Shown: positions 1 through 64,000 of the stretch, one piece after another
Layout of the letters: each line of letters begins with the position of its first letter
Numbering within the stretch: the stretch's first letter is position 1
Assembly (NCBI RefSeq): GCF_002813755.1
Contig: NZ_CP018061.1
Location: 1,726,001 to 1,790,000, forward strand
Direction of reading: 5' to 3'
Origin: Enterococcus mundtii
GTDB lineage: Bacteria > Bacillota > Bacilli > Lactobacillales > Enterococcaceae
Length of the DNA stretch: 64,000 bases
Translations under genes and position numbers: made by a program
The notes under the pieces: model-generated
What the model was told of the DNA's origin: nothing
What the model saw: the letters and a program-made list of their open reading frames with translations, nothing else
Databases searched by the model: none

Positions 1-772
1 TCTACTTAGATATGGCGGCTATCCTCTTTACTGGTTTACGCCTTATGATGAAAAAATTTACGAATATTATAGAAGCCCTGGAGGGAATGCAGGCTCGCGA
101 AGAAAAACTTTAAAAATGATTGAACAGACTATCCTAAGAATCATTCATGACTATCAAGTGCATAACCTTCTCTATTGGAAAGATATATTTACTGAAAAAC
201 AATTGGAACAGGAGAAGTTAAAACCCTACAAGAGAGTATCGCAATCTATTGGACCTGGCGAATTAATTAGTTCACCAATTAGTTTCACTGACCCCAAGCA
301 CCGACCTTTGGCTGCTGTAGAAAAAAATACGGAATTTCTAGAAACTCAGTTAGATCAATTAGATTCTCGATTAACCGTGATTCGTGATGACTCATACATT
401 GATTTTGATCCAGAAGTTGGGTTCTTTTTCGCTGAATTCCCTTATGATCCTGAAGAAGATGAACCTAATGATCCTAGACGTTATTTGTCTAATGAAGAGT
501 ATACAATTAGTTACGACGGTATTTCTTTATTTGGTTGTTCCCCTTATCAATTAAGCTATGGAATACATGGGGATTTTTATAGCGAATGGATGTTTAATAC
601 GGACTACCTTGGTTTAAGCGAACAATTGAATAATTCAATTTTAGCTATCATCTATCAATATCAACAGAACAATTTATATTATTGGCGTAATGTATATACA
701 CCTGAAATGTTTCAAAAAAAAATTAATGAATATAAAGACAGAGAGACATGGAGACTGGATAGGTCTGTCTAA
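1..772 (+). CDS. Two-module protein of unknown function, 5' end outside window
   Basis: The reading frame is open from the window edge, so the true start lies upstream; the visible part is about 256 residues. I do not recognise the family. It is a paralogue of the next gene: both carry the block DP-x-x-RP-x-A followed by TE-x-L, then LT-x-x-x-DDS-[FY]-IDF-x-PE, and a later YQVHNLLYWKD segment. The visible part holds the end of one module (through YWKDIF) and one complete second module. There is no signal peptide or membrane segment in the visible part. It ends about 130 bases before its paralogue on the same strand, and both face a secreted EndoU toxin gene, so an immunity-type role is a guess from context only. 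Confidence 0.75.
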   Translation, partial: LLRYGGYPLYWFTPYDEKIYEYYRSPGGNAGSRRKTLKMIEQTILRIIHDYQVHNLLYWKDIFTEKQLEQEKLKPYKRVSQSIGPGELISSPISFTDPKHRPLAAVEKNTEFLETQLDQLDSRLTVIRDDSYIDFDPEVGFFFAEFPYDPEEDEPNDPRRYLSNEEYTISYDGISLFGCSPYQLSYGIHGDFYSEWMFNTDYLGLSEQLNNSILAIIYQYQQNNLYYWRNVYTPEMFQKKINEYKDRETWRLDRSV

Positions 773-858
773 CTTAGATGTTTGTTAACGCTTCACTCAA
801 ATTCTCTTTTTACTCCGACTTTCCCGAAATAATAATTCTCTCTTCTACTTTTCCAACG

Positions 859-867
859 TGTTATGAT
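859..867 (+). promoter_or_regulatory. Possible extended -10 promoter
   Basis: TG-T-TATGAT, an extended -10 element, lies 36 bases before the start of the second paralogue. No good -35 hexamer is visible at the expected distance, so this is a weak prediction. Confidence 0.35.
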
Positions 868-902
868 TCAAATAAAAATTTTGAACAGAAAGGATATTAA
901 CT

Positions 903-1883
903 ATGACCTTCTTCCCCTTTGTCGATCCCAACCGTCGACCACAAGCAGAGATCAGAAAAATGACAGAAGAACTGACTCAAAAATTTCAAGCAATCGATCC
1001 AGATTTGACTTTGATACATAATGATAACTTTATTGATTATGGTCCGGAGGTCTTTCCAAAGCTATCAAAAATTTATTGGGACCCTCGTGTACCGAATCAT
1101 CCGATGGAACATTTTGTGTATTCGGAGTATCGTTTAAAAGGTAAGTTCTATACTGCTTATTGGGTTACCCCTTATGGTGTGATTATTGATAAATCACGAT
1201 TACCAGATAGTCATGAAAAAAATTTGCAAAAAAAAGTAAGTAGCATTAATGATGCAATTCTTGAAGTCATTCGAGATTATCAAGTTCATAATCTTCTTTA
1301 TTGGAAAGATTTGTTTTCACAAAAACAATTCGCACAACATGCTTTGGCCCTATATAAACAAAATCAACAAATAATCGGAGACACAAATATATGGAACTCC
1401 CCATTTGATTTCAGTGATCCAAAGTACCGACCTTTAGCAGCTGTTAAAAAAAATACGGAATTTCTAGAGACACAGCTGAGACAGTTAGATTTTCACTTAA
1501 CTCTTACTCACGATGATTCATTTATTGATTTTGGACCAGAAATTGGTCATTTATTAGCTGATGCGCCTTATGACTCTGAACAAGATGAGCCTGATGATCC
1601 AATTGCTACCATATCTAATTATGAATATAATATTTATTTTAACCAGATACCTATTTACAGTCTCTCTCCTTATAGTATAGGAACGTGTTTTCATGGCGAC
1701 TTCTTTAATGGTGGAATTACTAATGTTAAGTATCTGGGGCTAAATAAGGTGTTAGATGATGCGATTGAAGTGATTATGAGAAAATATATGCTTTACAACA
1801 AATACTATTGGCGTGAAACCTATACGCCAGAACAATTTCAGCACAAAATACGTGAAGATAAAGAATGGTGGCACTTAGTTTAA
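903..1883 (+). CDS. Two-module protein of unknown function, paralogue of the upstream gene
   Basis: 326 residues; start chosen because AAGGA sits eight bases before the ATG. The protein contains two copies of a module of about 150 residues (roughly 6-155 and 166-320). Each begins DP-[NK]-x-RP-x-A, continues LTL-x-H-x-D-x-FID-x-GPE, and ends with a helical stretch containing DAI-x-VI and N-x-[LY]-YW-[KR]. It is a close relative of the preceding gene, so the locus shows both gene and module duplication. No signal peptide, membrane helix or catalytic motif is evident, so it is probably cytoplasmic. It converges on the EndoU toxin gene with 20 bases between stops. Immunity to that toxin is possible but not shown by the sequence, and the opposite orientation is unusual for an immunity gene. 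Confidence 0.8.
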   Translation: MTFFPFVDPNRRPQAEIRKMTEELTQKFQAIDPDLTLIHNDNFIDYGPEVFPKLSKIYWDPRVPNHPMEHFVYSEYRLKGKFYTAYWVTPYGVIIDKSRLPDSHEKNLQKKVSSINDAILEVIRDYQVHNLLYWKDLFSQKQFAQHALALYKQNQQIIGDTNIWNSPFDFSDPKYRPLAAVKKNTEFLETQLRQLDFHLTLTHDDSFIDFGPEIGHLLADAPYDSEQDEPDDPIATISNYEYNIYFNQIPIYSLSPYSIGTCFHGDFFNGGITNVKYLGLNKVLDDAIEVIMRKYMLYNKYYWRETYTPEQFQHKIREDKEWWHLV

Positions 1884-1901
1884 CTAAGTACCACCATTCT
1901 T
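1861..1901. terminator. Bidirectional terminator between convergent genes
   Basis: A long inverted repeat (AAGAATGGTGG-C-ACTTAGTT against its complement, one G-U type mismatch) overlaps the last codons and stop of the rightward gene and ends three bases before the stop of the leftward toxin gene. It can serve both strands. Confidence 0.75.
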
Positions 1902-1903
1902 TA

Positions 1904-3943
1904 TCATTCTATGATTGGATAAGCTGTCACAACATTTATTTTACCATTTGCTTTTATATTTACTCGCCCTGCTATTTTAAATCCTTCTGTACTATCGCCA
2001 CTAAAAGGATGATTCCCTGGGACGGAACTAGATACTTTTTCCTTTACAATTCTTTCTACTTCACTAATAATCTTTTCCGCATCCCAGTTGTCGGGAAAAA
2101 CAGTAGATTTAGTATTTTTAATGTTCCCATCATATCTAACTTCTGCCTCAAAAGGTTGCCCTTCCACCACTGTTCCTGTCGGCTTATATACAACTCCACT
2201 GTCTGGGCTATAAAAATCAGGATGTCTCGAATGGGCACCTGTGATTTCAGGATTGCCACTTCTCCCAGGTCTCACCTCTCCTGCCACATGTCGCAACGAC
2301 TTGCGGTTATAAAATTCAGTAGTTGGTAACTTCTCTACTAAGGCTTCATTTGGACAGCCCTTGGTAATCAGAGCCTTTTCCGCTTCCAATACGCGAGCGG
2401 CTTCAGCTTCTTCGACTTCGATCGCTGTTACGAAGACTTCTTCGGATTCAACTGCTCGTAAGACAGAAAACATTTCAGACAACGGTAAGCACATAATGAT
2501 AAGTAAGATGTCTGTTTTTTCGAGCTGGATTTGGGACTGTTTGATGACCCAGTCGGTATTTTCGTAATTTGGTAAATTCTTCAATACATTGCCACCGACT
2601 TCAGAAATCGCTGCAATGGTGGTTTCATCTAGACTTCTTGGTAAGGCATTCGTGCGTTCTTCATCAAACAAGCCATCGGCTAACGCATAGTAGTTGCAAT
2701 AGATACCGAAAAAGCTTTGCACTTTGCGGATCGTATAGATGACTTCTTGGTTAAAGCCGATGTCGATTTGATCTAAGGGAACAATTTCTTGCGTTCCCCG
2801 ATACACAAATTCACCTTCCCGATTAATGACAACTTCCTTGTCATTGGCTTTCGCTACGATCCGGAATAGATTGGTCTGAAACGTATCAGGCAATTGATCA
2901 ATCAGCGCATCCCGCTCATCGATCATCTGACGGGTGATTTCTTTTCCGACTTCATTGACGGAATCGACATCTGTTAGGTCTACTGCCCCGAATTGGACCG
3001 AAGAATATTCTTTGACCAGTTCCAAGGCTTGTTCAGGTGTGGCGATTTCTGCTAAAAATGTATCAAAGTCCGTCTCCATGGGAATCGTGATGCCACGAAC
3101 ATCATATTGTGTATATAATTGTTGACGATGGTCATAGGCGGTATAGCTCATGGTCACATTGACATAGGGTGTTCCTGGACCATTATATGGAGAAAAATTG
3201 ATTTGTTTCAGGGCGCCGATCCGCGGAGGTAATTTTTCATTTCCCGGTAAGTATTCATTCAGTGAAGTATCTGGATAAACTAACAGACTTTGATTGTTTG
3301 TGCTTTTCGGCACGAACAATCTGCTCACACCGTCTGTGCCAGTTCGCATCTCATATCCAGATAAGTCGGGGGTCGTTTCTATGTATTCGAGAAACTGGTT
3401 TTGGACTGAAATCCAACTAGCCAACTCGATTTTAGTGGTTGGATAAATCTCAATCGGATCTTCGGGCGCATCAATGGCGTCACCAAGTAAACTGATCGAT
3501 TGTCTTAAGATATTGGTGGAGGTCACCCGATACAACTGACTGACAGCCATCTCTTTGGACGATTCTTTTAAGTAGGGTCGGGTAAATTCAGCAAAGGCGG
3601 TAGCTTGGATGATCGGTGCAATTTTTGAACGAGCAAACCGTGCACTGAGGGGTAACGTACTTGGCCCTTCCATCATGTCTAAATAATCCGCTAGAACCAA
3701 ATTATCAAATACGTTATGTTCGGCAGTCAAAGTATCCGTAAATCCTCGGAGTTTTGCCCATTCGTTCCATGTTTTTTCATCTTTCGCTTGCGAAGTGCCG
3801 CTTAAATCAATCTCAACAGCCGGACGCGAGATCGCTTCTCTGAAGGATCGATCACTCGCAAAGGCTAAGAGTGTCGGTTGGAAAACCGACGACAACAACA
3901 TCACAACTATCAACAACGAGAACCATTTCTTTTTCACTTTCAT
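1904..3943 (-). CDS. Secreted polymorphic toxin with C-terminal EndoU nuclease domain
   Basis: 679 residues. The N-terminus is a Sec signal peptide (MKVKKKWFSLLIV core, hydrophobic stretch, then FASD). The long middle part (about 35-520) is not recognised. A hydrophobic stretch near residue 475 (ILLIIMCLPL) and an Ala/Glu-rich helix (EVEEAEAARVLEAEKAL) precede the toxin tip. The last ~115 residues match bacterial EndoU (RNase toxin): GAHSRH near 569-574, NTKST, FPDNW near 616-620, GFKIAGRVN near 655-663, and the terminal TAYP. EndoU domains cleave RNA, often tRNA, using two His and a Lys. Unlike LXG effectors this protein enters through Sec. No same-strand immunity gene follows; convergent duplicated proteins lie beyond its 3' end. 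The EndoU call is firm; the target and delivery route are inferred. Confidence 0.85.
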   Translation of the reverse strand: MKVKKKWFSLLIVVMLLSSVFQPTLLAFASDRSFREAISRPAVEIDLSGTSQAKDEKTWNEWAKLRGFTDTLTAEHNVFDNLVLADYLDMMEGPSTLPLSARFARSKIAPIIQATAFAEFTRPYLKESSKEMAVSQLYRVTSTNILRQSISLLGDAIDAPEDPIEIYPTTKIELASWISVQNQFLEYIETTPDLSGYEMRTGTDGVSRLFVPKSTNNQSLLVYPDTSLNEYLPGNEKLPPRIGALKQINFSPYNGPGTPYVNVTMSYTAYDHRQQLYTQYDVRGITIPMETDFDTFLAEIATPEQALELVKEYSSVQFGAVDLTDVDSVNEVGKEITRQMIDERDALIDQLPDTFQTNLFRIVAKANDKEVVINREGEFVYRGTQEIVPLDQIDIGFNQEVIYTIRKVQSFFGIYCNYYALADGLFDEERTNALPRSLDETTIAAISEVGGNVLKNLPNYENTDWVIKQSQIQLEKTDILLIIMCLPLSEMFSVLRAVESEEVFVTAIEVEEAEAARVLEAEKALITKGCPNEALVEKLPTTEFYNRKSLRHVAGEVRPGRSGNPEITGAHSRHPDFYSPDSGVVYKPTGTVVEGQPFEAEVRYDGNIKNTKSTVFPDNWDAEKIISEVERIVKEKVSSSVPGNHPFSGDSTEGFKIAGRVNIKANGKINVVTAYPIIE

Positions 3944-4298
3944 TTTTCCACTCCTTTTCTTTTTTATTTACACCGAGAGTATACCGCAAGAAAAGAAAGC
4001 GCTTAACAAAAAGTGAAGATTCTCATGAAACGACTTTTTCTAAAATAAGAAAAGGAAATTCAATTATTTATTCATAAAAATTTTTGTATGTACAATTCAA
4101 CATAAAACAACTATGAAAATGTATGCCGTACCAAAAATACGTCAAAAAAGCCGGGATTTTTTCAAATCCCGACTTGGCTCGTTTCTAAAAGAGAACCTTC
4201 TAGATAAAAATCAATTCAATTGTAAATATGCAATGGATTATTGACTGATAAATAACTTTTAGATTTCTCTTCAGAAAATCATTGAGCAATGAAACTTT
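3944..4298. other. Intergenic region between toxin and argS
   Basis: AT-rich, no convincing coding frame. It holds the upstream region of the toxin gene (RBS AGGAGTGG just before its ATG) and the argS terminator. Nothing else was seen. Confidence 0.6.
4142..4180 (-). terminator. Rho-independent terminator downstream of argS
   Basis: On the minus strand, AAGTCGGGATTT-GAAA-AAATCCCGGCTT runs into TTTTTT, a strong stem with U-run about 120 bases past the argS stop. Confidence 0.75.
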
Positions 4299-5990
4299 TT
4301 ACATTTTATCTGGTGCATGTAATCCTAATAGACGTAAGTCTTCTTTTAGTAAAACAGTTACCGCATAAACTAACGCTAAGCGTGCTTCTTTTTGGTCATC
4401 GTCCGCTAAGATTTTTGTATGTGCATAGTATTTATTGAATGCTTGTGCCAGTTTGATCGCATGTTTTGCAATGATCGATGGCTCATATTTTTCACCCGCT
4501 TGAAGTACTGTTTCAGGGTATTTCTGTACAAGCTTCACGACTTCCCAACTATTTTCATCATTCAACGCATAAGCTTGATCTTCAGAAGGAACAAAACCTG
4601 CTTTGTCTAATAAACTCATCGCACGAGCATGAGTATATTGGACATAAGGACCAGTTTCCCCTTCAAAACGAACCACTTCTTCTAAATTGAAGTCAAAGGT
4701 ATTCAAACGGTCATTTTTTAAATCGTGGAAAATAACAGCCCCAACACCGACTTGTTTTGCGATGACATCTTTGTTTTCCAAATCAGGATTCTTTTCACTG
4801 ATTTGTTGTTTCGCTGAGTCGATTGCTTCATTCAATACTTCTTCTAGTAAAACGATCTTTCCTTTACGTGTAGATAGTTTTTTACCACCTTGTGTGATCA
4901 AACCAAACGGGATATGGTGCATATCATCTGACCAGTCAAAGCCTAGTTCTTTCAAGACAGCTTTCAATTGTTTAAAGTGATAACTTTGTTCATTACCAAC
5001 TACGTATAGTGATTGACTGAAATCATACGTACGTTTACGGTATAGTGCAGCTGCCAAATCACGCGTAATATAAAGTGTCGCACCATCTGATTTTTTGATC
5101 AAGGCAGGATTTAGATCATAAGCAGATAAGTCAACGATTTCTGCACCTTTGTCTTCTTGTAAGAGATGTTTTTCTTCTAGTAATTCGACGATTTCATCCA
5201 TCTTGTCATTATAGAAAGCTTCCCCGTTCAATGAATCAAAACGAACTTCTAACAAGTCATAGATCTTGTTGAATTCTTTCATTGATTCGTCACGGAACCA
5301 TTGCCATAACTCCATCGCTTCTTCGTCGCCTTCTTCTAGACGCTTGAACCAAGAACGAGCTTCATCATTCAATTCAGGTTGTGTTTCAGCTTCTTCGTGG
5401 AATTGGACATATAGACGCAATAATTCATTGATTGGTTCAGCTTTTACAGATTCAGCAGATCCCCATTTTTTGTAGGCAACGATCAGTTTTCCAAATTGTG
5501 TGCCCCAGTCTCCTAAATGGTTGATACGTACTGGTTGGTAGCCTAATTTTTCCATGATAAAGCCAATTGAGTTTCCGATTACTGTCGAACGTAAGTGACC
5601 CATTGAAATTGGTTTTGCAATGTTTGGTGAAGACATATCGATAGGCACGCTTCCTTGGTTACCGATCGTGCTATCACCATAGTGTTCTTTTTCTTTTACT
5701 ACTGTAGCTAACACTTGATTACTAATGATCTCTTTGTTCATAAAGAAGTTCAAGTATGGTCCAACGACTTCGATTTTTTCAAAATTTGTTGCATCGATTT
5801 TCTCAGCAAGATCCGCTGCGATCTGTTGTGGTGCTTTGCGGAAGATTTTTGCTAAAGAGAACGTGGGAAATGCGACATCTCCATGGTCCGCTGATTTTGG
5901 ATTTTCAAGTAATTGTGCGACTTGCTCCAACGTCAAATCATCTTGTACTACTTCATATAGTGCTTTTGCAACAACATCTTTGTTATTCAT
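4299..5990 (-). CDS. argS: Arginine--tRNA ligase
   Basis: 563 residues, full length for class I ArgRS. It charges tRNA-Arg with arginine using ATP in the cytoplasm. Visible features: N-terminal Add1 domain; [20 protein letters not shown] near 120-140, carrying the HIGH-type signature with GHLRST; a second signature around KKLSTRKGK; and a C-terminal anticodon-binding domain ending [10 protein letters not shown]. The start is supported by AGGAGG seven bases upstream. A T-box leader precedes it and a terminator follows, so it is probably monocistronic. It sits next to arginine catabolism genes, but its T-box gives it separate control by uncharged tRNA. Confidence 0.97.
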
Positions 5991-6014
5991 TTATTTTCCT
6001 CCTACATATTGTTT

Positions 6015-6290
6015 GCTGTAAAACAAAAAAATCTCTAGCAAATCCATATTTCCTATGAATTTACTAGAGACGAGAATTCCCGCGGTACCACTCCAATTGT
6101 CCTAAAAAAGGACCTGCTCGATCTGATATCGGTAGACGACCGTCTGTCAAAGACAGAGTTCTCCAAGTGCGCTTCATTGGGATTTGTCCGTCCGGCTTCC
6201 ACTCTACCCAGACTCGCTTTGAACGAAATGACACCAATTACTCTCTTGTTCAGCAAACGTTGCTCTTATTTAACTTGATTTGAATTATAG
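6015..6290 (-). promoter_or_regulatory. T-box riboswitch leader of argS
   Basis: The 14-nt T-box core contains TGGTACCGCG at 6081-6090 (minus strand), the sequence that pairs with the acceptor end of uncharged tRNA. A stem I-like region with GAGAG and GAA-G-CGC-ACTTGGAG lies upstream; by alignment with the usual specifier position the specifier is probably CGC (6169-6171), an Arg codon, matching argS. The leader ends with a terminator hairpin (CTCTAG arms at 6033-6038 and 6064-6069) and a U-run. Uncharged tRNA-Arg is expected to favour the antiterminator. Confidence 0.92.
6021..6069 (-). terminator. T-box-controlled terminator
   Basis: Stem with CTCTAG-TAAAT against ATTTG-CTAGAG followed by TTTTTTT on the minus strand. 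It is the off-state of the argS T-box. Confidence 0.85.
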
Positions 6291-6445
6291 CAGATATCCA
6301 ATCGACTGGCTAGAGTTTTCTTCATAAATAAACGGTGTTCGAAAAGTTGACCTTCAACAATAAGCTAAAAAATCAAAAAATATAAGAAACTATTTTCTGA
6401 TTTTCTATCTTATTGCTCAGGTCAAAGTGCTTTTCTCACAACCTA

Positions 6446-6493
6446 AAATGTCCAGGAGGTCTAAAGGAGATTAAAAACCAACTGGACATTTTA
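6446..6493. terminator. Inverted repeat after the arc operon, likely terminator
   Basis: AAAATGTCCAG and CTGGACATTTT form a perfect 11-bp stem around a 26-base loop, 35 bases past the arcC stop. The A/T ends give a U-run on either strand. The loop is long, so the efficiency is uncertain. Confidence 0.55.
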
Positions 6494-6527
6494 TACACAT
6501 GGTCATGGTAAAACGATAAAAAGTTTC

Positions 6528-7481
6528 TTACGCTTCATCAGCAACAATGATCGTTCCTTCTTCTGAAGCTAATAGATTCTCAATATTTTCTAAGGAAGTA
6601 ATAATTGCTTTCCCAGTAGGACGAGCCTCAACAAAGGCAATCGCTGCTTCCACTTTTGGCAACATGCTTCCTGGAGCAAATTGGTTTTCAGCAATGTATT
6701 GTTTCATTTCTGAGACACCAACTGTTTCTAGTTTCTTTTGATCAGGTTTTTGATAATTCACATAGACATTATCGACACCCGTCAACACGATCAGTAGATC
6801 TGCTCCGATGATCTCTGCTAATTTTTCAGAAGCAAAATCTTTGTCGATCACGGCTTCTTTTCCTTCAAGACCTGTTGCAGTTTCCACTACTGGAATACCG
6901 CCACCACCTACAGAAATGGTGATCACGCCTTGTTCCACTAATGTTTGGATGACACGAGCTTCTTTGATTGAGATTGGTTTTGGAGAAGCAACGACCTTAC
7001 GCCAACCACGTCCTGCATCTTCTTTGAATGTTACGGAAGAGTCTGCGTTCATCTGATCGTTCGCTTCTTCTTCTGTATAGAAAGGTCCAACTGGTTTGCT
7101 TGGATTTTTGAACGATGGATCATTTTCATCAACGATGACTTGTGTCACTAAAGAAACGACATCTTTATCGATTCCTTTTTCCTTCAACACTTCGCCCATC
7201 GCATTTTGCAACCAATAGCCAATTGAACCTTCCGTCATCGCCACGCATGTATCTAATGGCATTGCCGGTGTTTTTTCTGAATCAGCCGCTTGTTGTTGGA
7301 TCAACAAATTTCCAACTTGAGGACCATTACCATGTGAGATGATCAATTCATCTCCTTGTTCAATAAATTTCACTAAGTATTTTGCTGTTTCCATCAATGC
7401 GTCTTGTTGTGCTTTTGCACTTGCATCTGTTGATAAAATCGCGTTTCCGCCTAATGCAACAACCACTTTTCTGTTTGCCAT
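6528..7481 (-). CDS. arcC: Carbamate kinase
   Basis: 317 residues, typical length for ArcC. It converts carbamoyl phosphate plus ADP to ATP, CO2 and ammonia, the energy-yielding last step of the arginine deiminase pathway. Family features: [10 protein letters not shown] at the N-terminus, [11 protein letters not shown] near 50, the [12 protein letters not shown] phosphate-binding stretch near 160, and the [11 protein letters not shown] region. The start has GGGAGA seven bases upstream. It is the last gene of arcA-arcB-arcC, separated from arcB by 113 bases containing a hairpin. The arginine/ornithine antiporter gene often found in this operon is not in the window. Confidence 0.96.
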
Positions 7482-7523
7482 GTCTATCTCCCTTTCTTTC
7501 AGAACATTCTGAATTTTACCGAT

Positions 7524-7578
7524 GACAAAACAAGCCAGCGTTCTTTCTGAACGATCCTCACGCTGACTCGTTTTGATT
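7524..7578 (-). terminator. Intercistronic hairpin between arcB and arcC
   Basis: On the minus strand AAAACGAGTCAGCGT pairs imperfectly with ACGCTGGCTTGTTTT. The U-run is weak, so this could be a leaky terminator or an mRNA processing/stability element that lowers arcC relative to arcAB. Confidence 0.55.
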
Positions 7579-7594
7579 ATTTACTTGTTAGTTG

Positions 7595-8614
7595 TTACAC
7601 ACGAGGAATGAATAAGTTTCCTAGTGTTGCTGCCATGATTGCTTTGATTGAGTGCATACGGTTTTCTGCTTGCTCAAATTGACGTGCATATTTACTGCGG
7701 AATACTTCGTCTGTTACTTCCATTTCAGTGATGCCGAAGCGTTCTTTCATTTGTTCACCGTAAACTGTCTTCGTATCATGGAAGGCTGGTAAGCAGTGTA
7801 AGAAGATCAAACGATCTGTATTGTTTGTTTTTTCGATCATATCCATATTGATTTGGTAAGGTTTCAATAATTTGATACGTTCTTCAAATTTATCTTCTTC
7901 ACCCATTGATACCCAAACGTCTGAGTAAAGAACGTCTGCTCCGTCAACCCCTTTAGCAACATCGTCAGTGATCATTAATTGTGCACCTGATTTCGCTGCA
8001 AACTCTTCAGCCATTTTCACGATTTCTTCTTCAGGTTGTAATTCTTTTGGTGCAACGATACGCATGTTTGTTCCTAAGATTGCACCTGTTACTAACAATG
8101 AATTCGCCATGTTGTTACGTCCATCGCCACAATAAGCAACTGTGATGCCTTCCACTTTACCGAAGTTTTCTTGGATCGTTAAGAAGTCAGCGATCATTTG
8201 AGTTGGGTGCCATTCATCAGTTAAACCATTCCATACAGGTACGCCTGAGAATTCAGCTAATTCTTCCACCATTTTTTGGCTGAAACCACGGAACTCGATT
8301 CCGTCAAACATACTACCTAATACTTTGGCAGTATCTTCTGTAGATTCTTTTTTACCTAATTGGATGTCATTCGCACCTAGATATTCAGGATGCGCACCAA
8401 GATCGATTGCTGCAGTTGTAAATGCTGCACGAGTACGTGTTGATGTTTTTTCAAATAGTAATGCAATATTTTTTCCTTCTAAGTAATGATGTGGGATGCC
8501 ACGTTTTTTCAAATCTTTCAAGTGTTGAGAAAAGTCGATCAAATATTGTAACTCTTCCTTTGTAAAATCTTTTTCTGCTAATAAACTTCTTCCTTGAAAT
8601 ACTGATTCTTTCAT
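7595..8614 (-). CDS. arcB: Ornithine carbamoyltransferase, catabolic
   Basis: 339 residues. In the deiminase pathway it phosphorolyses citrulline to ornithine and carbamoyl phosphate. Signature motifs are present: STRTRAAF near 57 (carbamoyl phosphate binding), the [10 protein letters not shown] stretch near 165, DVWVSMGE near 235, and HCLPAFHD near 275 (catalytic Cys). Start supported by AAAGGAG before ATG. It is preceded by arcA and a strong intercistronic hairpin, and followed by arcC, so the role is catabolic rather than biosynthetic; no argininosuccinate genes are nearby. Confidence 0.96.
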
Positions 8615-8682
8615 ATGAACATTCTCCTTTAAAATTGTATTCTATTTGATAGTACATAAAGTACTTGGTATTAAGAGGAAAT

Positions 8683-8712
8683 CTGATGGCAGCTGACAGT
8701 GACTGCCATCAG
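8683..8712 (-). other. Perfect intercistronic hairpin between arcA and arcB
   Basis: CTGATGGCAG and CTGCCATCAG form a perfect 10-bp stem with a 10-base loop, directly after the arcA stop. It lacks a U-run on the minus strand, so an mRNA 3'-end protector or processing stem is more likely than a full terminator. Confidence 0.6.
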
Positions 8713-8719
8713 GAATAAA

Positions 8720-9949
8720 CTATTTTAAATCTTCACGAACTAACGGTTGGCTCATGCAACGAGGGCCGCCACGACCGCGTGACAATTCACTTGAAGTGAT
8801 TTCCAATACTTTGATGCCGTAGCTTCTCAATAATTCGTTTGATACATAGTTACGATTATAAGTAACTACAACCCCTGGAGCGATCGCTAATGTGTTTGAG
8901 CCATCATTCCATTGTTCACGAGGTGCAACGATCGCATCGCCATTACCTGTTGGGATCAATACAAGATCATCTAAACCTAGAACTGATTTCAATGACTCTT
9001 GTAAATCATCTGAATGAGAAATTTTGATATCATCGCCAGCTTGTTCGATTGTAAAGACGTCCATTTTTCCTTCTTTACTTTGGATCGCTGGGTGGATCGT
9101 GAATTTGTCATGGTCAACCATTGTAAATACTGTATCTAAATGCATCATCGCACGATTATTCGGAATCTTGATTGCCAAGACTTTTTCAAATCCTGCGTTT
9201 TTCGCAAATAAGTGACGTGCTAAACGCTCGATCGCTTTTGCATTTGTTCTTTGTGAGATACCAACAGCGACAACTGTGTCACTAAGGATCAATTCATCCC
9301 CACCTTCGATATGATCTGGATTTTCGCGATCCAACCATACGTCAACACCTTTATTTGCAAAACGTGGATGGTGGTTCAAAATGTATTCTGTGAACATTGA
9401 CTCACGACGACGCGCTTCAAATGCCATTTTATTGATTGTCATCCCATTTCCCATTGATGCGGAAGGGTCTCTTGTAAAGTATAGGTTTGGCATTGGGTCC
9501 ATGTAGAATGGATAGTCGTCATCAGATGATAAATCGTATAAACTACGTGATTTCACATCGATATCTTTTGTACGGACACCCGCCATGATCTTATCTACCA
9601 TATCTTGAGTTTCCATTGATAGAAGGAACTCATGAAGACCATCTCTAACAGCATTAGATGCAATAAAAGATTCATCTAACATTTTATTTAAAAATTCCTC
9701 TTTGACATTACCTGCATCGATTGCTTCAGCCGCTAATTTCTCTAAATATAATGTTTCAGCGCCTTCACTTTGGAGCACTTGTGCAAATTCATCATGCTCA
9801 GCTTGTGCAATCGGTAGATACGGAATGTCGTCGAACAACAAACGATCCATAATATCAGGTGTTAGATTTTCCACTTCTTGACCAGGTCGTTTTAATAATA
9901 CTGTCTTTAACTTTCCTATCTCAGAGAAAACGTGAATCGGTTTATCCAT
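8720..9949 (-). CDS. arcA: Arginine deiminase
   Basis: 409 residues, full length. It hydrolyses L-arginine to L-citrulline and ammonia, giving acid tolerance and ATP through the downstream enzymes. Visible guanidine-modifying-enzyme motifs: LKRPG near 19, [12 protein letters not shown] near 160, the EGGDELI stretch near 217, HLDTVFTM near 270 and the catalytic Cys in [10 protein letters not shown] near 400. AAGGAGG lies nine bases before the ATG. It is the first gene of arcABC, divergent from arcR across a 450-base AT-rich control region with a cre-like site. Confidence 0.97.
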
Positions 9950-10402
9950 GTTGTGTTGCCTCCTTCGTTTTGATTACATACTTAGAATAAACTGCTTTTG
10001 TAATCACTTTCATGCTTTTCTCGCATTTTAAATGAGAAGAATCTCTCATTATTAAAGCTTAATTAAATAATTACACATTTTTGCATCTTTTATTAATAAT
10101 TTCTCTTTTTTTTATACTGAAAACTCTATCAAAAAAATTTTTATTCATCAAAAAAATTTTTCTGTATATTTTTAAATCCCATTTAAATTAAGGTTGTTAG
10201 CGTTTACTTTATGTATATTATTTGTTTTTTATACACTTTTATGATCACTCATCAAATTATATTCATCTGTTTTGTATAAATCCTACATAATAACAAACGC
10301 AATTGATTTTTTACAAAATATAGCTTTTCTCGGAATGTATTATGGCTTTACAAAAGAAATAAAAGAAGTCACAATAGAATTAAAGAATAATAGGAAGCAG
10401 GG
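9950..10402. promoter_or_regulatory. arcA-arcR divergent control region
   Basis: About 450 bases, very AT-rich, no coding frame. It carries a palindrome (AATGAGA-N6-TCTCATT, 10031-10050) near the arcA side, which could be an ArgR or ArcR operator, and a cre-like site further right. Exact promoters were not assigned with confidence. Confidence 0.6.
10195..10208. promoter_or_regulatory. cre-like CcpA operator
   Basis: TGTTAGCGTTTACT matches 13 of 14 positions of the cre consensus WGNWARCGYTTWCA (only the last base differs). It lies about 245 bases from arcA and 195 from arcR. Carbon catabolite control of arginine deiminase is known in lactic acid bacteria; use of this site is inferred. Confidence 0.65.
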
Positions 10403-11110
10403 ATGTTCATGCGTGTAAATAAAATCGATTATCATTTTTCTAAACTCAGATATCAACCTGATTTTGAACACTTTACTGATGAGGAATTTGAAGAAATCAA
10501 AGAGCAGACTGTCCTACGTTCATATAAGAAAGGACAAGTGCTTTTTGATGAAGGAGATGAGCGGCAACGTTTCTATGTCTTAACAGAAGGATTGATCCGT
10601 TTAGAGCGTTATGACGAAAGTGCGACTTATTACTACTATGATTATGTCACAGCAAATAATCTCTTTCCAATGTCTGGTATTTTTGAAGAAGAACCTTATA
10701 CGTATACAGCACAAGCCATGACAGATATCGAGACTTTTTATTTTCCTGTAGCTTGTTATGAAAAAATCGTCAAAAACAACCCCAATCAATTGATTTACAT
10801 GATCCAGAAGTTAGGAAAAGTCGTTCAGATGCACGAACTACGCATTCAAATCGGCTTGACCTCCAGTGCTTTTGACCGAGTGAAACAAAACCTATTTGTT
10901 TTAAAAGAAGAATTAGGAATCCCTACAGAAGACGGTCATATATCGATACCCTATCCGATCACGTTGAAAGAACTAGCAGTCAATAGCGGTACCACTCGTG
11001 AAACCGCCGGACAGGTGATTAAACAGCTGAAAGACTCCGGCTTGGTGAATTATGACAAGAAACGGTTCACGTTTTGTAAGGAAGCAGTGACGCCGGGGTG
11101 GCGGGAGTGA
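10403..11110 (+). CDS. arcR: Crp/Fnr-family regulator of the arginine deiminase operon
   Basis: 235 residues. An N-terminal cyclic-nucleotide-binding-like barrel (about 30-130, with KKGQVLFDEGDERQRFYVL) is followed by a dimer helix and a C-terminal winged helix-turn-helix (about 175-225, LKELAVNSGTTRETAGQVIKQL). No Cys cluster of the oxygen-sensing FNR type is visible in the N-terminus. The start at 10403 follows AGGAAG; ATG at 10409 is also possible. It is divergent from arcA, where ArcR-type activators are known to stimulate arc transcription. The ligand and direct control of this operon are inferred from family and location. Confidence 0.88.
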   Translation: MFMRVNKIDYHFSKLRYQPDFEHFTDEEFEEIKEQTVLRSYKKGQVLFDEGDERQRFYVLTEGLIRLERYDESATYYYYDYVTANNLFPMSGIFEEEPYTYTAQAMTDIETFYFPVACYEKIVKNNPNQLIYMIQKLGKVVQMHELRIQIGLTSSAFDRVKQNLFVLKEELGIPTEDGHISIPYPITLKELAVNSGTTRETAGQVIKQLKDSGLVNYDKKRFTFCKEAVTPGWRE

Positions 11111-11133
11111 TTCTTTGCCATCCTCTTTTGATA

Positions 11134-11171
11134 AATAAAAAAAGAAGTAAGTAATCATTCACTTACTTCTT
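11134..11171. terminator. Terminator at the end of the capsule operon
   Basis: AAGAAGTAAGT-gaatgatt-ACTTACTTCTT followed by TTTTTT on the minus strand. The stem overlaps the wzx stop codon. The arms are also usable from arcR on the plus strand. Confidence 0.85.
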
Positions 11172-12577
11172 CTCTCTTGAATAAATGAAACAATAGGATT
11201 TGTTCTCATTACTACTGTAAAGATAAAATACAGGGTAATAGCAATTAAACCTTGTACTATATTAGTTATTAAACTTGCTTGCATAGAATTAGTCAATATT
11301 CTGGTGATAATCATCATTGCAAGTGCTGAAATAAAATAAATACTTATTCGCCGAAAATTAAAAGAAAAGTTAGTAGATTTGAGAAACGAGCGCACTCTTA
11401 CTGCAGTAACAAAGAATTCAGCCAATAAATTAGAAATGACAACTCCAAAAAAACCGACAGTTGGTAGTAAGATTAGATTACTTATAATGTTTATACCTGC
11501 ACCAATAATCACAGATTTATTATATTCTCTAACTTTACCTATAGGAATAAGGTACTGTCTTGAAACAGCCATACCTAGCGGAATAATTACTATTAAAGGA
11601 GTAAAAAACGGGATAACATTATTAATAAATAAGAACTTTTCCCCAAAAAACCATGGAACAAGCTTATCATATACAGTTAACATCCCAAACATGATCGGTA
11701 AACTAAAAAACAACTGTAGATCAATCGTTTTATCCATCAGCTCTACAATTCGCTCAACATTTTTTTTAGCAAACAAACCACTCATATGTGGAAGTAAAAC
11801 AATATCAAGTGTAGTGATGATTGTTATAAACACGGTATTTAATGTGAGTGAGTTTGTATAAAATCCAACTGCTGAAGCCCCTATGAATAAGCCTAATAAG
11901 GTCTTATTTAAATTCGTATATAAGGTAATCGCTACTTGGGGTATAAAGAATTCAAACGAGCCTTTGATGTGACTAAAACTTTTTTTTAGATTTATTTTTT
12001 GAAATGTTATATAAGGTTTGATAAAGAACCAAACTAACACTTGTGAAACAAATATACCAGCTGTTTGGATCAAAATATAGATACCTACATCATTTGAATC
12101 TTTAATAAAAAGCAGTATCAACACAAAAGTAATTATTTGAACGAATAAACTCGATACACTAGTTAACTTAAAATCTTCAATTCCCATAAAGAACCATGAT
12201 ATATCAAAAAGCACTGCTAAAATGGTTAAACTTTGAAAATAAAAATAATTACTGTTAGGTAAGAAACTGACAACAGCAATGTAGATAAAAAATACTGCTA
12301 ATGTCAATATCGCTTTAAATACAACAATTTCCCAAAATAATTTAGAGATGTCCTCTTGTCGATTATACGCAAGTGCGATTTCTCTGTTCCCATACATAGC
12401 TACACCTAAGCTAGCAACTAGTACAAAATATTGTGCGATTGAATTGGTATAGTTGAAGATCCCTATTCCAGCAGGACCTAACGCCATAGATACTATAGGT
12501 ATGGTTATAATTGGAATAACTATTTTCATTATCTGGAATATGGATTGATAAATGAAATTACGAGCTATGTTTTTCAC
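11159..12577 (-). CDS. wzx: Polysaccharide repeat-unit flippase, Wzx type
   Basis: 472 residues with about 12-14 hydrophobic helices and no soluble domain, starting IARNFIYQSIFQIMKIVIPII, typical of the PST/MATE-like Wzx family. It is expected to flip lipid-linked capsule repeat units across the membrane. A GTG start follows AGAAGGGA within the 3' end of ugd. It is the last gene of the capsule operon, and its base composition is strongly AT-rich, like the neighbouring serotype-specific genes. The presence of Wzy in the same operon supports a Wzx/Wzy-dependent pathway. Confidence 0.9.
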   Translation of the reverse strand: MKNIARNFIYQSIFQIMKIVIPIITIPIVSMALGPAGIGIFNYTNSIAQYFVLVASLGVAMYGNREIALAYNRQEDISKLFWEIVVFKAILTLAVFFIYIAVVSFLPNSNYFYFQSLTILAVLFDISWFFMGIEDFKLTSVSSLFVQIITFVLILLFIKDSNDVGIYILIQTAGIFVSQVLVWFFIKPYITFQKINLKKSFSHIKGSFEFFIPQVAITLYTNLNKTLLGLFIGASAVGFYTNSLTLNTVFITIITTLDIVLLPHMSGLFAKKNVERIVELMDKTIDLQLFFSLPIMFGMLTVYDKLVPWFFGEKFLFINNVIPFFTPLIVIIPLGMAVSRQYLIPIGKVREYNKSVIIGAGINIISNLILLPTVGFFGVVISNLLAEFFVTAVRVRSFLKSTNFSFNFRRISIYFISALAMMIITRILTNSMQASLITNIVQGLIAITLYFIFTVVMRTNPIVSFIQERRSK

Positions 12578-12581
12578 TCAA

Positions 12582-13748
12582 TCAATCCCTTCTAAAAATA
12601 TCTCTAGTATAAACTTTTTCTTCAACGTCATCCAATTCTTCATCAAATCGATTGGAGATGATTACATCACTTAGATTTTTAAAATCTGCTAGTTCAGGTA
12701 TCACCGGAAAACCTGAAAATTCCTTCTCATCTACAGTAGGTTCATATACAATAACAGAAATACCTCTCGCCTTCAGTCTTTTCATTACTCCTTGAATTGA
12801 AGAATAACGAAAATTATCTGAAGCAGCTTTCATAGTCAAGCGATAAATCCCTACAACTTTGGGACTTCTAGCTAAAATTTGTTCAGTGATAAAATCTTTT
12901 CTCGTCGCATTTGCATCAACGATTGCACCAATCAAATTGCTTGGGACACCACTATAATTTGCACGCAGTTGCTTAGTATCCTTTGGTAAACAATACCCTC
13001 CATAGCCAAACGATGGGTTATTATAATGCGAACCAATTCTAGGATCTAGTCCGACACCTTCGATAATTTGCTTACTGTCTAAACCATTCGATTCAGCATA
13101 AGTATCAAGTTCATTGAAATAAGCAACTCTTAAAGCTAAGTAGGTATTTGAAAACAATTTGATTGCTTCCGCTTCTGTTGAATTCGTCAATAGTATTGGG
13201 ACCTCATTATCATGAGCATTCTTCTTAAAAAGATTAGCAATTTCTTGTCCCCTACCTGAGTTTTCGCCAATCACGATTCTTGATGGGTGAAGGTTATCGT
13301 ACAGGGCTTTACCCTCACGCAGAAATTCTGGTGAGAATATTATCCTCTCCGTTCCATACTTTTTCTTTAATTCTTCCGTGTACCCTACAGGAACAGTTGA
13401 TTTGATTATAAAAGTAGCATCTGATCGGATTGCTAAAGCTTGTTCGATTACTTTTTCAACTGATGAAGTGTTAAAATAATTCTTCTTTTCATCGTAATCT
13501 GTTGGGGTTGCAATAATTAAGTAATCACCGAAAATCACAGCTTCTTCAAAGTCTTTGATAAAATTAATTTTTAGATTATCCTTTTTTAAAAATTCACTAA
13601 TTTCTTTATCCTCTATAGGAGAAATTCCTTGATTCAACTGGTCTATTTTTTCTGTTACAATATCATATGCTTTGACTTCTTCGCTTTGGCTTAGAAGTAG
13701 TGCATTTGCTAGGCCAACATAACCTAAACCGAATACTGAGATATTCAA
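12582..13748 (-). CDS. ugd: UDP-glucose 6-dehydrogenase
   Basis: 388 residues. NAD-binding Rossmann start [12 protein letters not shown]; middle helix with [23 protein letters not shown]; catalytic Cys in [15 protein letters not shown] near 255; C-terminal UDP-binding domain. It oxidises UDP-glucose to UDP-glucuronate (or a related NDP-sugar), so an acidic sugar is probably in the capsule. The TTG start has AGGAGG at correct spacing and overlaps the upstream glycosyltransferase stop, which suggests coupled translation. A related UDP-N-acetyl-hexosamine dehydrogenase activity cannot be excluded. Confidence 0.9.
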
Positions 13749-14536
13749 GCTCTATTCCTCCTTGATTGTTTCAATGATAAGATTCTTCTTGGTACGATTA
13801 ATGCAATTAAAGGTTTGATAATATAAATATATTGTGTTGGTGATAGCTTGAGTTTCTTAAAATTTCTATATCTAAATTTGAATTCACCAATTCTATTTTC
13901 CCAAGAAATCTTGTTATAGTAATTCTTATCTTGATAATAATAAACAAGCTTTTCTTGTATATTGAATCCCCTAAATCCATTTACATACAATCGCAAGTAT
14001 AAGTCATAGTCCTGACCTCTCACAGTTTCTTTAGAAACCCTATAGCCTTGAACACTCTCTAATGCTTCCTTTCGAAACATTACTGATGGATTAATAAATG
14101 GACTAGTTTTTAGCAAGTCATTAATTTCAGGTTTATCTTTAATTATCAACTCACCATATATACCATCTTGATCCCAAAGATAAGCATTACTTCCAACAAA
14201 ATCATATTCAGGATGATTATCTAAAAATAGAACTTGCTTTTCCATTCTTTCCTCGTGACAATAGTCATCATCATCTAGTTGCATGATATACTTTCCAGAA
14301 GATTTTTTTATTGCTTTATTACGCGTATAGGCACTTTTAGAATTTTTTTCATTTTGATAAATTTGAATTCTTGAATCTGTTTCTTCCAGTTCCTTTAATA
14401 TTTCCCATGTACCGTCTGTTGAGCAGTCATCACAAATAATGATTTCAAAATTTTGGTAAGTTTGTTTTAAAATAGAGTCTATAGCTCTTTTAATTGATTT
14501 CTCCGCATTAAATGTGGGTACAATAACACTTATCAT
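13745..14536 (-). CDS. Family 2 glycosyltransferase
   Basis: 263 residues. GT-A fold signatures: [13 protein letters not shown] at the N-terminus, [11 protein letters not shown] near 35, and the metal-binding DDD in QLDDDDYC near 90; an acceptor region with GQDYDLYLR near 185. It transfers a sugar to a lipid-linked repeat unit on the cytoplasmic face. A short hydrophobic stretch near the C-terminus ([13 protein letters not shown]) may hold it at the membrane. Start supported by AGGAGAG. Donor and linkage cannot be read from sequence. Confidence 0.9.
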
Positions 14537-14580
14537 TTATTTTCTCTCCTAAATTAGCTAATAACATAAAATGAAACATT

Positions 14581-15846
14581 TTATTTAACTCTTGAATTTT
14601 TGAAATAATCAGAAACTGATTTATTTGAAAATAACATTGCTAATAGAATCCATAGTATTCTCGAGTTTTGCAGAGATATACTGAAGGAAAAAAATATTGT
14701 TCCAAGAACTAATGCAACAACTATCCAGTTTTTATTAAAAAGTTCAATAATACTTTGTTTTACTAAGAATATTAAACCAACAACTAACGGACCAATTCCC
14801 CACTCCACTGCTAATTGTAAAAAGGTATTATGCGCTATAGTTGGACTACCACTTATTACTTTGGCTACACTTGAGTAATCCATAAAACCTATCCCCATAA
14901 AGTGAGTATCATTAATAAGTCTATAAGCTGTTTCCCATGCGTCTACTCTCCCTGAACCACCCTCGGTAATTGCACCACTAAAATTTTCAAATACAATGTA
15001 TATTCGTTCCAGTTGAGGAACTGATTGTGTAAATGCCAGTAAATCTGTCATGATTGAATCGAAGAATACATAAAACATAGTCAAACTTCCACTTATTACT
15101 AAGAACAAAGTTGCTAACTTAGCAGGTGACTTACTTTTTGTAAAAAATTTTTTTAAACTCAGTACACTTAACATACAAATAAAAACAATTAGACCAGTCT
15201 TTGAAGCCGATAGCAAAATTGTCGTAGGATATATAATCATTGCCAAAAAATTTGTTAGTTTTCGTTTGAATCCTTTGAGATACCAAATACAAAACCCGCA
15301 TATTTGCATATAAGCGAAATAATTAGGATCATTCATAAACCCTCTCATACGTATCTCACCAAACAATACAATAGACCGTAGAGCAGATGGGCCAATAAAA
15401 TAAATTATTAATGATAAAGTACCTAAAATCAGGCTTCCATATTTTAATCCTTTAAAAAAAAGTTCCTTTGTTTTTGGATTTATGGTCAAAACAGAAATAA
15501 AAAGAATAAAATAGAGCAAGCTGATTATAAACTTTTGAAAAGTAATAAATATAGGTATAAATGATATTGAAATATTCAACCAATTTGATATTTGCATAGT
15601 CGAAAAGAATCTCAAACTCAAGAGTATAATAAAGTATATAGTTGTTTTTTTTGTTAAATAGATTGACTTTGTCAAAAATAATAATATGATCAAAAAAATC
15701 ATGAAAACATCACTGACAGAAACATTTATACCTAGAAAAATCTGTGTGATATTTATTGTGAATCCTATCAAAAAAATAAATCTATCAATAACTAATTTTT
15801 CGTTTTTTTTTTCTTCCAATGATGTTGAAATATCTGTAAATTCCAT
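14581..15846 (-). CDS. wzy: Capsule repeat-unit polymerase, Wzy type
   Basis: 421 residues from the ATG at 15846, which has GGAGG five bases upstream; an upstream in-frame start lacks an RBS. It is a polytopic membrane protein with about 10-12 helices and a larger outward loop (about 290-345, containing GGSGRVDAWETAY and AHNTFLQLAVEWG). These match the O-antigen ligase/polymerase (Wzy_C/WaaL) pattern. It is expected to join flipped repeat units outside the membrane. Very AT-rich. Wzy sequences are poorly conserved, so the call rests on topology, the loop motif and operon position. Confidence 0.85.
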   Translation of the reverse strand: MEFTDISTSLEEKKNEKLVIDRFIFLIGFTINITQIFLGINVSVSDVFMIFLIILLFLTKSIYLTKKTTIYFIILLSLRFFSTMQISNWLNISISFIPIFITFQKFIISLLYFILFISVLTINPKTKELFFKGLKYGSLILGTLSLIIYFIGPSALRSIVLFGEIRMRGFMNDPNYFAYMQICGFCIWYLKGFKRKLTNFLAMIIYPTTILLSASKTGLIVFICMLSVLSLKKFFTKSKSPAKLATLFLVISGSLTMFYVFFDSIMTDLLAFTQSVPQLERIYIVFENFSGAITEGGSGRVDAWETAYRLINDTHFMGIGFMDYSSVAKVISGSPTIAHNTFLQLAVEWGIGPLVVGLIFLVKQSIIELFNKNWIVVALVLGTIFFSFSISLQNSRILWILLAMLFSNKSVSDYFKNSRVK

Positions 15847-15871
15847 TCTCTTCCTCCTAAAAGGATGTTGG

Positions 15872-16963
15872 TTACTCACTGTATATATCACTTATTTGCT
15901 TTATAACTATCTCTTCACCATATTTCCTTATTGATTCGCTTGCAATTTGAGCATATTTCTTTATCGGAAGATTTTCTGAGAAGAAATCACTTAGCGAGCC
16001 TATTAAATCTATATTATCGGTGAACAGTATTCCATTTTCTCCTTGAGTGATCAAATCCATATTTCCCCTTATATTAGATGCCATTACAGGAACTCCATTA
16101 GCCATGGCTTCCATAACTGAGACTGGAAGCCCTTCTCTTTTTGAAGGGAAAATAAATAAATCACTAATCTTCAATATCTCAATGATATCATTTCTATAGC
16201 CAAGCAGTTCTATTTTATGTGATAGTCCAAATTCATTTATTTGACGAATTAACTCATTTTCTAGAGGACCAACTCCACAAATCAAGTATTTGAAATTTTT
16301 ATTTTTAAATTCTCTCAATGCCTCAATTACAACTTTATGATTTTTATTATCATTAAGTTCTCCCACAGATAGAATAACTTTCGCTTCTACATCAATCCCC
16401 AATTCTTCTCTTTTTTTCACTCGATCAATAGGTTTATTACATGCTTCAAGAGGTAACCCTACACCATTTACTAAATAGACGTTCTTAGCAAAAAAATGAT
16501 CTGATGCACGTTGAAAATCCTCTTGATTTATAGTAATCAGCGTATCTGTATATCTAGACAAATATTTTTCAATCGGATAGTAAAAAAGCCAGTTTATTGC
16601 ACTTGCACCTTTATAAAAATGAAAACCATGAGCAGTATAAAATACTTTAGTTTTCAATTTTTTGCATGCTAATCGAGTAATCATAGATGCTATAGGTGTA
16701 TGGGTGTGAACGATGTCAAAATCTTCTTCATTAACAATACTCTTAAGACTTTGGTATGCAGATAAATTATATTTTGAGAATGGACTTCTACTAAACGGGA
16801 TTTGATAAACTTCAATATCATAATCTTGAAAAAATGGCTTTAGAGGTTGCTCAATTGAGCAACCAACGCTTACTTCATGCCCTTCATTAATTAACATTTC
16901 AATATGTGGAATAAGAAATGCATTTAAAGTATTAGATATTGTCGTTACATATAAAATTTTCAG
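15872..16963 (-). CDS. Family 4 glycosyltransferase with apparent non-ATG start
   Basis: GT-B glycosyltransferase: VHTHTPIASMITRL near 85, HGFHFY near 115, the C-terminal donor domain ILSVGELNDNKNH, IFPSKREGLPVSVMEAMANG and GxPVMAS. The first ATG (16897) would delete the first beta strand; upstream, in frame, the sequence reads KILYVTTISN-x3-AFLIPHIE, the usual GT4 N-terminus. An in-frame stop lies just before, so the start must be near the CTG at 16961-16963, which overlaps the preceding stop as CTGA. That gives about 363 residues. The donor sugar is unknown. Either a CTG start or a base change in an original ATG/TTG explains this. Confidence 0.82.
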   Translation of the reverse strand: MKILYVTTISNTLNAFLIPHIEMLINEGHEVSVGCSIEQPLKPFFQDYDIEVYQIPFSRSPFSKYNLSAYQSLKSIVNEEDFDIVHTHTPIASMITRLACKKLKTKVFYTAHGFHFYKGASAINWLFYYPIEKYLSRYTDTLITINQEDFQRASDHFFAKNVYLVNGVGLPLEACNKPIDRVKKREELGIDVEAKVILSVGELNDNKNHKVVIEALREFKNKNFKYLICGVGPLENELIRQINEFGLSHKIELLGYRNDIIEILKISDLFIFPSKREGLPVSVMEAMANGVPVMASNIRGNMDLITQGENGILFTDNIDLIGSLSDFFSENLPIKKYAQIASESIRKYGEEIVIKQISDIYSE

Positions 16964-17586
16964 TTTGTATCATTCCCTTCAAACTTCTCTATCGTTACGC
17001 TAGAACTTGAGCTAATACCTTCGTGTCTAATAACTTTATTGATTGTTAAAAAAAAGATTATAATATCATGCATAAATGTACAGTTTTCTACATAGTAGCA
17101 ATCATACTCAAACTTCTCTCCCCAACTAATCGCATTCCTACCCTTGACTTGCGCTAATCCAGTCAATCCTGGGCGGACGCTATGACGTTTTCTTTGATTC
17201 TCATTATATAAAGGCAAATATTCAACTAATAAAGGTCTTGGACCCACAAAGGACATATCCCCTTTTAAGATATTCCAAAGTTCAGGTAATTCGTCTAAAC
17301 TGGTTGCTCGTAGTAATTGTCCAAATTTCGTTAACCGAACATTATCAGGTAAGTAATTTCCATTTGCATCTTTTGCATCCGTCATTGTACGAAATTTATA
17401 CATGGAAAAAATGACTTCATCTTTTCCAGGTCGATCTTGCTTAAATATGATTGGAGAGCCCAATTTAATTTTTACTAAAAGAGCTACGATTAAAAGAACA
17501 GGCGATAAGACAACAAGAGCAAGAGCTGAGAAACATATATCTAATGCTCTTTTTCCCCATTTCTGATATACGCTTTTATTATTCAT
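16960..17586 (-). CDS. Initiating undecaprenyl-phosphate glycosyl-1-phosphate transferase (PglC-like)
   Basis: 208 residues, the short monotopic form: one N-terminal membrane hairpin (ALDICFSALALVVLSPVLLIVALLV), then KFRTM near 68, LRATSLDELPELWNILKGDMSFVGPRPLL near 92-120, and RPGLTGLAQVKGRN. It transfers a sugar-1-phosphate from UDP-sugar to undecaprenyl phosphate, starting each repeat unit. With the adjacent PglE/D/F-like genes the sugar is probably UDP-diNAc-bacillosamine or a close relative. Its start overlaps the aminotransferase stop by eight bases. Confidence 0.9.
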   Translation of the reverse strand: MNNKSVYQKWGKRALDICFSALALVVLSPVLLIVALLVKIKLGSPIIFKQDRPGKDEVIFSMYKFRTMTDAKDANGNYLPDNVRLTKFGQLLRATSLDELPELWNILKGDMSFVGPRPLLVEYLPLYNENQRKRHSVRPGLTGLAQVKGRNAISWGEKFEYDCYYVENCTFMHDIIIFFLTINKVIRHEGISSSSSVTIEKFEGNDTN

Positions 17587-18697
17587 GTTGTAACACTCGC
17601 TTAATTGTTTTCACGACTCGAGACAAATCTTCATCTGTCATCTTCGTATCTGATGGCAAACACACACCAGTATTAAATAATGTTTCAGCAACATTATTTC
17701 CAACATAATCATATTCTGCAAAAATTGGTTGTAGATGCATTGGTTTCCAGACAGGACGTGCTTCGATATTTGCTTTATCCAATTCATCCATAAGCATATT
17801 CGTATCCACATCTGAAAGCAAAATCACACTTAGCCAATAATTAGGTTGATTCCATTCATTTTCAGGCATGAAGGAAATGGAAGGAATGTCAGATAGTTCA
17901 CGTTTATAGTAATCATAAATATATCGTTTCTTGTTGATTCGGTCTGACAATACTTTTAGCTGTCCTCTGCCGATCCCTGCTACAATATTGCTCATACGAT
18001 AGTTATAGCCTATTTCATTATGTTGATAATGACGTGCTTGTTCCCGGGATTGTGTTGACCAAAATCGAATTTTTTCAATTCTTTCTGGATTATTTGAAAC
18101 AGCCATTCCTCCACCAGAGGTGGTGATTATTTTATTCCCATTAAAAGAATAGATACCATATTCCCCAAATGTGCCAGTATATTGACCTTTATATGTTGTA
18201 CCTAGTGACTCTGCCGCATCTTCGATCAAGGTCACTTGATATTCTTTACATATCTTGATGATTTCATCTAAATCTGCAGATAAACCGTATAAATGAACGA
18301 CAACTACTGCTTTTGCTTCAGGATATTTCTCTAAAGCGATTCTAAGTTGTTCAGGGTCCATATTCCAAGTTTCATTATCACTATCTACAAACACTGGTTT
18401 TGCACCTTGATAGACGATAGGGTTTACAGTAGCTGAAAATGTTAATGATTGACAAATCACAATATCATCTTCTCCAACCCCAGCTGCTTTTAATGCTAAA
18501 TGGATGGCTGCTGTACCTGAAGTCAATGCAGCCGCATGGTCAATCCCTACATACTCAGCCAATTCTTTTTCAAAGTTATTGACATTTGCACCAAGCGGAG
18601 CAACCCAGTTGGTGTCAAATGCCTCCTTGACGTATTCTTGTTCGTATCCTTCATCACTCATATGTGGTGATGCTAGGAGTATTCGTTCATTTTCCAT
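17579..18697 (-). CDS. PLP-dependent NDP-4-keto-sugar aminotransferase (PglE-like)
   Basis: 372 residues, DegT/DnrJ/EryC1/StrS family. Motifs: LTSGTAAIHLAL near 58, VEDAAESLG-type IEDAAESLGTTY near 158, and the PLP-binding Lys in FNGNKIITTSGGG near 185; C-terminal RPVWKPMH. It would transaminate the 4-keto product of the neighbouring dehydratase, using glutamate. Position between PglC-like and PglD-like genes makes a diamino-sugar route the best reading. Perosamine synthase-like activity is the alternative. Confidence 0.88.
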   Translation of the reverse strand: MENERILLASPHMSDEGYEQEYVKEAFDTNWVAPLGANVNNFEKELAEYVGIDHAAALTSGTAAIHLALKAAGVGEDDIVICQSLTFSATVNPIVYQGAKPVFVDSDNETWNMDPEQLRIALEKYPEAKAVVVVHLYGLSADLDEIIKICKEYQVTLIEDAAESLGTTYKGQYTGTFGEYGIYSFNGNKIITTSGGGMAVSNNPERIEKIRFWSTQSREQARHYQHNEIGYNYRMSNIVAGIGRGQLKVLSDRINKKRYIYDYYKRELSDIPSISFMPENEWNQPNYWLSVILLSDVDTNMLMDELDKANIEARPVWKPMHLQPIFAEYDYVGNNVAETLFNTGVCLPSDTKMTDEDLSRVVKTIKRVLQHE

Positions 18698-18698
18698 C

Positions 18699-19328
18699 TT
18701 AATCCCAACTTTCTATTATTTTTGCAGGCACACCCACACTTTTTGTATTGTTATGAATATCCTTAACAACTACACTTCCTGCGCCTATAATATTTCCTTG
18801 GCCAATCGAGACTTCTGGTATCACTTTAGTTCCGACTCCGATTTCATTTCGATTGCCTAATAGTGCATAACCAGACAGATTTACATTTGGATAGATTGAA
18901 TTATAGTTTCCTATCTTTGAATCATGCCCAATTGTTGAATAGATATTGAACATATTGAAATTACCTATTGTTATATCGGCTGTATAAGTTGTGTAAGGCA
19001 TCAAAATGTTCCCTATACCTAGTTGTACATTCAATCCTACTAAAGCAGTAGCATCAATCAAATTTGGAAATGTCAGATTATTATTACCTTTCAATTCCAA
19101 AAAAATTTTTTCCTTAATATGCGGATTAGCAATTCCTATAAATACAGCAATCTTTAGTTCCATTTTTGTTAATAATTCTATTTTTCCTAGCACTGGTATT
19201 CCAACAATTTTTTCATCTACCGTCTTGACATCATCAACAAAGCCAATTAACTCATATTCGGACTGTCTACTTAATAAAAAGGCGAGTTCTTTACCGAATC
19301 CTCCAGCACCAACAATTATTGCTTTCAT
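18699..19328 (-). CDS. Sugar O/N-acyltransferase, PglD/NeuD-like
   Basis: 209 residues from the ATG at 19328, preceded by GGGGGAGT; an upstream start would run into the dehydratase gene. N-terminal Rossmann-like part (AIIVGAGGFGKELAFLL), then left-handed beta-helix hexapeptide repeats (about 95-200) ending VGVPAKII. In the PglF-E-D pathway this enzyme N-acetylates the 4-amino group with acetyl-CoA. Conserved His in the TIGHDSKIG stretch fits the PglD active site. Substrate is inferred from neighbours. Confidence 0.88.
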   Translation of the reverse strand: MKAIIVGAGGFGKELAFLLSRQSEYELIGFVDDVKTVDEKIVGIPVLGKIELLTKMELKIAVFIGIANPHIKEKIFLELKGNNNLTFPNLIDATALVGLNVQLGIGNILMPYTTYTADITIGNFNMFNIYSTIGHDSKIGNYNSIYPNVNLSGYALLGNRNEIGVGTKVIPEVSIGQGNIIGAGSVVVKDIHNNTKSVGVPAKIIESWD

Positions 19329-19338
19329 GACACTCCCC

Positions 19339-21156
19339 CTACTTACTCGAAGCCCTCGCAAATGCTACGACTTCTTTTGCTAGCTGTTTGTCATCGTCGG
19401 ATAAACCTGTTACAAATTCCATGACTTCTTGGATCGGGTAACCTTTGATATTCCCGACAAAAATCTTTTCATACACCTGTTCATCATTTCGTTCTTTGTC
19501 CAATAACAGTTCTTCATACAATTTTTCGCCAGGTCGAATGCCTGTTTCGACGATTTCGATTTCTTCTTCAGTGTATCCACTCAAGCGGATCATATTTCGT
19601 GCAAGATCTAAGATTTTAACTGGTTCACTCATATCTAAGACAAAGATTTCGCCACCTTTGGCTAATGCACTCGATTGGATGACTAAACGGCTTGCTTCTG
19701 GGATCGTCATAAAGTAACGGGTCATCCGAAAGTCGGTGATCGTGATTGGTCCGCCTTTTGCGATCTGTTCTCGAAAAACAGGGATCACGCTTCCGCGGGA
19801 GCCTAATACATTACCAAATCTTACGGCCGAAAACTTGGTACAGTTTTCTCCATTCAAGCCTGTCACGATCATTTCTGCGATTCGTTTGGTGGCTCCCATT
19901 ACATTTGGTGGGTTATTTGCTTTATCTGTGGAAACCATTACAAAGTTTTTGACATTCGCTTCTTTGGCAGCCTCAGCTACGTTTTTTGTTCCTTTGATAT
20001 TGTTTTTTACTGCTTCTCTTGGGTTATATTCCATCAACGGTACATGTTTATGTGCTGCTGCATGATAGACGATATCTGGCTGATGTTCTTTCATGATATG
20101 GAAGATCTTTTCACGGTCTTGGATATCAGCAATAATTGGAATGATTTCTGTTTTATTATAAGAGGGATCTCCTGATAGTTCGCGATGAATCAAATAAATC
20201 GAGTTTTCACCATGTCCTAATAAGAGTAATTTTTTTGGCGAAAAAGCAAGTACTTGACGACAAATTTCTGAACCAATAGAGCCTCCAGCTCCGGTAACAA
20301 GTATGACTTTTTCTGAGATGTGTGATTTTAGTTTGTCTAAATCTAATTTGACTTCTTCTCGTCCTAACAAGTCGACTACGTCGATTTCTTTCAAGCGAGA
20401 AACATTGATTTTCCCTGATGCGATTTCTTCAATCGAGGGCATGGTATTCATCTTGACTTCTTTTGATTCGATAAGATGGAAAATTTCACGAATTCTTTTT
20501 CGTGGCAAGGAAGGTATCGCGATCGTTACCATGTCAATCGACAATTCATCGATCAATCTTGGTAAGTCTTTGGTATTCCCTACGACTTTTATCCCAGACA
20601 AATATGTTTTATATTTGTTCGGATCATCATCCACAAAGCCAATCACTTCCAAATCGTTGATTGCTTTTGAACTAAGAATACTATTGCATAGGATACGTCC
20701 GCCTTCGCCAGCTCCGATAATTAGTGTTCTGTGTTTGTTTAGTGGCGATTCTTGACGCTGTGCTTTATGTTCGATATATATACGCCAGAATAAACGACTG
20801 CTGATGATGAGAAACATAGATAAGATGTAAGTTAATAATTGTAATCTAAGGCTGATTTTTTGCATAAACAAATATTGAATGATAAATGATGAAATAACGG
20901 TACAAGTAATGGCTGAAAAAATAGCTGCCATCTCATTTAAATTCGTATATCGATTGATTCGCGTGAATGTTTTGAACAGCATGCCATATCCAATATAAAA
21001 AATTAGTGATACGCCTAAATTCACGGCTAAATAATCTTGATCGATACCAACAAATGGTGTCATAAAATAATAGCTTGATAATATAGAGATGCCTAATAAC
21101 AAACTATCAACCAAAACTAAAATGATTACTTTTCTTCTTCTAGTAAGTTCAAACAA
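19339..21156 (-). CDS. Membrane-bound UDP-N-acetylglucosamine 4,6-dehydratase (PglF/CapD-like)
   Basis: 605 residues: four N-terminal membrane helices (about 10-125), a CoA-binding-like Rossmann domain (about 143-270, IIGAGEGGRILC), and an SDR domain (VTGAGGSIGSEICRQ near 290). The SDR catalytic site reads STDKANNPPNVMGATK, with Met replacing the usual Tyr, as is normal for PglF/FlaA1-type 4,6-dehydratases. It makes UDP-4-keto-6-deoxy-GlcNAc. The start is TTG with AGGGGG upstream. It is the first sugar-nucleotide gene after the CpsBCD set. Confidence 0.9.
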   Translation of the reverse strand: MFELTRRRKVIILVLVDSLLLGISILSSYYFMTPFVGIDQDYLAVNLGVSLIFYIGYGMLFKTFTRINRYTNLNEMAAIFSAITCTVISSFIIQYLFMQKISLRLQLLTYILSMFLIISSRLFWRIYIEHKAQRQESPLNKHRTLIIGAGEGGRILCNSILSSKAINDLEVIGFVDDDPNKYKTYLSGIKVVGNTKDLPRLIDELSIDMVTIAIPSLPRKRIREIFHLIESKEVKMNTMPSIEEIASGKINVSRLKEIDVVDLLGREEVKLDLDKLKSHISEKVILVTGAGGSIGSEICRQVLAFSPKKLLLLGHGENSIYLIHRELSGDPSYNKTEIIPIIADIQDREKIFHIMKEHQPDIVYHAAAHKHVPLMEYNPREAVKNNIKGTKNVAEAAKEANVKNFVMVSTDKANNPPNVMGATKRIAEMIVTGLNGENCTKFSAVRFGNVLGSRGSVIPVFREQIAKGGPITITDFRMTRYFMTIPEASRLVIQSSALAKGGEIFVLDMSEPVKILDLARNMIRLSGYTEEEIEIVETGIRPGEKLYEELLLDKERNDEQVYEKIFVGNIKGYPIQEVMEFVTGLSDDDKQLAKEVVAFARASSK

Positions 21157-21177
21157 CCCCTGCGCCCCCTAAAACTT

Positions 21178-21918
21178 TTATACAATAGGTCGAAAATCTT
21201 TTGCATGCACTTGCTCCCCATTGATGATGTCTCTTGTTACTTGATCCATTTCTTCGATAACTCTTGGTCCAAATTTTTTCTCTACGATACTATAGGCTTT
21301 CTCCATATAAAAATCCCGATCTTTTCGACTATGGGCATCTGAGGCGATCATCTGGACAAGCCGATGTTGAACCAGTTCTTCACTTAACTTCTTGATCTGT
21401 TTGCCATAAACTCCTGCAATACTTGGTGCAGTCAACTGCGCCAAACAGCCCATATTCAAGTAGGGTAATAATAGATTAGGACTTTCTTGAAAACCACGGT
21501 TCCGCTCAGGATGGACAATGATTGGTACGATCCCCATCTGACGTAATTCATAAAACAAACTTTCTGTGTATTCGGGAATGCTGTTTGTTGGTAGCTCAGC
21601 TAGCAAATAGCGATCGGTAACATCTGCAAAAAGAATCTTGTCACTTTTAATTTCATCTATTAGATTTCTTTTTATTCGAACTTCTTGTCCTTCAAATAAA
21701 GTTAGGGGGATGGACTGTCGATCGAGTTCTTTTTGCAAGTCTTCGACAGCTAGTAATACATCTGCTTTTTCATTGGTGAAACGTTGATTGTGATGAGGGG
21801 TGCATAAAATGTGGGTGATTCCTTGTCGAACAGCTTCTTCTGCCATGGCGATCGATTCTTTAACCGTTTTTGGTCCGTCATCTATACCAGGTAAAATATG
21901 ACAATGTAAATCAATCAT
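21178..21918 (-). CDS. cpsB: Tyrosine-protein phosphatase of the PHP family (CpsB/Wzh)
   Basis: 246 residues. PHP metal-binding motifs: DLHCHILPGIDDG at the start, CTPHHNQRF near 40, VHPERNRG near 138, and SDAHSR near 195. It dephosphorylates the Tyr-rich tail of CpsD and so tunes capsule chain length and amount. Start supported by GAGGAAGTGAG. It is the third gene of the classic C-D-B set here, followed by the dehydratase. Confidence 0.93.
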   Translation of the reverse strand: MIDLHCHILPGIDDGPKTVKESIAMAEEAVRQGITHILCTPHHNQRFTNEKADVLLAVEDLQKELDRQSIPLTLFEGQEVRIKRNLIDEIKSDKILFADVTDRYLLAELPTNSIPEYTESLFYELRQMGIVPIIVHPERNRGFQESPNLLLPYLNMGCLAQLTAPSIAGVYGKQIKKLSEELVQHRLVQMIASDAHSRKDRDFYMEKAYSIVEKKFGPRVIEEMDQVTRDIINGEQVHAKDFRPIV

Positions 21919-21935
21919 TTTTGCTCACTTCCTCA

Positions 21936-22613
21936 TCAATAGTAATAATAATTAAAATCTGCATTCTTCTTCGCACCATTGTAAACAACACCTAAAATCG
22001 TTGCTTGTGCAATGGATAGCAGTTCTTTCGCTTTGATTAATTCTTGTTTCATTGTTTTGCGTTCTCGGACGACTAAAAGTGTCCCATCTGTTTTTGCGGC
22101 TAAGATTTGAGCATCAGTGACTGTTGCAATGGGAGGTAAATCAAAAATGATCAAATCAAATACTGCTTTTAGTTGTTCGATCACTTCTTCCATTCGTTTC
22201 GAATCAAGTAGTTCTGATGGATTCGGTGGTTTTGGTCCACTTGTCATGACCCAAAGATTTTCGACGGAACTGGTATGATAATATGATTCCGGTCTTCCTT
22301 CACGATCGCCTAAAAAATTACTTAATCCATTGACATTTGGCAATTGAAAAGTCAATGCTACACTTGGTTTTCTCAAATCAGCATCCACCAGCAAAACTCG
22401 TTTGCCACTATTTGCGAATACGACAGCTAAGTTAGCAGCTGTTGTTGATTTTCCTTCACCTGGACCAGATGAAGTCACGACCATCGTCTTCAATTCACGA
22501 TCGACAGAAGCAAATTGGATATTTGAACGAATCGTCCGATATTGTTCGGAAACCATGGCATTTTTATCGGTAATGCTGAGGAGTGAAACAGGTAAAATAG
22601 TGTTTTTCTTCAT
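21936..22613 (-). CDS. cpsD: Capsule autophosphorylating tyrosine kinase (CpsD/Wze)
   Basis: 225 residues. BY-kinase ATP site: Walker A SGPGEGKSTTAANLA near 49, Walker A' LLVDADLRKP near 78, and Walker B LIIFDLPP near 157. The C-terminus ends in a Tyr cluster (FNYYYY), the phosphorylation tail. It needs the membrane partner CpsC encoded just upstream and is reset by CpsB. AAGGAG precedes the ATG. Gene order C-D-B is tight, with 12-17-base gaps. Confidence 0.95.
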   Translation of the reverse strand: MKKNTILPVSLLSITDKNAMVSEQYRTIRSNIQFASVDRELKTMVVTSSGPGEGKSTTAANLAVVFANSGKRVLLVDADLRKPSVALTFQLPNVNGLSNFLGDREGRPESYYHTSSVENLWVMTSGPKPPNPSELLDSKRMEEVIEQLKAVFDLIIFDLPPIATVTDAQILAAKTDGTLLVVRERKTMKQELIKAKELLSIAQATILGVVYNGAKKNADFNYYYY

Positions 22614-22625
22614 AAATACTTCTCC

Positions 22626-23402
22626 TTATACACGTTTTCGTGAACGACGGCTTTCTCTTTGTTCTGTTGTTTCAATCGTTTCGACTTCTGCTGGTTGAAA
22701 CATACGGCCGTTTTCAAGTTCTTTCTTCGTCATTTCATTGACGTCTCCAAGAATCGGCAATCCTAATTCTTCTGTGACAAAACGCTCATCTTTGACTGTT
22801 TTATCTAACAACTCTAGAAGAAAGGCTAATCCGACTCCAATCATCAAGCCAAGCAACCCACCGATAACTACGTTCAACATGTTATTTGGTGAAACAGGTG
22901 TAGGATTGCTTTGTGCTGCAGAAGTGATCGTCACTTTATTGACATTCAATACGTCCGTTGCTTTTGATTGGAATACTTGTGCTGTAACGTTGGCGATATC
23001 CGTCGCATGATCTGGATTATCGACAGTTGCAACGATTTGGAACATTTGTGAGTTTTGTGATTGATTGACACTGATCACCGATTTCAACTCACCCTTTGTA
23101 AGACTTTGTCCATAATTTTGTTCAAGTTCTCTTTGAACATCATTGATGACAACATCGCCTAAAATCATATCTTTATAAGTATTGATCAACAATACGTTAG
23201 CGTTGACATCTTGTAGATTCGTATTCGTATTTTCTGCTTTTGACTGAACGATCATCTCAGCTGATGAACTGTATTTAGGTGTGATCAAAAAGAACGTGAC
23301 TCCAGCAGCTAATGCAAATCCGGCAAGCGTGGTCGCAAGAATCAGCAACCAACGCTTTCTTAAAATCTCAAATAATTCTCCTAGACTAATCGTTTCTTCC
23401 AT
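22626..23402 (-). CDS. cpsC: Capsule chain-length regulator / kinase adaptor (CpsC/Wzd)
   Basis: 258 residues, Wzz family. Two membrane helices (about 17-38 and 172-195) flank an extracytoplasmic helical domain. The TM2-adjacent Pro-rich PTPVSPNN motif is typical. The cytoplasmic tail (after 195) probably activates CpsD. The C-terminus is unusually basic and charged (ESRRSRKRV). GGAGAA precedes the ATG. It begins the conserved regulatory part of the operon after the sortase trio. Confidence 0.92.
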   Translation of the reverse strand: MEETISLGELFEILRKRWLLILATTLAGFALAAGVTFFLITPKYSSSAEMIVQSKAENTNTNLQDVNANVLLINTYKDMILGDVVINDVQRELEQNYGQSLTKGELKSVISVNQSQNSQMFQIVATVDNPDHATDIANVTAQVFQSKATDVLNVNKVTITSAAQSNPTPVSPNNMLNVVIGGLLGLMIGVGLAFLLELLDKTVKDERFVTEELGLPILGDVNEMTKKELENGRMFQPAEVETIETTEQRESRRSRKRV

Positions 23403-23422
23403 GTTTTCTCCACTTTCTATCG

Positions 23423-24277
23423 TTAATATCTTTTCTTAACTTTTCGTCTTCTTAATAATTCGCTCAACATCCAGATGATGAAACTACAAATTATGAGCAC
23501 GATTCCCCATTGGATAAATGTTACAATAAAGTTGCTTAGATACGTAGTTAAAAAATGATAGAGCGACTTTGAATTGATGCCGATACGCTCGACCATTTTG
23601 GAAAGGTACACAAAAAGAGGTAACGCTAAAAGCATTAAACCAGCGCCCCCCACTGCATAACTTAAATAGCGTAACGCACGATGGAAAAAACGTGTGTCGA
23701 TTGCAATGATCGCAATCACTAATAATGCAGAAACTGTCATTGTAAAGAAGATCAATAAGGTCAGCGTTCTTTTATACCCCATCACTTGCTTCCCATAGGT
23801 CAAAAGATAAGGGATCTCAATATATTCACTATAGGTTTCGATGGCAGATTTTTTTAGATTATCAATTGATTGTTGTGTTTCTGCATTGATTTCATAATTG
23901 TTTTCTTTCGCATAGTCTTCGACTTTTTTCTGGATGATTTTGTCTACATCCTCTGTCCGTTCAATCAAAAAAGGAATGTCTGTATAAATGGTGCGAATAT
24001 AGTGTTCAACATTCGATTGTACATAAGCTTGAGGAACAGTGTCTGCCAATACATCTGCAGGAATATTGCTTCCTCGACCTAGATCGCTGATTCTTTGATT
24101 GATCTCAGAGGTGATCGTTTCTGAATAATTGGCTTCTTCCATGGCTTTTTCCATAAACTGTTGGTTGAACAACGTTAGTCTCAATACAACTAACGTCATG
24201 CCGGCAAACAAACTCAAAGAACAAATAAAAGTAAGTAGCCAACGAGACCCTTTTTGCATGAATTTTTGCGTACTCAT
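23423..24277 (-). CDS. Four-helix membrane protein of unknown function, third gene of the sortase trio
   Basis: 284 residues; I do not recognise the family. One N-terminal helix (about 13-33) is followed by an outward domain of about 130 residues rich in Glu/Ile/Asn with NINQR-type helical stretches, then three helices (about 168-192, 203-225, 245-270) and a strongly basic tail (LLRRRKVKKRY). AGGAGG overlaps the sortase stop, so translation is coupled. Its place between a sortase and CpsC suggests a role in the cell envelope, perhaps in handling the sorted protein, but nothing in the sequence gives a reaction. Confidence 0.75.
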   Translation of the reverse strand: MSTQKFMQKGSRWLLTFICSLSLFAGMTLVVLRLTLFNQQFMEKAMEEANYSETITSEINQRISDLGRGSNIPADVLADTVPQAYVQSNVEHYIRTIYTDIPFLIERTEDVDKIIQKKVEDYAKENNYEINAETQQSIDNLKKSAIETYSEYIEIPYLLTYGKQVMGYKRTLTLLIFFTMTVSALLVIAIIAIDTRFFHRALRYLSYAVGGAGLMLLALPLFVYLSKMVERIGINSKSLYHFLTTYLSNFIVTFIQWGIVLIICSFIIWMLSELLRRRKVKKRY

Positions 24278-24286
24278 GATTTCCTC

Positions 24287-24973
24287 CTATTTATTAGGAT
24301 TGATCAACGGACCTTCAACTAACTCACAGATAACAAAAAGTCGTTCATCCGTCATGCCTAAACTATCAACAGGATAGCATGTATAAAGAAGCAGTATTGG
24401 TTTATCTTTTTGACTGATCAATTCATTGATTTCCGGATCATCTTTATGACGAATCACCATTTCTTTTACTTGATAGCGGTAATTCGCATAGGTCGTCTTA
24501 GCTGTCACGATATCATTTGTTTGAATACCGCTTAGCTTACCAAACCCATCAACATTGTGCCCACCAACTAGTGAAGTTCCAGTCTCACCTATGTAGACAG
24601 AACCCATATATTGTCCGGCACCTTTTCTTAATATCTCATCGGTATCTCCAAAATACAAAGGCACATTCAGATCTAAAGAATCCACCATGATGTCACCATA
24701 ACGTTCGCCACCTCTAGGGTAAGCGATACTGCTAGATGCCAGTTCATTGTTCTCATCTTTAGCGACATCTTCTTCTTTTACAGCTTCAAAGCTTTGTTCT
24801 TGCGTTTCGAATGTTGGGACATCTGAAAGTAAAAACAAATTTAAAGAAGAAGTGGCAAAATGAATGACAGGTCTTCCTATGACGTACATTAGAGAATAAC
24901 CAGCTGCCAAAAAAAAGACAGGGACAAAAAGCATTGCCCCTAGTCTCTTAAGCAGCTTGCGCTTTTTACGCAA
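24287..24973 (-). CDS. Sortase with YTCYP active site, resembling class D
   Basis: 228 residues. One N-terminal membrane helix, then a sortase barrel: VGGHN with the catalytic His near 138, LLLYTCYPVDSLG with the catalytic Cys near 203, and the catalytic Arg in DERLFVI. The TCYP context recalls class D sortases rather than the TLxTC of housekeeping SrtA. The TTG start lies inside the overlap with the upstream surface-protein gene (eight bases), so the two are translationally coupled. The likely substrate is that neighbour. Class assignment is from motif memory and is moderate. Confidence 0.85.
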   Translation of the reverse strand: MRKKRKLLKRLGAMLFVPVFFLAAGYSLMYVIGRPVIHFATSSLNLFLLSDVPTFETQEQSFEAVKEEDVAKDENNELASSSIAYPRGGERYGDIMVDSLDLNVPLYFGDTDEILRKGAGQYMGSVYIGETGTSLVGGHNVDGFGKLSGIQTNDIVTAKTTYANYRYQVKEMVIRHKDDPEINELISQKDKPILLLYTCYPVDSLGMTDERLFVICELVEGPLINPNK

Positions 24974-25547
24974 TCTTTGTCTTTCTTCCTACTACAACCG
25001 CACCTGCTGCGACTAATAGTAATGAAGCAATTGCCATTGCACTAGCGGTATAGTTACCACCTGTTTGTTTAATTGGAGAACTAGTACTAAAAGCTGGTGA
25101 TGTTGTTCCATCAGCGTTTTTCACACCGATTTGGATGTTACTTCCATTCCAACTTAGTACAACTAATCCCAACGCGTCAGCAACTCTCGTTACCTCTTGT
25201 TGGATTTGCATGATGACATCCCGTGGTAAAGCACGGATCAAATCATCAAGCGTGTTGACTCCTGTCATATCTATTGTTACTGAACCTAACAGATTACGCA
25301 CATTTTGAATACCTGTAACGGCAGTTTCTACTTGTGCATCCGTTAAATCATTTTGTTTCAAATGGTTTTCGGCTTGTGTAATGTAAGTATCAGGGACAGT
25401 GAATTCTTTTCCTTGAATACTTACTGGTGCTTTCAACAAGTCTAGGATCTGTTGCTCATTCGCAGAAATCGCGCCAGCGGCATCTACAGGGACAGTGAAC
25501 AATAATGCAGTGAAAAATACAACTAAATATCCGACAAACTTTTTCAT
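24966..25547 (-). CDS. Small secreted surface protein with non-canonical sorting signal
   Basis: 193 residues. Signal peptide (MKKFVGYLVVFFTALLF, cleavage near VDAAG). A mature region of about 130 residues is mostly helical. The C-terminus has SPIKQTGG (near 157-164) followed by a hydrophobic helix and GRKTKIA, the layout of a sortase signal but with IKQTG instead of LPxTG. It is the first gene of the capsule operon and overlaps its probable dedicated sortase. Function is unknown; a wall-attached or processed regulatory protein are both possible. Confidence 0.8.
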   Translation of the reverse strand: MKKFVGYLVVFFTALLFTVPVDAAGAISANEQQILDLLKAPVSIQGKEFTVPDTYITQAENHLKQNDLTDAQVETAVTGIQNVRNLLGSVTIDMTGVNTLDDLIRALPRDVIMQIQQEVTRVADALGLVVLSWNGSNIQIGVKNADGTTSPAFSTSSPIKQTGGNYTASAMAIASLLLVAAGAVVVGRKTKIA

Positions 25548-25575
25548 CCATTCGACCTCCTTTGCATTGAATTGT

Positions 25576-25592
25576 GAAGGCTTTCAGCCTTC
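25576..25592 (-). other. Leader hairpin upstream of the capsule operon
   Basis: GAAGGCT-TTC-AGCCTTC, a perfect 7-bp stem in the roughly 95-base leader, about 30 bases before the first start codon. It lacks a U-run, so it may affect mRNA stability or translation. Confidence 0.5.
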
Positions 25593-25643
25593 GGTAAAAC
25601 ATTATAGAAAATAACATTATCCTTTTTATTTTCTACAATTCTT

Positions 25644-25672
25644 ATACTATCACATAGAATTAACTGACACAA
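25644..25672 (-). promoter_or_regulatory. Capsule operon promoter
   Basis: On the minus strand TTGTGT, 17-base spacer, TAGTAT, with TG one base before the -10 (extended -10). It lies about 100 bases before the first gene. No other strong promoter was seen inside the tightly packed operon. Confidence 0.75.
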
Positions 25673-25825
25673 TTTATATAACCTGAGTTAACTTAAGTTT
25701 TTTAACCTATCAGCCTTGTCAGTGCTAAGTGTATGGATAAGGAAAAGCCTCTAATTCCATAACTACACTTATAATAACCTAGATTATATCCATATAATCT
25801 TTATTGTATTCAAATTTCTAAGATG

Positions 25826-25850
25826 AATGTCAGGTAAATTACCTGACATT
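25826..25850 (-). terminator. Palindrome over the tsaD stop
   Basis: AATGTCAGGTAA and TTACCTGACATT form a perfect 12-bp stem with a one-base centre. It overlaps the tsaD stop. The U-run is poor, so termination here is only moderately supported. Confidence 0.5.
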
Positions 25851-26882
25851 TTCTATTGGTTCACCTAACACTAAACCTGGTTCTGCATTCAGTCGATAAT
25901 CAGCAAGATGCCCTTTTCGCCATTCGACGGATGCAGCGGCACCGATCATTGCCGCATTGTCCCCACAAAGGCGTAATGGTGGTACGATCAGTTCCAATTC
26001 AGGTAATTCTGAGGCTAAACTTGCTTTCAAGCTTTCTCTTAGTCCTTGATTGGCAGCAACGCCACCTGCAAGGATCAATTGTTTCACCGGATAACTTTTG
26101 CAAGCACGTATCGTTTTTGTTACCAAGACTTCGACAACACTGGCTTGAAAACTTGCAGCAAGGTCTGCTCGATCCAATTCTTCCCCTCGTTGCTCCGCGT
26201 TGTGAACTAAATTGATAAATGCACTTTTTAAGCCACTGAAACTAAAATCATAATTATCTTCACGAAGCATTGCCCGAGGAAAGTGGTAGGCATCTTTACC
26301 TTGATGGGCTAATTCATCGATTTCTTTTCCACTTGGATAGCTCAATCCTAAAACACGTCCTACTTTGTCGTAGGCTTCTCCAGCGGCATCGTCTCTTGTT
26401 TCACCGATGATCTCATAAGCGCCATCTTCTTCCATATAAACTAACTCCGTGTGCCCTCCACTGACCAACAACGCCATCAATGGAAATTCATATGCTTTTT
26501 CGAAGCGGGCGGAGTAAATATGTCCTGCCATATGATTCACTGGGATCAATGGCAGATGATTTGCCCAAGCAAAAGCCTTTGCTGCTGAAATACCGATGAG
26601 TAATGCCCCTACAAGACCTGGTCCTTCTGTGACAGCAACCGCAGTAAGTTGTTCGGCAGTCACGCCTGCTTCTACCAACGCTTCTTCGAGACATAAAGTA
26701 ATTTGCTCTACATGATGGCGACTGGCCACTTCAGGTACGATCCCGCCAAAGCGTTTATGGCTGTTGATTTGAGAGGCAACGATATTCGATAAGATTTCTT
26801 GTCCATCTTTCACGACCGCTACGCTTGTTTCATCACAGCTTGACTCGATTGCTAAAATCAATTCTGTTTGTTTATCATTCAT
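25839..26882 (-). CDS. tsaD: tRNA N6-adenosine threonylcarbamoyltransferase
   Basis: 347 residues from the ATG at 26882, which follows AGAGGTGATG and overlaps the rimI stop; a longer frame begins inside rimI without support. ASKHA-fold protein with [15 protein letters not shown], the metal-binding [10 protein letters not shown] near 110, GGHTELV near 135, and a C-terminal [10 protein letters not shown]. It transfers the threonylcarbamoyl group to A37 of ANN-decoding tRNAs with TsaB. It ends the tsaB-rimI-rimI-tsaD operon. Confidence 0.96.
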
Positions 26883-27349
26883 GGTTTCATCACCTCTGTT
26901 TTTAGCTTTGTACACATGATGACCGCATCTTCGACCGGATCATGATAGTAGGCTTTTCGTTTACCTACTTGGCGGAATTTTTCTGATTCGTAAAGGTGTT
27001 GGGCAGCAATATTTGACTGTCGTACTTCTAAAAAAACACTATGCGCTTGGTTAGCTTTTTCTCGTTGCAGCATCTCTTGTAATAATTGTCTTGCTACACC
27101 TTTGTGTTGTTCAGCAGTCAGAACTGCAAGATTCGTCACTTCTACTTCATCAAGTACTTTGGCATATCCAATAAAGCCAATGATTTCATCTGCCTGGTGA
27201 AGGACTAAATAATTGGTTTGCGGTTGTTGGATATCAGACAAAAATTGCTCTTTTGTCCAAGGTGATCCATTTAAAAAAGCATCGTCACTGACTTGCCAAA
27301 GCGCTTGGGCTAATTTTGTATCATTGAAAGCTGTTTTTTCTTCAATCAC
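26879..27349 (-). CDS. rimI: GNAT acetyltransferase, RimI-type
   Basis: 156 residues. GNAT motif A near 75-110 ([20 protein letters not shown], acetyl-CoA P-loop Q-x-x-G-x-A), then [18 protein letters not shown] typical of RimI. It probably acetylates the N-terminus of ribosomal protein S18 or similar substrates. It overlaps tsaD by four bases. A second paralogue lies directly upstream, so the division of labour is not clear. Confidence 0.88.
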
Positions 27350-27355
27350 TTTATT

Positions 27356-27898
27356 TCACTCTTCTTTTAATAGTTTTACCATATCTAAGGCATCTTCATT
27401 CGTTTCTGTATAATACCCTTTTTTTACTTTTCTCGATTGGAAGCCTAGTTTTCTGTATAAGCGTTGGGCATTCTGATTACTGATCCGTACTTCTAATGAC
27501 ATGGTCTCGCATTGATTCATCCGTGCGAATGTCTCGATCTCGTTGATTAAATAGGTGCCGATACGCTGCCGTTGGTAACTCGGACTGACCGCAATGTTCG
27601 TGAGATGGCAATCGAGTCCTAATACTCTAGATCCAACAAAGCCGAATAATTCTTCTCGATCGAATATCCCTAAATATAAAGTCATGAATGGGGAAGTCAG
27701 CTCTGAGATGAATGCACTTTTTGTCCAAGGTAATTCCCCTAAATAAACTTCCCGTTCGATACTTAACAACGCCTTGACATCCTCAACTGTCAACTCTCGT
27801 AATTGATATTGCTTTTCGCCAACAGTGATCGTTTTCTCTGGATAATCTGCTTTTTCTTGAAGCATGGTCCGTAGATAGGCTTTAAATTTTTTCAACAT
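27356..27898 (-). CDS. Second GNAT acetyltransferase, RimI-like
   Basis: 180 residues with an N-terminal extension of about 35 residues compared with the downstream RimI. GNAT signature LTNIAVSPSYQRQRIGTYLI near 115 and SLEVRISNQNAQRLYRKLGF near 145. It overlaps the tsaB stop by 17 bases and lies six bases before rimI, so all four genes are coupled. Substrate unknown; N-terminal protein acetylation is the family expectation. Confidence 0.88.
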   Translation of the reverse strand: MLKKFKAYLRTMLQEKADYPEKTITVGEKQYQLRELTVEDVKALLSIEREVYLGELPWTKSAFISELTSPFMTLYLGIFDREELFGFVGSRVLGLDCHLTNIAVSPSYQRQRIGTYLINEIETFARMNQCETMSLEVRISNQNAQRLYRKLGFQSRKVKKGYYTETNEDALDMVKLLKEE

Positions 27899-28604
27899 AG
27901 CTTTCTTCTCCTGGCGTATGTGTCTCCAACCATTTTTCTTCTGCTTCCACTCGTTTTAAGTAACGTGGTAAGAAGGCTTGGATATCGTTGACCGGATTAC
28001 TTGAAGCCCCTAATTGCGCGACGACAACTCCACTAGGAATATCCCAAAGTGGCAAGGAGTTACACTTAGCATCAGGTATTGATTGAGCGATTTCTGAGTT
28101 GAATTTGTGGCAATCGCTACCGACAAAAGTGATCGATCCATCCATTTGTTTTAATTTTTCGGTTAATTCTACAAAAGCAATATGGGTGTCTTCTAGAACG
28201 TTTTCTAATGTTCCATGATGCCAGCGATAGGCACCAGCATAAACATTTTTTCTTCTCGCATCAAACATCGGTACAATGATTCCTTCGATTCCTACGCAAT
28301 TTGCTGCAAGTACAGCAAGACTGGAAACACCAACCAATTCTTTATTTAAAGTATATGCTAATGTCTTGGCAGTTGTGACACCGATTCTCAATCCTGTATA
28401 AGAGCCTGGACCACTTGACACAGCAATTCGATCGATTTGTTCTGGTGTGAGTTGGCAATCTGAGATCAATTGATCCAACGCTGGCATCAACGTCAGACTA
28501 TGATTTTTCTTTCTATTGATTTGGATTTGACCTAACACTGTTTCGTCTTCCAATACGCCAACAGCTAAGGTTTGATTTGCTGTATCGATCCCTAATGTAA
28601 TCAT
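27882..28604 (-). CDS. tsaB: tRNA threonylcarbamoyladenosine biosynthesis protein TsaB
   Basis: 240 residues from the ATG at 28604 (GAAGGGAA upstream), where the family start MITLGIDTANQTLAVG begins. ASKHA-fold, with SSGPGSYTGLRIG near 70. It forms the TsaBD(E) complex for t6A modification; tsaE is not in the window. First gene of the four-gene operon. Confidence 0.95.
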   Translation of the reverse strand: MITLGIDTANQTLAVGVLEDETVLGQIQINRKKNHSLTLMPALDQLISDCQLTPEQIDRIAVSSGPGSYTGLRIGVTTAKTLAYTLNKELVGVSSLAVLAANCVGIEGIIVPMFDARRKNVYAGAYRWHHGTLENVLEDTHIAFVELTEKLKQMDGSITFVGSDCHKFNSEIAQSIPDAKCNSLPLWDIPSGVVVAQLGASSNPVNDIQAFLPRYLKRVEAEEKWLETHTPGEESYVEKI

Positions 28605-28738
28605 TTGACCGTTCCCTTCTACTACTCTAATGTCGTTTATCATTGTAGCATACTTCGAGGTAAAAAAGGGGAGGAAAAATCAAGTTTGGCTCTCGCCGCT
28701 GTTGAAATTCCCACCCCTTTACTAAGGTTGATAATCGT

Positions 28739-31248
<2,510 letters not shown>

Positions 31249-31258
31249 TTTCTTCCAC

Positions 31259-32248
31259 CTACTTTTCATACCCGTTAGGATGGCTTTCATGCCATGCCCA
31301 AGCAGTTTTGATGATTTCTTTCACATCTGTATATTCAGGTGCCCAGCCAAGGATTGCTCTCGCTTTTTCACTTGAAGCTACTAAACGACTTGGATCACCC
31401 GCTCTTCGTGGTGCGATTTTTGCAGGGATATCACGGCCTGTGACTTCTCGTGCTGCTTCTAGCATCTCTGTGACTGAATAACCTTTATTACTTCCCAAGT
31501 TGAAGAAGTTGCTTTCATTTCCAGCTTTTAAATATTCCAATGCTAAAATATGCGCAGCAATCAAATCTTCCACTTGTACATAATCTCTGATACATGTTCC
31601 GTCTGGGGTATCATAATCATCGCCATAGACCGCTAATGATTCTCGTTGGCCTAAAGCTACTTGTAAAATGATGGGGACTAAATGGGTTTCAGGGGTATGA
31701 TCTTCGCCGATCGACGCATCACTCTTAGCTCCTGCTACATTAAAATAGCGTAAAGCCACATAACGCATGCCATATGCTTCGTCACACCACTTCATCATTT
31801 TTTCCATCATCAGTTTGCTTTCACCATAAGGATTTTTCGGATTCGTTGGTGACCCCTCAGTGATCGGCGATTCTTTTGGCTCACCGTAAGTCGCAGCTGT
31901 GGAAGAAAAGACGATCCGTTTCACATCAAACTCGTGCATTACTTCTAATAATACTTGCATGCCATAAACATTATTATTGAAGTAGACTAAGGGTTTTTCA
32001 ACTGATTCACCGACTAACGAGCTCGCTGCAAAGTGCAAGACGCCCTCAATCGTTTCTTTTTGGAAAACTCCGCGTAGAAATTCTTTGTCACGAATATCGC
32101 CTTCATAAAAACGTGCATCAGTATGAACTGCTTGACGATGGCCTGTCAAAAGATTATCCACGACTGCTACATCATAGCCCTTTTCAATTAATTGATCGAC
32201 GGCATGGGAACCAATATAGCCTGCTCCGCCTAATACTAAAATTGTCAT
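31259..32248 (-). CDS. galE: UDP-glucose 4-epimerase
   Basis: 329 residues, extended [19 protein letters not shown] at the N-terminus, [11 protein letters not shown] near 122 and catalytic YGESK near 146. It interconverts UDP-glucose and UDP-galactose, so it links galactose use to capsule precursor supply. AAAGGAG lies before the ATG. First gene of galE-galT-galR. Confidence 0.97.
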
Positions 32249-32350
32249 GTTAAGACTCCTTTATCCATATAATTATATTCGTTATTTATTTTAACAAAAG
32301 TGAAGACCAGAAAACAGGGACTTTTTTTTGACAAAACCTTCTTTCATTTT

Positions 32351-32386
32351 ATTTAGTAAATTTATAATAAAACATTTAGTAAATTT
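32351..32386. promoter_or_regulatory. Paired TTTAGTAAA elements, possible GalR operators
   Basis: The 13-mer ATTTAGTAAATTT occurs twice (32351-32363 and 32374-32386), spaced 23 bases, about two helical turns. Each contains a near-palindromic TTTAGTAAA. They lie between galE and the DUF3042 gene. Binding of the LacI-family neighbour is inferred. Confidence 0.5.
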
Positions 32387-32495
32387 TTTCAACATTTTAT
32401 TGTAAAGGGTTTCAAATAAAAAAACGAAAGACTAGCGTTTTTCCTGGTTTTGCTTCATAATAGAAGTGTCAAATAGATAAATGAGGTGAATCATT

Positions 32496-32663
32496 ATGAA
32501 AAAATTTGTATCAGGTATCTTAGTAGGTAGCTTGGCTACTGTAGCAGCTGTGGCTGGTTTAGTAACTTCTGTAAAGAAAACAGTCATCGACCCAATCGAC
32601 GAAAAAGAAGCAATGATTGAAGAAAATCGTAAAAAAGCAATGAGAAAACGTGTATCACGATAA
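32496..32663 (+). CDS. Small DUF3042-type protein
   Basis: 55 residues starting MKKFVSGILVGSL, with one N-terminal hydrophobic helix (about 5-25), then KKTVIDPIDEKEAMIEENRKK and a basic end. Matches my recollection of the short DUF3042 family of lactic acid bacteria. AGGTGAA precedes the ATG. Divergent from galE. Function unknown; probably a small membrane-anchored protein. Confidence 0.85.
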   Translation: MKKFVSGILVGSLATVAAVAGLVTSVKKTVIDPIDEKEAMIEENRKKAMRKRVSR

Positions 32664-32696
32664 GAACGAGTGATTGAAGCATTCAGCTTCAAAAAC

Positions 32697-32745
32697 GAAA
32701 AACCCAAAAATTGTTCTGCAATTTTTTGGGTTTTTTTATTTCTAA
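32697..32745 (+). terminator. Terminator after the DUF3042 gene
   Basis: AACCCAAAAATTG and CAATTTTTTGGGTT form the stem, followed by TTTTTT on the plus strand. Confidence 0.85.
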
Positions 32746-32840
32746 CAAGTTTTTTCTAAAACTCACATTTTTAAGTTACGACAGGAATGGAAGCTGACGA
32801 ATAGCACAGTCGCGTTTCTTCTATCTCCCTCGTGCTATCC

Positions 32841-33038
32841 AAAAAGAACGTTCCTACAAGAGGTCGGGACAGAAGTGTTTAGCCTCGAGAAATAAGGCGC
32901 CATCCACGAAAAGTGTTCTTCAAATTTTTGTGGATGGCACCTTATTTCCGAAGAGGTTACTTCTGTTCCCGCCGTTTATTCGGATTTAGTTGGTGGGAGA
33001 GAACTAATGTCCCACTCTCCTGAAGGAACGTTCTTTTT
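32841..33038. repeat. Nested inverted-repeat intergenic element
   Basis: About 198 bases bounded by a perfect 15-bp inverted repeat (AAAAAGAACGTTCCT at 32841 and its complement ending 33038). Inside lie GGTCGGGACAGAAGTG versus a related CACTTCTGTTCCCGCC-like arm, a 24-bp arm pair around GCCATCCAC (two mismatches), and a terminal GTGGGA/TCCCAC hairpin. No protein frame. The right terminus reaches into the stop codon of the FAD protein gene. Such GGGACAGAAGT elements recur between genes in enterococci to my knowledge; copy number here is one. Confidence 0.7.
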
Positions 33039-34839
33039 ATGATTTTTCTGCTAAAATCAGTTGTGCGATACGATCAATTTGTCTAAGATTCCAAAAATCG
33101 ACATGGGGTCTCGGAACGGAGGCTGTTAACCATTCTACCCCTTCTGTTGGGATGCCGATACAATACAAATTGTTTTGTACTTCCCCATGTGCATCGATCA
33201 CACGTGAACTTTCTCGTTCGATCGCTACCGCACCAGAAACGAAATCGCCACTTGGATCATGCAACTGAAATGGCTGAAGGACCTGGGCATCACGTAGACT
33301 GATCAAGGCTGGATTTCTCGTTGTTCGTAAGTCATTTTTTGGTAATCGTGCCTCAATTAGATAGCTACTTGAAAGCCCTTCTGGTTCCAGGTGAAATCTC
33401 TTGTCCTTTCCTATAAAAGTAAAAGGAGGTTCCACCAAATGAAAAATCCCTGCATCGATTAATGCTGCTAATTCCTGGGCTCTTCGTAAAGGCGGACCAA
33501 TAGTAAAAAAAGCATCAAACGTATTGAACCATTGCCACAATACTTCTTTATATTCTTTTGCAGAAAAAACTTCCCATAGCATTGCTTGATGCACCATGTT
33601 TCGCCAATCTTTCAATGCATCCAACGTCGCAATCAATGGACCGTCCACATTCCCTTTTTGCGCTTCATTGATTTGATCTTCGATATATCTCCGACTCATT
33701 TGTGGATAGGGTAACGTGTGGTCGGTCAAGTGATCAAGTAGGTTCCAAGACCACAAATGGTTTGCTAATGCAGGATATTTTTGCAGCCATTCCTTTTCTG
33801 TAGCTCCAAGAAAGACTTCTTGAAATTCGCTGAGAGCAATCGACAACCCATGTTCCTCAATCACTTTTTTATAATAGAACAATTCGAGATCTTTTTTTAA
33901 GTCCGCAAAGAAATCTTGTCCAGTCAGTTTTTGGGTCCGATAGTACGTATTTAATCGTTCTTGCGTCAGAATAACTGGCTGTGCCACCTCGCCAACTTTT
34001 TTCTGGTTGCGTCCATGGGGATAGTAAGGTAACCCTCGCCGAGAGCCACAATAGACGATAGGCTCTTCTCCCGACGGACGATAAACCAATCGACCTTCCA
34101 ATTCTTCAAAGCGACCGCCTCGTTGTTGTGTCAACAAACCGATATAATCGAAAAAACAGAGTCCTAACCCCCGAACAAACACCGGTTCTTGGGCAGGGAT
34201 CATCGATAAATCAACATCGGCTGGATTAGCTGGTCCTTGGTAAAATAAGTGATGCTCAGCCGCATACTCACTTAATTGTCTTTCTTCTGACGTTCGTTCA
34301 TGTTCCCAATGACCCGTTGCTAGGATCAGATGGTCCACCACATAGGCTTCGTCTTTAGTTTGTAGAATGAATTGTTTCTCTTTCTTGGTGGCTTCGATGA
34401 CTAATTCTTGTATATAATTGAAACGATCAGAAAATCGTTCTTGTAGACGCGCGTAAAACCATTGGAGATAGACGCCAAAAAAGCGACGACTTGTTGGTTG
34501 GTTTTCTAATAAATTAGCTGCTTCACACAAAAACGCTTCTTTTTCTTTGATAGTTGTCTTACTAAGATAAGAAGGAGCAAATTCTTTCGCCCATTGATAA
34601 AGATTCACTCCGTTAGCGACCACGCCGCCACTACTTAATGTCTCATCCGTAAACATCGTCACTTGTGACGCCAATGAATTCATCAGTACTTCTTTTGGCT
34701 GATCGACTCGCCAAACCTTGCCACCGATTCCACTTGGATCAAAAAGGAGGATCTCAATATCTTCTTCTTGTTGATTATAGAGTAAACGCTCTAACATGCT
34801 AAGTCCACGAGGACCTGCCCCGATGATCCCAATTCTCAT
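33037..34839 (-). CDS. FAD/NAD(P)-binding protein
   Basis: 600 residues. N-terminal FAD-binding GIIGAGPRGLSMLERLL, a second nucleotide-binding region with VRGLGLCFFDYIGLL, and LILATGHWEHE near 170. This is the FAD-NAD(P)-binding family related to HI0933-like and monooxygenase-like proteins; typical length about 600. No membrane helices. Substrate not known. It stands alone between a repeat element and the rhodanese gene, with RBS AGGTGG. Confidence 0.8.
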   Translation of the reverse strand: MRIGIIGAGPRGLSMLERLLYNQQEEDIEILLFDPSGIGGKVWRVDQPKEVLMNSLASQVTMFTDETLSSGGVVANGVNLYQWAKEFAPSYLSKTTIKEKEAFLCEAANLLENQPTSRRFFGVYLQWFYARLQERFSDRFNYIQELVIEATKKEKQFILQTKDEAYVVDHLILATGHWEHERTSEERQLSEYAAEHHLFYQGPANPADVDLSMIPAQEPVFVRGLGLCFFDYIGLLTQQRGGRFEELEGRLVYRPSGEEPIVYCGSRRGLPYYPHGRNQKKVGEVAQPVILTQERLNTYYRTQKLTGQDFFADLKKDLELFYYKKVIEEHGLSIALSEFQEVFLGATEKEWLQKYPALANHLWSWNLLDHLTDHTLPYPQMSRRYIEDQINEAQKGNVDGPLIATLDALKDWRNMVHQAMLWEVFSAKEYKEVLWQWFNTFDAFFTIGPPLRRAQELAALIDAGIFHLVEPPFTFIGKDKRFHLEPEGLSSSYLIEARLPKNDLRTTRNPALISLRDAQVLQPFQLHDPSGDFVSGAVAIERESSRVIDAHGEVQNNLYCIGIPTEGVEWLTASVPRPHVDFWNLRQIDRIAQLILAEKS

Positions 34840-35172
34840 CTATCCACCTACCTATATGTATTTGCTTGGTTATCACGCATCTTTTCTCTTGATTTCACTC
34901 AATACGCGCTACAATGATTTACTTGGCTAACTCACTAAGGAGCAACAGTTCTTCATGTTTTTCATTCTGTGAACAACTGATTTCCAAATCACATCCGTAA
35001 ATCAAAAAACCGAATTTAGGAAAATACTTGGTGCTGACTACCTTTGTTATATCCTCTCATTCCATCATAGCATAATTTTTCTGCAATAAGAAAAAACAAC
35101 AAGAAAAAAGAGCGAATAACCGCTCTTATTCTTGTTGCTACTAAGGTAACATAAGAAGTACAAGACTCCTCG
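34840..35172. other. Intergenic region
   Basis: Contains the rhodanese-gene terminator on the right and the presumed promoter of the FAD protein; a TATGAT hexamer near 35060-35070 (minus) has only a poor -35. No coding frame was accepted. Confidence 0.5.
35089..35140 (-). terminator. Terminator after the rhodanese gene
   Basis: CAACAAGAATAAGAGCGG-ttatt-CGCTCTTTTTTCTTGTTG stem followed by TTTTTT on the minus strand. Confidence 0.8.
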
Positions 35173-35568
35173 TTAGATTTTTTTACTTTTGATTTTACCT
35201 GACCAACCATCATAGCCACCTTTTAAGATATAGATATCTTGGTAGCCTGCTTTACGCAGTTGGTTAGCTGTACGAATACTCAAACTTTTCTTTTGATCAT
35301 AAATATAAACCGGTTGGTCTTTACGAATCGAACCAAGTGAATTTTTTAGCACTGTATAAGGAATATTTCTAGCGCCTAAAATATGACCCGCGTCAAAGAC
35401 ATCTTTTTCACGAACATCGATGACTTGTGCACGACGCATTCCTTCACGAAATTCTTCTTCTTCAAGCATTGTTGCAGAACGTTTAGCCATTACTCGTAAG
35501 TAAACTTCCCAAAATACGATAGCTAAGATGATCAGTAATAAAATGATGTTAATAATCCATAAAACCAT
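35173..35568 (-). CDS. Membrane-anchored rhodanese-domain protein
   Basis: 131 residues: one N-terminal helix (WIINIILLLIILAIVFW) and a single rhodanese domain (about 45-125, VIDVREKDVFDAGHILGARNIPY). The usual active-site Cys position reads YIYDQKKSLS, so no Cys is present; sulfurtransferase activity is doubtful. YqhL/YibN-like proteins look like this. It follows glucokinase with a 14-base gap. Confidence 0.88.
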   Translation of the reverse strand: MVLWIINIILLLIILAIVFWEVYLRVMAKRSATMLEEEEFREGMRRAQVIDVREKDVFDAGHILGARNIPYTVLKNSLGSIRKDQPVYIYDQKKSLSIRTANQLRKAGYQDIYILKGGYDGWSGKIKSKKI

Positions 35569-35582
35569 GTCGTGCCTCCACT

Positions 35583-36548
35583 TTATTCAGCATATTTCAA
35601 GGCTAATGAGGCAGCACCGATGACGCCTGCTTCATTTCCTAATTCAGCTAATTTGATTTTTGTTGATTCTCTCACTTGTGGGAAGGTAAATTCTTTGAAG
35701 TATTTCTCCACACGACTGCGTAAAAATTCTCCCGCAGCTGATACACCTCCACCGATGACAATACTTGATGGATTCAACGTGTTTCCTAAATTCCCGCAAG
35801 CTAGTCCTAGATATAGACAGACACGATCGACCACCATCAAACCAAATGGATCATCTGCTTCTGCTAATTCAAAAACATCTTTACTTGTTACTTCTTCACC
35901 ATTATCAAGCATCGCTTTCAAGCGTGAATCACCGGCATATTCTTCTGCCAAATGACGGGCCACTCGAACGACACCTGTCGCACTTGAGACAGTTTCTAAA
36001 CAACCACGTTTGCCACAAGTACATTCGAATCCATTTGGATCGATCGTAATGTGTCCTACTTCTCCAGCGGCTCCAGTCACACCATGAAGTAAATGACCAT
36101 CCGCCACGATACCGCCACCAACACCTGTACCTAGAGTGATGAATACGACATCAGGATCATTTTCGCCTGCACCTTTCCAACGTTCGCCTAGTGCTGCGAC
36201 ATTGGCGTCATTATCGATGGCAAATTTGATGCCCGTTCCTTCTTCAATCATTTTTTTGACAAATTGAAGCTCGCGCCAGTTTAAATTGTACGCACCAATC
36301 ACTGTACCAGCTTCGCTGTCGACTGTCCCTGGTGTCCCCATACCGATACCGATAAAGTCTTCAGCTTTCATACCGTATAAGTTCAGACGATGATTGATAG
36401 ATTCAATGATTTCAGGAATAATGTGTTTGCCATCATCCAAAATATTGGTATCGATACTCCATTTCTGTTGAATTTCTCCGTCAGGTGTCAAGATCGCAAA
36501 TTTTGCTGTTGTTCCACCTAAATCAATCCCAATAATTTTTTTGTCCAT
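35583..36548 (-). CDS. glk: ROK-family glucokinase
   Basis: 321 residues from the ATG at 36548 (AAAGGAAT upstream). ROK signatures: IGIDLGGTTAKFAIL at the N-terminus, GIGMGTPGTVD near 65, VFITLGTGVGGGIVADG near 125, and the zinc site CTCGKRGCLE with upstream GEVGHI. It phosphorylates glucose to glucose-6-phosphate with ATP. It overlaps no gene but starts within two bases of the YqgQ stop, in the common firmicute order rhomboid-yqgQ-glk-rhodanese. Confidence 0.95.
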   Translation of the reverse strand: MDKKIIGIDLGGTTAKFAILTPDGEIQQKWSIDTNILDDGKHIIPEIIESINHRLNLYGMKAEDFIGIGMGTPGTVDSEAGTVIGAYNLNWRELQFVKKMIEEGTGIKFAIDNDANVAALGERWKGAGENDPDVVFITLGTGVGGGIVADGHLLHGVTGAAGEVGHITIDPNGFECTCGKRGCLETVSSATGVVRVARHLAEEYAGDSRLKAMLDNGEEVTSKDVFELAEADDPFGLMVVDRVCLYLGLACGNLGNTLNPSSIVIGGGVSAAGEFLRSRVEKYFKEFTFPQVRESTKIKLAELGNEAGVIGAASLALKYAE

Positions 36549-36550
36549 GA

Positions 36551-36760
36551 TCAAATTCCTTTCTTTCTGCTCTCTTCGATTCGGTGTTCTCTTTTTAAGA
36601 TGTGCCACGCAGTCATATATGTTTCGTGATCGATCAAATGATTATCATAAAGCTTACGTAATTCGATCGTCATCAATTCAATATCATAAATCCGTGCGCC
36701 CACATAAATATAGATACCAAACCTCTTGAATAGCTGTTGTACGTCGTATAAGCTTTCCAT
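36551..36760 (-). CDS. yqgQ: YqgQ-family protein (DUF910)
   Basis: 69 residues, start MESLYDVQQLFKRFG; contains GARIYDIELM and YMTAWHILKREHR, the conserved pattern of the family. AAGGAAG lies before the ATG. Conserved between rhomboid and glucokinase genes in Firmicutes. Function not known. Confidence 0.9.
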   Translation of the reverse strand: MESLYDVQQLFKRFGIYIYVGARIYDIELMTIELRKLYDNHLIDHETYMTAWHILKREHRIEESRKKGI

Positions 36761-36779
36761 TTAAAGCACTTCCTTCACA

Positions 36780-37484
36780 TTATACAAGTATTCCATAATT
36801 TTTTAAACCCACTAAAACACATATTATAAAAAGAAAGAGAAAAACGATCGACGATATAATACGATGATGGATCGAGTAATCATTGGATCGATTTGGTAAT
36901 CCTAATAGATTCCCTATCAGGAAACCTCCGATCAAGCCACCCACATGTCCCCAGATATCCACTGAGGTATCTGATATACCGAATATAAAAGAAAAAACAA
37001 TGAATATCATGTAACGGCGTACCAGCTGTTTTACCACATAATCATTTTTGTAATGAATACCTAGAACAAATAATGCACCAAATAAACCAAAAAGCGATGT
37101 ACTTGCCCCACCAGATAACACATTCATTTCATTGAAGGCAAAACTGGTCACATTTCCCATGATACCACTAAGTAAATAAATCAAGAAAAAGCGCCAATGA
37201 CCGTATACCGTTTCGATTTGTGAACCCATAAAATACAAGACGACAGAGTTCAGTACAAAATGCATCATCCCAAAATGAATAAATATTGGTGTGATCAAAC
37301 GCCACCATTCATGTAGGTAGGCAATATGCTGGCCAGACATGCCTAGTTCAAAAGCCACGCTATTACCAGGTAATACCTCCATTGCGAAAAAGACGATTGT
37401 TTGGATCACTAAAAAAATCTGTGTTAAAAATGGCCCATCGAGCCAAGATTTTAATTTGAATTGTTGCTGCCGATTTACTTTCAT
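36780..37484 (-). CDS. Rhomboid intramembrane serine protease
   Basis: 234 residues with six or seven membrane helices. Catalytic Ser in LSGGASTSLFGLFGAL (GxSx form, near 125) and His in DIWGHVGGLIGGFLIG near 185; WWRLITPIFIHFGMMHFVLNS is the typical early loop. It cleaves membrane proteins within helices. AGGGGGTA lies before the ATG. Operon with 5-formyl-THF cyclo-ligase upstream. Confidence 0.93.
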   Translation of the reverse strand: MKVNRQQQFKLKSWLDGPFLTQIFLVIQTIVFFAMEVLPGNSVAFELGMSGQHIAYLHEWWRLITPIFIHFGMMHFVLNSVVLYFMGSQIETVYGHWRFFLIYLLSGIMGNVTSFAFNEMNVLSGGASTSLFGLFGALFVLGIHYKNDYVVKQLVRRYMIFIVFSFIFGISDTSVDIWGHVGGLIGGFLIGNLLGLPNRSNDYSIHHRIISSIVFLFLFIICVLVGLKNYGILV

Positions 37485-37502
37485 ATATACCCCCTTGTTT
37501 TT

Positions 37503-38054
37503 TTAGTCGTTCAATAAATGTTGGATTTTCTTATCAAAGTCTTCTGGTTCCCAATCATTATGAATCATCTCTTTGAACGTCAAGCTGCACGTTTGATGCG
37601 GATACTCTTTCAGATAGCGATCATAGTACCCTCCACCAAAACCGATTCTGTACCCATCTGGATGAAAGATGATTCCTGGGACGATCAATAAATCGATCAT
37701 CGTTGCCTCATAAAGATGCGTTGAAACAGGTTCTAACACACCAAAACTTGAACGTTCCAATACTGTGTTCTCAGAGAACTCATAAAATGCCATTTGACGT
37801 TTCGGCAATGTCTTAGGGATCACAACGATTTTCCCTGAAGCTCTCGCTTGTTCGATCAACGGTCGTGTATCTATTTCAAATTCATTTGAAAGAGTTATAC
37901 CGATGACTTGCGCCTGTTTCCAATACTCGGTTGCAAACAATTGCTTATAGATTTTTTGTTCTTTTTCTTTTTTATAGCCACTTGCAGCAATTTTTTTAAG
38001 TTCATTAATGCCAAATTGACGGAGCTGTTCTTTTTTCTGCTTTTCGTGTCCCAA
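37503..38054 (-). CDS. 5-formyltetrahydrofolate cyclo-ligase
   Basis: 183 residues. Motif VVIPKTLPKRQMAFYEF near 75, and the phosphate-binding FGGGYYDRYL near 140. It converts 5-formyl-THF to 5,10-methenyl-THF with ATP, recovering an inhibitory folate. The start is TTG with AGGTGA upstream. First gene of the block ending with the rhodanese gene. Confidence 0.92.
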   Translation of the reverse strand: MGHEKQKKEQLRQFGINELKKIAASGYKKEKEQKIYKQLFATEYWKQAQVIGITLSNEFEIDTRPLIEQARASGKIVVIPKTLPKRQMAFYEFSENTVLERSSFGVLEPVSTHLYEATMIDLLIVPGIIFHPDGYRIGFGGGYYDRYLKEYPHQTCSLTFKEMIHNDWEPEDFDKKIQHLLND

Positions 38055-38414
38055 ATAATCACCTGCCTACCTTCTGTTAAAATGGTAGCGGAAAACGGAG
38101 AAAATAGCAATTTAACTTTTTAGATTTTTGGATTTGTTCTGTCTAATTTTAGTTAGGACATCGATCTATCCCCATTTGATGTTAACAATCGTCAATCATT
38201 CATTCGTTAGATAACACTGAAAATCATTATAGTTTATGTGGAATCGATGAATAAAGTTTACTCTTTCTTGATGTATACGGCAGAAGAAAAATCATTCACA
38301 GACTAGATGAACACTAGTGATGCGAATGATTTTTTTGTTTATATTTGTTTTTCAATTTTCAACTTAATAATTCATGAATAGAGAATTTTTACCATCTATA
38401 ATTTCTATCTTTTA
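38055..38414. other. Intergenic region after the LXG locus
   Basis: AT-rich; holds the upstream region of the cyclo-ligase gene and a terminator for the immunity gene (38287-38334). No coding frame seen. Confidence 0.55.
38287..38334. terminator. Bidirectional-type terminator downstream of the immunity gene
   Basis: AAAAATCATTC and GAATGATTTTT outer stem with CACTAG-type inner pairing; T-runs on both sides. Confidence 0.7.
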
Positions 38415-38771
38415 TTATTCGTAGTTGATATAGATTTTACTTAAGTAATTGTGTTCTAAAAATAAAACAATTGCTTGAACTACTTCTTCCAAGCTATCTT
38501 TCATTGAGGTTTGATTGATTTTGTTGATATCAAAACATTTTAATTGTTCAATAATAAGGGATTTATCTTTGATTAACCACGGTGAATCATCATACCATCC
38601 CTCATGATGAAAGTATTCTTTCAAAATCCCCTTTTTTTCTAAATTACAATCTAATAAGTGATCTAAAATTGTATCAAAATACCCGTTCCAAATTATAAGT
38701 TTATTGCCATCAGCTACAAAAGAAAGCTCTGCTTCTCCTTCAAAACCTTCATAAAACTTATTGTCAATCAT
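38415..38771 (-). CDS. Candidate immunity protein for the LXG toxin
   Basis: 118 residues from the ATG at 38771, with AAGGAG eight bases before it. Acidic, cytoplasmic, no signal. Contains GFEGEAELSFVADGNKLIIWNG and a Trp-rich GWYDDSPWLI stretch. I do not recognise a named immunity family. It begins five bases after the toxin stop in the same direction, the normal place for an immunity gene, and is intact even though the toxin gene has an internal stop. Confidence 0.75.
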   Translation of the reverse strand: MIDNKFYEGFEGEAELSFVADGNKLIIWNGYFDTILDHLLDCNLEKKGILKEYFHHEGWYDDSPWLIKDKSLIIEQLKCFDINKINQTSMKDSLEEVVQAIVLFLEHNYLSKIYINYE

Positions 38772-38776
38772 ACCAT

Positions 38777-40306
38777 TCACTCCTTCCAATGACCTTTTTC
38801 CAAAATTATAATTTGTTCTGTAGTAGCATTTCCTTTTTTTCTTGCATTTATAGCATCATACCATTTATACGCTTCTACCCATTCATTATCACCAATTTTG
38901 AAAAAATTTTGGGGCTTGTTCCCTCCATTTCCAGGTAGTATTCTTTGGATAACCCATGTATTGCCCTGTTCTACAGGTGCTCCTGGAGTTCTTGTATGCC
39001 ACCTCACTTCATACTTAAATTCACCATCATTCCACTTATAAGTAATCTGTTCATAACCAGCATTCATTGTCTTGGCATTAATTTTTACGTTATCAGGAAT
39101 ATCTATAGGTGCTGTTTTCTTATATTGATTTGCAATTTTAAGTTTCTCTGCTTCAGTTAGCGTGGATAGCTTTGGTATATTTCCACCACCCACCTCCTCA
39201 ATCTTACCATTCTCCACCTGTTTCACACCAGTAGTCGTCAATACTTTGTATGAGGCGTAAGTAAAGCCTAATACCATCAAGGCTTGACCGAGTTCGGATT
39301 CATTGATCCATGTGTAGCCGTCTTTGACGTATTGCGAGGTAGAGACAATACTGCCTAAGAGTGGGTCTAGTTTTTCGCCGGTTTCGTAATTGACACCTTG
39401 ACGCCATGCTGCATTGACTTTCTCTTGGTAGGTATCGTACGTCATGAATTGGATCAGTTCAGGGTCTAAGTAGTGACCTACTTTCGTGACATATTGATAC
39501 AGCTCGGGATTCACGATGCCGTAGCCTGATTGCTTGTCTTCGATTTTCCAAAAGACACGTGGGTTGCCCTCGTTATCGTGAATAATGAGAGCATAGACGT
39601 TGTACTTTTCTAGTTCTTTGTTTTTAGTTGGATCGATGCCTTTTTTCTCGTTGTCTGCTTGTTGCCATTTGTCTTGGATCGTAGTTGTCCAGGACAAATC
39701 TTTTGGCATAGAGAATGTTTTCGTTTGGCTATTCCAAGCAGTTTTCGTTTGAGCAAGTCCTTGATTGACTGCTTGTTCGAGACTTTTGATTTCTGTAAAA
39801 AATTGCGCGGAGCTTTGGTTGTAAGCTAAGAGTTTTTGGAGTTTTTCTTCCAGTTTGTGTTTCAAATCATGATACATCGTGAGTAACAACGTATTCTAAC
39901 TGAGTTGAAAGCTTTGATGTTCTTCTGGCATATGAGGTGAAAGAAGCAATTGTCTTATTCCCTCGGCTTGAGTGATATACTGATTCATTTGGCGAATCTG
40001 TGCTTCTAATTCGGATTGTTTCAAGCTGATGGAATCAACTTGATTTATGTATTCCTGTGGAAATCGTTTTGCTGCTTTTTCGACCGCTTCGGAGAGTAAG
40101 ATTCCTCCTTGGACGAGTGGGTAAAGTACTTGGGAAAAATAGGCTTTCGCAGCGTCGTAGGTTTTCCCTTGGAGATTGGGCGTTTGTAAAGTGAATTGAG
40201 TGATGGCTTGTTGGAGATTTTGGTAATCAGTGACTTGTTTTTGGCAGAAGTGACTGGCGCTCGTGGCTTGGGCTAAGGAATCCGAAAGATACATATCGAT
40301 ACTCAT
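38777..40306 (-). pseudogene. LXG-domain type VIIb toxin gene with in-frame amber stop
   Basis: One 510-codon frame interrupted by TAG at 39896-39898. Before it lie 136 codons of an LXG domain (MSIDMYLSDSLAQA start, helical). After it the same frame continues N-T-LLLTMYHDLKHKLEEKLQKLL, the expected rest of the LXG helix, a linker, and a C-terminal toxin tip (about 130 residues) with RWHTRTPGAP, GNTWVIQR, ARKKGNATTEQ and a GHWK end, resembling polymorphic toxin type 30 from memory. LXG toxins leave through the EssC-type VIIb system. A C-to-T change in CAG would explain the stop. Alternatives: sequencing error, or separate expression of the distal part from TTG at 39889. Confidence 0.8.
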
Positions 40307-40650
40307 GTGTTTTGATCCTCCAACAAAATTTTTCTTTTCTCAAAGCTAATCTCATCAAGCTTTTGCGTGATTTTTTGTTGTTGGATCATTTCGTAATGTT
40401 GGCATTCATCAAAGCCATTCATCAATCGCCTACTTTGATGTGAAAACTCCGAGGTGAATGTTTCGATGGACGTAAAGGTATTCGATTTCTGGTAAGACAA
40501 TTGTAATCGAAATAAGAAGTTTCCGATTTCTTTAAAGTGATTCTGGTAATCTGAACGGCAGGCATCAAGTTGTTTCATTTTCTTTTCCTGTTCTTCTCTT
40601 TTTGCTTGCAGCAACGTTTCCTCGGTATCAAGATTTGTCCATTGATTCAT
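40303..40650 (-). CDS. LXG-associated helical helper, Lap2/DUF3958-like
   Basis: 115 residues, almost wholly helical and coiled-coil-like (TLLQAKREEQEKKMKQLDACR). Position between a WXG100-like protein and an LXG toxin matches Lap2 of streptococcal type VIIb loci, a targeting partner that binds the LXG domain. AAGGAGAG before the ATG; start overlaps the upstream stop (TAATG) and the end overlaps the toxin start (ATGA). Family name by context and size. Confidence 0.75.
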   Translation of the reverse strand: MNQWTNLDTEETLLQAKREEQEKKMKQLDACRSDYQNHFKEIGNFLFRLQLSYQKSNTFTSIETFTSEFSHQSRRLMNGFDECQHYEMIQQQKITQKLDEISFEKRKILLEDQNT

Positions 40651-40931
40651 TAGCGTCTCTCCTTAAAAAGATCTCGACTTAACTGAGTGTCTAGTGTAGA
40701 AAATCCTTGAGCAGCAGTTTGCAATTGATTAGCAGCGCCTGAGATGGCTGAGGCAATTTGATTGGCTGAGTTTTTAGCGGACGTTATGCTACTTTGAATG
40801 TCTTGATTGCCAATTAGCGTGGTGCGTGTGTCATTTTGAAGCGATGATGCTTGGTTTAAAGGGCTGGTTGCACTGGTGATTCTTGAAGTGGACTGTTGGG
40901 CTTGTTGAGAATTACTGCTGAATGTGGCCAT
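40650..40931 (-). CDS. WXG100-like LXG-associated helper, Lap1/DUF3130-like
   Basis: 93 residues from the ATG at 40931, with AAGGAGG five bases upstream; an upstream in-frame start would include the RBS. Small helical protein rich in Ser, Ala and Gln (ATFSSNSQQAQQ, NSANQIASAISGAANQLQ), like the TIGR04197/DUF3130 secretion partners of LXG toxins. First gene of the operon helper1-helper2-LXG-immunity. No esx/ess secretion machinery is in the window, so it must be elsewhere if functional. Confidence 0.8.
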   Translation of the reverse strand: MATFSSNSQQAQQSTSRITSATSPLNQASSLQNDTRTTLIGNQDIQSSITSAKNSANQIASAISGAANQLQTAAQGFSTLDTQLSRDLFKERR

Positions 40932-41077
40932 AACTTCCTCCTTTACCATAATGTTTAGATAGAACGTTTACATATTCATTATAACAATACATAACCTCTC
41001 GGTGGGTGAGAATTCTATTAGATAGGTCTTGTTACTTTATTTCTTATCTGGTTGTTGAAGGTATTTCTCAATGGACT

Positions 41078-41111
41078 AAAAAACACTGAAGGAAAAATCT
41101 CCTTCAGTGTT
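41078..41111 (-). terminator. Terminator of the iron-uptake operon
   Basis: AACACTGAAGGA-gattttt-TCCTTCAGTGTT stem followed by TTTTTT on the minus strand. Confidence 0.85.
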
Positions 41112-41153
41112 CCTCTATGCTATCCAAACTGATTCCAACATTCTGCTCTTATC

Positions 41154-42158
41154 TTATACGGATAGTTGTTTCTTTTGAATGTAAAATAATAAATAAAGAA
41201 AATACGGCGCGCCCAAGACAGCAATCAGAATTCCTGTAGGTACTTCTCCATCTGGCAAAATGACGCGCGCAAGAATATCAGCAATGTTGACAAATAATCC
41301 TCCGAACAAACCACTAAAAAGGAGGGTCAACTGATTTTCTTTACGTACAATGATTTTGGCAGCATGCGGTGCGAGTAACCCCACAAAGGACAAGCTACCT
41401 GCGACAGCCACACTGCCACAGGCTAAACCAACAGCAAGCAGTAATAAAACTGACTGACTTCGTGACACATTCAGTCCTAAGCTTTGCGCACGTTCTGGTC
41501 CAAAGGATAAAAGACCAATCCTGCGACTATAGAAAAACGCTAAAGGGATCAGAATAAGTACCCATGGCAAAAAGGCAGTGACATAAGGCCAACTGGCGCC
41601 CCAGATCGAACCTGCTAACCAAGCGTTTACAAAGCCATAATTTTCTTTTGATATCTTTATCGTACTTAATAACATTGCCGCAGAAAAGCCGGCATTCACA
41701 GCGATACCTGAAAGGAGCAAGCGATTCATCGCCACTTGTCCCGAACGCTGATAGGCAACAAAATAGACTAGACATGCAGCAAGCGTGCCGCCTAGAAAGG
41801 CAACGAAAAGCAACAAGAAAGGTGACGCATGGCTAGTAAAAAAGCCTAAATATAGCATCACGAAAAAGCCTGCACCGGAATTGATGCCTAAAATACTTGA
41901 ATCGGCTAATGGGTTTCTAGTTACTCCTTGCAAAAGATAGCCAGCGATTCCTAGACAGGAACCTGCGAATAAACTGATCAATAGTCGGGGCAAGCGAAAT
42001 TCTGTCAGAACCAATTGTTGGACCTGTGTTCCTCTACCAACTGCGACATCGATCAATTGGTCAATATAAAGAAACGGTGTACCGATCATTAAACTGATTC
42101 CCGCAGTCACAAGCCATAAAAATAGTAACAGGCCAATCCCCCAATATATTTTTTTCAC
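41154..42158 (-). CDS. Iron-siderophore ABC transporter permease, FecCD family
   Basis: 334 residues, about 9-10 membrane helices. FecCD signatures: RLPRLLISLFAGSCLGIAGYLLQGVTRNPLAD near 55-85 and SLSFVGLLAPHAAKI near 250. The GTG start follows GGAGGGA and overlaps the previous permease stop. Pairs with the next permease to form the channel, powered by the ATPase in the same operon. Confidence 0.92.
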   Translation of the reverse strand: MKKIYWGIGLLLFLWLVTAGISLMIGTPFLYIDQLIDVAVGRGTQVQQLVLTEFRLPRLLISLFAGSCLGIAGYLLQGVTRNPLADSSILGINSGAGFFVMLYLGFFTSHASPFLLLFVAFLGGTLAACLVYFVAYQRSGQVAMNRLLLSGIAVNAGFSAAMLLSTIKISKENYGFVNAWLAGSIWGASWPYVTAFLPWVLILIPLAFFYSRRIGLLSFGPERAQSLGLNVSRSQSVLLLLAVGLACGSVAVAGSLSFVGLLAPHAAKIIVRKENQLTLLFSGLFGGLFVNIADILARVILPDGEVPTGILIAVLGAPYFLYLLFYIQKKQLSV

Positions 42159-43147
42159 ACGCGTTCCCTCCTAACTTGTACTAATAAGAAAGGGACACCG
42201 ATCAAGGAGATGACTAAGCCAAATGGTGTTTCAAAAGGTGGATTGATCATTCGTGCCACAAAGTCTGCTAACATGACTAAGATTCCCCCAGCGATAAATG
42301 AAGCTGGCAAGACATACCGATAATCCGTACCGACAAAGCCACGAACAACAGGTGGAACCATCAAACCAATAAATGAGACGGGCCCAACTAAAGAAACAGC
42401 TAACGCTGCTAAGATCGAAACAAAGATGAAAACCAAGACCCGTGTGCGCTGTGGATGTCCTCCTAAGGCGATCGCATGGGATTCACTCAAATGGATCAGG
42501 GAAATCGACTTTCCTAATAGAAAAGAGCCAATAACCGCCACTAAATAGATAGGAGAAAGAACGAGCAACTGTTGCCAAGTAATATTAGCCGCACCGCCAA
42601 CAAACCAAAAAGTCAAATCTTGTTGTAGATTAAATAACTGGGTCAGTGCTTGGCTGATTGCCGTAAAAAAAGAACTGATCGCCACACCGGCTAAAATCAT
42701 CTGCATGGTGCTGAGTCCGATTTTTGAAAAACTAAAGAAACCTAGAACCGTCATCGTCACGATCAACGACCCGAGCAATGATAGTAGAAAAATTGAAAAC
42801 GGCGAAGCTTTAGGTAAAAAAGCAAAGCTAAATGCCATGGCTAACGACGCACCTGCATTGATTCCTAACAATCCTGAATCTGCCAAGTTGTTTCGCGTTA
42901 CCCCTTGCATCAAAGCGCCACTGAGGGCGAAACAACTGCCCACAATAAATGCTCCGATGACCCGAGGCAGACGGATATTACGAATGATCTGCTGGGCTTG
43001 ATCAGTCGGATCGAACTGGAACAACGCCTGCCAGACTTCATTGCCTTTAACTGTAGAAGCACCATTATACAAAGCAAAAAAGAAGACAATGATTGCCAAT
43101 AACAGAAGCAGCCACAGGGTATTTATTTTTTTCCCTTTCCTCATCAT
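42155..43147 (-). CDS. Iron-siderophore ABC transporter permease, FecCD family
   Basis: 330 residues. RNIRLPRVIGAFIVGSCFALSGALMQGVTRNNLAD near 56-90 and GPVSFIGLMVPPVVR near 255, parallel to the next gene, so a heterodimeric channel. It overlaps the ATPase stop (ATGA). Substrate specificity cannot be told; the Fur boxes point to iron. Confidence 0.92.
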   Translation of the reverse strand: MMRKGKKINTLWLLLLLAIIVFFFALYNGASTVKGNEVWQALFQFDPTDQAQQIIRNIRLPRVIGAFIVGSCFALSGALMQGVTRNNLADSGLLGINAGASLAMAFSFAFLPKASPFSIFLLSLLGSLIVTMTVLGFFSFSKIGLSTMQMILAGVAISSFFTAISQALTQLFNLQQDLTFWFVGGAANITWQQLLVLSPIYLVAVIGSFLLGKSISLIHLSESHAIALGGHPQRTRVLVFIFVSILAALAVSLVGPVSFIGLMVPPVVRGFVGTDYRYVLPASFIAGGILVMLADFVARMINPPFETPFGLVISLIGVPFLLVQVRRERV

Positions 43148-43944
43148 TTTCCCTCCGGTTTCTTGATGAGATCATATGTTAAAAAGACAGGTTTATTTGT
43201 TTCAGGTAATTGAACGATTTGTGCTTCGATCTCAAAAATCTCTCTCATCCATTCTTTCGTGATGACTTGTTCTGGGGTCCCATTGACGATTAATCGCCCT
43301 TCTTTCATTGCGACTAAATAATCGGAAAAGCGGGAGGCATGATTGATGTCATGGATCGACATCAAAATCGTTGTTTTTTTCATTCGGTTGATTTCTTTCA
43401 GTAAATCTAAGATCTCCAGTTGATGCGCAGGATCTAAAAAAGTTGTTGGTTCATCAAGGATCAAGATATCTGCTTCTTGAGCTAACGCCATCGCAATCCA
43501 GACTCGTTGGGCTTGACCTCCGGATAAACTCGCTAAGTCTCGATCTTTTAGCGAGATCAGATCCGTCGCTGTCAATGCCCACTCAATGGCCTGCAGATCT
43601 TGATCATCCATGCCACTGAATAGTTTTTGATAGGGATATCTACCGTAAGAAACGACTTCTTCAACTGTCATTCCTAATGGGTATTCACTCGTTTGGGCTA
43701 GTAAGGCAAGTTTCCGAGCTAGTTCTTTCGAATGATAGGTCGTCAAGTCACGATCGTTGACTAATATTTTGCCGTTTTTTACAGGAAGTATGCGGGTAAA
43801 GCTTTTTAATAATGTAGACTTACCACTGCCGTTTGGGCCAATCAAACTGGTGATTTTCCCTTCTGGTATAGCGACAGACAAATTTTCAATTATCGTTTTG
43901 TTGGGGTAACCGGTAGTAATTTCAACTGCATTTAATCTAGACAT
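43144..43944 (-). CDS. Iron-siderophore ABC transporter ATPase, FecE/FhuC-like
   Basis: 266 residues from the ATG at 43944 (GAGGGGGAAG upstream). Walker A GPNGSGKSTLLKSF near 37, ABC signature LSGGQAQRVWIAMAL near 138, Walker B ILILDEPTTFLD and the switch His in SIHDINHA. First gene of ATPase-permease-permease, divergent from the binding protein. Confidence 0.95.
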   Translation of the reverse strand: MSRLNAVEITTGYPNKTIIENLSVAIPEGKITSLIGPNGSGKSTLLKSFTRILPVKNGKILVNDRDLTTYHSKELARKLALLAQTSEYPLGMTVEEVVSYGRYPYQKLFSGMDDQDLQAIEWALTATDLISLKDRDLASLSGGQAQRVWIAMALAQEADILILDEPTTFLDPAHQLEILDLLKEINRMKKTTILMSIHDINHASRFSDYLVAMKEGRLIVNGTPEQVITKEWMREIFEIEAQIVQLPETNKPVFLTYDLIKKPEGK

Positions 43945-43961
43945 ATACTTCCCCCTCTCAT

Positions 43962-43976
43962 TGAAAATCATTCTCA
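43962..43976. promoter_or_regulatory. Fur box before the ATPase gene
   Basis: TGAGAATGATTTTCA (minus strand) matches 13 of 15 positions of TGATAATNATTATCA and lies immediately downstream of the -10 of the leftward promoter. Confidence 0.75.
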
Positions 43977-44005
43977 ATTATGACGGTACTTCACAAATTC
44001 GTCAA
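43977..44005 (-). promoter_or_regulatory. Leftward promoter of the iron-uptake operon
   Basis: Minus strand TTGACG, 17-base spacer, CATAAT, about 33 bases before the ATPase start, abutting a Fur box. Confidence 0.75.
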
Positions 44006-44039
44006 GCACAAATTTCGTCGTTTACGTTAGTAAAAAGAG

Positions 44040-44068
44040 TTGACAGCGCCCTTTTCTTGGGGAATAAT
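44040..44068 (+). promoter_or_regulatory. Rightward promoter of the binding-protein gene
   Basis: TTGACA, 17-base spacer, AATAAT, a near-consensus promoter 41 bases before the lipoprotein start. Confidence 0.8.
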
Positions 44069-44073
44069 AGCAA

Positions 44074-44090
44074 TTGAGAAACATTCTCAA
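44074..44090. promoter_or_regulatory. Fur box at the binding-protein start site
   Basis: TTGAGAA-ACA-TTCTCAA, a perfect 7-3-7 palindrome; 12 of 15 to the Fur core consensus. It covers the expected transcription start of the rightward promoter. Confidence 0.7.
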
Positions 44091-44109
44091 TTACGATCGG
44101 AGGAAAGAC

Positions 44110-45066
44110 ATGAGACTTAAAAATAAACTATTCACAATCTCTAGCGCATTACTTTTGGTGGGATTACTTAGTGCTTGCTCGCCAGGCTCATCCACAACCG
44201 AAGAAACAACTGCATCATCGACTACTGCTGATAATGGTACGCATACCTTGACAGATACATTAGGACATTCAGTTGAAATACCTAACCAACCCAAGCGGAT
44301 CATCGGCAGTTATTTAGAGGATTATCTTGTTGCGTTAGGTGAAACCCCGGTTGCTCAATGGACAGTCGGCAGTGGTTCGATCCAAGATTATTTACAAGAT
44401 GATCTGAAAGATGTCCCAACTATCTCCTATGATCTACCCTATGAAAATGTGTTAAGTTTTGAACCTGATTTATTATTGATTTCTTCTTCAGCCACTGTTG
44501 AAGGCGGCAAATACGAGCAATATAGTAAAATTGCTCCAACCTATGTTGTTAAAAATGGTACCGATGTCACATGGGAAGAACAGTTGCAAGACATTGGCAA
44601 AGTATTGAATAAAGAGGACAAAGCAGAGGAAATCATTCAAGATTATCAAGATTACGCGAAAGAAACACGAGAAGAATTGAGTGATCAGATCGATGGGAAA
44701 ACAGCGGCCGTCTTATGGGTCACGAACAACTCTGCCTTTATGGTCAGCCAGAATCGTTCAAGTGGTCGCATCGTTTATGAAGATCTACAATTCGGTGTGC
44801 CATCTTTAGTGGAAGAAGTATCAAAAGAGGCAACCTCTGATTGGTCAGCTGTTTCATCAGAAAAATTAGCTGAATTAGACGCAGACTATATCATCTTAGT
44901 CAATAGTGATGAACAAGCAGCGATGTTCAATGAACCCACTTGGCAAAATCTGAAAGCAGTCAAAGCGGGGCAAGTGTTCGAATTTGGTCCAACTTCTAGC
45001 TGGTTATATAATGGACCAATCGCTAGTCGTCAAATGATCGATGATATCAAAGGCGAGCTAAAGTAA
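44110..45066 (+). CDS. Iron-siderophore binding lipoprotein
   Basis: 318 residues from the ATG at 44110 (CGGAGGAAA upstream). Lipoprotein signal with lipobox LLSAC, a Ser/Thr-rich linker, then the class III binding fold (HTLTDTLGHSVEIPNQPKRIIGSY, long central helix). It captures ferric siderophore or chelated iron outside the cell and delivers it to the divergent permease pair. Closest in style to FhuD/FecB-like proteins. Confidence 0.92.
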   Translation: MRLKNKLFTISSALLLVGLLSACSPGSSTTEETTASSTTADNGTHTLTDTLGHSVEIPNQPKRIIGSYLEDYLVALGETPVAQWTVGSGSIQDYLQDDLKDVPTISYDLPYENVLSFEPDLLLISSSATVEGGKYEQYSKIAPTYVVKNGTDVTWEEQLQDIGKVLNKEDKAEEIIQDYQDYAKETREELSDQIDGKTAAVLWVTNNSAFMVSQNRSSGRIVYEDLQFGVPSLVEEVSKEATSDWSAVSSEKLAELDADYIILVNSDEQAAMFNEPTWQNLKAVKAGQVFEFGPTSSWLYNGPIASRQMIDDIKGELK

Positions 45067-45144
45067 AAACGTGAAAACCACAATTTGGCTTGCGCTGTAA
45101 ATAAAAGAAGTGTTCCATGTGCTAGCTGGTAAACAGCACATCGA

Positions 45145-45191
45145 AAAACGACAATCACCAAGAGGTTAAATTCTTCGGTGATTGTCGTTTT
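45145..45191. terminator. Bidirectional terminator between binding protein and kdpE
   Basis: AAAACGACAATCACC and GGTGATTGTCGTTTT form a perfect 15-bp stem with a 17-base loop. Confidence 0.8.
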
Positions 45192-45219
45192 ATTCGATAT
45201 TCAATTTGTTTGTCGCTTA

Positions 45220-45903
45220 CTAAGAATTTCGGTAATCACGTAACCGATAGCCAACTCCGATCTCAGTGATCAAATATTCTGGACGAATGGTATTTTTCTC
45301 GATTTTTTTCCGAATGTTTGACATATTCACTCGCAACACTTGGGAATCTGTTCCATAAGGCCCCCAAACTTCTGATGTTAATACGCGATAAGTGACGACC
45401 TTCCCAAGGTGTTGGAATAATACAAGCAAAATGCGATATTCATTCTTAGTGAGATGAATCGGTTCTCCTGCTTTGGTCAACAGCTGGCTTTCTGTGTCCA
45501 AAGTCAATTCACCATTGGTGATGACTGAAGGTAATTCCTCTTGTTTACGATGACGAAAAGCGGTTCTGATCCTAGCAAGCAATTCGTTCATCCCAAAAGG
45601 CTTAGTGACGTAATCATCAGCACCGAGATCGAGGGCTTTGACTTTTTCATGCTCGTTGTTTCGCGCTGAGATCACGATCAACGGTGTAGCCAGTCGTTTA
45701 CGAATGATTTTCAATAATTCGATACCATCAATGTCTGGCAAACCTAAATCGAGCAAAATCAAGTCAAAGGAATCTTCTTGGAACACATGCAAAGCTTCCA
45801 TGCCTGTTGTGGCAATCGTAACGTGATAATGTTCTTTTGCCAACACGACTTCCATAAAATCAGTGATCGTTGGGTCATCTTCAATCAATAGTACTTTCCT
45901 CAT
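45220..45903 (-). CDS. kdpE: Response regulator KdpE
   Basis: 227 residues, OmpR/PhoB type. Receiver domain with acidic pocket (LLIEDDPTI), phosphoacceptor Asp in LILLDLGLPDIDG near 52, and Lys in DDYVTKPFGMNELLAR; C-terminal winged helix (about 130-225, HLTKNEYRILLVLF, SNIRKKIE). It activates kdpFABC on K+ limitation. It overlaps kdpD by about 23 bases. Confidence 0.93.
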   Translation of the reverse strand: MRKVLLIEDDPTITDFMEVVLAKEHYHVTIATTGMEALHVFQEDSFDLILLDLGLPDIDGIELLKIIRKRLATPLIVISARNNEHEKVKALDLGADDYVTKPFGMNELLARIRTAFRHRKQEELPSVITNGELTLDTESQLLTKAGEPIHLTKNEYRILLVLFQHLGKVVTYRVLTSEVWGPYGTDSQVLRVNMSNIRKKIEKNTIRPEYLITEIGVGYRLRDYRNS

Positions 45904-48505
45904 GTAACGTCACCTCCTCACTCTTGTTCAAATAGATGCGAACCACTGTTTTCCCTTCTGATACAGCCATCTCTAATTTCCCATTATGGGCATGGATGAT
46001 GGTTTTGACAATACTTAATCCAATGCCAAGACCATTTTTTGAATCAATTGGTACTTCTTCTTCATTGGATAGATTCATCTGGATTTTTTCATATTGCTTC
46101 AATGAGATTTCACCATCATTCTTCACTTCGCAAATGACCTGTTGTCCCTCTTGAAACACGCTGACTTCTACTTGCCCTTGTGTCGATCCATGACGAAACG
46201 CATTTTCCACCAGATTGAACATCGCTTGCTCAATCAAGATAGGGTCAACTTCGACAAATAAAACCGCTGTCGGTAAATGAACCAATAATTCCTTGTCAGG
46301 ATAAACTTTTGTGACATGTTCATAGACTGCTTCGATGATTTCCTCAATCGGTTCTGTTGTTTTTTTCACTTGCATCGTGTCCATATTGATCCGTGTGATC
46401 GACAACAGATTCTCCACCATGCGAATCAACCATTGGGATTCTGTCTGGATATCGGTCAGCAATTTTTGGCGCGTTGCTTGTTTCAACTCTTCATCTGTCT
46501 GCAAGAGTGTTTCCGCAATCCCTGAAATCGCAGTCAGCGGTGTACGCAAATCATGGGAAATCGCACGCAATAGATTACTGCGGACTTTTTCACGCTCATT
46601 TTCTAACTCGATTTGCTCTTTTTCATTCTTAAGCTCTGTTTGCTCTAAGATAACAGCGAGTTGGGTCAACACTAACCGTAAGTAGTTCAATTGACTATCC
46701 TCGATTGGAAGCCCACGACTGCGACGAATCCCTAAAACGGCTAACGTCTTGCCGTTTGCGACAATCGGTAAATAAAAACCTTTTGCGCCACTTAATGTAT
46801 CCGTTCCAAAACCTGAATCTTTTTGATTTTTAGCCGTCCAATAAGCTACTGCTGCTTCTTCTGGATGATCGAGTAAAAATGGGGCATCTTTTGGTGTATA
46901 TTGGCTTAGCTTGATGGCATGTTTATCAAAGAAAATCACTTCCCGATCCAATAGTCTACCTAAATAAGTGGCAGATAATTCAACGATTTGTTGCTGGTCT
47001 TCTGCTAAAACAAATTGCTTGTTCAGTTCATACAGAATTTCCATCTGTTGTTCTTTTTCTCTGGCATGGACAGCCTGTTTTTTCAGACGAACCATCAAAT
47101 TACTGATCATCAGTGCAACGATCAGCATGATGACTAAAGTAATCGGATAGCCTTGTTTATATACGGTCAAGGAATACAGTGGCTCGACAAAAAACCAGTT
47201 GAAAGCCAAGACACTTAAAATAGAAGATAATGCGCTCCAAAAATAGCCAGAGGTCAAACGGGCAACAAGTAAGATAAAGAAAATGTACACCAACATCAAG
47301 TTTTGTTCTCCGAAGTGGAGATATTGCATCACCTCAGTCAAGAGCGTTGCTACGAACACACAGATCAATGAAATCGCAACATCTTTTCCTCCCCCTTCCA
47401 CTAGTTTCTTGGAGTGGGAAAGGATGGTTGAACGTTTTTCTTTATAAGGAATCAAGTGAAGTTCAGTTTCTGGCAATCGTTTGAGCAATCGAACATCCAG
47501 CTCTTCTGAAAACAATCGCTCCGTCCACGGTTTCGCCAAATTTTTACCGATGATCAAATCGGTTGCACCGACCAGTTTAGCATATTCGACGATTGTTTCA
47601 AATGAATGATCCTCCTCGATCACCACGACTTCTGCACCAAGTTTCTCCGCTAAGTCATTCGTCCCCTGTAAACGATCATCGGAACGAATGTATAGCACGA
47701 TCCATTCTGCCCCCAAGCCTTGAGCTAACCGAGCAGTCCACCGAATACTTTTCTCAGCCATTTTAGGGAAAGCATCTTGAACGATCGTGATTAGTTTGCT
47801 TTGGACACCATTTGTTTTACCGATCACACGATTGATATGATCCGAAGCCCGTTGGATCGCTAGACCTCGTAACTGTTCCAATTTTTTAGGAATAAAGAAG
47901 TGCTGCAAGGCGCGTTTTGCATTTTCATCGGCATAGATTTTCCCTTGCGCTAAACGATCGATCAATTCATCTGGTTCCACATCGATGACCTTCAATGTCG
48001 CCTGTTGGAAAAACGTATCCGGAACCGTTTCTTTTACTTCGATCCCAGTCACTTCTTCAACGATATCATTCAAGCTTTCAATATGTTGGACGTTGATCGT
48101 CGTATGGACATTGATCCCCGCATTCAATAATTCTTCGATATCTTGATATCGCTTGCGATTTCTTGATCCTGGCGCATTACTATGGGCTAATTCATCGATC
48201 AAAACGATTTCTGGCTGACGTTTGATAATGGCATCGATATTAGGTTCACTCAAAGTCAGCCCCTTATACGTCACTTCTTTTAAAGGAATCTGTGGTAATC
48301 CTTCTAATAATTGGTTTGTATCCGGGCGATCATGAGGTTCGATGTAGCCAACCACAATATCTTTACCTAGTACGCTAAGCTCTTGTGCTTCCGCCAGCAT
48401 CGCATAAGTCTTGCCGACTCCCGCCGCAAAGCCAAAATAAACCCGTAGACGTCCTCGGCTTTTTTCACGCTGGTGTAACATTTCTGAAACATCCTGTCTT
48501 TCCAT
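45881..48505 (-). CDS. kdpD: Sensor histidine kinase KdpD
   Basis: 874 residues from the ATG at 48505 (AGGAG, eight bases upstream). Domains in order: KdpD N-terminal domain with Walker A FGFAAGVGKTYAML; universal-stress-like domain; four membrane helices (about 385-490); a GAF-like region; HisKA with SHDLRTPLTAISG; HATPase with NLVENAFRHGS and GLGIGLSIVKTI. It senses potassium and osmotic state and controls KdpE. Third-last gene of kdpFABCDE. Confidence 0.95.
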   Translation of the reverse strand: MERQDVSEMLHQREKSRGRLRVYFGFAAGVGKTYAMLAEAQELSVLGKDIVVGYIEPHDRPDTNQLLEGLPQIPLKEVTYKGLTLSEPNIDAIIKRQPEIVLIDELAHSNAPGSRNRKRYQDIEELLNAGINVHTTINVQHIESLNDIVEEVTGIEVKETVPDTFFQQATLKVIDVEPDELIDRLAQGKIYADENAKRALQHFFIPKKLEQLRGLAIQRASDHINRVIGKTNGVQSKLITIVQDAFPKMAEKSIRWTARLAQGLGAEWIVLYIRSDDRLQGTNDLAEKLGAEVVVIEEDHSFETIVEYAKLVGATDLIIGKNLAKPWTERLFSEELDVRLLKRLPETELHLIPYKEKRSTILSHSKKLVEGGGKDVAISLICVFVATLLTEVMQYLHFGEQNLMLVYIFFILLVARLTSGYFWSALSSILSVLAFNWFFVEPLYSLTVYKQGYPITLVIMLIVALMISNLMVRLKKQAVHAREKEQQMEILYELNKQFVLAEDQQQIVELSATYLGRLLDREVIFFDKHAIKLSQYTPKDAPFLLDHPEEAAVAYWTAKNQKDSGFGTDTLSGAKGFYLPIVANGKTLAVLGIRRSRGLPIEDSQLNYLRLVLTQLAVILEQTELKNEKEQIELENEREKVRSNLLRAISHDLRTPLTAISGIAETLLQTDEELKQATRQKLLTDIQTESQWLIRMVENLLSITRINMDTMQVKKTTEPIEEIIEAVYEHVTKVYPDKELLVHLPTAVLFVEVDPILIEQAMFNLVENAFRHGSTQGQVEVSVFQEGQQVICEVKNDGEISLKQYEKIQMNLSNEEEVPIDSKNGLGIGLSIVKTIIHAHNGKLEMAVSEGKTVVRIYLNKSEEVTLHEESTID

Positions 48506-48532
48506 CTTTGTTTCTCCTAACCCCTCTGCCAC

Positions 48533-49054
48533 CTACATGTTATCAAGTGACAGATTCAATTCAAGCACATTGACAAACATTCGATCTGAAAACCAATCTT
48601 TCTGTGCTTTTTCCTGTATTATAGCACGAATTTTGGCAACGTCTTGTCCCCGCTCTTTAGCGATACGAGAGACTTGATTTTCTGCGGCTGCCACACTGAT
48701 ATGCGGATCAACACCGCTTGCAGAGTTTGTGACTAGATCGATTGGGATCTCCGTAGTTTGATTGCTTTGTTGTGCCAATTCTGTTTTATCTTCTACTAAT
48801 TTCTTTTGCTCCGATGAGGTTGGTGAAAGTTGGGTCACGTCTTGCCCTCTTCCATTAAAATAAGCTGCCTGTTGAAAGGATTGTCCAATCAACGAAGAGC
48901 CGACCACCTTCCCTGAAACAACTCTCTGACTACCATTGGCTTGCTGGGCAAAGAAAAGTTGACCGATACCAGTAACAGCGAAGGTGTATAGCCCACCAAG
49001 GAGTAGTATGCTGAGGAATAAAAAACTAAGCTGTGCTCTAAGGATATTTTTCAT
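48533..49054 (-). CDS. kdpC: Potassium-transporting ATPase subunit C
   Basis: 173 residues. One N-terminal helix (LSFLFLSILLLGGLYTFAVTGIG), then NGSQRVVSGKVVGSSLIGQSF and NSASGVDPHISVAAAENQVSRIA, the KdpC signatures. It stabilises the KdpFABC complex. AAGGAATT before ATG; 36 bases after kdpB. Confidence 0.95.
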   Translation of the reverse strand: MKNILRAQLSFLFLSILLLGGLYTFAVTGIGQLFFAQQANGSQRVVSGKVVGSSLIGQSFQQAAYFNGRGQDVTQLSPTSSEQKKLVEDKTELAQQSNQTTEIPIDLVTNSASGVDPHISVAAAENQVSRIAKERGQDVAKIRAIIQEKAQKDWFSDRMFVNVLELNLSLDNM

Positions 49055-49090
49055 AGGTGAATTCCTTCTTTCTGTAAAATGTCTTTCTTT

Positions 49091-51121
49091 TTATATCAAG
49101 AAAAAGCTCAAAGCGAGATCGATCAGTTTGATGAATATGAATGGGGCAATTAAACCGCCTAATCCATATACCAATAGATTGTGTCGTAAAATTTGACTGG
49201 CAGGTTTTTCTGTATACTTGACTCCTTTTAACGCTAAAGGAATCAATGCGACAATAATCACTGCATTATAGATAACAGCCGATAAAATCGCTGTAAGAGG
49301 ACTACCTAGTGCCATGATATTCAACTGGGCCAATTCGGGATAGATCCCATAAAACAAGACTGGGATCACAGCAAAATATTTTGCGACGTCATTTGCAATA
49401 CTAAACGTGGTCAAAGCACCTCTAGTCATCAATAATTGTTTACCGATACGTACGACCTTCAATAGCTTCGTTGGACTAGAATCTAAATCGATCATATTGC
49501 CCGCTTCTTTTGCTGCTTGTGTCCCTGTATTCATCGCCACTGCCACATCCGCTTGTGCTAATGCTGGCGCATCATTCGTTCCATCCCCTGTCATTGCTAC
49601 AAGATGGCCTTTTTCTTGATAGTCACGAATAAGATCCATTTTATTTTCAGGTGTTGCTTCTGCAAGAAAGTCGTCGACCCCCGCCTCAGCCGCAATCGCC
49701 GCTGCTGTCAAAGGATTGTCTCCTGTGATCATGATAGTTTTGATCCCCATTTTACGCATATCTGCGAAGTTTTCCTGTACACCATTTTTTACAATATCTT
49801 TGAGATAAATGACCCCCATCACTTGATCATTTTTTACAACCACCAAAGGAGTTCCGCCAGCTTGGGCAACTTTTGCGACGATTTGATCACATTCTTCTGG
49901 ATACTGTCCACCACGTGCCTGCACATATTTCTTGATCGTATCTGCGGCACCTTTACGAATCTGATCGCCACGATAATCCATGCCGCTCATGCGGGTTTGC
50001 GCACTAAAATCAATGAATTTCACTTCAGATTTTTCAAAAATGCGTTCTCGCAAAGCAAATTTTTCTTTAGCTAAAATGACAATACTGCGGCCTTCTGCCG
50101 TCTCATCTGCCAAAGATGAGAGCTGTGCTGCATCAGCTAATTGTTGTTCTGTGACGCCATTGACAGGTAAAAACTCACTTGCCCGACGATTTCCTAAAGT
50201 AATCGTTCCTGTTTTATCTAACAGTAATACATCAACATCTCCCGCTGCTTCTATGGCACGACCACTCATTGCGATCACGTTCTCTTTCGTTAACCGACTC
50301 ATTCCAGCAATCCCGATCGATGAAATCAATGCACCGATCGTCGTTGGCGCTAAACATACGAATAAAGCAATGACAACGATCGTCGCAATCGGCGCCCCTT
50401 TACTTGACAGCTGACTACTGAATTCGGTAAAAGGAACTAAACTAACAGAGACCGCTAAAAAGATGATCGTTAACGTGATCAAAAAGATTTGTAACCCGAT
50501 CTCATTCGGGGTTTTCTTTCGTTGTGTCCCTTCCACCATCGAAATCATTTGATCTAAAAAGGAGTGCCCATTTTCGGATGTCACACGGATCACCAAGTAA
50601 TCAGAAACCACCGTCGTCCCACCAGTAACGGCACTTCGATCGCCCCCTGATTCACGGATCACTGGCGCTGATTCCCCTGTAATGGCACTTTCGTCCACTG
50701 AAGCAGCTCCTTCGATTACATCACCATCCGCCGGAATTTGTTGACCCGATACTACGTAAATCAGATCCCCCTTTTTGAGATCAGAAGATTTGATCTCAAT
50801 AAATTCTTGGTTTTCAATGTCTTCTAAGCGATTGATCTTATAAGTGACTACTTCTTTTTTTGCTTGCTTCAAGCTATTTGCCTGCGCTTTTCCGCGACCT
50901 TCTGCGACTGCTTCGGCAAAATTTGCAAACAACAAAGTGATCCATAACAAACAGGTGATCGTTATAGTAAACCATAAAGGCACCGTTGTTTGTTCAAAAC
51001 AAAGGATCGTCGCTAAGATCGCTCCGATGTAGACCATGAACATCACTGGGTTTTTGATTTGTTGTCTTGGGTCTAATTTGACAAAGGCTTCTTTGATTGC
51101 CCATACATAAATAGTTTTCAT
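49091..51121 (-). CDS. kdpB: Potassium-transporting ATPase subunit B
   Basis: 676 residues, P-type ATPase. Phosphorylated Asp in [14 protein letters not shown] near 302; TGES loop [33 protein letters not shown] near 510. It hydrolyses ATP to drive K+ import through KdpA. AGAAGGAG before the ATG, 15 bases after kdpA. Confidence 0.97.
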
Positions 51122-51136
51122 TTGATTTTGCTCCTT

Positions 51137-52813
51137 CTAACTTAAGGTAAAATGATCAGCGATCGGACCTAACGCCAACGCTGGTAAAAAGCTCAATGCT
51201 CCGACAACAAGGATAACGATCATCAACATGGAGATGAATGTGCCATTCGTTGTTGAAAGTGTTCCATCATTGATCGCGATCGTTTTCTTCCTTCCCATGT
51301 TTTCAGCCAAGAACAAAATAGCAACGATCGGAATGTAGCGAGAACACAACATCAAGACACTTCCTAAAAGATTTAGAAACGGTGTATCTGCCGTCAACCC
51401 ACCAAATGCACTCCCATTATTATTTGCTAGAGAAGTCACATTATAAAGCAACTCACTAAATCCATGAGGCCCTTTATTGGTCAACCAAGTTAAAACATCA
51501 GGATGCAGTGAAACTGCCATCGTACCAAACAACGTCAATAATACAGGCGTCAAAATCACTAAACTAGCCATCTTGATGTCGAAAGCCTCGATTTTCTTGC
51601 CTAAATATTCTGGCGTACGTCCAACAAGTAGACCGGCAATAAATACTGTCAAGAGCAGAAATGCCAACATGCCATACAAGCCACTACCCACACCACCAAA
51701 GATGATCTCCCCTAATTGCATCAAGAAAAGCGGGATACCACCACCGAGAGGCGTAAAACTGTCCAACATCGCATTGACTGATCCATTCGATGCCGCTGTT
51801 GTGCTAACAGCCCATAAACTTGACCAACCTACACCAAAGCGTACTTCTTTTCCTTCCATATTCAGTGAACCCAGTACATCCGTAAAAGCGGGCCCATGAT
51901 ATTCACTAATTGCTACACCTACAAAAGCTGCAAAAAGAAAAACAAACGAAACGATCAAAATCGTTCGACCTTGTTTCCATTCTTTGACCCAATAACCAAA
52001 AGCAAAAATCAATGCAGTAGGTATCAACAAGATGGCGAGATTCTCGATGAAATTAGAAAAGATCGTCGGATTCTCAAATGGATGAGCGGAATTTGCACCG
52101 AAAAATCCACCACCATTGGTTCCTAATTGCTTGATGGCTACTTGACTGGCCACAGGTCCTAGATACAACCATAAAGATTCTCCTGATAGATCAGTGTAAG
52201 ACAGCCCATGACTAAACGTTTGAACCACGCCTTGGGAAATCAGAAGTACAGCAGTAATCAATGAAAGTGGTAAAAAAATGTAAAGTAAACTACGTACTAG
52301 ATCTTGCCAAAAATTGCCCAATTGGTTCGATTTCCTTTGGATGATTCCGCGGATCAATGCACAAAGAACTGCTAAACCTACAGCTGCTGACAAGAAATTT
52401 TGAACAGTCAAACCAAGCATTTGCGTCGTATTCGAAAGTGTCAATTCTCCCGTGTAAGCTTGCCAGTTGGTATTTGTCATAAAACTAACAGCTGTATTCA
52501 CGGCTAAATCAAATGACAGATTTTCCACGCCATTATTGCCAGGAAGCCAACCTTGGACCATCAATAATCCCGTTAAAAATAGCAAAGAACAGATCCCAAC
52601 ACCCAACACATGCGCTAAATAGCGCTTCGCCGTCATTTTCTTTTGACTCTCAGGACCAATCAATTGATAAAAAAAGCGTTCGATTGGTTGGATAAAACGT
52701 ACATATTTTGGTGTTTCCCCCGTCATGATCAACTTGATGTACCACCCAAGAGGTGCGGCTAAAACAAGTAGAATAAAAAAGAAAAACAATCCTTGAAATA
52801 CTGCACTCATCAT
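51137..52813 (-). CDS. kdpA: Potassium-transporting ATPase subunit A
   Basis: 558 residues, about ten helices with the four K+ channel-like loops (TNTNWQAYTGE, NGGGFFGANSAHPFENPT, NGSVNAMLDSFTPLGG and NNNGSAFGGLTADTP). It forms the K+ path of the Kdp pump. It overlaps kdpF (CAATGATGAG), so they are coupled. MM start; the first ATG follows AAGGGGGAAG. Confidence 0.97.
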   Translation of the reverse strand: MMSAVFQGLFFFFILLVLAAPLGWYIKLIMTGETPKYVRFIQPIERFFYQLIGPESQKKMTAKRYLAHVLGVGICSLLFLTGLLMVQGWLPGNNGVENLSFDLAVNTAVSFMTNTNWQAYTGELTLSNTTQMLGLTVQNFLSAAVGLAVLCALIRGIIQRKSNQLGNFWQDLVRSLLYIFLPLSLITAVLLISQGVVQTFSHGLSYTDLSGESLWLYLGPVASQVAIKQLGTNGGGFFGANSAHPFENPTIFSNFIENLAILLIPTALIFAFGYWVKEWKQGRTILIVSFVFLFAAFVGVAISEYHGPAFTDVLGSLNMEGKEVRFGVGWSSLWAVSTTAASNGSVNAMLDSFTPLGGGIPLFLMQLGEIIFGGVGSGLYGMLAFLLLTVFIAGLLVGRTPEYLGKKIEAFDIKMASLVILTPVLLTLFGTMAVSLHPDVLTWLTNKGPHGFSELLYNVTSLANNNGSAFGGLTADTPFLNLLGSVLMLCSRYIPIVAILFLAENMGRKKTIAINDGTLSTTNGTFISMLMIVILVVGALSFLPALALGPIADHFTLS

Positions 52814-52890
52814 TGCTCTTCCCCCTTAAATAAAAACCAGAATAGATAAGCTAACAAAATCATACTGATACAACCTAAAAATAAGATCAT
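52810..52890 (-). CDS. kdpF: KdpF small membrane subunit
   Basis: 26 residues: one helix (MILFLGCISMILLAYLFWFLF) and a charged tail KGEEQ, the pattern of KdpF. AGGAG lies before the ATG and the stop overlaps the kdpA start by three bases. It lines the KdpA surface in the complex. It is short enough to be missed by standard annotation. Confidence 0.85.
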   Translation of the reverse strand: MILFLGCISMILLAYLFWFLFKGEEQ

Positions 52891-52957
52891 TTTCTTCCTC
52901 TCCTTTGTTTTCATCATAGACAAAGGACTATAAAGATAGTGTTAATATTCAAGAAAT

Positions 52958-52977
52958 TTCTTTATATGTTCTTTATA
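52958..52977. promoter_or_regulatory. Candidate KdpE direct-repeat operator
   Basis: TTCTTTATA-TG-TTCTTTATA, two copies at an 11-bp period, 68 bases before kdpF. Tandem repeats of this spacing are typical for OmpR-type regulators. Confidence 0.5.
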
Positions 52978-52983
52978 CAACAC

Positions 52984-53033
52984 AAAAAAACAGCTAAATA
53001 TTAAGGAGCAACCCTCGCTTGACTTAGCTGTTT
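52984..53033 (-). terminator. Stem with U-run upstream of kdp
   Basis: Minus strand AAACAGCTAA and TTAGCTGTTT around a 26-base loop, followed by TTTT. It may be a second terminator for folA. Confidence 0.6.
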
Positions 53034-53049
53034 CTCTATAAAAAAGACA

Positions 53050-53081
53050 AAAAAAAGATGCTCCCATGATCTTGAACATCT
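53050..53081 (-). terminator. Terminator after folA
   Basis: AGATG and CATCT stem followed by eight T on the minus strand, about 50 bases past the folA stop. Confidence 0.55.
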
Positions 53082-53128
53082 CCCTTTATTTCTTTCACTC
53101 ATTCATTTTATACATCAATGATCAGAAC

Positions 53129-53620
53129 TTACTTTCTTACCCATTTTTGGAAGCGATGCGCATAATGGTTTTCTTGATCCGTGATACCGATATGTTCTTC
53201 TGCTAGTTCAAAATCACTAAAGTCGATCTCTCCAATATACGTATCTCCGTCAAACTCACCATCGATCAGTGTTCGCCAAATAATCCCAGTCTGGGGCAAT
53301 AGTTCTTGAAAGATCCGACTTCCACCAGAAACATAAATATCTTCTGAAACAGTCTCCGCAAAAACCAATAATTCATCGATCGAATGCATGACTTCTGCAT
53401 TTTCTTTGACCTCAAAATCTTCTTGGGTAGTCAACACGATGACGTGGCGATAAGGAAGAGATAGGTCGCCCATGCCTTCGTATGTTTTACGCCCCATCAC
53501 TAATAAACGATCCACCGTATGTTCTCTGAAAAAACGCATATCATTTGGCAAACGCCAAGGCAATAACCCATCTTTACCGATCAATCCATTCTTGTCTTGG
53601 GCCCACATGGAAATAAACAT
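53129..53620 (-). CDS. folA: Dihydrofolate reductase
   Basis: 163 residues. WAQDKNGLIGKDGLLPWRLPNDMRFFRE, VMGRKTYEGMG near 42 and IYVSGGSRIFQELL near 95 are the DHFR motifs; the acidic active-site residue is Asp in PNDM. It reduces dihydrofolate to tetrahydrofolate. No thymidylate synthase gene is adjacent here. AAAGGAG before the ATG. Confidence 0.95.
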   Translation of the reverse strand: MFISMWAQDKNGLIGKDGLLPWRLPNDMRFFREHTVDRLLVMGRKTYEGMGDLSLPYRHVIVLTTQEDFEVKENAEVMHSIDELLVFAETVSEDIYVSGGSRIFQELLPQTGIIWRTLIDGEFDGDTYIGEIDFSDFELAEEHIGITDQENHYAHRFQKWVRK

Positions 53621-53663
53621 TTTGACTCGCTCCTTTCATCTACTACTTGATTATACTAAAAAT

Positions 53664-53695
53664 AAAAAAGCTTGGGTACAGACCCAAACTTTTTT
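53664..53695. terminator. Terminator between rpmG and folA
   Basis: AAAAAAGTTTGGGT-ctgt-ACCCAAGCTTTTTT, symmetric enough for both strands. Confidence 0.85.
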
Positions 53696-53702
53696 AGACA
53701 TA

Positions 53703-53852
53703 TTATTTTGTTTCGCGGTGCAAAGTAACTTTACGTTCGCGTGGGCAATATTTTTGCTTTTCCAAACGATCAGGATTGTTACGTTTGTTTTTGTTAGTTA
53801 GGTAGTTACGTTCTTTACAAGAAGTACACTCTAAAGTAATGTTTACGCGCAT
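53703..53852 (-). CDS. rpmG: 50S ribosomal protein L33
   Basis: 49 residues, [19 protein letters not shown] to HRETK. It has the first CxxC pair and one Cys of the second (YCPRERK), so the zinc site is incomplete, a known L33 variant. Structural protein of the large ribosomal subunit. GGGAGGG lies before the ATG. Confidence 0.97.
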
Positions 53853-54040
53853 GATTTTCCCTCCCATTTATACTAGAATCCTCTAAGATGACTCTCAGAC
53901 TTGATTATCTTACCATGATTTTTATCAGATTGCTAGCCTTTTTGACGATTTTGTTAAGTAGTTCTACTTGACGAGCAAAAAACAAGCTCAGGAAAAATTG
54001 AAACAGATGATTTTTCTTTTTACCAAGTTGAGATTACACT

Positions 54041-54049
54041 TGTTATAGT
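54041..54049 (+). promoter_or_regulatory. Extended -10 promoter
   Basis: TG-T-TATAGT, 36 bases before the DUF2188-like gene; -35 poor. Confidence 0.45.
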
Positions 54050-54084
54050 AGTAAAATCAATTATTCTTTTAGGAGGAGTTAACT

Positions 54085-54531
54085 ATGCCTTGGAATATGA
54101 AAGATTTCCCACCAGCCATGAAGAACTTGGAAGAGTTGACCAAAAAGAAAGCAATCGATATCGGCAATGCGCTTTTAGATGAAGGTTATCCTGATGATCG
54201 AGCAATCCCGATCGCAATCAGTCAAGCGAAAGAATGGGTGGAAAGTGCAGATGAGAAAGAGAAGAAAGCTTTCTCAAAAGAGAAAAATCCACAAAAAAAT
54301 GACAAGCATGATAGCAATCCGCGAGCAGCTAAATTATTAGACGCCACAGTCGAAGTCAAATTCGAAGAAGATCATTGGATCGTTCGCTCTAAAGGCGCTG
54401 AAAAAGCAAGCAATCACTTCGATCATAAAGAAGATGCCATTGAAAAAGGAAAAGAAGTAGCTCGTAATAAAGAAACATCCTTAATGATCTATAAAAAAGA
54501 TGGCACATTCGAGCGAGAAGTCCATTACTGA
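54085..54531 (+). CDS. Small protein with ChaB-like N-terminus and DUF2188-like C-terminus
   Basis: 148 residues. First half (MPWNMKDFPPAMKNLEELTKKKAIDIGNALLDEGYPDDRAIPIAISQAKEW) resembles ChaB-type short domains; a charged Lys-rich linker follows; the last ~60 residues (WIVRSKGAEKASNHFDHKEDAIEKGKEVARNKETSLMIYKKDG) fit DUF2188. AGGAGGAG precedes the ATG. Cytoplasmic; such proteins are often general stress proteins, but the role is unknown. Confidence 0.85.
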   Translation: MPWNMKDFPPAMKNLEELTKKKAIDIGNALLDEGYPDDRAIPIAISQAKEWVESADEKEKKAFSKEKNPQKNDKHDSNPRAAKLLDATVEVKFEEDHWIVRSKGAEKASNHFDHKEDAIEKGKEVARNKETSLMIYKKDGTFEREVHY

Positions 54532-54582
54532 TTGTATATTATCGTCCCTTTGAATAAAAAATCAACTCATTCCGATTTACGG

Positions 54583-54633
54583 CAAAAAAAAAACGAAGAG
54601 TCTGCCCATTATGGATCGGCACTCTTCGTTTTT
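54583..54633. terminator. Bidirectional terminator between convergent genes
   Basis: AAACGAAGAGT and ACTCTTCGTTT stem with flanking A- and T-runs between the DUF2188-like gene and asnB. Confidence 0.85.
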
Positions 54634-54661
54634 GCGTTCAATAGAAACATCGTTGGATCGT

Positions 54662-56557
54662 CTAAACTGTTACATATTGGATCGGTTCAGCTTGAGGAAT
54701 CGTTTCATCCACAAAATAAACTTTGTACCACGTCAAGAAACTGAAAATCGTCCAAATCTTACGTTGTTCTTCACTTCTACCTTCATGATGGTCATCAAGT
54801 AATTGGATGATTTTCGCTTGATCAAAGAACTCTTTCGCAAAATCAGCTTCAAATAATTCTTTTACTTGGTGATAGCCATGTTCTTCTTTCAGCCAAGCTT
54901 TGATCGGTACAGGGAAACCAAGTTTTACACGATTTGACCATTCTTCAGGCAGATGCTTGTTCGCAGCTTGTCTAAAGACATCTTTCGTATTGTTTTGATT
55001 CAATAAATACTTACTTGGGATTTGTTGCGCTAATTTCATTACTTCGATATCAAGAAGTGGTACCCGCACTTCCAGTGAACTTGCCATTGAAAGTTTATCG
55101 GCTTTTAACAAAATATCTTTTGGCATCCATTGGTGTAAGTCAACATATTGCATCTTGTTGATCTCGTCTTGGATTCCTTCAGTTTTCGCATAATGTTCTG
55201 CCATGATTTCTTTGACTGTTGGGGCTTGTTGAAATTCTGGCGTCAACAGGTTGGCCGCTTCGTTTTCTTCAAAGATCCGTGCATGTCCGATAAAATATTC
55301 TTTGGCAGGCGCTAATGATTCATATAAATGGATCCTACCATGGAAATTACGCATCTTTCCGATTTTTCTACCTAAGTTATAGCGCGTGCCTTTCGGTAAT
55401 TTTTTCAAGCCTTGCGCAATCACTCGGATAAATTTTGAATTTGTGTGGAAGCCATATGATTGATAGCCAGCAAATAATTCATCTGCCCCTTCGCCAGATT
55501 GAACGACTCGTACACTTTGTGCCGCAAGATTCGCTAAGAAATACAACGGTACACAAGATGGATTAGAATCTGGTTCATCTAAATGGTATTGAATCAAAGG
55601 GAAAGCCTTAAAGGACATGTCTCCATCAATGACAGCTGCGGTGTTATCCAAGTCAAGCATTTCTGTTAATTTACGTGCCTCGATTGCTTCATTATAAGTT
55701 TTATCATCAAAGCCTATTGAGAATGAATGGTCTGGTTTCAAAACAGAAGTCACATAACTTGAATCGACCCCACTTGATAAGAACGAGCCAACTTCCACAT
55801 CACTGATCGTGTGTGCTTCGATCGATGCTTTCACTGTGTCATCAATTTGATCGATCCATTCTTGACGACTTTGTGTGCCTTTTTCTTCAAAGTTCGCATC
55901 CCAATACTGTTGGATATCCATGTGGCCATCTTTGTAAGTGAAATAATGACCTTCTGGTAAACGATAGACGCCTTTAAAGAATGTTTCCCCATTTAAAGGA
56001 GAATATTGGAACGTCATATATGGTTTCAATGCTTCCCGATTCAATTCTTTATTGAAATCTGGATGTGGTAAAAAACTCTTGATTTCAGAACCAAACATCA
56101 AAGTTCCGTTCATTTCAGCATAGTAATACGGTTTGATCCCAAAATGGTCTCTTGCACCGAATAATTCTTTTTTCTCATTATCCCAAATCGCAAAAGCAAA
56201 CATCCCACGTACTTTTTGCAATAACTCAGTTCCCCATTCTTCATAGCCATGTAATAAAACTTCTGTATCTGCATGAGTTTTGAAAATATGACCTGCATCG
56301 ATCAATTCTTTTCTAAGTGGTTGATAGTTGTAGATTTCTCCATTAAAAATAATGATTTTTGTTTGGTCTTCATTGTAAATGGGCTGTGTGCCCCCTTCTA
56401 AGTCAATAATACTTAGACGTCTAAAACCCAAAGCCACATCACGATCAATGTATTCACCTGAACTATTCGGTCCGCGGTGAATGATGCGATCCATCATGTC
56501 ATTGATGATTGCTTTTTTATTATCTTTGTTATTAACAAATCCTACGATTCCGCACAT
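54662..56557 (-). CDS. asnB: Asparagine synthase, glutamine-hydrolysing
   Basis: 631 residues. N-terminal amidotransferase with Cys2 (MCGIVGF), RRLSIIDLEGG and ADTEVLLHGYEEWG; C-terminal synthetase with SSGVDSSYV near 260, the GEGADELFAGY loop near 355 and KADKLSMASSLEVRVPLLD. It makes Asn from Asp, Gln and ATP. AGTAGGATG lies upstream of the ATG. It stands alone, with a terminator after it. Confidence 0.96.
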   Translation of the reverse strand: MCGIVGFVNNKDNKKAIINDMMDRIIHRGPNSSGEYIDRDVALGFRRLSIIDLEGGTQPIYNEDQTKIIIFNGEIYNYQPLRKELIDAGHIFKTHADTEVLLHGYEEWGTELLQKVRGMFAFAIWDNEKKELFGARDHFGIKPYYYAEMNGTLMFGSEIKSFLPHPDFNKELNREALKPYMTFQYSPLNGETFFKGVYRLPEGHYFTYKDGHMDIQQYWDANFEEKGTQSRQEWIDQIDDTVKASIEAHTISDVEVGSFLSSGVDSSYVTSVLKPDHSFSIGFDDKTYNEAIEARKLTEMLDLDNTAAVIDGDMSFKAFPLIQYHLDEPDSNPSCVPLYFLANLAAQSVRVVQSGEGADELFAGYQSYGFHTNSKFIRVIAQGLKKLPKGTRYNLGRKIGKMRNFHGRIHLYESLAPAKEYFIGHARIFEENEAANLLTPEFQQAPTVKEIMAEHYAKTEGIQDEINKMQYVDLHQWMPKDILLKADKLSMASSLEVRVPLLDIEVMKLAQQIPSKYLLNQNNTKDVFRQAANKHLPEEWSNRVKLGFPVPIKAWLKEEHGYHQVKELFEADFAKEFFDQAKIIQLLDDHHEGRSEEQRKIWTIFSFLTWYKVYFVDETIPQAEPIQYVTV

Positions 56558-57207
56558 TTATTTCACATCCTACTAAAATTACTATTCCATTATTATGTCC
56601 ACATGAATCTTATCACAGGAAGGCATTCAGAATGAATGATTTTCACTCTTACAATTTCGTCACATGAAAACAAATAAAATGAAAAATCTCTATCTTTAAA
56701 AAAAGTAGACTCAACAATTAATTTAACATGTTTTATCCTAGGAAGCTACTGGATTCTCCTATAGTTTACAAATATTTCATGTTATTCATAAATAGGGAGA
56801 TTTTTGTAGACATATATCTTCAAAATAACAAGCGATTTCATTTTTTATTTCAATCTAAAATCTTCGTTGTTTGCGCTTTGATAGGATACCTTTTATCCAT
56901 CACTGTCTTTTACGTCAGCATGTAAGAGAATCATCATGCGAAAAAAAAGTCAGTTATTCTGTTTGGTAGAAACGAGAACTACTCGGCACAATATTAAAAA
57001 AACTTTTTATTTGCCTCTTATTATATTTGAAAATAACTAAGTATCTCTTTGTACTACCTGCTTCACTATACAGAGTAGGTAAATTTCAATAAATAAAATT
57101 CAATATACAATAACTATAACCTGCTATCAAATCACTTGACGAAAAAACGAATTTCGGAGATGCTCAATTTAAGAACATATTTTATTTTAAAGTTAGGAAG
57201 GATCAAC
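56558..57207. other. Non-coding AT-rich stretch
   Basis: 650 bases, very AT-rich. Only a 65-codon frame with no RBS (56728-56925) was seen and rejected. It carries the asnB upstream region and the leader of the next gene. No repeat or RNA was recognised. Confidence 0.55.
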
Positions 57208-57771
57208 ATGAAAATCGGAAAAGTACTATTAGGGATATTGTTAGGGGTAACAACTATTATTGGAGCATTTATATTAGGTATCATGCTATTCCCGTTATTT
57301 GCACCAGAAATCCAAAACACGACAATTCAAAAAGCCACGAATACTTCACAGACAAAAAGTACCGAACGTTCATTAACTACAACAGAAACAACAAGCTCAA
57401 ATGATCAACAGCTGGTAAATCAAACACCTGCAGAACAAGGACAAACACAAGATCCAATTTTGGAAAAAGCATTAAATACACCTGCTACACCATTGACCGC
57501 CTTTAGCTCAGATCCTTATGATTGGGATCTAAATCAAGCGAATATCACGAATGGCACCGCTCAGTCAATCGGCTGGATTCAAGCAGAAGACCCAACTGGA
57601 CGAATAGAGGTAGAATATCACTGTTTCGCTTGCGACACGAATTGGAGTGGCAGAAATTACGCCTATGAATGGAATGGCCAAACGACGACGACTAAAATAA
57701 CTCCTTTCACGATCGTTGGAACACCTTGCGAACATCAAAAATCCTTAAAAAATCATGGCTATATTAGTTGA
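57208..57771 (+). CDS. Membrane-anchored extracellular protein of unknown function
   Basis: 187 residues from the ATG at 57208 (GGAAGGA upstream). One N-terminal helix (VLLGILLGVTTIIGAFILGIMLF), a Thr/Ser/Gln-rich linker (30-110), then a small compact domain with CFACDTNW and TPCEHQ, three Cys that could make a disulfide or metal site. Orphan between asnB and the prophage junction. No family recognised. Confidence 0.7.
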   Translation: MKIGKVLLGILLGVTTIIGAFILGIMLFPLFAPEIQNTTIQKATNTSQTKSTERSLTTTETTSSNDQQLVNQTPAEQGQTQDPILEKALNTPATPLTAFSSDPYDWDLNQANITNGTAQSIGWIQAEDPTGRIEVEYHCFACDTNWSGRNYAYEWNGQTTTTKITPFTIVGTPCEHQKSLKNHGYIS

Positions 57772-58162
57772 TTTCAGATAAATAGAAAATCTATATCAAA
57801 AAAGAGAACAGATTACTTGAATACAAGAAAACAAGCGCACAACCCAAAAAAGACTACACCACCATTTGGATTTCTGCGCTTATCTTCTTGTAAATAAATT
57901 TTTATTGTTTGCCCAAGAAACGAAGGTCACCGATTTTCATATTGCAATCCAAAAAGTCACTGGAACCCCGATAACATAAAAATCAAAATGGGCAATCACT
58001 ACTTTTATAAAATTTTTTCTTCTATCCTGCTTATTTCATGAATTTTTTAAAACAACCTATTCCATCATAGTGAAAAAATAATCCTCATGCTCACTCAACC
58101 ATCCAGTATAATCAAATTATCAACGAGCAAAACGTTGAAATAAATCAGGATGGTAGATAGAG
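57772..58162. other. Intergenic region with a long-range inverted repeat
   Basis: ACAAGAA-x3-AAGCGCA and TGCGCTT-x3-TTCTTGT (about 57826-57890) form a stem with a large loop, possibly the terminator of the upstream gene. Otherwise AT-rich and non-coding. Confidence 0.5.
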
Positions 58163-58369
58163 ATGGCAATTTATTATTTTAACAAAAACACAGATGATCG
58201 AGGAAATCACGAAGTCCACGTGATCTCATGTACGCATTGTCCAGAAGATGCACTTTTTATTGGCGTATTTTCTACATGTGAAGAAGCACTACATCAAGCA
58301 AGCACAACCCACACATCCAAAAGTTTCGATGGTTGTTCTCACTGCTGCAAAGACTGTCATAACGATTGA
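58163..58369 (+). CDS. Small Cys/His-rich protein of unknown function
   Basis: 68 residues: MAIYYFNKNTDDRGNHEVHV start; CTHC and a FDGCSHCCKDCHND end, in total seven Cys and several His, so a zinc or iron site is possible. Similar short YYFNKNTD-EVH proteins exist in many bacteria as I recall. RBS is weak (GATAGAG). It lies just outside the prophage junction. Confidence 0.7.
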   Translation: MAIYYFNKNTDDRGNHEVHVISCTHCPEDALFIGVFSTCEEALHQASTTHTSKSFDGCSHCCKDCHND

Positions 58370-58548
58370 TTGCAAGAAATAACTAGGCTGTCCCTTGTTG
58401 TCTCTTTATTTTTACAGAGAACTTTATTTATACATAAAATCGATCATGTTTGAAAATTCAAAAATCATATGAAAGGAGTATGTAAAAGTATAAAAGGAGT
58501 ACCAAAAGGGGAGTCAAAAAATATTTTAGGGTAAAAATACAACAAAAA

Positions 58549-58572
58549 AGACACGACCTAAATCGTGTCTAA
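58549..58572 (-). terminator. Terminator following the tRNA fragment
   Basis: AGACACGA-tttagg-TCGTGTCT followed by TTTTTTG on the minus strand, consistent with the original tRNA terminator. Confidence 0.7.
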
Positions 58573-58585
58573 CTGTTGGTATATA

Positions 58586-58643
58586 AGGAAGGTACAGGAT
58601 TTGAACCTGCGCGCCGGTGTTAGCCGGTTCGCCGGATTTCGAG
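58586..58643 (-). other. tRNA-Ser(CGA)-like 3' fragment, probable prophage attachment site
   Basis: The minus strand reads the anticodon loop CTCGAAA, a long variable arm, T-arm GCAGG-TTCAAAT-CCTGT and acceptor 3' strand ACCTTCC. The 5' half (acceptor 5' strand, D-arm) is absent; phage-side sequence precedes the loop. This is the expected displaced end after integration into a tRNA 3' end, with the complete tRNA at the other prophage end outside the window. The base after the acceptor is U instead of the G usual for tRNA-Ser, so isotype is tentative. Confidence 0.7.
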
Positions 58644-58653
58644 AATAGGGTTT

Positions 58654-58696
58654 AAAGCTGATTTTAAGCGATTTTCGCTTACTTTCAGCTTTTTTT
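58654..58696. terminator. Nested hairpin after the endolysin
   Basis: AAAGCTGA...TTCAGCTTT outside AAGCG...CGCTT, with a T-run on the plus strand and a short one on the minus. Confidence 0.55.
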
Positions 58697-58762
58697 ACCT
58701 TAAAAAAATGACTTTAATTAACTTTTATATGCTTATAGGGGGTACCAAAAGGGGTACTCTTT

Positions 58763-60025
58763 TTAAAACAATAATACTTGTCCTGGATAAATCAGATTAG
58801 GATTTGATAACCCATTTTGTTGTGCTAGTGACTGATACGTTGTTCCTAACTTAGTCGCAATTGACGAAAGATTATCGCCATATTGGACCGTATATGTTCT
58901 AGTTGTGCTTACTGCACCACTTACTTTTAACACTTGACCAGCATAGATCATGTTTGGATTACTCAATCCATTCAAAGAAGCTAAAGCTTGGTACGTTGTG
59001 CCATACTGAGTGGCGATTGATGACAAGGTTTCTCCGTATTGTACAATGTGCGTTGTAGTTGAAGGTTGTTGTGCAACAGCCGTAGAATCTGGCAAAAGTT
59101 CTACATTAGATTTATCGATCCAAGAAAGAATATCTGCAAGTAAGAATTTATTACCATCTACTTGTTGAACCTTGTAGCTTTCACCTTTTACCCATTGTGG
59201 GATAGTCTCCCCAGTTACCCATTGATTAGCTGAGAAATTCACCTTAACTGTATCGCCAACTTTGATCTGTGATTTTGGCGTTTCACTTGTTTCTTCTCCT
59301 GCATTGATTGCTGGTGTTTCTGTTTGTGGCTTATCTGAGTTAGTATAGCCATTATCAGTGATCCCTGTTAAATCGACATTTCCATCCAAGCCCCCTGCAA
59401 TATAGTTCGAAGTAAATTGCCAAATTGCCACTCCATCCATTGTTGGGAAGTAGTTATAATTTGGAGTATTCGTCACAGAATTAGACGCATATGCCGCAAT
59501 CCATAGAGAATTAGGGAATTCTTTTAGAATCCGTTGATAATCGACATATTGAAGCGTGAAGGGTTTATAGGAGTAGTACATTGGTGTGTACCCAGCTTCT
59601 TTGATTCTACGCATCCCATAAAGAATCGTATCAGTATTGGCTTTCTTGTCATTGATCGCTCCATGTTCAAAATCTAAGGCTACAATTGATCCTTTCGGTG
59701 TTTGAATCTTAGGCAAGAAATAATCCATTGTCTGTTTGGCAATATCCATATTTCCATAGGTATCATACCAGATATAAGTATGCGCCCTTTTCCCTTGTGC
59801 AATTGCTGAAGCTACTTGAGTGGGATATGTCCATTGAGTATACAATCCATTTGCATTGTACCCACCAATTTGAGCGATGACAAATTTATCGCTATCGTAA
59901 CCAAAACGTCCTGTTTCTCCTTGATAAATCGCCCAATCGACACCTTGATCTCCTTTGGCAGCAAAGACATTCACAGGCAACAAAAAAAGAGCTACAAGAG
60001 CTCCTACAAAAATCTTCTTTTTCAT
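58763..60025 (-). CDS. Phage endolysin: GH25 muramidase with two LysM domains
   Basis: 420 residues from the ATG at 60025 (AGGAGGAATAAG upstream). A signal peptide (KKKIFVGALVALFLLPVNVFA) is present. GH25 domain about 25-235 (GVDWAIYQG, VALDFEHG with catalytic Asp/Glu, MYYSYKPF, AIWQFTSN); an SH3-like linker region (about 255-310, KVGDTVKVNF); two LysM repeats at the C-terminus (HIVQYGETLSSIA and YTVQYGDNLSSIA). It hydrolyses peptidoglycan at the end of the lytic cycle. The signal peptide suggests Sec-dependent export with the holin only triggering timing. Confidence 0.94.
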   Translation of the reverse strand: MKKKIFVGALVALFLLPVNVFAAKGDQGVDWAIYQGETGRFGYDSDKFVIAQIGGYNANGLYTQWTYPTQVASAIAQGKRAHTYIWYDTYGNMDIAKQTMDYFLPKIQTPKGSIVALDFEHGAINDKKANTDTILYGMRRIKEAGYTPMYYSYKPFTLQYVDYQRILKEFPNSLWIAAYASNSVTNTPNYNYFPTMDGVAIWQFTSNYIAGGLDGNVDLTGITDNGYTNSDKPQTETPAINAGEETSETPKSQIKVGDTVKVNFSANQWVTGETIPQWVKGESYKVQQVDGNKFLLADILSWIDKSNVELLPDSTAVAQQPSTTTHIVQYGETLSSIATQYGTTYQALASLNGLSNPNMIYAGQVLKVSGAVSTTRTYTVQYGDNLSSIATKLGTTYQSLAQQNGLSNPNLIYPGQVLLF

Positions 60026-60035
60026 CTTATTCCTC

Positions 60036-60233
60036 CTATTTTTTTGAGTTATACGCTGAAACACCAGTTACCACACCTAAAAATGTTGTAATGGAATTTA
60101 TCGTAAAAACAGCTAAATCTGTTCCTTCCCATCCATAAGCTTTCCCTAGTGTAGCCACTAACACTGAGGTAGCTGGTAAGACAGTAAGCACTGCCCATTT
60201 GATTTTGTTGTAATACTTGTCAGGTAAAATCAT
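60036..60233 (-). CDS. Phage holin, phi LC3 type
   Basis: 65 residues with two hydrophobic helices (AVLTVLPATSVLVATLG and LAVFTINSITTFLGVVTGVSAY). Fits the short two-helix LC3 holin family. It forms membrane lesions for lysis timing. Ten bases before the endolysin start. Confidence 0.88.
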   Translation of the reverse strand: MILPDKYYNKIKWAVLTVLPATSVLVATLGKAYGWEGTDLAVFTINSITTFLGVVTGVSAYNSKK

Positions 60234-60236
60234 CTC

Positions 60237-60476
60237 TTAACCTCCTATAAATTTTGTTGCCATATAAACTAAAATCGAAACAACCATGCCAGCAATTGTT
60301 CGCCACGCCCATCGTTGGTTTTCTTTTAATTCTTTGATGATTTTTTCATTTTCTTCTGCTTTAGACAAAGCTAGCCTAGCATTTTCAGTGACTGCATCAA
60401 GATGTTTGGTATTCTCTTCGATTCTTGCTAAACGTTGCAGAACTTCGACCCACATCGTTTCTTCTTGATTAGACAA
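60237..60476 (-). CDS. XhlA-like phage lysis accessory protein
   Basis: 79 residues: N-terminal coiled coil (VEVLQRLARIEENTKHLDAV, ENEKIIKELKENQRWAWR) and a C-terminal helix (TIAGMVVSILVYMATKFIGG). Pattern of the hemolysin XhlA family, which works with holins. TTG start with AGGAGG upstream. Confidence 0.88.
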   Translation of the reverse strand: MSNQEETMWVEVLQRLARIEENTKHLDAVTENARLALSKAEENEKIIKELKENQRWAWRTIAGMVVSILVYMATKFIGG

Positions 60477-60543
60477 CTATCACACCTCCTACAATACAAA
60501 AAAGCGAACTTCAATAAGTCCGCTTCGTTATTATATATGTTAC

Positions 60544-61317
60544 TTAGTTCAAACCTTTAATGCTTACAATTGCAAGAGCACCGGTTGATTTCCCTTGCAA
60601 ACCAGAATTATTGATATAGGTTTGATCATTCCGCTTGATGGTTAACTTATTCGTTCCTTGTTGATTTAGTTCGATTTCCCAAAAATAAGTGGTAGGTGAA
60701 TCACCATCACTTAAATTTAATCCCTGAAAATACATCTTACTTAAAACAGGTACTTTGAAAACCTGTCCTCCGTCTCCATCAACTCGAAGTTCCAAGTATT
60801 TGTAGTATCTAATTTCATCATTTAATTGGATAGTACTACCTGGAGCAGAAACATTTCCTTCGAACAATAGTTTTTCTGTGACTAGTTTTCTCCATCCTTG
60901 CGGATTATAGCCATCATGATTGGTCGTTTCATTTGGTGTCGTATGGATATTTTTATAATAAATATCCCCATAATAGCCAGAAATTACGACATAGAGTTTA
61001 TAGTAACTCGTTGCTGCATAGACATGTAACTTGATAAAAGAAGCTTCATTCACTCCATACATATCATTGTCACCCCATGCCCACTTGGTCCAGTATTTAC
61101 CGCATGGAATATCTGCCATATCCGGATATTTCTTTCCAAGGTCATTGTCAATGATGTACTGCCCTTTTGCCCCTCTCACTATTTCAGGAGTAGCAAAACC
61201 GGCGTTGAACTCAGTAGCCAATAAGTGAGCATTTTGACCGTTTCCATCAGAATGGATCGCCCATTCTCGAATAATCCAATCAATGGCTTCTTCTCTATCC
61301 ATTTTTGTTAAATCCAT
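60544..61317 (-). CDS. Phage tail/baseplate protein, likely receptor-binding
   Basis: 257 residues, no membrane helices, rich in Tyr, Asn and Gly, beta-type. Early part contains EAIDWIIREWAIHSDGNG; no named domain recognised. AAGGAGTGAG precedes the ATG. Lies between the BppU-like protein and lysis genes, the common place for host-recognition or collar-type tail proteins. Confidence 0.65.
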   Translation of the reverse strand: MDLTKMDREEAIDWIIREWAIHSDGNGQNAHLLATEFNAGFATPEIVRGAKGQYIIDNDLGKKYPDMADIPCGKYWTKWAWGDNDMYGVNEASFIKLHVYAATSYYKLYVVISGYYGDIYYKNIHTTPNETTNHDGYNPQGWRKLVTEKLLFEGNVSAPGSTIQLNDEIRYYKYLELRVDGDGGQVFKVPVLSKMYFQGLNLSDGDSPTTYFWEIELNQQGTNKLTIKRNDQTYINNSGLQGKSTGALAIVSIKGLN

Positions 61318-61331
61318 TTTCTCACTCCTTT

Positions 61332-63098
61332 TTAGTAGTCAAAGGTATAATCTTCACAACGTCCTACACCTTTGGCAGTGACTTTTTTTAGTTCTGTATC
61401 TACTTCAACCTTATAAAATCCTGTTTCGGTTTCAGTATTGATCTCATCGGACATTGAGCAGTTTCCTATGATAATTTTAGTCGTTCCCATTTGTCGAATA
61501 CTAAAGGCGTGATAGTGTCCGCAAAAATAACCAACTACGGTGCCGACTCCTTTTTTGCTCATATCAAACGTATATTCTCCAGTGATATCAGAATCATCCA
61601 CCGAACTCCACTCAGTAAAATCGATAGAGATGCTAGTTCCTTGTTTAAACGCATCAACTAGGTTTTGAAAGTGATTTTTATTTCCCACCACTTTTTCCTC
61701 ATCATGTAAGGGAAAATGCCCAACAAGGATGACATGGTAAGTTCGATCGAGTCCTTCTAGCCATTGTCCAAAATCGACCAATTGTGCTTTATTGAAATTT
61801 CCTTGTTTATCACTTCCAGACGGTCCTTGACCATAAGCCTCTAACCAGAAACCATCTTCATCCGTTTGTGACGTAAAATCATTCGTATTAAGTCGATAAA
61901 GGGCGATTTTTTTTTCTTCAAAAATCATTCCGCCATAACCGCCATTGTAATTTTCCGCAATATCCGCCGGAGAAAGCATATTGAGCTTTGTTCGCTTACC
62001 GTTATGAGGCACGCCCCCTCGATCATGATTGCCGTCACAGATCACAACAGGTTTCTTTTGTAGAACTGTTACTGCCTTAGAAAATCGTTCAACTGTTTTT
62101 AGGGTTTTGTATCGATTGCTTTGACCATTGCCAGGAACTTCTTGTGTGTAAGTAATACCCGAATCACGACCATCTACATTATCGCCCCCATAGACCATGA
62201 CATCACATAAATTCCCTAACTTTTGAAACTCACCGATGGCTTTCCATCTTCGAGTCGATACAAATTCGGTTTCTCCGTTATCCCAACTATCTCCTTCTGA
62301 TGTTGGTACATGGGCATCCGCATGAATGTCAGTGATGAACGCCATATTAAATTTTGTATCATCGATTGATTCAATTACACTGTCTGCATTTGCAGGCTTA
62401 ACTTCTTCGTATTGGTTCGTATCGCTATTGAAATATCTGTTAACTAATCCATATTGAATTTGGCTAGCATCTAAAGGAACGTCAAAACTTTCAAATTCGA
62501 TGCTATCAAGTCGCTCAGCTAAACTCGCGTAATCACCTTTAGCATCATTTAAGATGGCTATGATTGTTCCGCCAGGATCAACACTTTCCAAAATGTCTTT
62601 ATTATCTTGGACCCATTGCGCCCATTCATTTTCACCTTGTTCCATGTACTCTCTGAATCTTCGCAGTAATTCTTCAAACGTCCAAACGTAAGCCGAATCT
62701 CTGATGCAACTATTTGTGATACCAGATACTACACGATAAGAGAAGTCTAAGGTACTGAATTGTTCGCTCCATGTACCGTCACCATTCAATGTTCGAAAAC
62801 TAAAATGAGCGGTATTTTCGCCACCCCACTGCCAGTCAGGTTCGCTCAACGTATATTCCAAGCGACCTTGAGCTGGGCTGTATTTTTGAACTTTTTGTTC
62901 GATTGGTTGATTCTCACCGAACTTTGTTGTATTGATGAAAAAAGGAACTAAACCTTCAAAGGTTTTTAGTTCCCCATTTTCAACGATTTCAACAACTAGC
63001 TTTTGCGTGTTCACATCGCCTTGCCGAATTTTGATCAACTGAATGTGATTATTCGATTCTGTTGTTGATAATGTGATTTTGTGTTGTATTTCTGCCAA
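61332..63098 (-). CDS. Baseplate (BppU-like) protein fused to a metallophosphoesterase domain
   Basis: 588 residues. N-terminal ~140 residues resemble the BppU/DUF2479 baseplate domain (VPFFINTT, SFRTLNGDGTW); a helical segment follows (about 140-200). From about 250 a calcineurin-like phosphoesterase carries all metal motifs: D257-x-H259, GD near 305, GNHD near 356, GHF near 460 and GHYH near 527. It may cleave a phosphodiester such as wall teichoic acid during adsorption. TTG start with GGAGGGA upstream. Confidence 0.82.
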   Translation of the reverse strand: MAEIQHKITLSTTESNNHIQLIKIRQGDVNTQKLVVEIVENGELKTFEGLVPFFINTTKFGENQPIEQKVQKYSPAQGRLEYTLSEPDWQWGGENTAHFSFRTLNGDGTWSEQFSTLDFSYRVVSGITNSCIRDSAYVWTFEELLRRFREYMEQGENEWAQWVQDNKDILESVDPGGTIIAILNDAKGDYASLAERLDSIEFESFDVPLDASQIQYGLVNRYFNSDTNQYEEVKPANADSVIESIDDTKFNMAFITDIHADAHVPTSEGDSWDNGETEFVSTRRWKAIGEFQKLGNLCDVMVYGGDNVDGRDSGITYTQEVPGNGQSNRYKTLKTVERFSKAVTVLQKKPVVICDGNHDRGGVPHNGKRTKLNMLSPADIAENYNGGYGGMIFEEKKIALYRLNTNDFTSQTDEDGFWLEAYGQGPSGSDKQGNFNKAQLVDFGQWLEGLDRTYHVILVGHFPLHDEEKVVGNKNHFQNLVDAFKQGTSISIDFTEWSSVDDSDITGEYTFDMSKKGVGTVVGYFCGHYHAFSIRQMGTTKIIIGNCSMSDEINTETETGFYKVEVDTELKKVTAKGVGRCEDYTFDY

Positions 63099-63109
63099 AT
63101 TAGTCCCTC

Positions 63110-64000
63110 CTATTTTGGCGGTATGACAATTGAAGAAATTGCACTCGAATTAAAAAATTCTCTATCCAATTCTGCGCATACCATTCCTTTTTCTGTATTT
63201 TGTTCATATGTTTGCATCCGACCATTTTCTAATCCACGTATAACTCCTGTATGACCATAAGTGCCGTCAGCATACCACGAGCCTACTTGAGCGCCTCTTG
63301 CCCAATTGATGATTGCACCAACGACTAATTGATCATAACTAGGATTTAAAATTACTTTCCAGCCAACCGCTGCCCAATCGTAAGCAATTCCGATATCAGA
63401 TGCAGCAGAAGTATTTCCAATAACGTGAGTCAATCCATACTGTGTACCAGCACCCATTCCACAGCCACCTAAAAATCCTGAATACTCAGCTGACAACCCA
63501 TAACACTGTCCGTTACCTACTCTTTGGCCGAGTAAAGAATTAAGATGTTTCAATCCTTCTTCACCAGTAGCACCGCTAGCTTTTAAATCTTTGAATTTGT
63601 TATACCATTCTATAGCGTAGGTTTGACGTTCTGGATGAGTTGCCGCTGGTCGTTCAAAGTTCTGTTCAAATACTGTCGCAGCACTGGCTGGATCAGTCAT
63701 TACTTTAAACCCTTCAACAGTTGTCGGATTTACAGCCCCAATCCACTGCCCGTTGTACATACACCAATTAATTAATCGGGCTTGTGCGGCTGAAGTTCGA
63801 TAATCTTGAGTGATTCCCGCCGCTGCCATTAATCGTTGAACATACTCTCTACCATCCCACGTTGGTTCTCCAACCAGTGGATAAGCTGAACCATCCCATT
63901 GAACCCAACCATAACCTGGTCCGCCATTTTGTTCGGTATCAGGATTCATTCCTGCGCCTACTTCGCCTTGAACGTTTCCTAAAATCCCTGCTGCGGATTG
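63110..64000 (-). CDS. Phage tail-tip lysin, lysozyme-like plus CHAP (5' end outside window)
   Basis: The frame stays open to the right edge, so the visible 296 codons are the C-terminal part of a larger protein. Visible: phage lysozyme2-type domain (AAGILGNVQGE, YGWVQWDG) and a CHAP amidase/endopeptidase (about 165 onward of the visible part: GQCYGLSAEYSG with catalytic Cys, YGHTGVIRG with His). It opens peptidoglycan during infection. An upstream tape-measure or tail domain is likely. Confidence 0.88.
   Translation of the reverse strand, partial: QSAAGILGNVQGEVGAGMNPDTEQNGGPGYGWVQWDGSAYPLVGEPTWDGREYVQRLMAAAGITQDYRTSAAQARLINWCMYNGQWIGAVNPTTVEGFKVMTDPASAATVFEQNFERPAATHPERQTYAIEWYNKFKDLKASGATGEEGLKHLNSLLGQRVGNGQCYGLSAEYSGFLGGCGMGAGTQYGLTHVIGNTSAASDIGIAYDWAAVGWKVILNPSYDQLVVGAIINWARGAQVGSWYADGTYGHTGVIRGLENGRMQTYEQNTEKGMVCAELDREFFNSSAISSIVIPPK

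What the first reader, a model, noticed from the sequence alone, without database searches (positions are those of the whole stretch)
38777..40306. LXG toxin gene stopped by a single in-frame amber codon
The LXG N-terminus and the rest of the toxin lie in the same frame separated only by TAG (39896-39898), with QLS before and NTLLLTMYHDL after. The helpers, the toxin tip and the immunity gene are intact. A fresh loss of function, phase-like suppression, or assembly error are all possible. If real, the strain would keep immunity without weapon.
Basis: seen in the sequence. Interest (0 to 1): 0.7.

Follow-up and report, generated by a model that had tools for sequence, protein, structure and literature searches.

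The report
Recently broken LXG toxin gene
A gene for a toxin that some bacteria inject into rival bacteria has been cut short by a single stop signal, apparently recently, while its export helpers, its toxic end and its antidote gene look intact; this is ordinary gene loss, in a gene patched together from sister copies.

Summary
On the minus strand an LXG toxin gene (40306 to 38777) is interrupted after codon 136 by TAG at 39898-39896, inside the LXG domain. The genome is an Enterococcus near E. mundtii. Four same-chassis relatives, two of them in this genome, have a sense codon there; 12 of 12 named chassis relatives (two of them the same genes again) read on to 305-524 aa. In 368 other chassis codons this copy has no private residue and two private silent changes, so the stop is young, or an undetected base error. 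I found no suppressor tRNA, restart site, tandem repeat or striking RNA structure. Most likely: a fresh nonsense mutation that silences one T7SSb antibacterial toxin. The strain is not weaponless: two sister genes with other tips are open, as are a secretion locus and two further LXG genes. Retained helpers may serve the sister at site B, which has none; the retained immunity gene is an orphan. Lone stops occur in 5 of 132 LXG matches of Enterococcaceae, at other positions. More interesting in passing: the gene is a patchwork, 621 bases nearly identical to sister A and 905 to sister B, indicating recombination among dispersed LXG loci.

The parts
40650..40949 (-). Lap1-type helper (DUF3130 / TIGR04197), open, with DxxTxxxGN and FxxxD motifs; the likelier start is the ATG at 40931, which has a Shine-Dalgarno-like site
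   Evidence: TIGR04197 E 3.7e-13, over its cut-off; motifs DTRTTLIGN and FSTLD and start; motifs as described in passages of PMC9600955
40303..40650 (-). Lap2-type helper (DUF3958), open
   Evidence: PF13125 25.6 bits, just under the cut-off of 26.3; 99.7% identical to the site A copy L021 and 83.3% to the G011 allele over 348 bases
39899..40306 (-). First 136 codons of the LXG toxin gene: LxG motif (LQG at residues 45-47) and about two thirds of the LXG domain
   Evidence: Shine-Dalgarno-like GGAGG upstream of the ATG
39896..39898 (-). In-frame TAG stop inside the LXG domain
   Evidence: a sense codon in 4 of 4 same-chassis genes
39182..39895 (-). Rest of the conserved chassis in the same frame after the stop (238 codons), no further lesion
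   Evidence: 91-95% identical at protein level to four open copies; in the 232 codons compared, no residue and two silent codons found in no other copy
38777..39181 (-). Toxin tip, open; part of a tip-plus-immunity module that sits on other chassis in other enterococci and Listeria; activity unknown (Ntox24 match below the cut-off)
38415..38771 (-). Immunity gene (118 aa), open, with its own Shine-Dalgarno-like site inside the end of the toxin frame
   Evidence: neutralisation not tested
40134..40754 (-). Tract shared with the site A copy (G000:C1:1554k, L021): 1 difference in 621 bases
39348..40252 (-). Tract shared with the site B copy (G000:C1:3203k, L022): 3 differences in 905 bases, one of them within the stop codon

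Best explanation
This is a type VIIb-secreted LXG antibacterial toxin gene that recently lost function through one nonsense mutation inside its LXG domain. Shown: the TAG, the one-frame relatives, the open helpers, tip and immunity gene, open sister genes and a secretion locus in the same genome. Inferred: translation stops after 136 residues, leaving an LXG stub that lacks the last third of the domain and the toxin, so nothing toxic is exported from this locus. Also inferred: the immunity gene is still made from its own ribosome site and now acts as an orphan immunity against producers of this tip, and Lap1/Lap2 may still serve the site B sister, which has almost the same LXG domain and no helper genes beside it. 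With its use gone the copy should decay, be overwritten or be lost.
For: Stop present. Sense codon at that place in 4 of 4 same-chassis genes: two in the same genome (L021, L022), one at the same chromosomal site in E. mundtii Pe161 (G011/L027), one in a second E. mundtii assembly (G007/L028). 12 of 12 named relatives, two of which are those of G011 and G007, read past it to 305-524 aa. In 136 + 232 chassis codons, the interrupted one left out, this copy has no residue found in no other copy and no codon change where the other four agree. After the stop the frame stays open for 372 codons. No UAG-reading tRNA among 62. The nearest restart codons, at 39889 and 39877, lack a Shine-Dalgarno-like site, whereas lap1, lap2, the LXG gene and the immunity gene have one (judged by eye). 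Open copies of the same tip and immunity pair on other chassis show that the pair is kept elsewhere. EssC, EssB, EsaA and a WXG100 protein are over their cut-offs; EssA is below its own.
Against: One genome per species is held, so neither allele frequency nor read support is known. A young stop and a base error look alike here. Two silent private changes lie after the stop and none before it, too few to tell relaxed selection. Expression was not tested.
Confidence: 0.8

Rival explanations
1. Base-calling or assembly error: the strain's gene is intact.
For: The stop is the only protein-changing difference private to this copy in the chassis codons compared; near-identical copies in one genome can confuse short-read mapping or polishing.
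Against: Neither sister copy in the genome carries the stop, so mix-up with them could not have introduced it. ORFs in the flanking region have the same lengths as in G011, for example 341, 69, 234, 183, 334 and 330 aa. Genome given as 99.99% complete in 2 contigs.
Confidence: 0.12
2. Silent reservoir: a muted toxin gene kept as a recombination donor or recipient for the other LXG loci.
For: Clear mosaic tracts show sequence exchange among sites A, B and C. Papers suggest that toxin fragments lacking their N-terminus may feed recombination (passages of PMC7790226, and of PMC10327511).
Against: The exchange is explained by homology alone; nothing shows that the muted state is selected. Lap1 helper matches bear stops about as often as LXG matches (4 of 148 against 5 of 132), so no toxin-specific silencing is visible.
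Confidence: 0.1
3. Split gene: the part after the stop is translated on its own by restart and acts as a second polypeptide.
For: TTG and ATG codons follow within 7 codons of the stop; the rest of the frame is open.
Against: No ribosome site in front of either; 0 of 12 named relatives is split there; the product would lack about two thirds of the LXG export domain.
Confidence: 0.03
4. Programmed read-through or amber recoding makes some full-length toxin.
For: The frame is open on both sides of a single TAG.
Against: No UAG-reading tRNA among 62; structure around and after the stop is unremarkable (z -1.5, 12 of 200 shuffles as stable); the codon is sense in the four same-chassis genes.
Confidence: 0.02

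Closest known systems
LXG toxins with Lap1 (DUF3130) and Lap2 (DUF3958) targeting factors, such as TelC and TelD of Streptococcus intermedius (PMC9600955, passages read)
   Same: Helpers Lap1 and Lap2, LXG toxin and immunity gene in one cluster; same helper families; DxxTxxxGN and FxxxD motifs in Lap1
   Different: Here the LXG gene itself is interrupted; an open sister (site B) has no helper genes beside it
Orphan immunity genes of T7SSb loci (passages of PMC10327511; PMC9484751)
   Same: An immunity gene without a working cognate toxin in the strain
   Different: The toxin gene is still there, interrupted by one codon, not absent
Orphan toxin modules of Enterococcus faecalis OG1RF (passages of PMC7790226)
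   Same: A toxin tip that cannot be delivered as it stands, with an adjacent small gene that could give immunity; full-length forms in other bacteria including Listeria
   Different: OG1RF orphans lack the N-terminal part; here the N-terminal part and helpers are present and one stop codon separates it from the tip
Recombination among T7SS immunity paralogues esaG and tipC (passages of PMC9484751)
   Same: Mosaic genes from recombination between conserved blocks of paralogues
   Different: Here it is a toxin chassis and lap2, between loci far apart on the chromosome, not tandem immunity genes

Membership tests
LXG toxin (PF04740) | N-terminal LXG domain | tested here: met
   N piece alone 23.6 bits, below the cut-off of 26.5; the genome search gives 30.2 bits with its neighbours in the frame. 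The domain is cut by the stop.
LXG toxin (PF04740) | Variable C-terminal toxin tip behind a conserved chassis | tested here: met
   Chassis after the stop 91-95% identical to four relatives, tips different
LXG toxin (PF04740) | Small helical targeting proteins upstream | tested here: met
   TIGR04197 over its cut-off; DUF3958 just under its own
LXG toxin (PF04740) | Immunity gene directly downstream | tested here: met
   118 aa gene conserved beside the same tip in other genomes; neutralisation not tested
LXG toxin (PF04740) | T7SSb machinery in the genome | tested here: met
   EssC, EssB, EsaA, WXG100 over cut-off; EssA 21.5 bits under its cut-off of 32.45; the EsaB-sized ORF had no match
LXG toxin (PF04740) | Full-length product exported by T7SSb and toxic | not testable with these tools
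   Interrupted reading frame; needs a proteome
Orphan immunity gene | No other toxin with the cognate tip in the genome | tested here: met
   The tip occurs once in the genome, behind the stop; one immunity match
Orphan toxin module | N-terminal delivery part missing | tested here: not met
   The delivery part precedes the stop and continues after it in frame
Stop-codon recoding / suppression | A tRNA that reads UAG | tested here: not met
   0 of 62 typed tRNA genes; 150 of 220 first-look candidates were scored
Phase-variable gene | Slippage-prone repeat or invertible segment at the switch | tested here: not met
   No tandem array in 39600-40200. One inverted pair of 16 bases at 94% (38461-38476 and 39944-39959) flanks the stop but runs from the immunity gene into the toxin gene, so inversion would break both; probably chance.

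The most novel reading that the evidence does not exclude
The three dispersed LXG loci behave as one recombining network: chassis and lap2 segments are copied between sites far apart on the chromosome, tips are exchanged as tip-plus-immunity modules, and helpers at sites A and C serve a helper-less toxin at site B. The interrupted copy is then a muted node of that network that still contributes helpers, immunity and sequence.
Probability: 0.3. Interest if true: 0.45.

Novelty: new member of a known kind. Interest (0 to 1): 0.24.

Why it matters
It shows one step of how bacterial weapon sets turn over: a delivered toxin is muted by one codon while its immunity and export helpers remain, and sisters with other tips carry on. 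The helper-less sister makes a natural test of whether Lap helpers act between distant loci. As an individual nonsense mutation it is ordinary.

Tried and rejected
Natural end of the protein at this point: rejected, 12 of 12 named chassis relatives read on. Suppressor tRNA: none among 62. Recoding structure: unremarkable. Restart: no ribosome site seen. Slippage repeat: none. LXG-specific silencing: LXG matches with a stop inside, 5 of 132 (a lower bound, since stops outside the matched stretch, like the window's own, are not counted, and in several genomes not all candidates were scored). Ten further matches have an open frame under 300 aa. Control FecCD in the same 28 genomes: no stop in the rows listed, of 177 matches by the genome rows (list cut; the Fisher p of 0.014 assumes none in the unlisted rows). 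Control Lap1 helpers, at the laxer limit of 1e-3: 4 of 148 (p 0.74 against LXG). The second control goes against a toxin-specific effect.

Mobile origin: a near search of plasmids with 38100-41000 gave one record, a chromosome-sized Listeria record, over 25% of the query. In phage records the N piece gave two Staphylococcus records at 45% and the tip two Listeria records at 80%, none annotated. The tip gave no relative in viral contigs (the N piece was not tried there). Tip function: no convincing PDB relative, weak Ntox24 and Ntox30 matches, single-sequence fold too poor to use (mean pLDDT 48), so no fold search was run.

Literature: searches on LXG with T7SS and Enterococcus, premature stop, pseudogene/orphan immunity, Enterococcus mundtii, gene conversion and intragenomic recombination showed no description of this locus in their listings. 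Only an open-licence library was searched; passages of seven papers were read, no whole text. PMC12445087, PMC10765036 and PMC8321402 added nothing used here.

Mended on checking: an earlier shuffle used a label string one label short; one search recomputed it from the sites.

Full report
What is there. On the minus strand of the window lie, in order, a Lap1-type helper (40949-40650), a Lap2-type helper (40650-40303), an LXG toxin gene (40306-38777) and an immunity gene (38771-38415). The toxin frame is interrupted after codon 136 by TAG at 39898-39896 and then stays open for 372 codons. The genome copy of this place is identical over 3198 bases; it is the same assembly. The piece before the stop matches LXG positions 21-102, the piece after it weakly 147-199, so the stop falls inside the LXG domain. 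The first genome search lists this place with an open frame of 520 aa and no stop inside: its matched stretch ends before the TAG, and the frame length it gives passes over it. The true stop-to-stop length before the TAG is 147 codons.

Is it an interruption? A lone stop with at least 100 open codons on each side occurs 9 times in this window, and the minus-strand cases near 22.6, 24.3, 27.4 and 37.5 kb are simply neighbouring genes by the ORF lists, so the frame alone proves little. Homology does. With the two pieces searched apart in 15 genomes of the genus, the own one included, 3 of 15 match each. Besides the window copy there are four same-chassis genes: two in the same genome (site A, C1:1554k, L021; site B, C1:3203k, L022), one in G011 and one in G007. 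All four have a sense codon at the interrupted place. G011 and G007 share contig lengths with E. mundtii Pe161 and E. mundtii CVM N55263. In G011 the open gene sits at the same chromosomal site as the window gene, with a different tip. Of 12 named relatives found in genome contigs, the genes of G011 and G007 among them, 12 read on, to 305-524 aa.

How old is it? In 136 codons before and 232 after the interrupted codon, the window copy has no residue found in no other copy, and two silent codons found in no other copy, both after the stop. The corresponding private codons are 18 for L021, 7 for L022, 42 for L027 and 52 for L028. Where the other four copies agree, the window copy never differs. 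It differs from L022 at 3 of 905 bases over 39348-40252, one of them within the stop codon. Most simply, then, the stop came after a recent exchange with site B, or it is a base error; the sequence alone cannot separate the two.

Patchwork. From 40754 to 40134 (part of lap1, lap2 and the start of the LXG gene) the window copy has 1 difference in 621 bases from site A, although lap2 of the same site in G011 is only 83% identical. From 40252 to 39348 it is nearly identical to site B. Lap1 as a whole is closest to the G011 allele (93.5% against 89.1% to site A). In the first 408 bases, 27 sites pair the window copy with A (10) or B (17), one further site pairing A with B being left out; the nine leading ones are all A and the later ones B except one (exact chance of nine leading A 2.1e-6). 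The direction of copying is not determined. The tip-plus-immunity part is a separate module: the same pair stands on other chassis in G076, G084 and a Listeria monocytogenes record.

Helpers and sisters. Two TIGR04197 genes were found in this genome, at sites A and C. At site B, in this genome and in G007, no lap1 or lap2 was found beside the LXG gene. The LXG domains of A and B are 99% identical to the window's before the stop, so the helpers here may serve the site B protein; that is inference. Two further LXG genes are open (470 and 428 codons stop to stop) and another match has only 184. The T7SSb locus at C1:2.92 Mb holds EssC, EssB, EsaA and a WXG100 protein over cut-off, EssA below it, and another LXG-like protein of 530 aa (the last named by eye).

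Alternatives. 62 tRNA genes were found and typed; none reads UAG (150 of 220 candidates scored). The restart codons nearest the stop lack a Shine-Dalgarno-like site, whereas the four genes of the cluster have one (by eye). The RNA around and after the stop folds slightly better than shuffles (12 of 200 as stable). No tandem repeat lies there; one 16-base inverted pair flanks the stop at 1467 bases between the arms and is probably chance. An assembly error remains open; ORFs of equal length in the flanks shared with G011 argue for a sound assembly there.

Base rate. In 103 genomes of the family, 28 have LXG matches at E up to 1e-5, 132 in all by the genome rows; 5 bear a stop inside the match, a lower bound. 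Their stops lie at five other places, and the frames stay open afterwards for about 320-470 codons. At E up to 1e-3, 3 of these 5 have a Lap1 match without a stop beside them, one has a broken one and one has none. Ten further LXG matches have an open frame under 300 aa. Lap1 matches bear stops in 4 of 148; FecCD matches in none of the rows listed, 177 matches in all (list cut). So LXG clusters decay more than a housekeeping-like transporter family, but the toxin gene is not singled out.

Tip. Six other tips align at 53-87% identity to the window tip. Of 7 tips, 4 match Ntox24 (best E 7e-5) and 3 Ntox30 (best E 2e-4); the window's own Ntox24 score, 18.4, is under the cut-off of 24. No convincing solved relative was found, and the model made without an alignment is not usable. 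Several relatives of the tip are themselves broken or stand in short frames. The activity is unknown.

Known work. In passages read, Lap1 (DUF3130) and Lap2 (DUF3958) bind the LXG domain and are needed for export (PMC9600955); orphan immunity genes and orphan toxins are known at T7SSb loci (PMC10327511; PMC9484751; PMC7790226); and immunity paralogues recombine (PMC9484751). The finding fits these. What I did not meet in the listings searched is recombination between dispersed LXG toxin loci within one genome, but the library is partial.

Verdict. A real in-frame stop in an otherwise well-kept LXG toxin gene, most likely a fresh nonsense mutation: ordinary in kind, with an instructive setting.

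Noticed in passing
window 39348-40754; L021, L022: The LXG gene and lap2 are a mosaic of tracts nearly identical to two other LXG loci of the same genome.
   Followed up: partly
L022 9257-10741; L028 14871-16421: At site B the LXG gene stands without lap1 or lap2 in two genomes, after a 760 aa ORF in this genome.
   Followed up: partly
L005 (G000:C1:3354834-3355133): Another LXG match in the same genome has only a 184-codon frame with stops on both sides in that frame; it looks like an older broken copy.
   Followed up: partly
window 38280-38342; L022, L027, L028: A stretch of 50-63 bases after the immunity gene recurs beside other LXG loci at 84-89% identity; by eye it contains a terminator-like hairpin. 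It could be a 3' homology block for module exchange.
   Followed up: no
L101 (G069:C1:859000-862800): A gene with a similar N-terminal start (MSIDMY) in another genus has a stop at about codon 13 with about 320 codons open after it, an independent parallel.
   Followed up: partly
L106 (NZ_CP030101.1): A 2.9 Mb Listeria record titled 'plasmid unnamed' is chromosome-sized and carries the same tip and immunity pair behind an open LXG-type gene on another chassis.
   Followed up: no
phage records OR846743.1, OR848102.1, OR850457.1, OR844998.1: Records filed as Listeria and Staphylococcus phages contain matches to the LXG tip or N-terminal part; whether these are phage genes or host DNA was not tested.
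   Followed up: no
L027 about 6432-7260 (G011): Downstream of the open LXG gene in G011 lie short ORFs and a repeated chassis-end fragment, apparently remnants of earlier tips.
   Followed up: no
window 38461-38476 and 39944-39959: A 16-base inverted pair (94% complementary) flanks the stop and the tip; probably chance.
   Followed up: no
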